DNA of 37,708 bases from Natronomonas aquatica. GTDB lineage: Archaea; Halobacteriota; Halobacteria; Halobacteriales; Haloarculaceae. The DNA lies in NCBI RefSeq assembly GCF_024449025.1, contig NZ_JAHLKM010000021.1, positions 1-37,708 on the forward strand, written 5' to 3'. Of this stretch, positions 1-37,708 are shown in pieces (within the stretch, counting starts at the first letter, position 1; every line of letters starts with the position of its first letter). A program made the translations under genes and the position numbers. The notes beneath the pieces were generated by a model that saw only the letters and a list, made by a program, of their open reading frames with translations, did not search any database and was not told the DNA's origin.

Positions 1-60
1 TACTGGCACTTCGTCGATATCGTCTGGGTCTTCCTTTTCCCACTCTTCTATCTGTTCTGA
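1..60 (+). CDS. Heme-copper oxidase subunit III, C-terminal end (partial)
   Basis: Only the last 19 codons are inside the window, ending in TGA at 58-60. They read as an aromatic hydrophobic helix beginning YWHFVDIVWVF, the usual final helix of cytochrome c oxidase subunit III, where the tryptophan/histidine-rich WHFVD segment is conserved. The membrane protein would belong to the terminal oxidase of aerobic respiration. The subunit IV-like gene just downstream supports the reading. The 5' part lies outside the window, so the start and the full domain cannot be seen. Confidence 0.8.
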   Translation, partial: YWHFVDIVWVFLFPLFYLF

Positions 61-162
61 TCGCTCTCACCCGCGATCCCCTGTTCCCACTGCCCGTCAC
101 GAACCGGACAGCTCGCCGTACGGAGAGCCAGCAGTTATACGCGTCCGCGGCGAACAGTCGGT

Positions 163-294
163 ATGGCGCCGGATCCGTTAGTCGGGACGCGGCTGTTTTA
201 TGGGATTCTCTGGACGGTACTCGGCGTGGGGTTTTGGGTCGGCGGCGTCGTCGCCGCCCACTACATCTGGAAGCGCTACCGCGAACGGGAATAA
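163..294 (+). CDS. Small single-helix membrane protein in oxidase gene cluster
   Basis: A 43-codon ORF from ATG 163 to TAA 292-294, shorter than usual ORF-finder limits. The product has a short N-terminal segment, one hydrophobic helix (about residues 12-35, rich in Gly, Val and Trp) and a basic tail ending KRYRERE, so it should sit in the membrane with the tail inside by the positive-inside rule. A TATA-like gttatac at about 134-140 is centred 27 nt before the ATG, which fits a leaderless transcript. It lies between oxidase subunits III and IV, so a small accessory role in the oxidase is likely. I recognise no named family. Confidence 0.65.
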   Translation: MAPDPLVGTRLFYGILWTVLGVGFWVGGVVAAHYIWKRYRERE

Positions 295-332
295 TTATAT
301 GAGTCTGCACCTTTGGCTATCGTAGACAGAGG

Positions 333-602
333 ATGGCATCCGACTCCCTCAAACTGTACACCGGGATCTACGTGGCGTTGATCGCGCTCGCGGCATCGAA
401 GTATCTGTTCTTCCACACCCTGCCGTTCGGGTACTGGCAGGCGTTCGCCGCGACGATGACCGCGGCGGTCCTGAAGACGACCCTCATCATCGGTTACTAT
501 CAGCACCTCCGCTCAGAGAACCGGTCGCTGACATGGCTGATGGCGCTGAGTCTCGGCCTCGTCATGCTGCTCATGGCCGCAGCGAGCTACTCGATCACGT
601 GA
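333..602 (+). CDS. Cytochrome c oxidase subunit IV-like membrane protein
   Basis: The 89-residue product has three hydrophobic helices at about residues 8-28, 33-55 and 66-88, the layout of the prokaryotic cytochrome c oxidase subunit IV family (COX4_pro). The loop with GYWQAF and the central helix ending in YYQHLR fit that family. It would be a non-catalytic subunit that stabilises the heme-copper oxidase. It follows subunit III and the 43-residue peptide on the same strand, so it is probably the last gene of the oxidase operon. The family call rests on size, topology and position, since the family has few invariant residues. Confidence 0.75.
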   Translation: MASDSLKLYTGIYVALIALAASKYLFFHTLPFGYWQAFAATMTAAVLKTTLIIGYYQHLRSENRSLTWLMALSLGLVMLLMAAASYSIT

Positions 603-832
603 ACCGCCTCGGGGTCTAATGACCGCGACGCGATCTGAAAGTTAGCTCAGAATTCGCGGCTTAGGGGCCTTCTACGACGATATTTCAAGCGAGGTTTCAA
701 CACAGAACGCGGTTTATATAATGATGGACAAAACGCCACTCAGAGCGCTTATACTGCTTATCTTCGACACCTAATTTTTGAGCTGAGCGATATAACAGAA
801 ATCATGTTACCTCACAGAAACAGGCTTAGATC

Positions 833-853
833 GCCGTGCACCCAGTGCACGGC
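833..853. repeat. Perfect inverted repeat (9-bp arms, 3-nt loop)
   Basis: gccgtgcac at 833-841 and gtgcacggc at 845-853 are exact reverse complements around the loop cca. The arms could form a stable hairpin in RNA or act as a dimeric protein site. It lies in gene-free DNA about 230 bp after the subunit IV stop, so a role as that gene's terminator is possible but distant. Confidence 0.7.
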
Positions 854-867
854 TCTCTTAGACCGTC

Positions 868-891
868 AAATCTTATGATCAAATAAGATTT
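868..891. repeat. Perfect AT-rich inverted repeat (8-bp arms, 8-nt loop)
   Basis: aaatctta at 868-875 pairs with taagattt at 884-891 around tgatcaaa. It begins 15 bp after the hairpin at 833-853. Low stem GC makes an operator or mobile-element relic as likely as a terminator. Confidence 0.65.
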
Positions 892-1030
892 CAAACCTTT
901 TCTAACCCATTAAGCCCCGAGGCACTCGGCCTGCTCAGCCTGTAGAATCGCTCTTCGAAGAACTGAAACGGATACGGATCGACCGCCGCACCCGCCGCCC
1001 GGTACACTCCCGAGCACCTCCGAAACCGTG

Positions 1031-1222
1031 TCAGGTGTCCTCCAACTGCATCTCGTCACTCTCCCGGATATCGCTGATGACGACGAGGGCGATCACCCCG
1101 AGGAAGATCCCCGTGACTGCGGCGATTCCGAACGTGCCACCCCCCTCCAGAAGCGCGACAGTGACGTACGGTAGCACGATCGCAAGCCCCAACGCGATGA
1201 GAAACGCCGTCCTCGCGTTCAT
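1031..1222 (-). CDS. Small two-helix membrane protein, unknown function
   Basis: The 63-residue product has two hydrophobic segments (about residues 5-25 and 30-52) joined by a Gly-rich turn (EGGGTFG), and an acidic cytoplasmic-type tail (SDIRESDEMQLEDT). The acidic tail and GC-rich third positions on this strand favour this frame over the overlapping plus-strand ORF at 1035-1280, which looks like a shadow. It is divergent from the ABC transporter that starts at 1304, with an 81-bp gap that must hold both promoters. No function can be assigned. Confidence 0.7.
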   Translation of the reverse strand: MNARTAFLIALGLAIVLPYVTVALLEGGGTFGIAAVTGIFLGVIALVVISDIRESDEMQLEDT

Positions 1223-1303
1223 ACCCGGAGATCGGCGCCCAGCGGCATACGTCTTTCCCGACCGGAACGGCAGCCTTTAGGTCCGGCCGGCCGCTCTCCC
1301 CGT

Positions 1304-2209
1304 ATGGTCGTCAACGCCGAGAACGTCAGCCGGCGGTACGGGGAGACAGTCGCGCTCTCGGACGTCTCGTTTTCGGTTCCGGAAGGCGAAATCTTCGCGA
1401 TCATCGGCCCGAACGGGGCCGGCAAGACGACGCTGATCCGGGCACTGACCGGGACGACGGACGCCGAAGGCGACGTCTCGGTCTTCGGTCGCCCGCCGAG
1501 GGCAGTCGCCCGCCGGCGGCTCGGCCTGTTACCCCAGGAGTTCACTCCCGCCGATCGGCTCACGGCACGGGAACTCGTTACCTACTACGCCGGGCTCTAT
1601 GACGAGACCAGAGATCCCGACGCGGTGATCGAGGACGTCGGGCTGACCGACAGCGCGGGGACGTTCTACGAGGACCTCTCGGGCGGGCAGAAACGGCGAG
1701 CCTGCGTCGGGACGGCACTCGTCAACGAACCCGACCTTCTGATCCTCGATGAGCCGACGACCGGGATCGACCCGACCGGCCGAAGGGAACTGTGGCGGCT
1801 CATCGAGGGCCTGTCCGACGACGGCACGACGGTCCTGCTTACGACCCACTACATGGACGAAGCCGAGACGCTCGCCGACCGGGTCGGGCTGCTCGCGGAC
1901 GGAAAGCTCGTCGCGCTCGGGTCACCCGAGGAGCTGATCGCCCGCCACGGCGGCGAGAGCCGGCTCGTGATCGAGGTCGACGACGAGGGCCGGGCGGAAA
2001 CGGCGATCGCGGCGGCGGGCTACGAACGGCTCCCCGGCGAGCGGGGCGTCGCTGTACCGGCGGGACCGAAGGAGATCCCGCCGATCGTCGAGGCACTGGA
2101 GGCCGACGGCGTCGACTACGAGGGCCTCGTCTGGCGGCAGCCCTCACTGGAGGACGTCTACGTCACGCTGACCGGATCCGACGTGCCGACGGCGGAGGGA
2201 GCGACGTGA
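1304..2209 (+). CDS. ABC transporter ATP-binding protein (ABC-2 exporter type)
   Basis: A 301-residue nucleotide-binding subunit that powers an export-type ABC transporter at the cytoplasmic membrane face. It has Walker A GPNGAGKTT (residues 35-43), the signature LSGGQ (125-129), Walker B LLILDEP (145-151) and the switch histidine H182 in TTHYMDEAE. The C-terminal extension of about 80 residues, ending in a SLEDVYVTLTG motif, is typical of the DrrA/CcmA-like ABC-2 group. The ATG fits a leaderless start because a TATA-like ctttagg is centred about 27 nt upstream. Its TGA stop (2207-2209) overlaps the GTG start of the permease, so the pair is translationally coupled. Substrate unknown; drug, lipid or polysaccharide export are all possible. 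Confidence 0.93.
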   Translation: MVVNAENVSRRYGETVALSDVSFSVPEGEIFAIIGPNGAGKTTLIRALTGTTDAEGDVSVFGRPPRAVARRRLGLLPQEFTPADRLTARELVTYYAGLYDETRDPDAVIEDVGLTDSAGTFYEDLSGGQKRRACVGTALVNEPDLLILDEPTTGIDPTGRRELWRLIEGLSDDGTTVLLTTHYMDEAETLADRVGLLADGKLVALGSPEELIARHGGESRLVIEVDDEGRAETAIAAAGYERLPGERGVAVPAGPKEIPPIVEALEADGVDYEGLVWRQPSLEDVYVTLTGSDVPTAEGAT

Positions 2210-2991
2210 GCCGCGTCGGCCGGATCAGCGCCGAAGCGAGAGCCGCCTGGTACGCGTTCGTTCGCCGCCGGACGGCAGTGTTTTTTACCTTCTTTTTCCC
2301 GGTCATCATCGTGTCTATCTTCGGCGTACTGGTCCAGACCGACCCGGCCGGCGGCGGGCTGTTCGCGGAGCCGCCGGGCTACTACATCGCCGGCTACATC
2401 GCCGTCGTCGTACTCTTTACGCCGCTGTCGCGGGTCGGAAGCGAGGTCGCCCGCCACCGCGAGGGCAACCGCTTCGAGAAGCTCGCCACGACGCCGCTGT
2501 CGCGCGCCGAATGGCTCTTCGCCCAGACGCTCGTCAACGTCGCCGTCATCGGTCTGGCGTCGCTTCTGATCCTCGCGTTGGTCGTCGTCGCGACCGACGC
2601 CGCGTTCGTCGCCTCGCCGCTGATCGTGCCGTACGTCGCGTTCGGCGTCGCGCTGTTCTGTGGGTTCGGGGCGCTCTTGGGCCGGCTCGCGGACTCTCAG
2701 GACGGCGTCATCGCCGCCTCCAACGGCGTCGCCATCCCGCTTTTGTTCCTCTCTGAGACGTTCGTCACGCCGGACCTGCTTCCGGCGTGGTTCCTCCCGC
2801 TCGTGAACGTCTCGCCGCTGACGTACTTCGCGCGGGGACTCCGGGCGGCGACGTACGGGCCGACGAACGCGGCGAGCGCCGGAAGGGTGGGCCTCGTCGG
2901 GACGGATCCGTATCTCAACCTCGCTTTGCTTGTCGCTCTCGCGACCGTCTTCTTCGTCGCGGGCGCGTACGCACTCCCGAGAACCGACTGA
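2206..2991 (+). CDS. ABC-2 type transporter permease
   Basis: The product has 261 residues from GTG 2206, a start chosen because it overlaps the ATPase stop as GTGA and removes an arginine-rich upstream extension that is only a shadow of the ATPase gene. It begins with a short amphipathic segment followed by an aromatic helix (TAVFFTFFFPVI), then about five more hydrophobic helices, matching the six-helix ABC-2 membrane fold. The loop after the second helix (GSEVARHREGNRFEKLATTPLS) carries the conserved glutamate/arginine-rich coupling region that meets the ATPase. With the upstream ATPase it forms a complete half-transporter pair, which would assemble as two ATPases plus two permeases. Confidence 0.88.
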   Translation: MSRVGRISAEARAAWYAFVRRRTAVFFTFFFPVIIVSIFGVLVQTDPAGGGLFAEPPGYYIAGYIAVVVLFTPLSRVGSEVARHREGNRFEKLATTPLSRAEWLFAQTLVNVAVIGLASLLILALVVVATDAAFVASPLIVPYVAFGVALFCGFGALLGRLADSQDGVIAASNGVAIPLLFLSETFVTPDLLPAWFLPLVNVSPLTYFARGLRAATYGPTNAASAGRVGLVGTDPYLNLALLVALATVFFVAGAYALPRTD

Positions 2992-3058
2992 GTTTGGTCC
3001 GACCGCGTGGGTCCGGCACCCGGCACCCGGCCACCCGTCTTCGGTCTTCCGTCTCCCG

Positions 3059-4018
3059 TCAGTTCCGATCCTCGCGGTCGTGTGTCGCCTCGCGCGCCCG
3101 TCGGATGGCCGCGACGCGTTCGTCACGCCGCTCGATCGCCTCGGCGAGTGACTCCTCGTACTCGTGAAAGCCCTTCCCGGCAGCGACGCCGGTCTCGCCC
3201 GCCTCGATCCGGTCCTCGAAGGCCGGGCCGGCTTCCTCGGCGGTCGAGAGATGCGGGAAGATGTTGTTCGCGACGTCCCGGAACAGATCTACCCCCGAGA
3301 GGTCGGCCGTCTCGAAGGGGCCGATCGCGGCCGTCCGGAGCGCGTAACCGTCCCGGACGGCGCGTTCGACGTCCTCTATGGAGGCGATACCTTCCTCGAC
3401 GATGTGCGTACACTCCCGGAGGACCGCGTTCTGGATCCGGTTCCACACGAAGCCGGGGACGTCGCGCTCGACGACGATCGGGTCCCGGTCGACGCCCTCG
3501 ACGTACTCGATCGTGCGATCGACGATCTCCTCCGACGTCTCCTCGCCGCTGACGACCTCGACGAGCGGGAGCAGATACGGCGGGTTCCACCAGTGACAGC
3601 CGACGACCCGCTCCGGTTCGGGGACGAACTCGCCGAGTTCCGTGATCGGAATGCCCGACGTGTTGGAGGCCAACACCGCATCGTCGGGGGCGGCCGCGAC
3701 GACGGTCTCGAAGACCGCCCGTTTGATCTTCCGATCCTCCGAGACGGTCTCGATGACGAGGTCCGTCCCCCCGACGCCGGCGGCGGTATCGAGCGTGTAA
3801 TCGATCGATTCTCGGATCGCCCCCGGTTCGGTCGCCAGCATCTCCTCCGCTTCGAGGAACGAAAGCGCCTCCCCGATCGTCCCGCGGGCGTCCTCGAGGT
3901 TCGACTCCCGGTGGTCGATCACTGTCGCCGACGTCCCGTGTCGGGCGAACTGGATCGCCAGTCCGGATCCCATGGTGCCTGCGCCGATGATCGCTACGTG
4001 CGACGGTGGGGTCGCCAT
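3059..4018 (-). CDS. 3-Hydroxyacyl-CoA dehydrogenase (NAD-dependent)
   Basis: This 319-residue soluble enzyme would oxidise (S)-3-hydroxyacyl-CoA to 3-oxoacyl-CoA with NAD+, in beta-oxidation or related acyl-CoA metabolism. The N-terminal Rossmann fold shows GAGTMG (residues 12-17) and an acidic residue for the NAD ribose (VIDHRE). The catalytic region contains GCHWWNPPYL, the family's GxHFFNP-like motif with tryptophans in place of the phenylalanines, followed by LVEVVSG. The C-terminal helical domain begins at PGFVWNRIQ. The length matches single-domain members without the enoyl-CoA hydratase fusion. A TATA-like ctttatt near 4045 is about 26 nt before the ATG. The tryptophan substitutions suggest a subfamily with unusual substrates, perhaps hydroxybutyryl-CoA or a carnitine-like acid. 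Confidence 0.9.
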   Translation of the reverse strand: MATPPSHVAIIGAGTMGSGLAIQFARHGTSATVIDHRESNLEDARGTIGEALSFLEAEEMLATEPGAIRESIDYTLDTAAGVGGTDLVIETVSEDRKIKRAVFETVVAAAPDDAVLASNTSGIPITELGEFVPEPERVVGCHWWNPPYLLPLVEVVSGEETSEEIVDRTIEYVEGVDRDPIVVERDVPGFVWNRIQNAVLRECTHIVEEGIASIEDVERAVRDGYALRTAAIGPFETADLSGVDLFRDVANNIFPHLSTAEEAGPAFEDRIEAGETGVAAGKGFHEYEESLAEAIERRDERVAAIRRAREATHDREDRN

Positions 4019-4096
4019 GCCACCGTCTGTGGCGGACGCACAAATAAAGCTATGGACGGGACGGTCGCGGGACTGCCGAGCGACGCGTTCGCGCCG

Positions 4097-4471
4097 TCAG
4101 GGGCGGTCCTCGACCAACTCGACGACGTACCCGTCGGGACCCTCGATGAAGGCGACGCGGGCCCCGGCAGCCTCGACGGTCAGTGGACCCTTGATTACCT
4201 CACAGCCGGTCTCCTCGACCATCCGCTCGGTTTCGGCGTCGGCGTCGTCGACGGAAACTGCGAGGTGATCGATCGTCTCCCGGTTCGACTCCGGGTCGTC
4301 TCCCTCGGGGTCGTACCGGAGCTGAATCTCGCCGTGTTCGCCGCCGACGTAAACGTTCTCGACGCCGTCGAGCGTGAAAGACCAGTTCTCCTCGAGACCG
4401 AGCCCGTCGACGAAAAACTCGCGTGCTTCCTCGAGGTCCGATACCCGGATCGCCGTGTGGATGACGTCCAT
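4097..4471 (-). CDS. VOC (glyoxalase/dioxygenase superfamily) protein
   Basis: The 124-residue product has two beta-alpha-beta-beta-beta modules of the vicinal oxygen chelate fold. Candidate metal ligands stand at the usual places: H5 (first strand), Q50 in EIQL, H69 in DHLAV and E118 in YVVELVE. This set resembles glyoxalase I (lactoylglutathione lyase), which detoxifies methylglyoxal. Haloarchaea generally use gamma-glutamylcysteine rather than glutathione, so if it is a glyoxalase the thiol cofactor would differ. Other VOC activities, such as methylmalonyl-CoA epimerase or dioxygenase, cannot be excluded, though the length fits glyoxalase I. A TATA-like tttaaac about 26 nt upstream supports the ATG at 4471. 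Confidence 0.85.
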   Translation of the reverse strand: MDVIHTAIRVSDLEEAREFFVDGLGLEENWSFTLDGVENVYVGGEHGEIQLRYDPEGDDPESNRETIDHLAVSVDDADAETERMVEETGCEVIKGPLTVEAAGARVAFIEGPDGYVVELVEDRP

Positions 4472-4588
4472 ATGCCCCCAATCGACACAGAGGGTTTAAA
4501 ACGTGTCCTTCGACGGGAAGCTCCGACACCGCTTTTTCAGGGAGACGGCAGCCGGGACGGACCGGGGTCAGAGGCCAGGGGTCAGGGA

Positions 4589-5188
4589 TCAGGCCATCCC
4601 CCGGACGAACTCGATCTGTTCGGGGCCATAATAGAACGTGAGCATGAGGTAGGCGAAGATTCCCAAAGCGAGGCTGACGAGCCACGCCGTCACCGCGATC
4701 CGGCCGACCCGGGCGTGGGCGGTCGCCTTCAGTTCGGTCGGGGTCCGCGTCAGCCCGAGCGTGATCGCATAGATGACGAACGGGACCGAAAGCACCGAGA
4801 GGACGATGTGGATCCCGAGCGTGCCGAGATACACGCTCCGGAGCGGCGCACCGGCGACGATCTCCTTTCGGCCGCCACCCCCCGTCTTGAGGAGATACAA
4901 CACGAGGAAAAGCAGGATCAAAACGAACGCGGTGATCATCGCCGCGCGGTGCTTTTCGATCCGGTCGGTCCGGATGAAGTAGACGCCGGCCAGAAGCGAG
5001 ACGATCGTCGCGGCGTTGACGACGGCGATGGCGTGGGACAGCAGATCGACGGTCGATTCGGAGATCTCCGGGTAGATACCCGTGTCGGTGTACAGCGTCC
5101 CGAGGACCACGACGTAGCCGACGACAGTCAGGAAGGCCGCGATCGCCCGGGGGTGCTCTCTGGCGATCCCCCCGCGTGCTGTAGACAT
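4589..5188 (-). CDS. DUF420 multi-pass membrane protein
   Basis: The 199-residue protein has about five to six hydrophobic helices at roughly residues 16-33, 50-70, 84-104, 119-143 and 162-184. Histidines lie at helix ends (LLSHAIAV, EKHRAAM, GIHIVLSV, TAHARVGR), the pattern of the DUF420/CtaM-like family. Members of this family are often found with cytochrome oxidase genes and have been linked to oxidase maturation, so it may serve the oxidase cluster at the start of the window. The regularly spaced histidines suggest metal or heme contact, which is my inference. The start is the first in-frame ATG that gives a short cytoplasmic N-terminus. Confidence 0.8.
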   Translation of the reverse strand: MSTARGGIAREHPRAIAAFLTVVGYVVVLGTLYTDTGIYPEISESTVDLLSHAIAVVNAATIVSLLAGVYFIRTDRIEKHRAAMITAFVLILLFLVLYLLKTGGGGRKEIVAGAPLRSVYLGTLGIHIVLSVLSVPFVIYAITLGLTRTPTELKATAHARVGRIAVTAWLVSLALGIFAYLMLTFYYGPEQIEFVRGMA

Positions 5189-5318
5189 ACCCGCCCGTTC
5201 GCGTTCCCCGCCAAAGGACGCTTCGCTTTCTTTCGCGGTCGGACCAGGGAGAGCCGAGTCCGCCCGTGGCGTTCGTCGGCGCGGATGGTTTATGAGCGAT
5301 CCCGAGCGAGTTACACGC

Positions 5319-6392
5319 GTGCGCGTCCTGAACTACCTCGAGTTCGGCGACCGGCTCCGACGGAGCGGGATCGCGACCGCCGTCGACAACCAGCGGAGGG
5401 CACTCGAAGACAGCGACCACGTGGTCGTGACGTCGCCGTGGGCGGGCGGGTCGACGGTTCGGGCGGGGATCGAGCGTATCGGCGGCGGTCGGGCGTTCGC
5501 GGAGTACGGGTTGGCACACTGCAACCTCGTCGGACCGGGGACGGTCGCGGTCGCGGAACACGCACGACAGGGCGGGATCCCGCTCGTGTTGCACGCCCAC
5601 GTCACCCGGGAGGACTTCGCCGGCAGTTTCCGTGGCTCGAACGCCGTCGGACCCGCACTCGAACGGTACCTCCGCTGGCTCTACTCGCGGGCCGACCTCG
5701 TGTTGTGTCCGAGCGCCTACACGGAAGCCGTCCTCGCTTCCTATCCGGTCGAGACACCGATCCGACCGGTCACGAACGGCGTCGATACCGACGCGCTGGC
5801 CGGCCACGGAGAGCTACGCGAACGGTACCGCCGGCGGTTCGACCTCGAGGGACCGGTCGTCTTCGCCGTCGGGAACGTCTTCGAGCGGAAGGGCGTCCCG
5901 ACGTTCTGTCGGCTCGCGACCCGGATCGACCACGATTTCGTCTGGTTCGGCCCCTACGACACCGGTCCACACGCCGATCCGACCGTCCGGCGGCTGGTCC
6001 GTTCGCCGCCGGCGAACGTCACGTTCACCGGCTGGATCGAGGACGTCCGGGGCGCCTACGGCGCGGGCGATATCTTCCTCGCTCCGACGAGGGTCGAAAA
6101 CCAGGGGCTCGCGGTGCTGGAGGCGATGGCCTGTGGGGCGGCGGTCGTTCTCCGGGACATCCCCGTCTTCGAGGAGTTCTACACCGACGGTGTCGATTGT
6201 CTGAAGTGTGAGACCCTCCCGGAGTTCGAGGCCGCCGTCGAACGGCTCGCTTCCGATCCCGACCTCCGGACGCGGCTCGGCGAGAACGCAAAGGAGACGG
6301 CGCGGGGACACGGCCTCGATCGGGTCCGAGCGGAGCTATGTGACGCCTACGCCGAGGCTCGCCGGCTGGCGGGGGGAGTCACAACCGATTAA
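5319..6392 (+). CDS. Glycosyltransferase family 4 protein
   Basis: This GT-B fold enzyme (357 residues from GTG 5319) would transfer a sugar from a nucleotide donor to a lipid or glycan at the inner membrane face. The C-terminal donor-binding half carries the GT4 signature: FAVGNVFERKG for the phosphate-binding loop, TFTGW, and the E-x7-E type motif in NQGLAVLEAMACG. The N-terminal half has the gly-rich acceptor motif RRSGIATAV and HAHVTREDF. I prefer GTG 5319 to ATG 5292 because a TATA-like ggtttatgag lies at about 5288-5297, overlapping the ATG but correctly placed for a leaderless start at 5319. It precedes a second GT4 gene by 24 bp, and both may act in one glycolipid or glycan pathway. 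Confidence 0.88.
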   Translation: MRVLNYLEFGDRLRRSGIATAVDNQRRALEDSDHVVVTSPWAGGSTVRAGIERIGGGRAFAEYGLAHCNLVGPGTVAVAEHARQGGIPLVLHAHVTREDFAGSFRGSNAVGPALERYLRWLYSRADLVLCPSAYTEAVLASYPVETPIRPVTNGVDTDALAGHGELRERYRRRFDLEGPVVFAVGNVFERKGVPTFCRLATRIDHDFVWFGPYDTGPHADPTVRRLVRSPPANVTFTGWIEDVRGAYGAGDIFLAPTRVENQGLAVLEAMACGAAVVLRDIPVFEEFYTDGVDCLKCETLPEFEAAVERLASDPDLRTRLGENAKETARGHGLDRVRAELCDAYAEARRLAGGVTTD

Positions 6393-6416
6393 TCCCCGCT
6401 CGCCGAAGCGACGGCC

Positions 6417-7526
6417 ATGCGGACCGTCGCGGCGTTTACCGACACGTATCTCCCGACGGTCAACGGGGTGAGCTACACCGTCCGGACGTGGCGGCGGTAC
6501 TGGCGGCAACGCGGCGGGCGGATGTCGGTCGTCTATCCCGAAAGCGACGACTATCGTCCCGACACCGGCGAGTACCCCGTCCCGAGCGTCCCGTTCCCGT
6601 TCTACCGGACGTTCCGTTTCGCGCCGCCGGCCGTCCCGGAGGGAATCGGCGACCTCCGGCCGGACGTGGTTCACGCCCACACGCCGTTTACGCTCGGACT
6701 CGCCGGCAGGCGATTCGCCTCGAGGGTCGAGGCGCCGCTCGTGGCCTCCTACCACACGCCGGCGGGCGAATACGCCGGGTACATCAGCGACACGTTCGCG
6801 GGTCCGATCGGACGGGTCGCGGACCGATACGAACGGTGGTACTTCGGGGGCGCCGACGCCGTCGTCGTCCCCTCGGAGACGGCCGCCGACGCCGTCGATG
6901 CGGGCGAAACGCCCGTTCACGTCGTCTCGAACGGCGTCGATCTCGATCTGTTCGGTCCCGCCGACCCGGCGGCGGTCGAGACGTTCCGCGAGAGACACGA
7001 CCTGCCGGAGGGGCCGCTCGTCGGCTACACCGGCCGCCACGGCCACGAAAAGCGGCTCGGAGACCTCCTCGCGGCGACGGCCGACCTCGACGTCGGGGTC
7101 GTCATCGTCGGTGATGGGCCCGCCCGGGCGGATCTCGAACGCCGCGCGGCCGGGCGGGCGGACGTTCGCTTTCTCGGCTTTCTCGACCGCAGAGCGCTGC
7201 CGGCGTTCTATACGGCGCTGGAGGCGTTTCTCTTTCCGAGCCCCGTCGAGACACAGGGGCTGGTCGCCCTGGAGGCGATCGCCTGCGGGACGCCGGTCGT
7301 CGCCGCCGCCGACGGCGCGCTCACAGAGACAGTGACCGAAGGCGAGACGGGAACCCACTACCCGCCCGGCGATATCGAGGCGTTCCGGGCGGCGATCGAA
7401 CGGACGCTCGCGGCGGCCGACCGGCTCCCGACCCGGCTTCCGGCGCGACGACGACGGCTCGGAGCCGACCGATCGATCGGGACACTCGCGTCGGTGTACG
7501 AGTCGGTCCTCGAGGGGAGCCCCTAG
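6417..7526 (+). CDS. Glycosyltransferase family 4 protein (glycolipid type)
   Basis: A 369-residue GT-B glycosyltransferase. The N-terminus FTDTYLPTVNGVSY is the acceptor-domain motif seen in GT4 enzymes acting on lipid acceptors, such as mannosyl- or glucosyl-diacylglycerol synthases, and is followed by HAHTPFTLG and SYHTPAGEY. The donor half has YTGRHGHEKRL and the E-x7-E motif in ETQGLVALEAIACGTPVV. A TATA-like gattaat near 6388-6394 sits about 26 nt before the ATG, so the gene can be transcribed separately although it starts 24 bp after the previous GT4 stop. In haloarchaea a membrane glycolipid or S-layer/lipid-linked glycan is the most likely product. Donor and acceptor cannot be read from sequence. 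Confidence 0.9.
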   Translation: MRTVAAFTDTYLPTVNGVSYTVRTWRRYWRQRGGRMSVVYPESDDYRPDTGEYPVPSVPFPFYRTFRFAPPAVPEGIGDLRPDVVHAHTPFTLGLAGRRFASRVEAPLVASYHTPAGEYAGYISDTFAGPIGRVADRYERWYFGGADAVVVPSETAADAVDAGETPVHVVSNGVDLDLFGPADPAAVETFRERHDLPEGPLVGYTGRHGHEKRLGDLLAATADLDVGVVIVGDGPARADLERRAAGRADVRFLGFLDRRALPAFYTALEAFLFPSPVETQGLVALEAIACGTPVVAAADGALTETVTEGETGTHYPPGDIEAFRAAIERTLAAADRLPTRLPARRRRLGADRSIGTLASVYESVLEGSP

Positions 7527-7951
7527 CAGCGGCGATCGCAGATCCGGTCGATGATCCGGCCGGTCGAGAGGATCTCCTCGTCGTATTCGGGCTCCCGGGG
7601 CGGGGCACGGACGATCTCACAGTCGATCCGCTCGGCGGTTAGCCGCTCGGCCAGGCGGTCCTCGTCGTGGTGCTGGTCGTGCCCGAGGACGATCACGTCG
7701 GGGTCGATGTCCCGGATCGGGACGAAGAAGTCGTCGGTGTCCCCGAGCCGGGCCTCGTCGACCGGATCCAGCGCCGCGACCATCGCCCGTCGCTGGCGGT
7801 CGGGGACGACGGGTTCGGCTTTGTGTGTGACGTTCTCGCTTCGGGCGACGATGACGTAGAGCCGATCGCCCATCGACTTCGCGTCCGAGAGATACTGCAG
7901 GTGTCCCAGATGGAGCAGATCGAAGGTGCCCTGTGCGACGATTCGTCTCAT
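7523..7951 (-). CDS. ribL: FAD synthase-like nucleotidyltransferase (RibL type)
   Basis: A 142-residue cytidylyltransferase-fold protein. The nucleotide-binding motif GTFDLLHLGH (residues 8-17) has the HxGH signature, and the second motif is represented by STGRIIDRI, close to the family's ISSTxIR. The size and sequence fit archaeal RibL, which makes FAD from FMN and ATP; glycerol-3-phosphate cytidylyltransferases are the nearest alternative. The ATG at 7951 overlaps the TGA of the upstream JAMM gene (TCAT on the plus strand at 7948-7951), so the two are translationally coupled. Its 3' end overlaps the convergent glycosyltransferase gene by 4 bp. A longer upstream in-frame extension is only a shadow of the JAMM gene. 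Confidence 0.85.
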   Translation of the reverse strand: MRRIVAQGTFDLLHLGHLQYLSDAKSMGDRLYVIVARSENVTHKAEPVVPDRQRRAMVAALDPVDEARLGDTDDFFVPIRDIDPDVIVLGHDQHHDEDRLAERLTAERIDCEIVRAPPREPEYDEEILSTGRIIDRICDRRC

Positions 7952-8454
7952 CGGAGCTCCCGGTCGATGTCGGCCTGGGTGAAATCGAAGAACTGCTCGT
8001 CCGGTATCTCGACGTCCAGCACCTCGAGGTCGATCGGCTCGCCGTCCCGATCGAAGGCCCGCCAGTCGTTTCGGCCGTAGGGGGCCCCGACGATGATGTG
8101 GACCGGCCCCCTGGTGAACGTCGCCAGGTCGGCCTGACTCGGGGTCAACACGCCGTTGGGGTGTGAGTGGACCGAGCCGACGCTCTTGAGATCGTTCGGC
8201 ATGTACGTCGGCTTGAACTCTGCGCTGGTCGGGGTCGTCTTCGTCCCCGGGGCGAGCAACACGTCGGTGACGACGGTCCCGTCCCGGTCGAGACCGAGGG
8301 TACGCGCGTCCTGGCCCCGGAGCTGTCCCATGTACTCGTTCGGGTGGGCGTCCTCGGAGGCCTCCAACGCGAGCTGGAGCGCGTCGGCGGCGATCCCGAT
8401 GACCGCGCTCGAACGGAAGAGCTTGGGTTTCAGAAACGACCCGAACAGTCCCAT
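7948..8454 (-). CDS. JAMM/MPN domain metalloprotease-like protein (possible desampylase relative)
   Basis: The 168-residue product carries a full JAMM zinc-site signature: E40, then H96-S-H98-P followed by seven residues to S106 and D109. JAMM enzymes cleave isopeptide bonds of ubiquitin-like modifiers; in haloarchaea the desampylase HvJAMM1 removes SAMP proteins. I believe Haloferax volcanii also has a JAMM gene beside its ribL, whose activity is less clear, and this protein resembles that second type, with N- and C-terminal extensions around the MPN core. It overlaps ribL by 4 bp. A TATA-like cttagtt near 8481, 27 nt upstream, supports ATG 8454. Residues for catalysis look complete, but the substrate is unknown. 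Confidence 0.85.
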   Translation of the reverse strand: MGLFGSFLKPKLFRSSAVIGIAADALQLALEASEDAHPNEYMGQLRGQDARTLGLDRDGTVVTDVLLAPGTKTTPTSAEFKPTYMPNDLKSVGSVHSHPNGVLTPSQADLATFTRGPVHIIVGAPYGRNDWRAFDRDGEPIDLEVLDVEIPDEQFFDFTQADIDRELR

Positions 8455-8529
8455 GCTTCCGAGTGGGGTCGCCCGACAACTAAGCGTTCCGGGTTCCGTA
8501 CCGGCAGTCGGCTTCAGAAGGGGCCGGCC

Positions 8530-8766
8530 TCAGACGTTCTCCGATCGTTCGCGAAGCCGGGGGAGGACCTCGCCGACGCCGAACGCGATGACCCCGGCGT
8601 ATAGCGCGACTACGCCCATAACGAAAAGCCAGACCGCGAAGGGTGTGTTACCGGCGTTGAGATACTCGAGGCTCGTCAGTTCGGCCACAAAGCCGGCGAC
8701 GGTGAAGCCGACGGCCGCGACGGCGTAGAAGACGAGTTCCACTACCGGGGCGAGGAGTTCTTTCAC
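8530..8766 (-). CDS. Small two-helix membrane protein, unknown function
   Basis: About 78 residues from GTG 8766: two hydrophobic helices (about residues 8-30 and 43-66) separated by an ELTSLEYLNAGNTPF loop, with a charged tail PRLRERSENV. The start was placed using a TATA-like tttttata at 8789-8796 on this strand, about 27 nt upstream; GTG 8772 is an alternative. The longer in-frame extension to 8850 is Arg-rich, runs across the promoter and is unlikely to be translated. No family recognised. Confidence 0.65.
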   Translation of the reverse strand: MKELLAPVVELVFYAVAAVGFTVAGFVAELTSLEYLNAGNTPFAVWLFVMGVVALYAGVIAFGVGEVLPRLRERSENV

Positions 8767-8810
8767 GCACACCGCTACGGGGGATGGTGTATAAAAAGTC
8801 GTCGGCCGCG

Positions 8811-8999
8811 CTACGCGCCGAGTTCGACGACGAGATCCGACTGTACCCACATCTCCGGGTCCTCCCGGTCGTAGATGACGACCTCGCCGTTATCGAGCGA
8901 GAGGTGGGCGTACCGCTCCGAGTCGAGCGGCGTCTCCGGTGGTTCGGTCAGGGAGCGGGGCGATTCGTCCGTATCGGAGGGTACGTTACTCATTAGCAT
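8811..8999 (-). CDS. Small acidic haloarchaeal protein, unknown function
   Basis: A 62-residue soluble acidic protein with a Pro/Ser/Glu-rich N-terminal half (TDESPRSLTEPPETP) and a more ordered C-terminal half (AHLSLDNGEVVIYDREDPEMWVQS) that reads as two short beta strands and a turn. Short proteins of this form occur widely in haloarchaea without known function. A TATA-like cttataac at about 9020-9027 is 25-27 nt from the two possible ATGs (8999, giving MLMSN; or 8993, giving MSNV), so translation is probably leaderless from one of them. Confidence 0.7.
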   Translation of the reverse strand: MLMSNVPSDTDESPRSLTEPPETPLDSERYAHLSLDNGEVVIYDREDPEMWVQSDLVVELGA

Positions 9000-9093
9000 G
9001 TGTCCCGAAGCGTCGGTCAGTTATAAGCGTTCTGACGGAGGATAGAGTAAGAGTATATAATGTATTATCACGGTAATATATCTGATCGGGCCA

Positions 9094-9110
9094 CGTCGGC
9101 CAAGCCGACG
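9094..9110. repeat. Hairpin in the presumed leader of the broken UDG gene
   Basis: cgtcggc at 9094-9100 pairs exactly with gccgacg at 9104-9110 around caa; gggc (9088-9091) and gccc (9111-9114) can extend it with a 2-nt bulge. A TATA-like gtatataatg at 9053-9062 would start RNA near 9083, placing the hairpin in the leader. It could also be a terminator relic. Confidence 0.5.
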
Positions 9111-9145
9111 GCCCGCTTTCGATCCCTCAGCCGACGACAACCCCT

Positions 9146-9466
9146 ATGAAGTTCCGCGTCGACTCTACGCATCGGACCGTGACGTTCCCCGATCCGGCCG
9201 ACCGGAACGTGCTGGCCGAGACGTGCGAGCGGTGCCCGGCGCTCGCGGAGAGCCGAGAGCGGATCGCCTGAGGTGTCGGAGCCCTCGACGCCGAACCCCT
9301 CGTGGTGGGGGAGGTGCCGGGAGCCGGGGACCCCGACGCCGACCGGTGGCGGGGCGGCAACTACACGGGGATGGCCTACACCGCCCGACACAGCGGCCGG
9401 CGGATCCGGGAACCCTTCGAATCGCTCGGATACGCGCCCGAGTCGCTGTACTTCACGAACGCGGTT
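9146..9466 (+). pseudogene. Uracil-DNA glycosylase, N-terminal fragment with nonsense codon
   Basis: From ATG 9146 the frame encodes MKFRVDSTHRTVTFPDP and then two cysteines in ETCERCPAL, a probable half of the Fe-S cluster site of family 4/5-like uracil-DNA glycosylases. A TGA at 9269-9271 interrupts it where homologues as I recall them have Trp (RIAWGVGALD), so TGG to TGA is the simplest cause. The same frame then continues with VVGEVPGAGDPDADRW, a variant of the catalytic GEAPG motif, then TGMAYTARHSGRRI and LYFTNAV, where similarity stops at 9466. The missing middle should hold the other cysteines and the DNA-binding loop. The C-terminus reappears at 11235-11339. The enzyme, which excises uracil from DNA, is not made intact here. 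Confidence 0.8.
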
Positions 9467-9499
9467 CAACAGCGAAGGCAACTGCAAATAACACACTCA

Positions 9500-9658
9500 T
9501 CCGGGCAAAAGGCTACACCCACGGCGGCTGAAACGTCCTACTCGACGGTCAAGCGAACGTAGGACTCCGCCCTGCGTTCGCGGTTCTGGTACCGCCAGTT
9601 CCATGAGATCGTCCTGTCCGCCCTCAAGAATCTCAAGAAGCTCGCCAAAATACTATGA
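9500..9658 (+). pseudogene. Transposase C-terminal remnant
   Basis: One frame reads TSYSTVKRT, a TAG at 9560-9562, then DSALRSRFWYRQFHEIVL and a Lys-rich end stopping at TGA 9656-9658. A basic S-x-VKRT segment followed by (S)RFWYRQFHEIVL is the look of the C-terminal tail of haloarchaeal DDE transposases of the IS5/IS4-like groups. The DDE residues, terminal inverted repeats and the rest of the element are absent, and the internal stop makes it dead. It starts within about 35 bp of the point where the UDG similarity ends, which implicates an insertion sequence in breaking that gene. The exact IS family is not certain. Confidence 0.6.
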
Positions 9659-9997
9659 TCCTGTCTTGTATTTTCAATAGAGAGAATTTTAAACACCTTT
9701 GAATTTCAAGAGAACTACTTACCGAGATTTGGCTGATACCCATCCGTTCTTGTTTAGCAAATCGTGCCAACAGCGTCTGCTGATTAGATACCGCTGGAAC
9801 TACTGGTTTGAGAAACCCGGTGGGTGTTATGCCATACAGCCCACCGGATTCACACCGGAGCAACTGGCCGATGATCACGTTCCACAGCACATCGCTCGTT
9901 CTCTAGTAGACCCCGGATTGATCGCTCACACTCCCCGCTTTCGTATACTAATTAGCATAGAACGGAGCCCCACCAACACTTTCACTGACCCGACCTT
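9659..9997. other. AT-rich remnant DNA without a convincing gene
   Basis: This 340-bp stretch inside the split UDG gene is lower in GC than the surroundings. Overlapping ORFs exist on both strands (plus 9699-10001, minus 9633-9890), but neither has haloarchaeal acidic composition or a recognisable domain. The minus frame with LLARFAKQERMGISQIS looks slightly more protein-like. I regard it as decayed mobile-element or foreign DNA. Confidence 0.45.
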
Positions 9998-10291
9998 GTG
10001 ACCGACCAACGGATGGCACCGCGAGTACACCTCAGCGAGTGGGACTCGCTATGTGAGGAACTGCGCCGGTTCGGGCACGCAGGTGATGTGACGGCTGCTG
10101 ACGATTTGATTCGTATCGACTTCGGTTCTGCATACGTCGAGTTGTCACGCGATGGGACGTTCCAAACGGGGATGCCACTCCATGAGTTTGCGCACGACGA
10201 CACCGTTTCGGTTGTCGTGGATCATGACGCCGGAACCCTCACAGTCGAAGCTGACACGGTGAGCTATACGTTCAAACGGCCAGGCGGGTAG
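9998..10291 (+). CDS. Hypothetical protein (97 residues) within the insertion
   Basis: From GTG 9998 (or ATG 10013) the ORF gives an acidic, soluble, beta-rich protein: an N-terminal helix (EWDSLCEELRRFG), then alternating strands such as IRIDFGSAYVELSRDG, VSVVVDHDAGTLTVEAD and TVSYTFKRP. The Asp/Glu content and codon use are haloarchaeal, and the frame is open and well formed, so I think it is a real gene carried on the inserted DNA or its relic. No promoter stands out for either start. I recognise no family. It might be a small regulator or antitoxin-like protein, but nothing visible proves that. Confidence 0.6.
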   Translation: MTDQRMAPRVHLSEWDSLCEELRRFGHAGDVTAADDLIRIDFGSAYVELSRDGTFQTGMPLHEFAHDDTVSVVVDHDAGTLTVEADTVSYTFKRPGG

Positions 10292-10309
10292 GGCTGCTTC
10301 AACGCTGAA

Positions 10310-10353
10310 CTGCTAGATACACCGACAGACGGTTTGTTGCGGGAATCTAGCAG
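10310..10353. repeat. Inverted repeat (9-bp arms, 26-nt loop)
   Basis: ctgctagat at 10310-10318 and atctagcag at 10345-10353 are exact reverse complements. It starts 19 bp after the stop of the 97-residue gene, so it could act as its terminator hairpin, or be a terminal repeat of a small mobile element. Confidence 0.55.
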
Positions 10354-10452
10354 CTCACGGCTGAAGACCCAGTAGGACAGCGACCACGTTAACTACGTCT
10401 GCAGCGAACTCTCAGTTCGAGTTATTTGGGTGGGGTAGTTGGGCCGACGGTC

Positions 10453-10659
10453 TCACGACTCCCCGGCGAAGTAACTGGTGAAAAACCCCGACAGGAATGC
10501 TGACATTCCAACTGCGAGCACCATATCCATCATGTCGTAAGGTTCGTCGTCATCATCCGCCATGGCGACCGTCACGGCAACACTGATGACGAGAGAGACA
10601 ATCCCGTTGATGAAATCTTTGCCGAATCCCATATCAGACGGGTTTCGCGGCTCCATCAT
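10453..10659 (-). CDS. Small membrane protein (68 residues) within the insertion
   Basis: Tandem ATGs at 10659 and 10656 start a protein with two hydrophobic helices (about residues 13-27 and 43-65) joined by a very acidic loop (MADDDDEPYDMMDM). The acidic loop is a haloarchaeal trait and argues that the frame is coding. The in-frame extension to 10770 is Pro/Arg/Gly-rich and lacks haloarchaeal character, so I leave it out. It belongs to the DNA lying between the two halves of the UDG gene. Function unknown. Confidence 0.55.
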   Translation of the reverse strand: MMEPRNPSDMGFGKDFINGIVSLVISVAVTVAMADDDDEPYDMMDMVLAVGMSAFLSGFFTSYFAGES

Positions 10660-10907
10660 AGAGGTTTGCCCGCCGCCCTGGTCGCTGCACGGTGGAGCAA
10701 CTGCAGAGGAGACCTGTGTCCACCTCGGCACCCGAGCCTCGTACGACCCCACCCGTTCTTTACCGTCCACGGATAGTATTGCGCATGGACGACAGACTTG
10801 TCCGGGAACTGCTGACTTTCTGTATGTTTTACAGGTAAGTCTCTGCTGCGACTGTAGAGTAGATGAAGGCGTACCAACTCACCGCTTCGAGCGGACGGTA
10901 TCGACCG

Positions 10908-11138
10908 TTACGACGGACTGGAGTTGCGCGAGCAGGAGTCGATGCCGAACATCGAGTAGATGGGGCAGGTTCCCACCGTCGCCGTAGCGAGCATCATAAT
11001 CGCAACGATTCCCAGCACGGGAGAGAGCACTGTCGGAAGCGAAAGAGTCCCGGTAAGTATTGCAATCGATATTGTTCCCGTAACTGCACCAACTGCCGTT
11101 CTGAGCGTTTCGTCTACTGAGCCGACATTTTGTCTCAT
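10908..11138 (-). CDS. DUF2892 (YgaP-like) small membrane protein
   Basis: A 76-residue protein beginning MRQNVGSVDETLRTAVGA, the characteristic N-terminus of the DUF2892/YgaP-type membrane domain (MxxNVGxxDRxxR). Two hydrophobic helices follow (about residues 13-33 and 36-56), and the end has GTCPIYSMFGIDSC with the conserved Cys-Pro-xx-x-xxG pattern of the family. In other organisms this domain may be fused to rhodanese and linked with sulfur or persulfide handling; here it stands alone. The ATG at 11138 has a TATA-like gttatac at 11161-11167, about 26 nt upstream, which argues against the longer frame to 11189. It lies on the DNA that splits the UDG gene, so it probably arrived with it. 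Confidence 0.8.
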   Translation of the reverse strand: MRQNVGSVDETLRTAVGAVTGTISIAILTGTLSLPTVLSPVLGIVAIMMLATATVGTCPIYSMFGIDSCSRNSSPS

Positions 11139-11234
11139 ATATACATATGGGTCGCCACACGTATAACACCAGCGTTGAATATCCGTCACAATTCTATATC
11201 AGGATTCACTCCCGTCGTAAACGACGATTTCCTC

Positions 11235-11339
11235 TCCTCGTACCGGGATATCTGGGTCGACCGGTTCGGATACGACTCCGACCCGTACGAACGGGCGATC
11301 GCCGAGACGCTGGCGGAACTCGGGGCGACCCCCGAGTAA
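11235..11339 (+). pseudogene. Uracil-DNA glycosylase, C-terminal fragment
   Basis: The frame ending at TAA 11337-11339 reads SSYRDIWVDRFGYDSDPYERA and ends ETLAELGATPE. This matches the C-terminal end of haloarchaeal uracil-DNA glycosylases as I know them, where the catalytic HPS motif comes just before (HPSYRDIW). Here the codons before Ser-Tyr are CTC TCC instead of the expected His-Pro, so the catalytic histidine is lost at the junction. No start codon or promoter serves it. Together with 9146-9466 it defines one gene whose middle third was replaced. Confidence 0.7.
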
Positions 11340-11371
11340 CGTTGATAGGGCCGCCGGCCGACCACCCGCGT

Positions 11372-11800
11372 ATGTCCGATCCGACAGTCTTCGAACGGAT
11401 TATCGACGGCGAGATCCCGGCCGAGATCGTCCACGAAACCGACAGCGTGATCGCCTTTCTGGACGCGAACCCGCTCGCGCCGGGTCACACGCTCGTCGTC
11501 CCCAAGGAGCCCTACGAGCGACTGCGTGATACCCCACCGGAGCTGTCGGCCGCGGTGTTCGAGGCCGTCCGAGAGCTAACGCCGGCGATCGAGGACGCGG
11601 TCGACGCCGACGCGACGACGGTCGGGATCAACGACGGCCCCGCCGCCGGCCAGGAGGTACCCCACCTCCACGTCCACATCGTGCCGCGGTTCGAGGGCGA
11701 CGGCGGCGGCCCGATCCATGCGGTCGTGGGCGGTGCGACCGACGGGGAGGATGCCGATCTCGAGGCGGTCTCGGCGGCGATCGATGCCGAACTCGGATAG
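11372..11800 (+). CDS. HIT family nucleotide hydrolase/transferase
   Basis: The 142-residue protein has the histidine triad motif HLHVHIVPR, whose middle histidine forms the nucleotidyl intermediate, and the N-terminal FERIIDGEIPAEIV pattern typical of Hint/HinT-like HIT proteins. The family hydrolyses the alpha phosphate of nucleotide conjugates such as adenosine phosphoramidates or Ap4A. A Cys in the N-terminal segment, common in bacterial and other archaeal members, is absent (FERIIDGEI in place of FCxI). A TATA-like gttgata about 27 nt upstream supports ATG 11372; the longer in-frame ORF from 11147 is only a shadow. It lies just downstream of the broken UDG gene. Confidence 0.9.
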   Translation: MSDPTVFERIIDGEIPAEIVHETDSVIAFLDANPLAPGHTLVVPKEPYERLRDTPPELSAAVFEAVRELTPAIEDAVDADATTVGINDGPAAGQEVPHLHVHIVPRFEGDGGGPIHAVVGGATDGEDADLEAVSAAIDAELG

Positions 11801-11860
11801 CCGGGGGCGGGGACCACACGAAACAGCACGTTTTTGTCCGGATACGATCGACCTACCCGC

Positions 11861-12568
11861 ATGGCCGAGACTGTCGCGCTCGTCGGGGCGGCCGGCGGTG
11901 TGGGCACGACGCGGACGACGCTTGCGTGTGCGGAACGGCTGGCCCACGGTGGGCACGATACGGCGGTTCTGGACGCCGCCTACGGAACCCAGGGGCTCGC
12001 CGACCGGATCGATGGCGAGATCGCCCCGGACATGACCGAACTGTGTATCGAGGACGAACCGCTGGAGAGCGGCCTGCTCGATCCGGCGATCGAGGGCGGC
12101 GGTCGGCTGGCGGTCTGTCCGGCGCGGGCACCGTTTTCGCGGCTGTCGAGGGCGAAATCACCCGACGCCGCCGAGAACTTCGAGGCGCGGATCGCCGAAG
12201 CGGAACGGCGCTTCGAGTACGTCCTGATCGACACGCCGCCGATCGCGGCCAACCAGGCCGTCGCGGCGGCCACGGGCGCCGGGAGGGTCGCCGTCGTCTG
12301 TGACGCCTCACGGGTCGAATCGGCGCTCCCGCGGACGGCCGACCGGCTGGAGGACGTCGGCGTCGGGACGTTTACCGCCGTCGTCACGCGGCAGGCGGAA
12401 CACCCCGACGCCGACGTCTGTATCCCGGCGCTCGACGCGGAGCCGCCGATACTCGACGACGGGGCACACGGCGCGTTCACAGAGGTGATCGAAGCGACGA
12501 CGGGAACGACTCTCGAGGAGGAGGAACGCGACGGGAAGGGATTCCTCGAAGCGCTGCCGTTCAAATAA
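11861..12568 (+). CDS. MinD/ParA-like protein lacking both Walker lysines
   Basis: A 235-residue SIMIBI-class P-loop relative. The deviant Walker A region reads GAAGGVGTTRTT (residues 9-20), where the MinD/ParA consensus is KGGxGKT: the signature lysine is A11 and the P-loop lysine is T16. The second acidic motif is present as VLIDTPPIA, and VLDAAYGTQGLAD occupies the place of the DxDxxxxL motif. MinD/ParA proteins use ATP-dependent dimerisation on membranes or DNA to position cell structures; this one is probably not a normal ATPase. A TATA-like gtttttg at about 11830-11837 supports ATG 11861. Its 3' end overlaps the convergent 165-residue gene by 8 bp. The C-terminus (GKGFLEALPFK) does not look like a typical MinD membrane helix. 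Confidence 0.8.
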   Translation: MAETVALVGAAGGVGTTRTTLACAERLAHGGHDTAVLDAAYGTQGLADRIDGEIAPDMTELCIEDEPLESGLLDPAIEGGGRLAVCPARAPFSRLSRAKSPDAAENFEARIAEAERRFEYVLIDTPPIAANQAVAAATGAGRVAVVCDASRVESALPRTADRLEDVGVGTFTAVVTRQAEHPDADVCIPALDAEPPILDDGAHGAFTEVIEATTGTTLEEEERDGKGFLEALPFK

Positions 12569-13058
12569 GATCTCCGAGGCCGCTTCGCGCGTCCGCGAGC
12601 GGATCCGCCCCCATCGGAACCGACGTCGCCTCCGCGAGGGCCGCCTCGGCGCCCTCGATCGGTTCGTGCGTCGCAACGTACGCCCCGAGGGCGAACTCGG
12701 CGTCGCCGACGCCGACGAGTCGTTTGGCCTCCGTTCGGGCGAGGTCACCGGCCAGCCAGTCCTCGAGGACGCGTTTCGCCGTCGGCGTGAGCGGGTCGAT
12801 CGGCTCGCCGAGCAGATACAGCGTCTTGGCGGCCGTCGTCTCCGGGACCTCGGCGACGGCGGCCGCGCGACCGACCGAGGCGCCCTCGAGATACGCCTCG
12901 ACGAGCGCCGCCGCCGCGGCGGACGAACAGGGAAGCCGTTCCTCGAACGGTTCGAGCCGCTCCGCTATCGGCGTGTCCGTTCCGTCGCTGGCCGCGACGC
13001 CGCGGTCGCGCTGTTCGGCGGTCACCTCGAGCCCCGCCGCGATCTCGGCAAGCCCCAT
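12561..13058 (-). CDS. Hypothetical protein (165 residues), Ala/Glu-rich, helical
   Basis: The acidic protein is mostly alpha-helical. Its first third has MGLAEIAAGLEVTAEQRDRG, then an ERLPCSSAAAAALVEAYLEG segment and a possible helix-turn-helix-like stretch (SVGRAAAVAEVPETTAAKTLYLLG) that could bind DNA, though this is a guess. The tail is acidic and ends in GLGDLI. It converges on the MinD-like gene and diverges from the TFB gene. A TATA-like gtttaca near 13085 lies 27 nt upstream of ATG 13058, so it has its own promoter facing the palindrome at 13131-13153. No family or function recognised. Confidence 0.75.
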   Translation of the reverse strand: MGLAEIAAGLEVTAEQRDRGVAASDGTDTPIAERLEPFEERLPCSSAAAAALVEAYLEGASVGRAAAVAEVPETTAAKTLYLLGEPIDPLTPTAKRVLEDWLAGDLARTEAKRLVGVGDAEFALGAYVATHEPIEGAEAALAEATSVPMGADPLADARSGLGDLI

Positions 13059-13130
13059 ACCGGTCGTTGGAGCAGCATCCGTTGTAAACCCTTCCGTCGC
13101 CCGGACCCCGTCGGCCGCCGATCCCGACAG

Positions 13131-13153
13131 AACGTACCGGTTATCGGTACGTT
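13131..13153. promoter_or_regulatory. Perfect 23-bp palindrome between divergent genes (candidate operator)
   Basis: aacgtaccg at 13131-13139 and cggtacgtt at 13145-13153 are exact reverse complements around gttat. The centre, 13142, is 84 bp from the start of the 165-residue gene and 88 bp from the TFB start, almost exactly mid-way, and outside both predicted TATA positions. That geometry suits a dimeric regulator acting on both promoters. Confidence 0.6.
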
Positions 13154-13229
13154 TTCACGGACGTCTCGCCGGAGATGACCCCCTCGCCGTCCGTCCTTCA
13201 AGTACCGGCGCGCCGAAGTTCCACACGTG

Positions 13230-14093
13230 ATGAGTGCGACGACACGGCGGACCTGCCCCGAATGCGAGGGCCGCCTCCGGAGCACCGGTATCGAAACGGT
13301 CTGTGACGAGTGTGGGCTCGTCGTCGAGGAGGATCAACTCGACCGCGGCCCGGAGTGGCGGTCCTTCGACGACGACGAGACGAACCCCGAACGGTGTGGC
13401 GCGCCCCTGACGCGCTCCCGCCACGATCGGGGACTCTCGACGGAGATCGGCCGTTCGACCCGGCTCAAAGGGCGGAAGCGCCGACGGGTCGCCCGCATGC
13501 GGAGACAGCACAACCGGACACAGATCGCCTCCAAGCGCGAGCGGAACCTCGTGTATGGCTTCACCGAGATCCGGCGACTGACGGGCCAACTAGAGCTACC
13601 GGGGGCGCTCAAAGAGCAAGCCTGCGTACTGTTTGAATCCGCACAGGAGTCGGACCTGCTTCGGGGACGCTGCATCGAGGGGTTCGCCGCGGCTGCGGTG
13701 TACGCGACCTGTCGGACGATGTCCGTCTCGCGAACGATCGAAGAGGTCGCCGCCGTCGCGAGCGCCGACGAACGGGAACTCAAGGTCGCCTATGGGGCGT
13801 TGAACCGCGAACTCGAACTGTCGACCGGGCCGATCGATCCCACCGAGTATCTGGCGCGGTTCGCATCGGAGCTCGGGATCCCGAACGAGCTCGAACGACG
13901 GGCCAGGGACTTCGCACGGGAGGCCAACGAATCCGGGATCACGACCGGACGGAACCCGAGCGGCGTCGCGGCCGCGTGTCTGTACACGGCGGCCCGGAGC
14001 GCCGACTACGAACTGACTCAAAAGGAGGCCGCCGATATCGCCGACGTCTCGGCGGTCACGGTTCGGAACACCTATCGCGACCTTCGGGACTGA
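13230..14093 (+). CDS. tfb: Transcription initiation factor TFB (TFIIB homologue)
   Basis: A 287-residue general transcription factor that bridges TBP on the promoter and RNA polymerase. It has an N-terminal zinc ribbon (CPEC and CDEC, about residues 10-30), a B-reader/linker region (CGAPLTRSRHDRGLSTEIG), and two cyclin-fold repeats from about residue 95 and residue 195; the second ends with VSAVTVRNTYRDL, the helix-turn-helix that reads the BRE. ATG 13230 is preferred; GTG 13227 directly precedes it in frame and adds one residue. A weak TATA-like ttcaagta lies about 27 nt upstream. Haloarchaea encode several TFBs with differing promoter preference, so this is one paralogue. It diverges from the 165-residue gene across a palindrome. 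Confidence 0.95.
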   Translation: MSATTRRTCPECEGRLRSTGIETVCDECGLVVEEDQLDRGPEWRSFDDDETNPERCGAPLTRSRHDRGLSTEIGRSTRLKGRKRRRVARMRRQHNRTQIASKRERNLVYGFTEIRRLTGQLELPGALKEQACVLFESAQESDLLRGRCIEGFAAAAVYATCRTMSVSRTIEEVAAVASADERELKVAYGALNRELELSTGPIDPTEYLARFASELGIPNELERRARDFAREANESGITTGRNPSGVAAACLYTAARSADYELTQKEAADIADVSAVTVRNTYRDLRD

Positions 14094-14147
14094 CCGGGGG
14101 GACGCCAGTTCGATCGCCGGTCTCCGGCCGTTTGCCGTTCCGCCCGA

Positions 14148-14696
14148 CTACGACCGATCGGCGCCGGCGAGCGTCGCGAGCGTCGTCGCGGGGATCTCGA
14201 CGTCCTCGAGCCGTTCACACAGCTCGTCCGGCACGATCGATAGCTCCGCCGCGACCCGCCGATCCCGGGCGAGTTCCCCCGCGAGCGTCTCGACCGCGCC
14301 GAGACCGCCGATGTCGTCGATTGCTTCGGTCGCCGTCGGAACGTCGGCGGCGGCGGCGAGGGCTTCGGCGGCCTCGGTGCGCGCTTCGATCCGCTCGATC
14401 CACCGCTCGATCCCGTCCGGGGGCGTCCCTTGCGGCTCGCTGTGGGCGACCTCGAGGGGTCGGTCGGACGTGACGGCGGGTGTCGCGAACCCGACCGCGG
14501 TCGCGCCGGCTTCGATCTCGAGCGTGACGCCGTCGGCGTCCCAGCCGTCGGCGACCGCTCCGTTCGACCGCGGAGGCCAGACGGTTCCGTCGAAGCGCGT
14601 CTCCAGCCGAACCAGACGGGGAGTGTCGGACTCTATAACGGCCGCGACGAACGTCACCGAATCGATCCGATCGGTCCGGACGGACAACCTCGGCAT
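14148..14696 (-). CDS. Hypothetical protein (182 residues), end of mcm-linked gene set
   Basis: From ATG 14696 the acidic protein starts MPRLSVRTDRIDSVTFVAAV and has a beta-rich N-terminal half (RLVRLETRFDGTVWPP, GVTLEIEAGATAVGFATP) and a helical C-terminal half with RWIERIEARTEAAEAL, then alanine/aspartate-rich helices. The in-frame extension to 14840 lacks haloarchaeal bias and is dropped. It starts 73 bp after the stop of the 223-residue gene and faces the same way as mcm, so it may be the last gene of the mcm operon. I recognise no family; the fold suggests a small beta domain plus coiled or helical tail. Confidence 0.75.
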   Translation of the reverse strand: MPRLSVRTDRIDSVTFVAAVIESDTPRLVRLETRFDGTVWPPRSNGAVADGWDADGVTLEIEAGATAVGFATPAVTSDRPLEVAHSEPQGTPPDGIERWIERIEARTEAAEALAAAADVPTATEAIDDIGGLGAVETLAGELARDRRVAAELSIVPDELCERLEDVEIPATTLATLAGADRS

Positions 14697-14769
14697 ACGG
14701 CGATTGGTCGCTCCATGCCTGATAAATCGCGGGTCGGAGAACGAGAAAAAGCGGTCGGGAGAAGGCGGG

Positions 14770-15441
14770 TCAGAGCCGGTAGACCGGAGCTTTGAGCCAC
14801 CGCTCGGCGGAATCCCTGTCGGGAAAGCGTCGACAAGCAAGCGTGATCGGCGTCTCGATCCGGCCGACCCGGATGAGAGCGAGCGCCGTCGAAACCGGGT
14901 CGGCGGCGTCGAACGACGGGGGATCGCGGTTGGGAACCCTCGAGAGCGCGGTCTCGACCGCGGGGGAGACGGCCGCGATCAGTTCCTCGCGAGCCCGCCG
15001 TTCGAGGTTTTCGAGCCGGTCCTCGAGCCGGAGCCTGCGCTCGCGGACGTCCCGGGCTTCCCGAGCCCGATCCCGCGCGTCCGCGAGCGCCTCTTTCGCG
15101 GCGGCGTGTTCGGTTTCGGCCTCCGAGAGCGCCCGGATCGCGTCCCGGTAGTCCGCTTCGATAGCACCGTCGTCGGTCTCCCGGAGCCGCCCCCGAACCG
15201 TCGCGACGCGCTCGCGTTTCGCCTCGAGGTCGGCGGCGGTTTCGGCGACCTGCCGCCGGAGTTCCGCCCGGGGAGGGACCGGCTCCGGATCCGAAAGCGA
15301 CCGCAGTTCGGCCTCGGTCTCGCGGATCGACTCCTCGACGCTCGTCGTGACGCCCAGCGAACGGGCGGTCGCGGCGAGGGCGGCCCGACGGGAGAGAGAC
15401 ATCCCCGGGACGATCACCTTGACGTGTCGATAGAGACTCAT
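14770..15441 (-). CDS. Coiled-coil protein (223 residues) in mcm-linked gene set
   Basis: The N-terminal 30 residues (MSLYRHVKVIVPGMSLSRRAALAATARSLGV) form a short basic domain. About residues 35-155 are almost continuous heptad-like, charge-rich helix (EESIRETEAELRSL, AAKEALADARDRAREARDVR), strongly predicted as a coiled coil by eye. The last 60 residues form a compact segment (SPAVETALSRVP, RIETPITLACRRFPDRDSAERW). Such a design suits a dimeric scaffold or bridging protein. Its ATG overlaps the stop of the 112-residue gene by 4 bp (TCAT at 15438-15441), so translation is coupled. No known family; a replication or chromosome-structuring role is only suggested by the neighbours. Confidence 0.75.
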   Translation of the reverse strand: MSLYRHVKVIVPGMSLSRRAALAATARSLGVTTSVEESIRETEAELRSLSDPEPVPPRAELRRQVAETAADLEAKRERVATVRGRLRETDDGAIEADYRDAIRALSEAETEHAAAKEALADARDRAREARDVRERRLRLEDRLENLERRAREELIAAVSPAVETALSRVPNRDPPSFDAADPVSTALALIRVGRIETPITLACRRFPDRDSAERWLKAPVYRL

Positions 15442-15776
15442 AGCTCCCGTGTCCGCAGTTCCTCCGGGGTCGGATGAGGGCTATCGACAGCGAACTTCGC
15501 GTACGGGGTACTCGGACACTCACGGCACTCGTAAGCCCGGGCGGCCACCCGGACCGCCTCGCGTACCTCCCGGAACTCGTTGAACGGTTCCGTCCGTTCG
15601 ATCTGGACGTCCTCGGGGTGTTTCTCGCGCAGTCGCAACGCGAGAAACGCGCCGTGTTCGGTCGCCTCGAAGAGCGCGGCCCGTCCGAACCCTCGGACGA
15701 CGCTTTCCTCGTGGGTCCGGCAGACGTTCCGGAGGGAGTTCCGTGCGGCCTGCGAGTACGTCACCAACAGCAGCAC
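15438..15776 (-). CDS. Hypothetical protein (112 residues) in mcm-linked gene set
   Basis: A small protein beginning MLLLVTYSQAARNSLRNVCRTHEE. It looks alpha/beta with one ordered core (AALFEATEHGAFLALRLREKHPEDVQIERTE split over strand and helix) and a YECRECPSTPYAKF region in which two cysteines in C-x2-C could bind metal together with a distant Cys or His. That metal idea is an inference. The gene begins 39 bp after the stop of the 84-residue gene and overlaps the coiled-coil gene by 4 bp. I do not recognise the family. The tight spacing with mcm-side genes implies joint expression. Confidence 0.75.
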   Translation of the reverse strand: MLLLVTYSQAARNSLRNVCRTHEESVVRGFGRAALFEATEHGAFLALRLREKHPEDVQIERTEPFNEFREVREAVRVAARAYECRECPSTPYAKFAVDSPHPTPEELRTREL

Positions 15777-15815
15777 GCCCGGTTTTTCACCCGGAGAATA
15801 TATTAAAATTAACGT

Positions 15816-16070
15816 TCAATCGATCGGTTCGACAGTCGGGGCCTCGGCGTCGGTCAGCTCCCGGACCCGCTCGCGGGCTTCCCGTTCCGAGGCCGCGAGC
15901 ACGACCGTCCCGGCGTCCGACCGGTACGCCGAGAGTTCGCCGTCGAACTCGGTCGCGAAGGTCCGGACCGCCGCACGGATCCGGCCTTCGCATCCCTCGA
16001 GGTCGGTTTCGCCGGCCTCGAAATCAGACAGCGCCGACTCGATCCGTCTGAGCGTGGCGATCCGATCCAT
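15816..16070 (-). CDS. Hypothetical protein (84 residues) directly abutting mcm
   Basis: The start codon (plus-strand cat at 16068-16070) touches the mcm TAG stop (16071-16073) without a gap, so translation re-initiation after mcm is likely. The product is acidic with an N-terminal helix pair (DRIATLRRIESALSDFEAG, EGCEGRIRAAVRTFATEF) and a short alpha/beta C-terminal half (ELSAYRSDAGTVVLAAS followed by a helix). Size and layout resemble a small DNA- or protein-binding module, but no family is recognised. Obligatory coupling to mcm makes a role with the helicase plausible. Confidence 0.75.
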   Translation of the reverse strand: MDRIATLRRIESALSDFEAGETDLEGCEGRIRAAVRTFATEFDGELSAYRSDAGTVVLAASEREARERVRELTDAEAPTVEPID

Positions 16071-19000
16071 CTATACCGTCCGGAGGTGGTCGGTCGTCGG
16101 TTCGTAGACGTCACCCTGCCGTCGGAGCTTTTCGATCTCGTGTTCGGCCTGCGATCGCTCCATCCCCATCTCCTCGGCTCGGTCCAGCACGGTCTCGACC
16201 GGTGCGCCCTCGTCGTACTCGGCTTCGATCTCGCTTATCAGCGCCTTGATGTTCTTGATGCGGTCCCGCTGGCTCTTCGAGGTCCCGGTCTCGACGACGT
16301 CGGCGTCGAATTCGCCGGTCTCGGGGTCGACACCGATATCCTGCAGACACGAGCGGACGATATCGATGACCCGTTCGGCGTCCTCGCGTTCGACGGTATC
16401 CGAGAGCCGCATCCGCGCGGAGGCCTCCGAGAGCCGTACCAGCGCCTCCAGTTTCCGGGCGGTCACCGGTACCGGGGCGTCCTCGCCCTGCCCCTTCGAG
16501 CGCAGATCGACGTAAAAATCCCGGATCTGAGCCTTCGCCTCCTCGGACATCATCGGATAGCAGTTCCGCTTCGCGTGGGCGATGTACTTCCGCAACAGTT
16601 CGGCGTCAATAGCCGGTTCGACCTTCTCGGTGACGTTCTCGACCTCCTCCTGGGAGACGTCCGATGTCGTCGTGTTCTCCCGGTGGGTGTGTAACTCGCC
16701 CGCGTAGTTGGTGTTGATGATGTGCTCTGCGAGGTTCGCGTCCTCCTCCTCGTCGGGCTGGTCGGTGACGGTGAAGATCAGATCGAACCGCGAGATGAGC
16801 GCGGGCTCTAAGTCGATCTGTTCGCCGATCGACTCGTACTGGTCGAAGCGGCCGTATTTCGGGTTGGCGGCGCCCAGCAGTGAACACCTGGATTTGAGGG
16901 TAGCGTTGATGCCGGCCTTCGAGATGCTGATAGAGTTATGCAGCACGACACCCTGACTGACAAAGGTGTTCGTCGGCTCGACCGTAACGTCGTAGACCCA
17001 CTCACAGGCGTTTTCGCCATAGTTGGGGACAGTTTCGACGTCCCTGACGCGGTAGTATCGGAGGGATGAATGGTCTTCGGCGTCGTCCGTAGAGTTCTCG
17101 ACGAACACCATCGCGTCCTCGTAGCGCTCGTCGGCGGACTCGACGACAGCCTCGACGAACCGCTCGGTCGAATCGCCCATCACGTAGACCTTCCAGGAAT
17201 CCTCTGCCGTGTCGTGATGGATGCGGGAGCCAACGCCGATCTTCGACAGCGCGTCGGCGTAGTCCCGAGCGAGTCCGTCCGATGCCGTCGAAAAGGCCAT
17301 CGCCTCGCTCTCGACGCCGCCGTCCCCCGCGAACGCGCCGACGAGGAACCGGCGTATCTCCTCTTCGGAGGCCCCGAGCACCCGGTCGGGGATCCGTTTC
17401 TCCCGAGCTGTATGCATGAATCCGGGGAAGTTCCGCTCGAACCACCGGTACAGCTTCGTCGAGACCCACCGTTTCGTTACGGTGCCAGCCGCGTTCGTCG
17501 TATCGGTGCTTTCCATCCCGAACACCGACGCCATGAGCCGGTCCATCCGCTCCAGTAATCGCTCGTCCTGGTTCGAAAATCCGATCTCGTGGGCAGAACC
17601 GGCATAGGAGTGTCCCTCGGCGACGAGGAATCCGAGCACTTCGGCGAGATCCTCGGTCAGTTCCGCCGGCAGATGTACGTCCTTCTCTTTGCCGACGTGC
17701 GGTTCGCCGTCGAGTTCGACGGCCGCACTCGAGTTCGGGAGCTTTCGCGGTGCCGGCACGAACGCCCCCTCCTCGATCGCCCGTGCTTCGACGGTGCCGA
17801 CCTCACCGCCGTCGTCGACGAACATCGGATGTTCGGGCGTTACCGTCACTTTGCGCCCGTTCGAGAAGGTTACCCGGACGAACTCCTCGGGCGCTTCGTG
17901 TCGGCTCACACGATCGATCGGGAGCTTCGTCGTCTCGGTGTCCTCGAGATCGACCGAGTGGATGCCGACATCGTCGACCGGGAGGATTTCACAGTCGACG
18001 CCGTCGGTGACTCGGTCGGGGTTTCGCTGCATCCGTTCGTCGACGAACTCGCCGATATCGACGCGCCGGCCGTCCGACAGGAGGATTTCGGTGTCGGGGT
18101 GATAGGACTGCTGTTCGAGCGCTTCGTGCATTGCCGAGCGATCCTCGGAATTGTGGACGACCATTCCATTCGCGACGAAATTGTGTGTGCCCTCGACAGT
18201 GAGATCATAGACAGAGGACCACTGATCTTCGTTTTCAATACGGGTCGTACCGGCGACTCGGCATAGGGCTGCGGTTTCCGACTCACTCGAAGTACGAAGC
18301 CCATTTTTACTGACAGTCCCGCCATCCGTTTTTATACCCGTATTCGATTCGGGGACGAACACGCGATCGCCTGTTCGGAGTTCCTCAGCCCCCCGTTCAA
18401 ACCGACCGTCTGCCTCGTGGACAAAGAACGGATGATCGGGCGTCGTTATCACTGACTCACCAGATTCAAGCAGCACCTCTACTAATTCCGATGGGGCTTC
18501 GTACTCGTGAACAGCGGTCACCGGCCGATCGATGAGTCGGTTATTTTCCGTCATCGTCCGCACATCGAAATCGACGCCCCGGATCGTCCGCCCGTTTTCG
18601 ATCGACTCGACGGTGCCCTCCTCAAGCGCCTCTTCGGCCAGTTGACTGATTCTTCTAGTCCGGCCATCGGCTAGCTGTACGAGCGTATCACCAGTAACAC
18701 ACCGCATCTTATCCAGTTCGTCAACAGCCGCGATCCCTTGGTCGGCGAGGACGAGCGCACCGGCCTCAAGCGTCCACTGTTGGCCGTCGCCGAAGTCATC
18801 GCGAACAGCAGCTGCCGTGTTGTGGGTAACGATCCCGTTTCCGACGAAATTGTGCGTGTCCGGAACAGTCAGATCGAACACTTCCTTCGATCCGATATCT
18901 TCCGCACGCACGACTTCGTCCCATCGGAGTTCTGCGTCGACGGTTTCGATTGAATCACCGTCCGTGGGGACACCGACATGATCCCCAGCTTCAATTTCGG

Positions 19001-21953
19001 AAATCTCTCGCCACTCGATCCCGTCTGGTCCACACACCAGCACCGGCGTCTGTGTAGACGCTTCGAGTTCCTTCCCGTGCTGCGTCTCGATTCGGCGGCA
19101 CGGCCTCTCGGGCATCCGCCACAGGTGCGAGGAATCGGCGTCGACCACCTCGCCGCGTTCCCGGTCGAATGTGCGAACGCCGATCGCTTTCTCGACGGCG
19201 GTTTCAGTCGAAACCGGATCCGGAAGCTCCGATGTGACGAGTTCGCGGATCGGCTTGAACCCTTTTTCGGTGTGTATCGTCGTGTCGCCGGTCACACAGA
19301 GACCGGCGCTCGAGGACCCTTTCCCGGACGTGTACACGGATCGTGGCGCCAGGTTTCGGACGTACTGGAGGAGTTGCGAATTGTGCGAGATGACGTTGTT
19401 CGAAATATAGCTGTGTGTTCCCTCGACTTCGAGATCATAGACCCACTCGTAATCCGGCTCTAGGGCTTCGATCGATTCGATTCTGTCCCAGGCAATATCA
19501 CCGTCTGCGAGCGTTCTGAGCCGGTCGACATCGTCCTCGGCCGAAAGCGCGGCGTCGAGTCGCTGCAGGACGACCCCCTGTGCATCCATCACTCGACCAC
19601 CGTCGGGGACGGCCTCGTTCCGTTCGTAATAGCTGATCGCGGTCTGGGAGACGTCCATGCCGTCGGCCAACGCTGCCTGTGAGATGTTGAGTTCGTCTCG
19701 GGCGGTGAGGATCGCATCCCACTTTTCATCCGTGACCCGTTCGCGGAGCGCGGAGAGCCGCTCAATCCGCGCCTCGAACGCGTCGAGAACGGTTCGTAGG
19801 CTGGACCGTCCCGGATTTCGGTCCCCACGTTCGTAGTGTTGATACGTCGTTCGGGGAACGCCGCAGTCGAACTGCGAGATCGCGAGGGATTCGCGGATCT
19901 CTCGGAGCGTATCCCCGACGTTCGGGACAACACCGGTGTTCGTGTTCGTTTCGACGTCGTCAAATTCGGCGGCCGAGAGGGCCTTCCGTTCGGTGACGAA
20001 CCCGATCCGGTCGACGTAGCGTTCGAAATCGGCCCCGCCGATTCGGAGCCGGTAGCTGCCGTTGTTTCTGGGGTGCAGTTGACTCTGGATACCGAACGAG
20101 AGAAGCAGGCTTCGCACGTTTTCCAGCAGTTCTTCGCTCATCGATGCGATGGTGATTTCTCGTTGTGTCGCTGAAACCGAACACTCACCGTCGACGTACG
20201 CACGCAAAAATTCGGCCTTTCGTTGTGGTGTCGCCCGAAACACCACGTCAGGCACACACTGCTGAGCCGAACGCTCAAGCAGATTTGGCTCTAACGCTTC
20301 GAGGAACCGGGCGAGTTCCACTGATGAACAAATGACGGTCGAGACGCTCGAATTGGTGTAGTGAGGCTTTCTCTGGTATCGCAGTCCTAAATTCTCGATG
20401 ATACTACAGACATCGTCGAGGATTTCATCGTCCGCGTTTGTGATCGTGAGTTGTCGGCTAGATTCTCCGCCGGAAATATGCCCTTCCCCGACGGTATATC
20501 CGATGAGCCTTGCCAACTGGTCAGTGAGCGTTGTGGGGGCGTTTAGCTCGTTCGGATTCGGTGATTCGGACAGATCGTATTGGACATCGATTGATTCGTC
20601 AGGGGCGTTCGGAATCGTTGCCGGTATTGCGATAAAGTCATCTTCTCTCAGTTTCGATGCAGTGGTCGGGCCTAGTTCACCCTTGGTTTGTGTGAAAAGC
20701 GGATGTGAGGGAGTTACTTCGAGCTCTCGCCCGCTTGCAGTCCGAATGTTGTACATTTGATCCGGGGCCTGTCGCTTCCATAGTTTGGTCGCGGTGCCGG
20801 AAGCAATACGTTGGCCGTCGGTTGTCAGGACCGGTATTGAGCATTTTTGATAAAATCCGTCGTCAACCGGAATAGGGTCCTCAAGGTTCTCTTCGACTAT
20901 TTCTCCGATCTTTTTTTCCGTTCCATTTGACAAAGTCACTTTTGTATCAAATTTCTGGCACTTTCCTGTACCCGGATCACCGATCAGAAGCATATGCAGA
21001 TCCCCTCGCGTCCGAGAGCCGTCGGGCAGGTGTTTGGTCACCCCCGAAAACAGCTGCATGATGATGGCGAGTTTCTCCTGTTCGTAGCCGTAAATGGAGG
21101 GCGCCATCGAGCCGATCATCTTCTCGTAGATGTCCGACTCGTTTGAGAGTTCGATGATCCGCTTTTTGTCCTCGTCGGTGATGTCCATGTCCTCGAACTG
21201 CTCGTCCTCGATCTCGACGGAGAGTCCGTCCATGTAGACGTCGAAGACGGGCGATTTCTCCTGGTTCGACCCCTGCTGGTCGAGATGGAGGATGCCGGTC
21301 ACCCGGACGTGGTCGCCGGCGGTCACCTGCCCCGTGATGTCGTCGTCGATGTGGACGTCGATGCTCTGTGGGGTCTCGCCGCCCCGGAGGCCCTCGGGGG
21401 ACTCCTGGACGCGGAGCTTCTGGGCGTCGACGAACTCCGATTGATCGAAGTTGATCTCGAAGGGGCCCTGCCGTTCACAGCCCTGACACTCGTGGGGCTC
21501 GTAGAACTCCCCGGAGGTCTGTGGGATGCGCGAAAGCGTCCCACAGCGCTGGCATTCGAAGGCCGCCTCGGTGACCTTCGGTCGGACGTCGGTCGCCTTC
21601 CGGATGATGCCCGTCACCTCGACGAGCTGTCCGCGGTGCCGGGCGCGGATCTCCCGGATCCCGGTCGTCCGCTGGAGCCCCCGCACCCGGACGTGGGCCT
21701 GCCCGAGTTTCACGTCGACCGGCAGATCGTAGAGTCTGAGCGCCTCCTCGGCGTACTCGCGCATCTGATCCGGCTGGGCGATGAAGTCGTCGGCGATGTC
21801 GGGATCGAACCGATAGAGATCGTCCCACTCGATGTACAGCGATCGCTTCTCGTTGGGGTACTTCTGGGCGAGTTGGCCGATCTCGTTGCGGTAGTAGTCG
21901 CGGTAGAACTGCTCGAACTTGTCGATGATCTCCGTATCCTCCGCGCGAGCCAT
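16071..21953 (-). CDS. mcm: MCM replicative DNA helicase interrupted by four inteins
   Basis: This 1960-codon gene encodes the hexameric AAA+ helicase that unwinds DNA at the fork. Without inteins the protein has 698 residues, normal for haloarchaeal MCM: N-terminal OB/zinc domain with CQRCGT and CQGCER (residues about 155-180), Walker A GDPGTGK ending at K331, Walker B VDELDKM (about 1077-1083), arginine finger region SRFDLIF after the fourth intein, and a C-terminal winged helix. Inteins occupy residues 332-858, 886-1045, 1085-1268 and 1283-1673, so all splicing events fall in about 80 residues of the ATPase core. ATG 21953 gives MARAEDTEIIDKFEQFYR, a standard MCM start; the longer frame to 22046 is non-coding. 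Without splicing the helicase cannot work, because Walker A is cut directly after its lysine. Confidence 0.96.
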   Translation of the reverse strand: MARAEDTEIIDKFEQFYRDYYRNEIGQLAQKYPNEKRSLYIEWDDLYRFDPDIADDFIAQPDQMREYAEEALRLYDLPVDVKLGQAHVRVRGLQRTTGIREIRARHRGQLVEVTGIIRKATDVRPKVTEAAFECQRCGTLSRIPQTSGEFYEPHECQGCERQGPFEINFDQSEFVDAQKLRVQESPEGLRGGETPQSIDVHIDDDITGQVTAGDHVRVTGILHLDQQGSNQEKSPVFDVYMDGLSVEIEDEQFEDMDITDEDKKRIIELSNESDIYEKMIGSMAPSIYGYEQEKLAIIMQLFSGVTKHLPDGSRTRGDLHMLLIGDPGTGKCQKFDTKVTLSNGTEKKIGEIVEENLEDPIPVDDGFYQKCSIPVLTTDGQRIASGTATKLWKRQAPDQMYNIRTASGRELEVTPSHPLFTQTKGELGPTTASKLREDDFIAIPATIPNAPDESIDVQYDLSESPNPNELNAPTTLTDQLARLIGYTVGEGHISGGESSRQLTITNADDEILDDVCSIIENLGLRYQRKPHYTNSSVSTVICSSVELARFLEALEPNLLERSAQQCVPDVVFRATPQRKAEFLRAYVDGECSVSATQREITIASMSEELLENVRSLLLSFGIQSQLHPRNNGSYRLRIGGADFERYVDRIGFVTERKALSAAEFDDVETNTNTGVVPNVGDTLREIRESLAISQFDCGVPRTTYQHYERGDRNPGRSSLRTVLDAFEARIERLSALRERVTDEKWDAILTARDELNISQAALADGMDVSQTAISYYERNEAVPDGGRVMDAQGVVLQRLDAALSAEDDVDRLRTLADGDIAWDRIESIEALEPDYEWVYDLEVEGTHSYISNNVISHNSQLLQYVRNLAPRSVYTSGKGSSSAGLCVTGDTTIHTEKGFKPIRELVTSELPDPVSTETAVEKAIGVRTFDRERGEVVDADSSHLWRMPERPCRRIETQHGKELEASTQTPVLVCGPDGIEWREISEIEAGDHVGVPTDGDSIETVDAELRWDEVVRAEDIGSKEVFDLTVPDTHNFVGNGIVTHNTAAAVRDDFGDGQQWTLEAGALVLADQGIAAVDELDKMRCVTGDTLVQLADGRTRRISQLAEEALEEGTVESIENGRTIRGVDFDVRTMTENNRLIDRPVTAVHEYEAPSELVEVLLESGESVITTPDHPFFVHEADGRFERGAEELRTGDRVFVPESNTGIKTDGGTVSKNGLRTSSESETAALCRVAGTTRIENEDQWSSVYDLTVEGTHNFVANGMVVHNSEDRSAMHEALEQQSYHPDTEILLSDGRRVDIGEFVDERMQRNPDRVTDGVDCEILPVDDVGIHSVDLEDTETTKLPIDRVSRHEAPEEFVRVTFSNGRKVTVTPEHPMFVDDGGEVGTVEARAIEEGAFVPAPRKLPNSSAAVELDGEPHVGKEKDVHLPAELTEDLAEVLGFLVAEGHSYAGSAHEIGFSNQDERLLERMDRLMASVFGMESTDTTNAAGTVTKRWVSTKLYRWFERNFPGFMHTAREKRIPDRVLGASEEEIRRFLVGAFAGDGGVESEAMAFSTASDGLARDYADALSKIGVGSRIHHDTAEDSWKVYVMGDSTERFVEAVVESADERYEDAMVFVENSTDDAEDHSSLRYYRVRDVETVPNYGENACEWVYDVTVEPTNTFVSQGVVLHNSISISKAGINATLKSRCSLLGAANPKYGRFDQYESIGEQIDLEPALISRFDLIFTVTDQPDEEEDANLAEHIINTNYAGELHTHRENTTTSDVSQEEVENVTEKVEPAIDAELLRKYIAHAKRNCYPMMSEEAKAQIRDFYVDLRSKGQGEDAPVPVTARKLEALVRLSEASARMRLSDTVEREDAERVIDIVRSCLQDIGVDPETGEFDADVVETGTSKSQRDRIKNIKALISEIEAEYDEGAPVETVLDRAEEMGMERSQAEHEIEKLRRQGDVYEPTTDHLRTV
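16935..18107 (-). other. MCM intein 4 (391 residues) with LAGLIDADG endonuclease
   Basis: It starts with Ser1283 (SYHPDTEILLS), a serine instead of cysteine nucleophile, and ends VLHN at 1673 before Ser1674. Block B is VTPEHPMF. Two endonuclease motifs, LAEVLGFLVAEGHS (about residue 1436) and FLVGAFAGDGGVES (about residue 1535), keep their acidic residues, so homing activity is possible. C-terminal block: VYDVTVEPTNTFVSQG. Only 14 extein residues separate it from intein 3. Confidence 0.92.
18150..18701 (-). other. MCM intein 3 (184-residue mini-intein)
   Basis: It starts CVTGDTLVQL at residue 1085, directly after the Walker B-containing DELDKMR, and ends VVHN at 1268 before Ser1269. Block B is canonical (TTPDHPFF) and the C-terminal block is VYDLTVEGTHNFVANG. 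No LAGLIDADG motif remains, though a short low-complexity linker (about 25 residues of Lys/Ser/Thr/Glu) may be the scar of a lost endonuclease. Confidence 0.9.
18819..19298 (-). other. MCM intein 2 (160-residue mini-intein)
   Basis: It starts CVTGDTTIHT at residue 886, after SSSAGL, and ends VTHN at 1045 before Thr1046. Block A, a block B-like STQTPVLV and block F/G (VFDLTVPDTHNFVGNG) are present; there is no endonuclease. The usual TxxH histidine of block B is replaced here (ASTQTPV), which may slow the first splicing step. Confidence 0.9.
19380..20960 (-). other. MCM intein 1 (527 residues), with LAGLIDADG endonuclease and HTH domains
   Basis: It begins with Cys332 directly after the Walker A lysine and ends ISHN before extein Ser859, so the splicing residues (Cys1, His-Asn end, Ser+1) are intact. 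Inside are block B (VTPSHPLF), two LAGLIDADG-type motifs (LARLIGYTVGEGHIS near residue 480 and FLRAYVDGECSVS near residue 585, each with an acidic residue), and then two XRE-like helix-turn-helix segments (about residues 682-718 and 748-782). The C-terminal splicing block is VYDLEVEGTHSYISNN. Its base composition is lower in GC than the flanking exteins, which supports recent mobility. Confidence 0.92.
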
Positions 21954-22069
21954 TTGGGTATCACGTCTTGGCGCGCCACCGAATAAGAACCTTGCCTCCG
22001 GGGAGGGAGCCACCCCGATCTCAGCGGGTGTCGGTGGCGCCGGCACCGGTGCCGGTGTCGGTGCCGACG

Positions 22070-24613
22070 TTATCGCCGTTCGGGGCCACCGGCCGTCGAT
22101 CCCAGCTCGCGTCTCGCGTTCGCGACCAAGACGCCGCCGGTCAACACCGCCGCCCCCATCGCGAACACCGGATTCAAAAGCCCCGCGAGCGCGAGCGGCA
22201 TAACGATCGCGTTGTAGGAAACGGCAAGCGCCACGTTCCGTTCGAGCCGACGACCGGCCGCGCGGGCGAGATCGAACGCCGCCTCCACCGACCGGATGTC
22301 GTCTTCGAGGATCGCGACGTCGGCCGCGTCGGCGGCCATCGCGGTACCGCTCCCGAGCGAGAGCCCGAGATCGGCCACCGAAAGCGCCATCGCGTCGTTG
22401 GTCCCGTCACCGACCATCGCGACCCGTCGGTCGGCGCCGAGTCGGCGGACGGCCTCGGCCTTCGCCGGCGGCGTGACCCCCGCGAACACCCGCGAGATCC
22501 CCTCGTTGTCGCGCAGAAACGCCGTCGCGTCGTCGTGATCGCCGGTCAGCACGACGACCTCGATTCCCCGATCCGTCAGCTTCGAGACCGTCTCGCGCCA
22601 GTCATCGCGGGGAGTATCACCGACGACGACGACGCCCTCGGCGGTCCCCTCCCGACCGAGTACGACCGGGACCTGGCCGGTCCCCCGGACCGCCTCCACC
22701 CGGCTTCGTATCCCTTCATCGACGTGCCATCCCCGATCGACGAAGAGATCGAGCGTCCCAACGAGCGTGCGTTCGCCGTCGACGGTCCCCTCGACGCCGG
22801 TGCCGTGGCTCTCGAATCCCTCGGTCTCGATCTCGGCGTTCCCGGCTGCGGTTCGGGTCCCGTCGACGGAGTGTCGTCGGTCGGCGTCGTCAGCGTCGCC
22901 GTCCGTCCCGCCCGTCGGTCCGAAGGCCTCGACGATCGCCCGGGCGACCGGGTGGGCGGCCCGCCGCTCTACGGCGACCGCGGCCGCCAGTGCCGCCGAC
23001 GGGGCGTCGGCGTCGACGACGGCCATCTCGCCGGTCGTCAGCGTCCCGGTCTTATCGAAGACGACGACGTCGATCCCCCGGAGTCGCTCGAAGACGGTCT
23101 CATCGAAGACGACGATCCCCCGATCGAGGGCCGCCTCGAGGCTACTCGCGACCGAGAGCGGCACCGCGAGGCCGATCGCCCACGGGGAGACGAGGAAAAG
23201 CGTCGAAAGCCCCGCGAGAACCCCCGCGGCGGCGCCACCGCCGACGGCGACCGCGAGGCCGGCTACGACCGCCGCCCCGCAGACGAGCGGGACGAGCCGC
23301 GTCGCGAGCCGATCGGCGTACCGGTGATCACCGTGGTCGGCGCTCTGGAGATCCCAGATCGCGGCGGTGAGTCGGTCGATCCCGCCGACCGGACGCTCGT
23401 CGGCCCGAACAACGGCCGCCCCGTCCGTGACGATCGCCCCGGCGACGATCCTGTCACCGTCGCGTTTCCTCACGGGGAGCGACTCGCCGGTGACGACGGC
23501 CTCGTTGACGATACACTCGCTTTCTTCGAGCGTGCCGCCGATCGGGACCCGCTCGCCTTCCCGAACGATTACCTCGTCGCCGCCGGTGACGTCCTCGATC
23601 GGGACCTCTCTCGTCCCCTCTGATCCGTACATCCGGGCCGTATCGACCTGTGAAACGGTGAGGTCCGTCAGCCGGCCCAGCGCCCGCTTTTTGATTGCTG
23701 CCTCGTAGAACGCCGCCGCCGTCACCGACGCCGCAATAACGACCGTGAGATCGTAATAGACGTCGAACCGGCCGGCAAAGACCGCGAACGTGCTGTAGAG
23801 GAAGGCACCCAGCGCCGCGGCGGCGACGAGTACGTCGGTCGTCGGTCGGCGGGTTCGCAGGCCCACGTACGCGCCCCGGAGGACCGGCATTCCGGTGAAA
23901 AAGAGCACGACACCGGTCAGTATCAGATAGACCCGCAAGAAGAGAAAGCCGCCGGCGCCCTCCAGCCGGAACGCCCCTGTGAACCCCTCGAGGAACCACG
24001 GCTCGAAGACCCTCGCCAACTGTGCGGGATAGATGATCGAGACGTACGGGATCAAAAGGAACGCCCCGAAGAGGAGTCCGGCGGCGTACCGGAGGCCGAG
24101 GAACGTCTCGTCGCGCCGCTTGCGGACCCCCTGAAGCTCCCGGGAACGTCTGCTCGCACCCTCGGAGCCGTCGGTGGCGCTCTCGGCGTCCGACCGACGG
24201 TAGGCGGTGTAACCGAGCGTCGTCAACGCCTCCTCGAGGGCCGACGGCGGGACGACGTCGGGATCGTAATCGATCCGAACCGTCTCGGTGATGTAGCTGG
24301 CCGCGGCGGCAACGACGCCGTCTCGTTTTTCCGCGACCGACTCGAGGAACGCCTCACACGTCGCCGAATACATCCCGTCGATCCGGAAGAACGCGCGTTC
24401 GATCCCCGCCGTCGGGCCGGGATCGGGACGGGGCGGCCGAGAGTCCGGGGCAGGGTCCGTGCGCCCGTCCGCATCGCCGAGTTCCCGGTGGATGTCCCGA
24501 CACCCGGTCCCACAGAAGGCGTTCCCGTCGCCGGTGTCGACCGCCGTCGCCGCGAGCCGCTGTCCACACAGCGTACACCGGTCGGGGTCGTCGGTATCTG
24601 ACAAGGCAGTCAC
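22070..24613 (-). CDS. P1B-type heavy-metal ATPase with altered metal-binding motifs
   Basis: An 847-residue P-type cation pump. It has an N-terminal Cys-rich segment (C13-x2-C16 and a later CGTGC), one HMA-like domain (about residues 74-140), eight hydrophobic helices, the TGES actuator loop, phosphorylation site D520 in DKTGTLT, an HP dipeptide in RRAAHPVARA, and the hinge GDGTNDAMAL. Two points are unusual. The helix motif that is CPC in copper pumps reads S476-P477-W478, and the HMA motif GMxCxxC reads GMYSATC, keeping only the second cysteine (C86). ATP-hydrolysis residues are complete, so it is probably active on another ion or as a low-affinity pump. GTG 24613 is supported by a tttttat about 27-30 nt upstream. 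It precedes mcm on the same strand with a 116-bp gap. Confidence 0.92.
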   Translation of the reverse strand: MTALSDTDDPDRCTLCGQRLAATAVDTGDGNAFCGTGCRDIHRELGDADGRTDPAPDSRPPRPDPGPTAGIERAFFRIDGMYSATCEAFLESVAEKRDGVVAAAASYITETVRIDYDPDVVPPSALEEALTTLGYTAYRRSDAESATDGSEGASRRSRELQGVRKRRDETFLGLRYAAGLLFGAFLLIPYVSIIYPAQLARVFEPWFLEGFTGAFRLEGAGGFLFLRVYLILTGVVLFFTGMPVLRGAYVGLRTRRPTTDVLVAAAALGAFLYSTFAVFAGRFDVYYDLTVVIAASVTAAAFYEAAIKKRALGRLTDLTVSQVDTARMYGSEGTREVPIEDVTGGDEVIVREGERVPIGGTLEESECIVNEAVVTGESLPVRKRDGDRIVAGAIVTDGAAVVRADERPVGGIDRLTAAIWDLQSADHGDHRYADRLATRLVPLVCGAAVVAGLAVAVGGGAAAGVLAGLSTLFLVSPWAIGLAVPLSVASSLEAALDRGIVVFDETVFERLRGIDVVVFDKTGTLTTGEMAVVDADAPSAALAAAVAVERRAAHPVARAIVEAFGPTGGTDGDADDADRRHSVDGTRTAAGNAEIETEGFESHGTGVEGTVDGERTLVGTLDLFVDRGWHVDEGIRSRVEAVRGTGQVPVVLGREGTAEGVVVVGDTPRDDWRETVSKLTDRGIEVVVLTGDHDDATAFLRDNEGISRVFAGVTPPAKAEAVRRLGADRRVAMVGDGTNDAMALSVADLGLSLGSGTAMAADAADVAILEDDIRSVEAAFDLARAAGRRLERNVALAVSYNAIVMPLALAGLLNPVFAMGAAVLTGGVLVANARRELGSTAGGPERR

Positions 24614-24730
24614 CTGATAATCGGACTATCGAAAACCCGTGGATAAAAAGACGGCGCCCCGTGTCGGGGGATACGGAGCCGGAAACCGAAACCGGGAATC
24701 GAACGAGCGGCCGGCGTCCGTCGGTCGGTT

Positions 24731-24943
24731 TCAATCGAGGAACCCCAACCGCTCGAGGTTTTCGCGTGTTTCCCCATCGAGGTCCGAGTGCTCCGGCGCG
24801 TCCCCGTGTTCCCGGAGGATTTCGTCACAGGCCACGAGCATCTGTCGAGCGGTGCGGATTTTGAACGAGACGTCGGGATCGTCGGACGTCGCCTGAGCGC
24901 TGGTCAACATCGTGTCGATTTTTTCACACAGCGTTCGATCCAT
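24731..24943 (-). CDS. Small acidic protein (70 residues), unknown function
   Basis: The product starts MDRTLCEKIDTMLTSAQATS and continues as helical acidic protein ending LERLGFLD. I prefer ATG 24943 to the first in-frame ATG 24982 (83 residues) because the strongest TATA-like element on this strand (gtatataaa, about 24997-25005) is centred only about 19 nt from 24982 but would start RNA near 24975, inside that longer frame. The helices (MDRTLCEKIDTMLTSA, FKIRTARQMLVACDEILRE) suggest a small helical bundle. No family recognised; proteins of this form are common among haloarchaea. Confidence 0.65.
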   Translation of the reverse strand: MDRTLCEKIDTMLTSAQATSDDPDVSFKIRTARQMLVACDEILREHGDAPEHSDLDGETRENLERLGFLD

Positions 24944-25114
24944 ATCGGATCGAAACACAACCGGTTGATAGACGTATGCCATGGTCGGTCAGGGATTTTA
25001 TATACGCTCTATCGTCGCCCGATCGGGCCGACTCGCCGCTCACGAACGGGACAGGACCGGCTCGAACGCACCCCCGTTGTAAGTCCGGGGTGTCCGAAAA
25101 CCGCAATAAGAGAG

Positions 25115-25187
25115 TGGGACCGCCCGAATTTGAATCGGGGTTACAGCGTCCCAAACGCTGAAGGATACCAAGCTACCCCACGGTCCC
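25115..25187 (-). tRNA. tRNA-Pro (UGG anticodon)
   Basis: On the minus strand 73 nt fold into a cloverleaf: acceptor stem GGGACCG paired with CGGTCCC plus discriminator A, D arm with GGGTAGCTTGGTATCC, anticodon stem CAGCG/CGCTG around loop TTTGGGA (anticodon TGG, proline), and T arm CCCCGATTCAAATTCGGGG-like with TTCAAAT. No intron interrupts it and no CCA is encoded. It reads CCN proline codons in translation. Confidence 0.95.
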
Positions 25188-25283
25188 GCGTTTATCCTTA
25201 CTCTTCGCCCGCGTGAAAACGTTTCGCTCCACTCCGTTCGTTCCGGCCCCAAGGGATTTACCCGCCCTTCTCGAACGCCGCGT

Positions 25284-25571
25284 ATGGTTACACCGATCGA
25301 GATCGGCCTGTTCGTCGTCGCCTTGGCGCTTCTGTTCGGTGCGTATGCGGTCCTCAGGGTAGTCAAGCCGCTGATCGTGAACGCCGTCGTGGGCGTGATC
25401 GTGCTGGTCGTCGCGAGTTTCCTCGGCGTCGGCGTCGAGATCACGCCGATGGCGGTGCTGGTCTGTGCCGTCGGCGGGGTTCCGGGGGCGCTGCTCGTGA
25501 TCCTGCTGGCGTACACCGGGATCGCCTTCGCCGGAATGGCGGTGCCGGTCGGCGTGCTGGCGGTCGCGTAG
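25284..25571 (+). CDS. BofA-like small membrane protein
   Basis: The 95-residue product consists of about three hydrophobic segments (residues 5-25, 30-50 and 55-90) with very few charged residues. Leu/Val/Gly-rich helices and a VNAVVGVIVLVVASFLG centre resemble the pro-sigmaK processing inhibitor BofA family, whose archaeal members have no known partner because archaea lack sigma factors. A TATA-like gatttac near 25257 is 27 nt before the ATG, so it is transcribed without leader. Its end converges on the helicase gene with a 14-bp gap. Confidence in the gene is high; the family call is moderate. Confidence 0.75.
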   Translation: MVTPIEIGLFVVALALLFGAYAVLRVVKPLIVNAVVGVIVLVVASFLGVGVEITPMAVLVCAVGGVPGALLVILLAYTGIAFAGMAVPVGVLAVA

Positions 25572-25585
25572 ACGGCAGTATTTGT

Positions 25586-27613
25586 TCACTCCTCCTCGCG
25601 CAGTTCGATCTCGGCGACGATCTCGTACGGATCCGTCCCCTTCCGGATAGCATCGAGCAGCAGGAACGCCTCGCTCGGTTCCAGGAAGTGCTCGGTGACG
25701 GCCCGCCCCAGCGGCGTCGGGTCGAAACCGTCGATGAAGTCGTATTCGAGCAGTTTGCCGACGGCGTGTTTCGTCGGTACTTCCCCCACCATCCGGTCGT
25801 TGAGCCGCTTTGCTCCCCTGCCGGCGACGGTGATGTTGGCGAGCGTCTCCTCGACGGCGGCGGCCTCGTCGTAGCGGGTGACGACCGGCTCCATCTCGCC
25901 TTTCAGGAGTTTGAACGCGATCTCGTCCTCGGAGGCCTCCATCGAGTTGTGATACGTACAGTCCGGCTCGACGAGGAGATACACGGTCCCCTGATCGTGA
26001 TAGTCCGGGCGGCCGGCCCGGCCGAGCATCTGTTCGAACTCCTGTACCGAGAGCCACTCGATCCCCATCGCCAGCGAATCGAAGATAACCTGCGAGGCGG
26101 GGAAATCGACGCCCGCGGCGAGGGCGGCCGTCGTCACGACGGCGGCGAGATCCTGATCGCCGAACTGCCGTTCGACGCGCTTTCGCTGGCCGTAATCGAG
26201 CCCCGCGTGGTACGGCGCCGAGTCGTACTCGAGCCGCCGGGAGACCTCGTGACACCGGCGTCTGGAGTTGGTGAAGACGATCGTCTGGCCCCGATACCCC
26301 TTCGAGGACTTCGAGTCGAAGGCCCGCCGGACGAGTTTGTTCTCGATGTCGATCTTCTCGGTTCCGTCGGCGAAGGTGACGTGGCGCTCGATGGGGACCG
26401 GCCGCTCCTCGAACTCGATGAGCTGGGCGCCCAGTTTCCCGGCCAGGTCGGCGGCGTTACCGACCGTCGCCGACAGGTAGACCCACTGGGTGTCACAGGA
26501 GTTCGTCTCGCTGTAGTGTTTGAGCCGCGAGACTAGCCCATCGAGGCGGTGGCCACGCTCGTCGGCGCCGAGGTTGTGGACCTCGTCGATGACGACCGTC
26601 CCGATATCGCCCATGTCTTTGCCGGTCCGGAGGGCGTGGTCGATCCCCTCGTAGGTGCCGACGATGACGTCCGCGCCGGGATCGAACCGGTTGCCGTCGT
26701 CGCGGATCCGGGAGGCGCCGACCCGGATCGTCACGTCGAGAACGTCGCCGTAGTCCGCCTCGAAGTCCTCGTATTTCTGGTTGGCCAACGCGACGAGGGG
26801 AACCAAAAAGAGCAGTTTTCCCTCGCCCTTCAGCGCCCGGTCGATCCCGGCGAGTTCGCCGACGAGCGTCTTGCCGGTCGCGGTCGCGCTGACGACGAGC
26901 TGGTCGCGGCCCTCCAAGAGTCCGTTCCGGACCGAAAGACTCTGGACCGGCAACAGCTCGTCGAACTCTTCGAGTCGGGATTTCAACTCGCCGTGAACGT
27001 CGAGTTCGCGCAGCGAGACGAGATCGATCTCGTCGGTCGTCGCGCTGATCTCGTCGAACTTGGTCAGTTCGGGGTCGAGCTGACCCGAAAGCAGGTTCGT
27101 GACGCGCTCGAGGTCCCCGACCTCCAAGAGCAGTTCCTCCAGCCGGTCGCGGGCCCCGGACCGGAGCCCGCGGTAGTTCGCCTCCCGTTCGAGTTCGCGT
27201 CTCGCACAGTCGGGGCAGATAAACTCCCCGTCGGCCTCGATGGCGGTCTCGGAGGTCAAAGGCGAGTATCGGCCCTTCGCGGCGCAGTACCGGCAGGTCC
27301 GGACCTGCTTGGCCTCGAGTTGATAGCCCTCGAGCATCGCTTTGAGTTCCTCGCGGCCCTCCCGGGAGGTCTGCTCGGATATCCGGATCCGCGAGGCGCG
27401 CCGGGCCATCTCGACGAACTGCTCGGGACGGCGCGGCACGTCGTCGTCGCCGTCCTTGACCCGGAACCGACCGGGGCGGGGGCCGGCGTTCGTCTCCTTC
27501 AGTTCGAGCCGCCCACGGAGCAGTCGGTCGCCGTCGCGGCGGACGACGACGGCGTACTCGTCGCCGGCCTCGTGTAAGAACAGCGTGCCCACGTCGGCGA
27601 CCTGTTTCGACAC
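25586..27613 (-). CDS. DEAD/DEAH-box helicase with zinc-ribbon N-terminus
   Basis: A 675-residue superfamily 2 helicase. Motifs: an N-terminal C-x2-C pair (CRYCAAKG and CPDC, about residues 105 and 135) forming a likely zinc ribbon, motif I SATATGKT (near 240), motif II DEVH (near 340), motif III SATVGN, and motif VI QMLGRAGRPDY (near 535), followed by a C-terminal domain shared with Hel308/Ski2-type helicases. It would remodel DNA or RNA with ATP. GTG 27613 (MSKQVADVGTLFLHEAG in translation) is chosen because similarity to haloarchaeal homologues as I recall them begins there; the frame upstream to 27925 is a shadow of the MFS gene. It follows that gene by 26 bp on the same strand. Confidence 0.9.
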   Translation of the reverse strand: MSKQVADVGTLFLHEAGDEYAVVVRRDGDRLLRGRLELKETNAGPRPGRFRVKDGDDDVPRRPEQFVEMARRASRIRISEQTSREGREELKAMLEGYQLEAKQVRTCRYCAAKGRYSPLTSETAIEADGEFICPDCARRELEREANYRGLRSGARDRLEELLLEVGDLERVTNLLSGQLDPELTKFDEISATTDEIDLVSLRELDVHGELKSRLEEFDELLPVQSLSVRNGLLEGRDQLVVSATATGKTLVGELAGIDRALKGEGKLLFLVPLVALANQKYEDFEADYGDVLDVTIRVGASRIRDDGNRFDPGADVIVGTYEGIDHALRTGKDMGDIGTVVIDEVHNLGADERGHRLDGLVSRLKHYSETNSCDTQWVYLSATVGNAADLAGKLGAQLIEFEERPVPIERHVTFADGTEKIDIENKLVRRAFDSKSSKGYRGQTIVFTNSRRRCHEVSRRLEYDSAPYHAGLDYGQRKRVERQFGDQDLAAVVTTAALAAGVDFPASQVIFDSLAMGIEWLSVQEFEQMLGRAGRPDYHDQGTVYLLVEPDCTYHNSMEASEDEIAFKLLKGEMEPVVTRYDEAAAVEETLANITVAGRGAKRLNDRMVGEVPTKHAVGKLLEYDFIDGFDPTPLGRAVTEHFLEPSEAFLLLDAIRKGTDPYEIVAEIELREEE

Positions 27614-27639
27614 GTCAGTCGGTAGTGTATCGGAGTATT

Positions 27640-28887
27640 TCAGGAGTTCGGCTCGTACCGGGTAACGAGGATCACGGCCAGGAGTGCGGCGGCCGTCGAG
27701 AAACCGGCGAGGGCGAGAAAGACCGCGGACGTCGATCCGTACGTGCGCACGGTGCCGACGATGGCCGCCCCGAGGGCGCCGATCCCGAAGATGGCGAGAT
27801 ACGTGTAGCCGAACGAGAGACCCCGCGAATCCGGGAGCGAGTACTTTGCGATGGTCGCCTGCGTGAGCGGCTGCATCGCGAACAGCGTAAAGCCGAGCAG
27901 GGCGCTCACGGCGAGCAGCCCCCACAGGCCCGACCGGACGGCCGGAACGAACCCGATCGCGATGGCGGTCAGACAGCAGAGCATCCCGATGATCCCCCGG
28001 TCGGGTTCGACCCAGTCGGTGAGCCGGCCGCCGAGGTACTGTCCGCCGATACCGACGGTCAACAGCCCGGCATAGAGGTACTGGGCGGCGTCGAACGTCT
28101 CCGCCAGCGGGCTGTCGGGATCGAAGATCCCGGGACGGACTTCACCGACGGTCGAGAGGAGGAACTCGCCGAGGAGATCCGGGAGGAACGTCAACATTCC
28201 GCGATAGTACAGCCCGTTGAGCGAGACGATAGCGAACACGAACAGAAAACCCAGGGTGAAGATCCGCCGGGTATCGGTGAAGAACTCCGGGATCGAGGTC
28301 GGGCCCGTCTCGACGGTTTCGCCCTCGATCGCGGCGGTGGGATCGAACTCGGCGGTCAACCCGACGACCGCGGCGAGCAGCGCCGGCACCGCGAGCAGCA
28401 CGGTGACGAGCCGCCACTCGAAGAACAGAAGCAAAATCGCCGTCAGGAGCGGTCCACCGGCGATCCCGACGTTGCCGGCCATGCCGTGGTAGGCGAACCC
28501 GCGGCCGCGCGCTTCGACCCCGTTGCTGATGAGTGTCAACCCCGCCGGATGGTAGACGCTCGCGCTGAGCCCCCAGAGGGAGATCGCGACGGTAACGCCG
28601 ACGATCCCCTCCGCGAACCGCAGCGCCAGAAACGAAAGCCCCATGCCGCCGAGACAGACGGCGATCAGCCAGCGGGAGCCGTACCGGTCCACCAACAATC
28701 CGCCGGGGAGCGCCCCGACCCCGAAGAGCCCGTAGCCGACCGCGACGGCCGTCCCGAGCAGGGCGGCGGTCACGGAAAACTCGAGCAGCCAGATCGTCAT
28801 GAGGATCGGGATGGAGAGCTCATAGAGATGAACCATCGCGTGGCCGACCATGACGAACCCGACGATCGAACGGTCGTTTCGATTCAC
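27640..28887 (-). CDS. Major facilitator superfamily transporter
   Basis: A 415-residue carrier with about twelve hydrophobic helices in two six-helix halves. Motif A appears after helix 2 as GGLLVDRYGSRW, and a related repeat is seen in the second half (GGRLTDWVEPDRG). A charged central loop (about residues 185-215, IEGETVETGPTSIPEFFTDTRR) separates the halves, and an extra extracytoplasmic loop of about 30 residues follows the seventh helix. GTG 28887 is supported by a TATA-like gtataata at about 28910-28918, 27 nt upstream. It is upstream of, and probably co-transcribed with, the helicase. Substrate is unknown; the closest groups export drugs or small organic molecules. Confidence 0.9.
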   Translation of the reverse strand: MNRNDRSIVGFVMVGHAMVHLYELSIPILMTIWLLEFSVTAALLGTAVAVGYGLFGVGALPGGLLVDRYGSRWLIAVCLGGMGLSFLALRFAEGIVGVTVAISLWGLSASVYHPAGLTLISNGVEARGRGFAYHGMAGNVGIAGGPLLTAILLLFFEWRLVTVLLAVPALLAAVVGLTAEFDPTAAIEGETVETGPTSIPEFFTDTRRIFTLGFLFVFAIVSLNGLYYRGMLTFLPDLLGEFLLSTVGEVRPGIFDPDSPLAETFDAAQYLYAGLLTVGIGGQYLGGRLTDWVEPDRGIIGMLCCLTAIAIGFVPAVRSGLWGLLAVSALLGFTLFAMQPLTQATIAKYSLPDSRGLSFGYTYLAIFGIGALGAAIVGTVRTYGSTSAVFLALAGFSTAAALLAVILVTRYEPNS

Positions 28888-29004
28888 GGCGGCGGTTCCG
28901 GGGACAGGGTATTATACTGTTCGATTCCCGGGCGCCGGACTGCGGAAGTCGTCCGCGGTACGGATCGAGGGGAGTGTTTTGTAGCCGCGACCCGTAGCGA
29001 GGCT

Positions 29005-29883
29005 ATGTACGATCCCATCCTGGTTCCGACCGACGGAAGCGACGGGGCGGAAGCGGCCCTCGATCACGCCCTCGAGATCGCCGCCGCCCACGGATCGACG
29101 GTCCATCTGCTCAACGTCGCGGACACCACACAGACGAGTGCGATCCGAATCGAGGGCCAGGTCGTCGACACCCTCGAACAGGAGGGCGAACGGATCGTCG
29201 ACGAGGCCCTCGGACGGGTCGAGAGCCGGGGGATCGACGTCGTTACCGACGTCGTTCAGGGGGAGCCGTACGCGACGATCGTCGAGTACGCCGACGTCCA
29301 CGGCGTCGCTCTCCTCGTCATGCCGGCACACGGGCGGCGGGGACTCGGGCAGTACCTTCTCGGCAGCACGACCGAACGCGTCCTCAGGCGTTCGAACGTC
29401 CCTGTCTTGACCGTTCCCGTTGATCCCGACGGGACGATCGAGTATCCGTACCGGGACGTGCTGGTGCCGACCGACGGGAGCGGCTGTGCGGATCGCGCAC
29501 TCGAGGTAGGTATCGAGGTGGCGAACGCCGAGCAGGCGTCGCTGCATCTCCTCTCGGTGGTCGCGCTGACGACGTTCGGGGCCGAAGTCCAGGATGTCCT
29601 CGGGATAGAGGACCTCACCGAGCGGGCGAACGAACTGATCGAAGACGCCACGTCACTCGCCGAAGACGCCGGCGTCGAACACGTCTCCGGGACGGTCGAA
29701 CGGGACGCCTCGATCAGCCGGGCGATCCGCTCGTCCGTCGAAGGAGGGATCGATCTCGTCGTCGTCGGGACGCACGGTCGGACGGGGTTCGACAGGTACG
29801 TGCTGGGGAGCGTCGCCGAACAGCTCGTCCGAACCGCGCCGGTGCCCGTGCTGGCGGTACGGGAACCCGCATCGGGGAAATAA
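29005..29883 (+). CDS. Tandem universal stress protein (UspA-type)
   Basis: The 292-residue protein has two USP domains. Domain 1 starts ILVPTDGSDGAEAALDHA and ends with the ATP-binding GxxGx8-10G(S/T) motif GRRGLGQYLLGST; domain 2 starts VLVPTDGSGCADRALEVG and ends GRTGFDRYVLGSV. Both motifs look intact, so both halves can bind ATP. Such proteins support survival under stress and starvation by unknown means. ATG 29005 was chosen as the first codon giving the standard MYDPILVPTDGS start; the much longer in-frame ORF from 27625 is a shadow on the other strand of the MFS gene. It stands alone, divergent from MFS across 117 bp. Confidence 0.92.
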   Translation: MYDPILVPTDGSDGAEAALDHALEIAAAHGSTVHLLNVADTTQTSAIRIEGQVVDTLEQEGERIVDEALGRVESRGIDVVTDVVQGEPYATIVEYADVHGVALLVMPAHGRRGLGQYLLGSTTERVLRRSNVPVLTVPVDPDGTIEYPYRDVLVPTDGSGCADRALEVGIEVANAEQASLHLLSVVALTTFGAEVQDVLGIEDLTERANELIEDATSLAEDAGVEHVSGTVERDASISRAIRSSVEGGIDLVVVGTHGRTGFDRYVLGSVAEQLVRTAPVPVLAVREPASGK

Positions 29884-30381
29884 ATCGGATATCGCGATAC
29901 GAAATAGCCACCCTGGGAGTTGAGCACAAGTTCGGAAGGTGGATTTCTACGAACCACCAGGTCCCTTATTGTTCTGGTCCCAGTGCTTCGATATCCTGTG
30001 TATTAGTGTTGTTATTGATAATTTTATTACATTTTGAGTGGCATACTCACTTGATTACAAGCAATCTGATGGATGTCTCAACGGGTCCAACACTGGGAGG
30101 TCGTACTACTGGTACCCAGTGAGCAGGGATGGCACAGTAACTATTCGGAGCACCGTCGCATCGGCGGTCGGTTGCTGCTGACTACGACACCCATCCATGC
30201 ATCGTTGTGGGGTAGGTATGCTGTTGTTAGTCATGGGACTCATTTTGTTACACGCTGTACATAAACGATTCTCGGATTCGAATAATAAGCACCTACACAT
30301 ATACCTACAATTTCAGAAGGGCCGATATAGAATGGTTCGCGGTACGGAAAATTGATATAATTGTAAATAGGTATATAGGTC
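29884..30381. other. Gene-free AT-rich intergenic region before the giant kinase
   Basis: About 500 bp have no convincing gene; short ORFs on both strands near 30073-30300 lack acidic bias and any motif. GC falls sharply from about 29930, where the AT-rich segment that includes the two signalling genes begins. A 7-bp inverted repeat cactggg/cccagtg lies at 30091-30097 and 30115-30121, and the kinase promoter at the far end. Confidence 0.55.
30352..30362 (+). promoter_or_regulatory. Predicted TATA element of the multi-PAS kinase
   Basis: ttgatataatt is centred near 30356, 26 nt before the kinase ATG at 30382, which fits a leaderless archaeal promoter. Two further AT-rich matches (tataggt and gtatata near 30371-30379) are too close to the ATG to serve it. 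Confidence 0.6.
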
Positions 30382-33300
30382 ATGAATAATGGGGACGCCT
30401 ACACAGAACACACACCTACGGGACTTCTCAAGTTATCGTCGGAACTGAACCAGGCTAATTCGATTGAGGATGTTTCCGGCGTTGTTGTCCAGATGTTGGA
30501 TGTTAATTTTGATGCACCTCTCTCGGCGATTTGGGAGTTTGATGAAGAGGCAGGTGAGCTGTACCCAACCGCCGAATCAACCGAGGCTCAAAAGGTAATT
30601 GGCGATGCACCAGCCCTTCCACTTGATTCCCTCGCCGGGCGTGTTTATACACAGAACTGCCCAGAGGTGTTCGACGATGTCCGCGAGGCTGACGGCACAT
30701 ATAATTCAGACACCCCAATCCGGAGTGAGATTCTTGTGCCAATCTTGGATTTCGGCGTCTTGAGCGTTGGATCTACTGAGGTGGATGCTTTTACGGAGAA
30801 CGATTCAGAAGTGGCGAAACTCGTCGCCTCGAATCTTGAAGCTGCAATCTCACGAATCCGACAGCACGAGGAGCTACACGCAGAACGTGATTGGACACAC
30901 ACGTTGTTTGAAGCCGCTAATGACGCAATTTTCGTTAGTGATTCAGATGCGAATTTCGTACAAGTCAATCAGGCCGCTTGCGAATTGACCGGGTACAAGC
31001 GAGAAGAACTCCTCTCGATGCGCATCCCAGACCTTCACGAGGAGGTCGATTTACATGCGTATCGGGACTACCACGACCAAGTTCTAGCCGGCGAACCAGC
31101 AACCACTGAAGCAAAACTGCTTCGGAGTGACGACAGTAAAATCGACGTGGAGTTCTCAAACCGTCGTATCAAGCGAAATGAGGCGAGCTATATGCATACC
31201 GTCGCAAGAGACGTCACGGAGCAGCGGGAACGTCGGCGTCGCTTGGAGTCATTTAAGTCGGCTATCGAGAGTGCAACTGATGGGGTTGCTATCTTGGAGG
31301 ACGAAGTGTACACGTACGTTGATGAAACACATAGTGAGATGTATGGGTTTGAGGACAAAGACGAGCTACTCGGACAGACCTGGCGTGAGTTGTATACTGA
31401 TCCCGTCGAAGTCGAGCGTATCGAGGAGGAGGCTCTTTCGGCCCTGCGATCTGATGGAGAGTGGAGGGGTACTGTAACTGCCTCTCCAGAAGGCAGGGGA
31501 GAATTTCTGACTGAACTATCCCTGACACGCTTGGAAGATGACCGAATCGTCTGTGTTGTCCGTGACGTATCCGAAAAACATCGACGTAAAGAGGAGCTTC
31601 GAGAGAATGAACGGCGTTTTGACTCCGTATTCGAAGACTCCGGGATGTTGGTCGGATTGCTGGAAACTGATGGCGAGTTAACTGATGTGAACGAAACGGC
31701 GCTGGAGTACGTTTCACATGCTAAAGACGAGATTGTGGGGCAGCCGTTCTGGGAAGGAGAGTGGTGGTCGCATTCACAGGCCCTCGAAGAAGAATTACAA
31801 GATTGGATTGAACGAGCGGCCACTGGCGAGTATGTCAACTATCAAGCAGAACATTTGGATCAGGACGGTAACACTCGGTCTATTATAGGGACAATCCGTC
31901 CGGTGGCAGGCGAATCTGGAGTCGAATCACTTGTCATTTCTGGCCGTGATATAACTCCTCGCGAACAACGTCGTCGCGAATTAGAAACGTTCCAGCAGGC
32001 TGTCGAGGATGCGAAAGACGGTTTCGCCATCCTTGAAGATGGAGAATACACCTACATCGACGAGACGCATATTGATATGTATGGGTTTGATCATACGGAC
32101 CAACTCCTCGGAAACTCCTGGCGGATGCTCTATTCCGAAGACGAGATAGAACGCTTGGAGTCGGAAGCCTTCCCCGCTCTTCAGTCTGAGGGACACTGGC
32201 GGGGCAAAGTAACCGGATCCAGACCGGACGGGTCAACCTTCCCAGCTGAACTCTCTCTGACCATCATCGATGATGGCCCGTTGGTTTGTACTGTGCGGGA
32301 TGAAACTGCAAAACAGAAACGGCAACGTGAACTTGAAATTAAAGAGCAAGCGATCGACTCCTCAAACGTTGGGGTCATGATCACCGACCCACAGCGAGAG
32401 GATAATCCGATTGAGTATGTAAATGAAGGATTTACTGACATAACCGGCTACGAGGAGGAAGACGCCTTAGGTCGTAATCCACGTTTCCTCCAAGGGCCCG
32501 AGACAGATGCAAATGAAGTATCAAAGCTTCGAGAAGCGATTGGATCCGGTGAGTCAGTAACAGTAGAACTGAGGAACTATCGAAAGGACGGGCGTAAATA
32601 CTGGAATCGGTTGTCTGTCACGCCGGTCACTGACTCGGACGGTGCGCTCTCGAAATTTATTGGCATACAACAGGATGTTTCAGACCGAAGGCAACGGACC
32701 CGGAGCCTGACAGAACAGAATCGGAAACTCGAGTTGGTCCTTTCTGGAACGGACACTGGCATTGCAGAGTGGGATACTGAGACGGATAGTATCTCATTCG
32801 ATGAAACGCTTATCGATCTACTTGGCCATGATCCGGACAGCTATGAGGAGTTCCTACAGATCGTCGCCCCGGAAGACCGGGACTATATTCGTGGTTTACT
32901 AGAACAGGTCAGTGAGGGCAACGAACTATCTGCGGATATCAGAGTTGTTGATGCCAACGAACAAACAGACTATATTGCTGATTCACTAAAACAGGCCGGT
33001 GAGGGCAACGAGCTGTCGGCGGATTTCAGAGTTGTTGATGCCAACGAACAAACAAGATGGATACATACAGATGCTGTTCTGATACCCGACGATGAAAGCA
33101 GCAAGAGACTCGTCGCTATTGCGACAGACATTACGGAACAAAAACGGCGAGTTCGTCAGATTCAGCAGGAGCGGAAGCGATTTGAAATCCTCTCAGAAAA
33201 CCTTGAGGAATACGCCTTTGTACTTCTTGATTCCGATGGGCGGATCGACGGTTGGAACGACGGGGCTGCCGATATGTTTGGATATAATCAGGAAGCCGCG

Positions 33301-34941
33301 GTCGGTATGCCAGCAGCAGAATTACACCCTGAGCAGGAACAAAAGCATAGGATTGCTGATCGATTATTGAATCAGGCATCACTCGCAGGAGAAAGCACTC
33401 ACGAAGGACAACGAGTCCGTCAGGATGGATCTTCATTTCCTGTTGAAGTCTCATACGTCTCACTTCAAACCGAAGATGGGGAGTCCCTGGGATACGGGAT
33501 GGTCATTAGAGACCTTGCCAACCAGCGTCAGCAGCAGCGTAGGACGGAGCGGTTTGTCGAGGAATCGGTAGACGTTGTGTCCGTCTTAGACCGTGATGGG
33601 TGTTTCACCTACGTTAGCGGCTCTGCCGAACGAATTCTTGGGTATGACTCGACTCAGCTAGAACAAGAGAGTGTCTTCGATTACATCCGTCCCGAGGATC
33701 AGGAACGTGTAATGGAGGCATATTTTGCTGCTGTTGAGAATCCCGGCTCAACCGTTCAGCTAGAGTTCCAAGCACGAACTGGGACTAACGAGTGGATTAC
33801 CGTAGAAGCACGTGGAAGGAATCTATTCGATGATGAAGCGATTGGTGGGTTCTTACTGTATATCCGTGATATTACTGAGGTGAAAAGTCAGACGAAAAAA
33901 TTCGAATCCGTATTCAATCAGACGTTTCAATTGACGGGGCTAGTGGACCAGGGCGGTGAAATTATTGATTTAAACGAACCTCTAGCAGAGTTCGGCGGGA
34001 TACGGGTAGAGAAGGGCAAAGGTACGCCACTCTGGGAGTGTCCACTGTTTACCCATTCATCTGAAGTGCGAAATCAGATCAGACAGGCAGTTAATCAAGC
34101 GGCATCGGGGTCGCTTGTTCGGTTCAACGTGGAAGCAGAAGGCGTTGATGGACTCGCTAGCTTCGACTTCTCAATCAAGCCGATTTCGAACCAACGTGGG
34201 GAGCTTAGCTTCTTGGTGTTCGAGGCACGGAATATCACGGCTCAACAACAACGGCGGCGACACGTCCAGGTCCTCCACCGGATTATGCGACATAATATCC
34301 GAAATGACTTGACGAAGCTTAGGGGGTACGTCGATTTACTTAAATCAGACACGGATACAGACACTCGTGAACAGCGGGCAGCGACGATCCGAGAGATCCT
34401 CGACACGTGGGAAAAGATGGCAAACAAAAGTCGAGAGCTACAACATATTCTTACGGATGAAGGTAGTCCCAACTCATACCAGAGCGTTCATAAAATGATC
34501 GAGGAGGTACAAACAAAAAAACAGGAAGAACATACTGATCCAAGTGTTACGATTGCAACCGGACGCAATATACAGGCACAAATACCGAGTCAGCTTGATA
34601 GAGCTATTTCTGAACTCATCGAGAATGCCATCGCGGCAAGCGAGACGGACAACCACTCCGTCCAAATCAGTGCCTCGCAAACCGACGAACAGTGGGTAGA
34701 AATATCCGTTTCCGATACTGGGCCGGGAATCCCAGAGATGGAAAAGAGCCTCTTAGAAACTGGCGAAGAAACGCCGCTAAGTCACGGGCAGGGACTCGGA
34801 CTATGGATGGTACGGGCACTGGCGATTCGTGCCGGTGGGTCGATTTCAGTCGAAACATCCGATGGAGGGAGTAAAATCACACTGAAGATCCCGGCCAAAG
34901 TGGCTCAAGAGGACTCACGAGAACCAGGTATTACCTCTTAG
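30382..34941 (+). CDS. Giant sensor histidine kinase: GAF, nine PAS domains, HisKA-like/HATPase
   Basis: A 1519-residue cytoplasmic sensor without membrane helices. Order by eye: GAF (about 20-160), PAS1 (168), PAS2 (287), PAS3 (412), PAS4 (535), a LOV-like PAS5 (652), PAS6 (784), PAS7 (933), PAS8 (1056), PAS9 (1173), then the phospho-acceptor H1304 in RHNIRNDL and the ATPase boxes N1415 (ELIENAIAAS), D1445 (DTGPGIP) and GQGLGLWMV. PAS2/PAS4 and PAS3/PAS9 are similar pairs, which implies internal duplication. PAS5 has GRNPRFLQG, the LOV motif with Pro700 instead of the photoactive Cys. PAS6 contains a 29-residue tandem copy (834-862 and 863-891). It would autophosphorylate and pass phosphate to the next gene, 5 bp downstream. 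Codon use is AT-richer than the rest of the window. Confidence 0.93.
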   Translation: MNNGDAYTEHTPTGLLKLSSELNQANSIEDVSGVVVQMLDVNFDAPLSAIWEFDEEAGELYPTAESTEAQKVIGDAPALPLDSLAGRVYTQNCPEVFDDVREADGTYNSDTPIRSEILVPILDFGVLSVGSTEVDAFTENDSEVAKLVASNLEAAISRIRQHEELHAERDWTHTLFEAANDAIFVSDSDANFVQVNQAACELTGYKREELLSMRIPDLHEEVDLHAYRDYHDQVLAGEPATTEAKLLRSDDSKIDVEFSNRRIKRNEASYMHTVARDVTEQRERRRRLESFKSAIESATDGVAILEDEVYTYVDETHSEMYGFEDKDELLGQTWRELYTDPVEVERIEEEALSALRSDGEWRGTVTASPEGRGEFLTELSLTRLEDDRIVCVVRDVSEKHRRKEELRENERRFDSVFEDSGMLVGLLETDGELTDVNETALEYVSHAKDEIVGQPFWEGEWWSHSQALEEELQDWIERAATGEYVNYQAEHLDQDGNTRSIIGTIRPVAGESGVESLVISGRDITPREQRRRELETFQQAVEDAKDGFAILEDGEYTYIDETHIDMYGFDHTDQLLGNSWRMLYSEDEIERLESEAFPALQSEGHWRGKVTGSRPDGSTFPAELSLTIIDDGPLVCTVRDETAKQKRQRELEIKEQAIDSSNVGVMITDPQREDNPIEYVNEGFTDITGYEEEDALGRNPRFLQGPETDANEVSKLREAIGSGESVTVELRNYRKDGRKYWNRLSVTPVTDSDGALSKFIGIQQDVSDRRQRTRSLTEQNRKLELVLSGTDTGIAEWDTETDSISFDETLIDLLGHDPDSYEEFLQIVAPEDRDYIRGLLEQVSEGNELSADIRVVDANEQTDYIADSLKQAGEGNELSADFRVVDANEQTRWIHTDAVLIPDDESSKRLVAIATDITEQKRRVRQIQQERKRFEILSENLEEYAFVLLDSDGRIDGWNDGAADMFGYNQEAAVGMPAAELHPEQEQKHRIADRLLNQASLAGESTHEGQRVRQDGSSFPVEVSYVSLQTEDGESLGYGMVIRDLANQRQQQRRTERFVEESVDVVSVLDRDGCFTYVSGSAERILGYDSTQLEQESVFDYIRPEDQERVMEAYFAAVENPGSTVQLEFQARTGTNEWITVEARGRNLFDDEAIGGFLLYIRDITEVKSQTKKFESVFNQTFQLTGLVDQGGEIIDLNEPLAEFGGIRVEKGKGTPLWECPLFTHSSEVRNQIRQAVNQAASGSLVRFNVEAEGVDGLASFDFSIKPISNQRGELSFLVFEARNITAQQQRRRHVQVLHRIMRHNIRNDLTKLRGYVDLLKSDTDTDTREQRAATIREILDTWEKMANKSRELQHILTDEGSPNSYQSVHKMIEEVQTKKQEEHTDPSVTIATGRNIQAQIPSQLDRAISELIENAIAASETDNHSVQISASQTDEQWVEISVSDTGPGIPEMEKSLLETGEETPLSHGQGLGLWMVRALAIRAGGSISVETSDGGSKITLKIPAKVAQEDSREPGITS
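32881..33054 (+). repeat. In-frame tandem duplication (2 x 87 bp) within PAS6
   Basis: The units 32881-32967 and 32968-33054 encode DYIRGLLEQ... and DYIADSLKQ..., each 29 residues and each ending VVDANEQT. The copies differ at several codons (e.g. ELSADIRV against ELSADFRV), so the duplication is not brand-new. It lengthens PAS6 between its helical and last strand regions. Confidence 0.9.
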
Positions 34942-34946
34942 ACTAT

Positions 34947-37661
34947 ATGACTCACAACGGAAAAACAAAGATTTTGATCGTTGAGGATGACCAGAATTTA
35001 GCTGAACTGTATGCAGAGTGGCTCGCAGACGATTATGTAGTCGAAACCACGTACTCTGGCGAAGAGGCCTTGGAAGCGTTCGATGCGGCTGTTGATATCG
35101 TCTTTTTGGATCGGATGATGCCCGGAATGTCCGGCAGAGAGGTTCTCACCCGACTCAGACAACATGAGTCGAAATGTCAGGTAGTTATTGTCTCTGCGGT
35201 GACACCGAATTTCGATATCGTCAAAATGGGGTTCGATGCGTATCTCGAAAAGCCAGTCGAGCCTGACGACCTCGAAGACGCTATTTCACAGATGCTGACT
35301 CGTGCAGAGTATAATGAAGATCTCCAAGAGTTGTTCTCGCTCATAGAACGTCAGTCGACTTTGGAAGCCGTAATGGACGGTGAGTCGCTTGAAACAAATC
35401 CAAAATACCAGACACTCACGGACCAAATCGCAGAACTCGAGAACAAAGTAGACCGATATCTCCAGAATCTGCCAGATAGAGACTTTCGGGTGGCTATTGA
35501 GCGTCTACAACGGACAGCAGCAGAACGAAGAGAACAACAGCAGTACCAGTCGCTTACCCAAGACGTATTAGACACATCGAAGGAAGGGGTCGTTGTAATT
35601 GATCCCGACGGACAAGTGGTGTGGGCGAACGAGACGACTGAAGAGTTACTCGGGATTAATAGAAACAACATCCAGGGAGATGATTATGACCGGATTGCTG
35701 CTGAATCCTATCAGGAGTACACCTCGGGAGATCAGACACTATCTGATCTCGTAACACATTCTCTGAAAAATATGACTGCTGAAATCGAAGCCACTATCTG
35801 TATCCCTAGAACGGCTTCAAAACAGCAGCAGTGGCTGGAATATTGGAGCGGACCGATTCAAACAGGTCTCTACGCGGGCGGACGGATCGAACACTATTAT
35901 AACATCACAGAGAGATACACGTACGAACAACAACTCGAAGACCTGCATGCGGTCTCCCGTGAGCTAATGACAGCGGGTTCGGAACGTAGTATCGGAGAGA
36001 CCGTTGTGACTGCTGCAGTCGATGAGATCGGGTTTGAGTTTGCCGGTGTTTACACACGGGAAACGGATACTGGAGAGTTGTCTCCAATTGCACACTCGTC
36101 AAATGAGAACACTGCCGGGATTGAGCTGCCCACTGTCTCCGAAGGAGACACGCCAGTTTGGACGACCTATGTGACCCGAACAGAACAATTGGCTCCCGAA
36201 GACGTGGCGGATACTTGGTCAAGCCAGTGGCTGGCGGAGGAGTTCTCGTCGTGGCGACTCTACTCACTAGAATCGAAAGGAGTCCTGCTTGTAGGGATGA
36301 CGACTACACCAGAGCTCCCTTCAAGAAAAAATAAATTAGCAAAAACACTAGCAGCAAACGCAGCAAGCGCATTTGAACGAGTAGAACAAGAAGCTACCCT
36401 TCGGGAACGAGACCAGCGATTAAACAAACAAAACAAACAGTTGACACGGCTAGATCGGATCAATACACTGATACGGTCAATAACTGCCACGGTTATCAGC
36501 GCAAATACACGCGAAGAAATGGAGCAAGAGGTCTGTTATGCTCTGGCTCAACTGGATCTGATTAGTGGGGCGTGGATCGGCAAAAAAGATGTTAGTACGA
36601 ACACGATCGAGCTTAGATCCAAGACAAAGTCGCTCACATATCAAAAAGTGGAGAGTAGTGGTGCTCCAGCGGACAACGCTAGCCAACGTAGTCCCACCGA
36701 AATTCCGCCTGCTGAACGAGCATACAGGATTAAAGACTCGGTCGTAGAGGGCGATTTAATGACCACCCGTTCCGAAACACAGTGGGAACAAGAAGCATTA
36801 AAAAATGGCGTCAGTTCGATCGTAGCTGTGCCACTACAGAGCGAATCTTCTGTCCTCGGCGTATTAGAGGTCCATTCCAAACTGCCAAACGCCTTCGCCG
36901 AAGAAGAGGTGACCGCTCTTACAGAGCTCGGTCAAATAATAGGGCACGGAATATCATCAATCCGTCAAAGAATTGCGCTTCTATCAGGTGGTGGTACAAC
37001 GCTTGAAATCCGATTAAACGACGATACTGGCCTTTCAACTCTTGTTTCGAACATGGACGCGGATCTTGAGGTTTTAAATATATTGAGTGACTGCCCGTAT
37101 GATCTCGTATTTGCTGAACTGACAGGCGATGACGTGACTTTTGAGGCGTTCGAAGCTGCTGGTTTTGACCCAGAGACGGTTGTTTTGAGCGACTCTCCAA
37201 GTGGCATCTACTGTAAAATACCGGTACGGAATAGCGCCCTTGGTGACAAGCTGACCAAACAAGGGGTTGCAATAAACGAGATCACCAAGGCATCGGAACC
37301 CAGCGAGATTGTTGTCTCAGTAACTGTTCCGTTCACGACCGACGTCGGAGAGTATCTGAGTTCACTTCGGGAGGACTACAACGAACTCACTTTACTATCC
37401 AAACTGGATACTGAACGAAAGGACACCGATTCGTCTTTATTTGCACGCCTTGATGAGGCTCTTACCGCTCGTCAAAAAGAAGTCCTGCAGACGGCTCTCT
37501 ACGCAGGGTATTTTAATTGGCCACGTGATACAGATTCGACGTCGATTGCGAAGACTCTCGGCATTGCACAGTCGACATTCAACCAACATCTTCGGGCTGC
37601 TGAGTCTAATCTATTCACAGCACTTTATCAGGATCGCTCATCTGTAGAAGTCAGTACTTAG
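34947..37661 (+). CDS. Response regulator: receiver, HalX, PAS, GAF domains and Bat-type HTH_10
   Basis: A 904-residue regulator, the likely partner of the kinase 5 bp upstream. The receiver (about 1-125) has acidic pair E-D (VEDDQ), phospho-acceptor D55 in FLDRMMPG, and K in LEKPVEP. A HalX-like helical segment follows (about 125-190, with the LENKVDRYL coiled part), then PAS (about 205-320), two GAF-like domains (about 335-490 and 525-680), a bacterio-opsin-activator middle domain, and an HTH_10 at about 835-890 (LTARQKEVLQTALYAGYF, then STFNQHLRAAESNL). Bat proteins regulate genes in response to oxygen and light in haloarchaea, so phosphorylation probably controls DNA binding. GAF and PAS domains suggest it also senses signals itself. 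Target genes unknown. Confidence 0.92.
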   Translation: MTHNGKTKILIVEDDQNLAELYAEWLADDYVVETTYSGEEALEAFDAAVDIVFLDRMMPGMSGREVLTRLRQHESKCQVVIVSAVTPNFDIVKMGFDAYLEKPVEPDDLEDAISQMLTRAEYNEDLQELFSLIERQSTLEAVMDGESLETNPKYQTLTDQIAELENKVDRYLQNLPDRDFRVAIERLQRTAAERREQQQYQSLTQDVLDTSKEGVVVIDPDGQVVWANETTEELLGINRNNIQGDDYDRIAAESYQEYTSGDQTLSDLVTHSLKNMTAEIEATICIPRTASKQQQWLEYWSGPIQTGLYAGGRIEHYYNITERYTYEQQLEDLHAVSRELMTAGSERSIGETVVTAAVDEIGFEFAGVYTRETDTGELSPIAHSSNENTAGIELPTVSEGDTPVWTTYVTRTEQLAPEDVADTWSSQWLAEEFSSWRLYSLESKGVLLVGMTTTPELPSRKNKLAKTLAANAASAFERVEQEATLRERDQRLNKQNKQLTRLDRINTLIRSITATVISANTREEMEQEVCYALAQLDLISGAWIGKKDVSTNTIELRSKTKSLTYQKVESSGAPADNASQRSPTEIPPAERAYRIKDSVVEGDLMTTRSETQWEQEALKNGVSSIVAVPLQSESSVLGVLEVHSKLPNAFAEEEVTALTELGQIIGHGISSIRQRIALLSGGGTTLEIRLNDDTGLSTLVSNMDADLEVLNILSDCPYDLVFAELTGDDVTFEAFEAAGFDPETVVLSDSPSGIYCKIPVRNSALGDKLTKQGVAINEITKASEPSEIVVSVTVPFTTDVGEYLSSLREDYNELTLLSKLDTERKDTDSSLFARLDEALTARQKEVLQTALYAGYFNWPRDTDSTSIAKTLGIAQSTFNQHLRAAESNLFTALYQDRSSVEVST

Positions 37662-37708
37662 AATTTTCTCGAACCAGCGATCTGTATTGAGTGTGAGGCT
37701 GAAGAAGT

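Follow-up and report, generated by a model that had tools for sequence, protein, structure and literature searches.

The small genes that follow mcm in haloarchaea appear to form three aligned units, one of which encodes a candidate partner of the ATPase MinD1

The four small genes that follow mcm, the replicative helicase gene, in the window (the whole stretch of 37,708 nucleotides of Natronomonas aquatica that was analysed) would, on the reading that we favour on balance, form part of a conserved haloarchaeal neighbourhood in which three small transcription units merely stand in line. One of the four, DUF7857, is an obligate neighbour of the cell-organising ATPase MinD1 and is a concrete candidate for the partner of that protein, and DUF7854 alone would be plausible as an accessory of the MCM helicase, though a dispensable one. 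This reading replaces the idea of an earlier note on this DNA that the row as a whole is a replication module, which is more attractive but weaker, and it leaves a single protein of 84 residues to consider in the search for an MCM accessory.

Family assignment was carried out with hmmscan against Pfam, and all four proteins score above the curated gathering cut-offs. The genes of the row and those that flank it are as follows.

16071–22046, minus strand: ORF of the replicative helicase MCM, carrying four inteins and the Pfam domains MCM, MCM_OB, MCM_lid and MCM_N
15816–16070, minus strand: DUF7854 gene, 84 aa (PF25252; E 7e-27, 93.8 bits against a cut-off of 32)
15438–15776, minus strand: DUF7855 gene, 112 aa, GTG start (PF25253; E 2e-54, 183.5 bits against 27)
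14770–15441, minus strand: DUF7856 gene, 223 aa (PF25254; E 8e-54, 183.6 bits against 30.2)
14148–14696, minus strand: DUF7857 gene, 182 aa (PF25256; E 7e-22, 78.8 bits against 27)
13227–14093, plus strand: TFB-family transcription factor gene with Pfam TFIIB repeats and zinc ribbon, convergent to the row and at the far edge of the block

Since these scores lie far above the cut-offs, the four ORFs are genes and not chance reading frames. They have the lengths, order and strand that had been ascribed to them: the DUF7854 ATG at 16070 directly follows the mcm stop TAG (the complement of 16071–16073) with zero gap, and the DUF7855 and DUF7856 genes overlap by exactly 4 bp. The DUF7856 protein of the window lacks about 42 N-terminal positions of the family profile, which it matches from position 43 to 280. 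The proteins were also rightly called uncharacterised, as all four are Pfam families of unknown function. The window proteins are members of these families, which were detected in Haloferax volcanii (one of the named control genomes) as well; the Pfam entries give no function, operon structure or link to MinD1, and a search for the names DUF7854–7857 or HVO_0221 to HVO_0224 found nothing in the collection of papers covered.

Within the mcm ORF (16071–22046) there are four stretches matched by Pfam intein splicing domains, and four intein sites in haloarchaeal MCM have already been published (PMC10643990). The true start of mcm is likely the ATG at 21953 (MARAEDTEI...). Two HTH_3 domains also match in the first MCM intein, at ORF residues 711–818.

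To assess how closely the row is tied to mcm we used a sample of 145 Halobacteria genomes, which are related to each other, so that the counts are not independent events, and in which absence depends on the sensitivity of the Pfam profiles. All 145 have mcm. DUF7854 was detected in 90 of them (89 above the cut-off) and is absent from 55, DUF7855 was detected in 93, DUF7856 in 89 and DUF7857 in 105. All four families are present together in 85 genomes, none of them in 32, DUF7857 only in 19, and nine genomes show other patterns. DUF7855 was not found outside the class, all 24 positive genomes in a 197-genome sample of the phylum lying inside it. Its closest named relatives in an alignment-based scan are Natronomonas records; a single-protein scan of genome contigs with DUF7856 retrieved no relative, whereas the DUF7855 alignment scan did retrieve relatives.

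Gene-order conservation across Halobacteria, which the earlier note had proposed to check and whose absence it said would refute its reading, is extensive. In 84 of 89 carriers DUF7854 is on the strand of mcm and no more than 1 kb downstream of the lid domain of MCM; the median distance, 277 bases, means that the gene abuts the mcm stop. DUF7855 lies within 5 kb of mcm in 86 of 93. The order mcm-7854-7855-7856-7857 is kept over most sampled families. The TFB gene is likewise a conserved neighbour of the row in other genomes, and beyond it lie DUF7858, a gene for a ParA-like protein whose Walker A motif is degenerate, and a HIT gene. In several genomes that lack the row, mcm directly adjoins tfb.

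We compared the upstream 80-mers of each gene over all loci and sought an AT octamer (7/8 AT criterion) between −45 and −15. Of 91 loci, 70 have such an octamer before DUF7855, where shuffled controls that preserved base composition only gave 23.8 ± 3.2; before DUF7857 it is found at 59 of 84, and at 3.0 ± 1.7 in the same kind of shuffles. In this interval it was nearly absent before DUF7854 (2/87) and absent before DUF7856 (0/88) and minD1 (0/67). Octamer positions peak at −31 to −24, which we infer to be where the TATA boxes of haloarchaeal leaderless transcripts lie; in H. volcanii 72% of coding transcripts are leaderless, and TTWT has been proposed as the haloarchaeal motif (PMC4983044). 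In the window itself the corresponding elements are:

15798–15808, minus strand: TATA-like box TTTTAATATAT, at −32 to −22 of DUF7855, within the 39 bp that separate this gene from DUF7854
14722–14727, minus strand: TATA-like box ATTTAT, at −31 to −26 of DUF7857, weak and below the 7/8 AT octamer criterion

Spacing follows the same lines. At 72 of 85 loci DUF7854 overlaps mcm or is separated from it by 0–5 bp, and at 55 of 67 the start of MinD1 overlaps the end of DUF7857 or is at most 5 bp away from it. In rearranged genomes DUF7855 and DUF7856 stay together and DUF7857 stays with MinD1, the breaks falling mostly at the joints between mcm-DUF7854, DUF7855-DUF7856 and DUF7857-minD1. Where DUF7855–7857 have been displaced, DUF7854 remains beside mcm in four of five genomes (G086, G117, G131 and G142); in the exception, G039, it left mcm together with DUF7855–7857 and minD1. 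Taken together, the gene spacing, the TATA-like boxes and the breakpoints suggest three transcription units, namely mcm-DUF7854, DUF7855-DUF7856 and DUF7857-minD1. Co-transcription, which had been supposed from the spacing of the genes, fits the first two of these pairs, but the TATA-like boxes before DUF7855 and DUF7857 argue against its extending to the whole row.

DUF7854 would on this basis be the only gene of the row in the mcm transcription unit, and the presumed shared transcript makes it plausibly co-expressed with the helicase. It is possible, if doubtful, that the functional content of the row ends there, with DUF7854 alone acting as a helicase accessory that is translationally coupled to mcm and modulates MCM, and with the remaining genes unrelated to it. 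The near-zero gap, the rarity of a promoter-like box in front of DUF7854 and its staying with mcm when the downstream units moved all speak for such a role. It is nevertheless missing from the 55 genomes mentioned above, which retain mcm, its phyletic pattern follows that of DUF7855 and DUF7856 more than that of mcm, and a position in an operon can be incidental.

The reading that we prefer gives DUF7857 a role of its own, and most of the evidence for it comes from the ATPase gene that is absent from the window. Most genomes have a ParA/MinD ATPase gene after DUF7857 and on its strand, and Haloferax records have the order mcm-DUF7854-7855-7856-7857-MinD, some of them with an extra lipoprotein-like gene between mcm and DUF7854. 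In the literature on H. volcanii mcm is HVO_0220 and minD1 is HVO_0225. On synteny and this locus numbering we take the ATPase to be MinD1. Its Walker A motif is GGKGGVGK(S/T), in which both signature lysines, K9 and K14, are invariant in 42 aligned representatives; its best NCBIfam match is minD_arch (the archaeal MinD subfamily), at 136 bits, below the cut-off of 201.75 bits. With a MinD1 profile, MinD1 hits score 245–344 bits and are separated by a gap from other MinD paralogues, which reach at most 157 bits. MinD1 is present in 101 genomes. H. volcanii has four MinD paralogues, of which MinD1 was without a described function in 2024 (PMC11621097, PMC11588486), and no clear MinE-equivalent partner is reported to have been identified (PMC11621097).

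In genomes with a Pfam-detected DUF7857, 102 of 102 MinD1 copies (two genomes having two copies each) lie directly downstream of DUF7857 and on its strand. MinD1 also occurs in one further genome, G129, where the gene upstream of the ATPase is a divergent DUF7857 that was recognised by a purpose-built profile and not by Pfam. The pair is also mobile as a unit: sixteen genomes that lack DUF7854–7856 carry it away from mcm, in others it has gone elsewhere while DUF7855 and DUF7856 remain, and at three loci (L159, L161 and L179) it is all that lies between mcm and tfb. The MinD1 tree calls for at least five changes in the location of the pair, three of which are forced by well-supported branches, and the two genes thus appear to have been kept together through about five relocations.

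In ParA/MinD systems the partner protein is normally encoded near the ATPase and is extremely diverse in sequence (PMC10241942). Because DUF7857 is adjacent to MinD1 and moves with it, as such partners are expected to, it is a candidate for the MinD1 partner. The arrangement resembles ParA-ParB, MinD-MinE, McdA-McdB and the MinD2-HVO_0596 pair of Haloferax, in which a small gene likewise stands beside that of a MinD-type ATPase. It differs from these systems in that DUF7857 sits 5' of minD1 and can outlive the ATPase, as in Natronomonas; no similarity to ParB, MinE or McdB was found by Pfam or NCBIfam, and DUF7857 does not carry the positive charge that, along with disorder, has been described for the N-termini of ParA/MinD partners, the median net charge of its first 30 residues being −1. 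In the role of cognate partner, DUF7857 would, by analogy with other ParA/MinD systems, bind MinD1 as an ATP-bound dimer, link that dimer to a surface or cargo and control its cycle of ATP hydrolysis.

Relocated pairs are often convergent to a gene for a protein of about 425 aa (L262:4094-5383, minus strand, and L273:962-2239, plus strand). This protein has a MinD-like N-terminus and a C-terminus that appears KaiC/RecA-like by eye.

DUF7857 occurs without MinD1 in only five genomes of the class sample, and all five belong to the genus of the window (G000, G036, G037, G049 and G099). MinD1 was not found in the window genome, where the best match to its profile scores 129 bits against the 245–344 bits of MinD1. 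In a separate sample of 20 genomes of the genus only one match scored at the level of MinD1 (236 bits), next to a partial DUF7857 in G153; this genome is an incomplete MAG, and its DUF7857-MinD1 pair is of the relocated type. DUF7857 is therefore probably without MinD1 in most of these 20 genomes, and minD1 would have been lost in Natronomonas with DUF7857 persisting as an orphan. Its divergence within the genus, relative to DUF7855 and MCM, is no different from what other genera span. A relaxation of selection on DUF7857 once MinD1 was lost is not supported, since these divergence ratios are ordinary and no decay is visible; the protein must therefore serve some purpose of its own in the genus, which counts against the partner reading. 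A fuller version of our reading, which we put forward only tentatively, is that DUF7857 is the dedicated partner of MinD1, the two making up a positioning system of a type unlike those with ParB, MinE or McdB, that DUF7857 has been repurposed in Natronomonas since its ATPase was lost, and that DUF7854 is an accessory of MCM.

The persistence of the pair also bears on the rather unlikely alternative that the order is neutral, that is, that an ancestral haloarchaeal block running from mcm to the HIT gene has been retained with no functional link across its units, that of DUF7857 and MinD1 included. Such a block would account for conservation that extends to tfb, DUF7858, the second ParA-like gene and the HIT gene, which lie on both strands and do not all belong to one pathway. 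It leaves the pairing of DUF7857 and MinD1 through successive relocations unexplained, however, as well as the finding that no MinD1 stands without DUF7857.

We regard as improbable the proposal of the earlier note that all four proteins form one MCM-linked module of loader, clamp-like bridge or chromosome-attachment factors. What remains of it is the strong synteny with mcm, conserved in order over most sampled families, and the plausibility of DUF7854 as an accessory. DUF7854, DUF7855 and DUF7856 are also mostly lost together and are present or absent nearly always as a set, a pattern that is also compatible with a single functional group, or with adjacent genes having been deleted in one step. 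Against a module of this kind, the row divides into three at two promoter-like breaks, and DUF7857 relocates with MinD1 and not with mcm. As mcm is universal in the sample while 32 genomes have none of the four families and 19 have DUF7857 only, the row can hold no loader, clamp bridge or GINS-type factor that is obligatory. Absence from at least a third of genomes is not expected of a core MCM factor, and DUF7854–7856 are not core helicase factors.

Structure predictions for DUF7855 and DUF7856 point the same way, in that neither predicted fold resembles a loader, a clamp or GINS. AlphaFold2 predicts for DUF7855 (mean pLDDT 96.7) a beta-alpha-beta-beta-alpha-beta, ferredoxin-like arrangement followed by C-terminal helices. 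For DUF7856, modelled from a full-length homologue (mean pLDDT 95.4), it predicts a long antiparallel coiled-coil hairpin with a small base formed by both termini, which bears out the extended coiled coil that had been noticed in the 223-residue protein. The two probably act as a pair. No haloarchaeal GINS23 is known. That one of the row proteins is an unrecognised GINS23 is highly improbable: the position is analogous to that of gins23 beside mcm in crenarchaea and Thermococcales (PMC2643942, PMC7776575), where a small gene is likewise joined to mcm, but no relationship in sequence or fold was found, GINS being absent from the top Foldseek matches of DUF7855 and DUF7856 and profile searches of PDB sequences with each of the four families returning no relatives, the row genes are frequently lost, and a study of 26 haloarchaeal core mcm loci reports no GINS or other known replication gene next to them (PMC3972481).

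Foldseek returned only weak, ferredoxin-like matches for DUF7855, for example VapD and Cas2, and a relationship to either was rejected (E 0.02, TM 0.39–0.46) in favour of a generic ferredoxin-like fold. The matches of DUF7856 to SMC and other coiled coils were also weak (best E 0.014, TM 0.14–0.23), and we take this protein, which has no ATPase, to be a generic coiled coil. DUF7855 is nearly neutral, in contrast to the acidic DUF7854 and DUF7857, and in an otherwise acidic proteome this possibly marks it as a candidate for nucleic-acid binding. The C-x2-C pair that had been pointed out is present in the 112-residue protein; it occurs in one of 91 DUF7855 homologues, the sequence of the window alone, so the pair is no feature of the family, and a zinc ribbon in DUF7855 is not supported.

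Additional genes interrupt the row in some genomes. The joint between DUF7854 and DUF7855 has a gap of 690–910 bases in many of them, which in L213 holds a DUF7504 gene, and an ORF similar to this gene lies between DUF7854 and DUF7855 in L242. The extra lipoprotein-like gene of some Haloferax (L198 and L203; MNRRAYLATAGALFLAGC...), of about 370 codons, lies between mcm and DUF7854 and has no Pfam match. At the other end of the block, the second ParA-like protein is encoded in the window at 11834–12568 on the plus strand, beside DUF7858; its Walker A sequence, AAGGVGTT, is without the P-loop lysine, and many genomes keep its gene at this end of the block.
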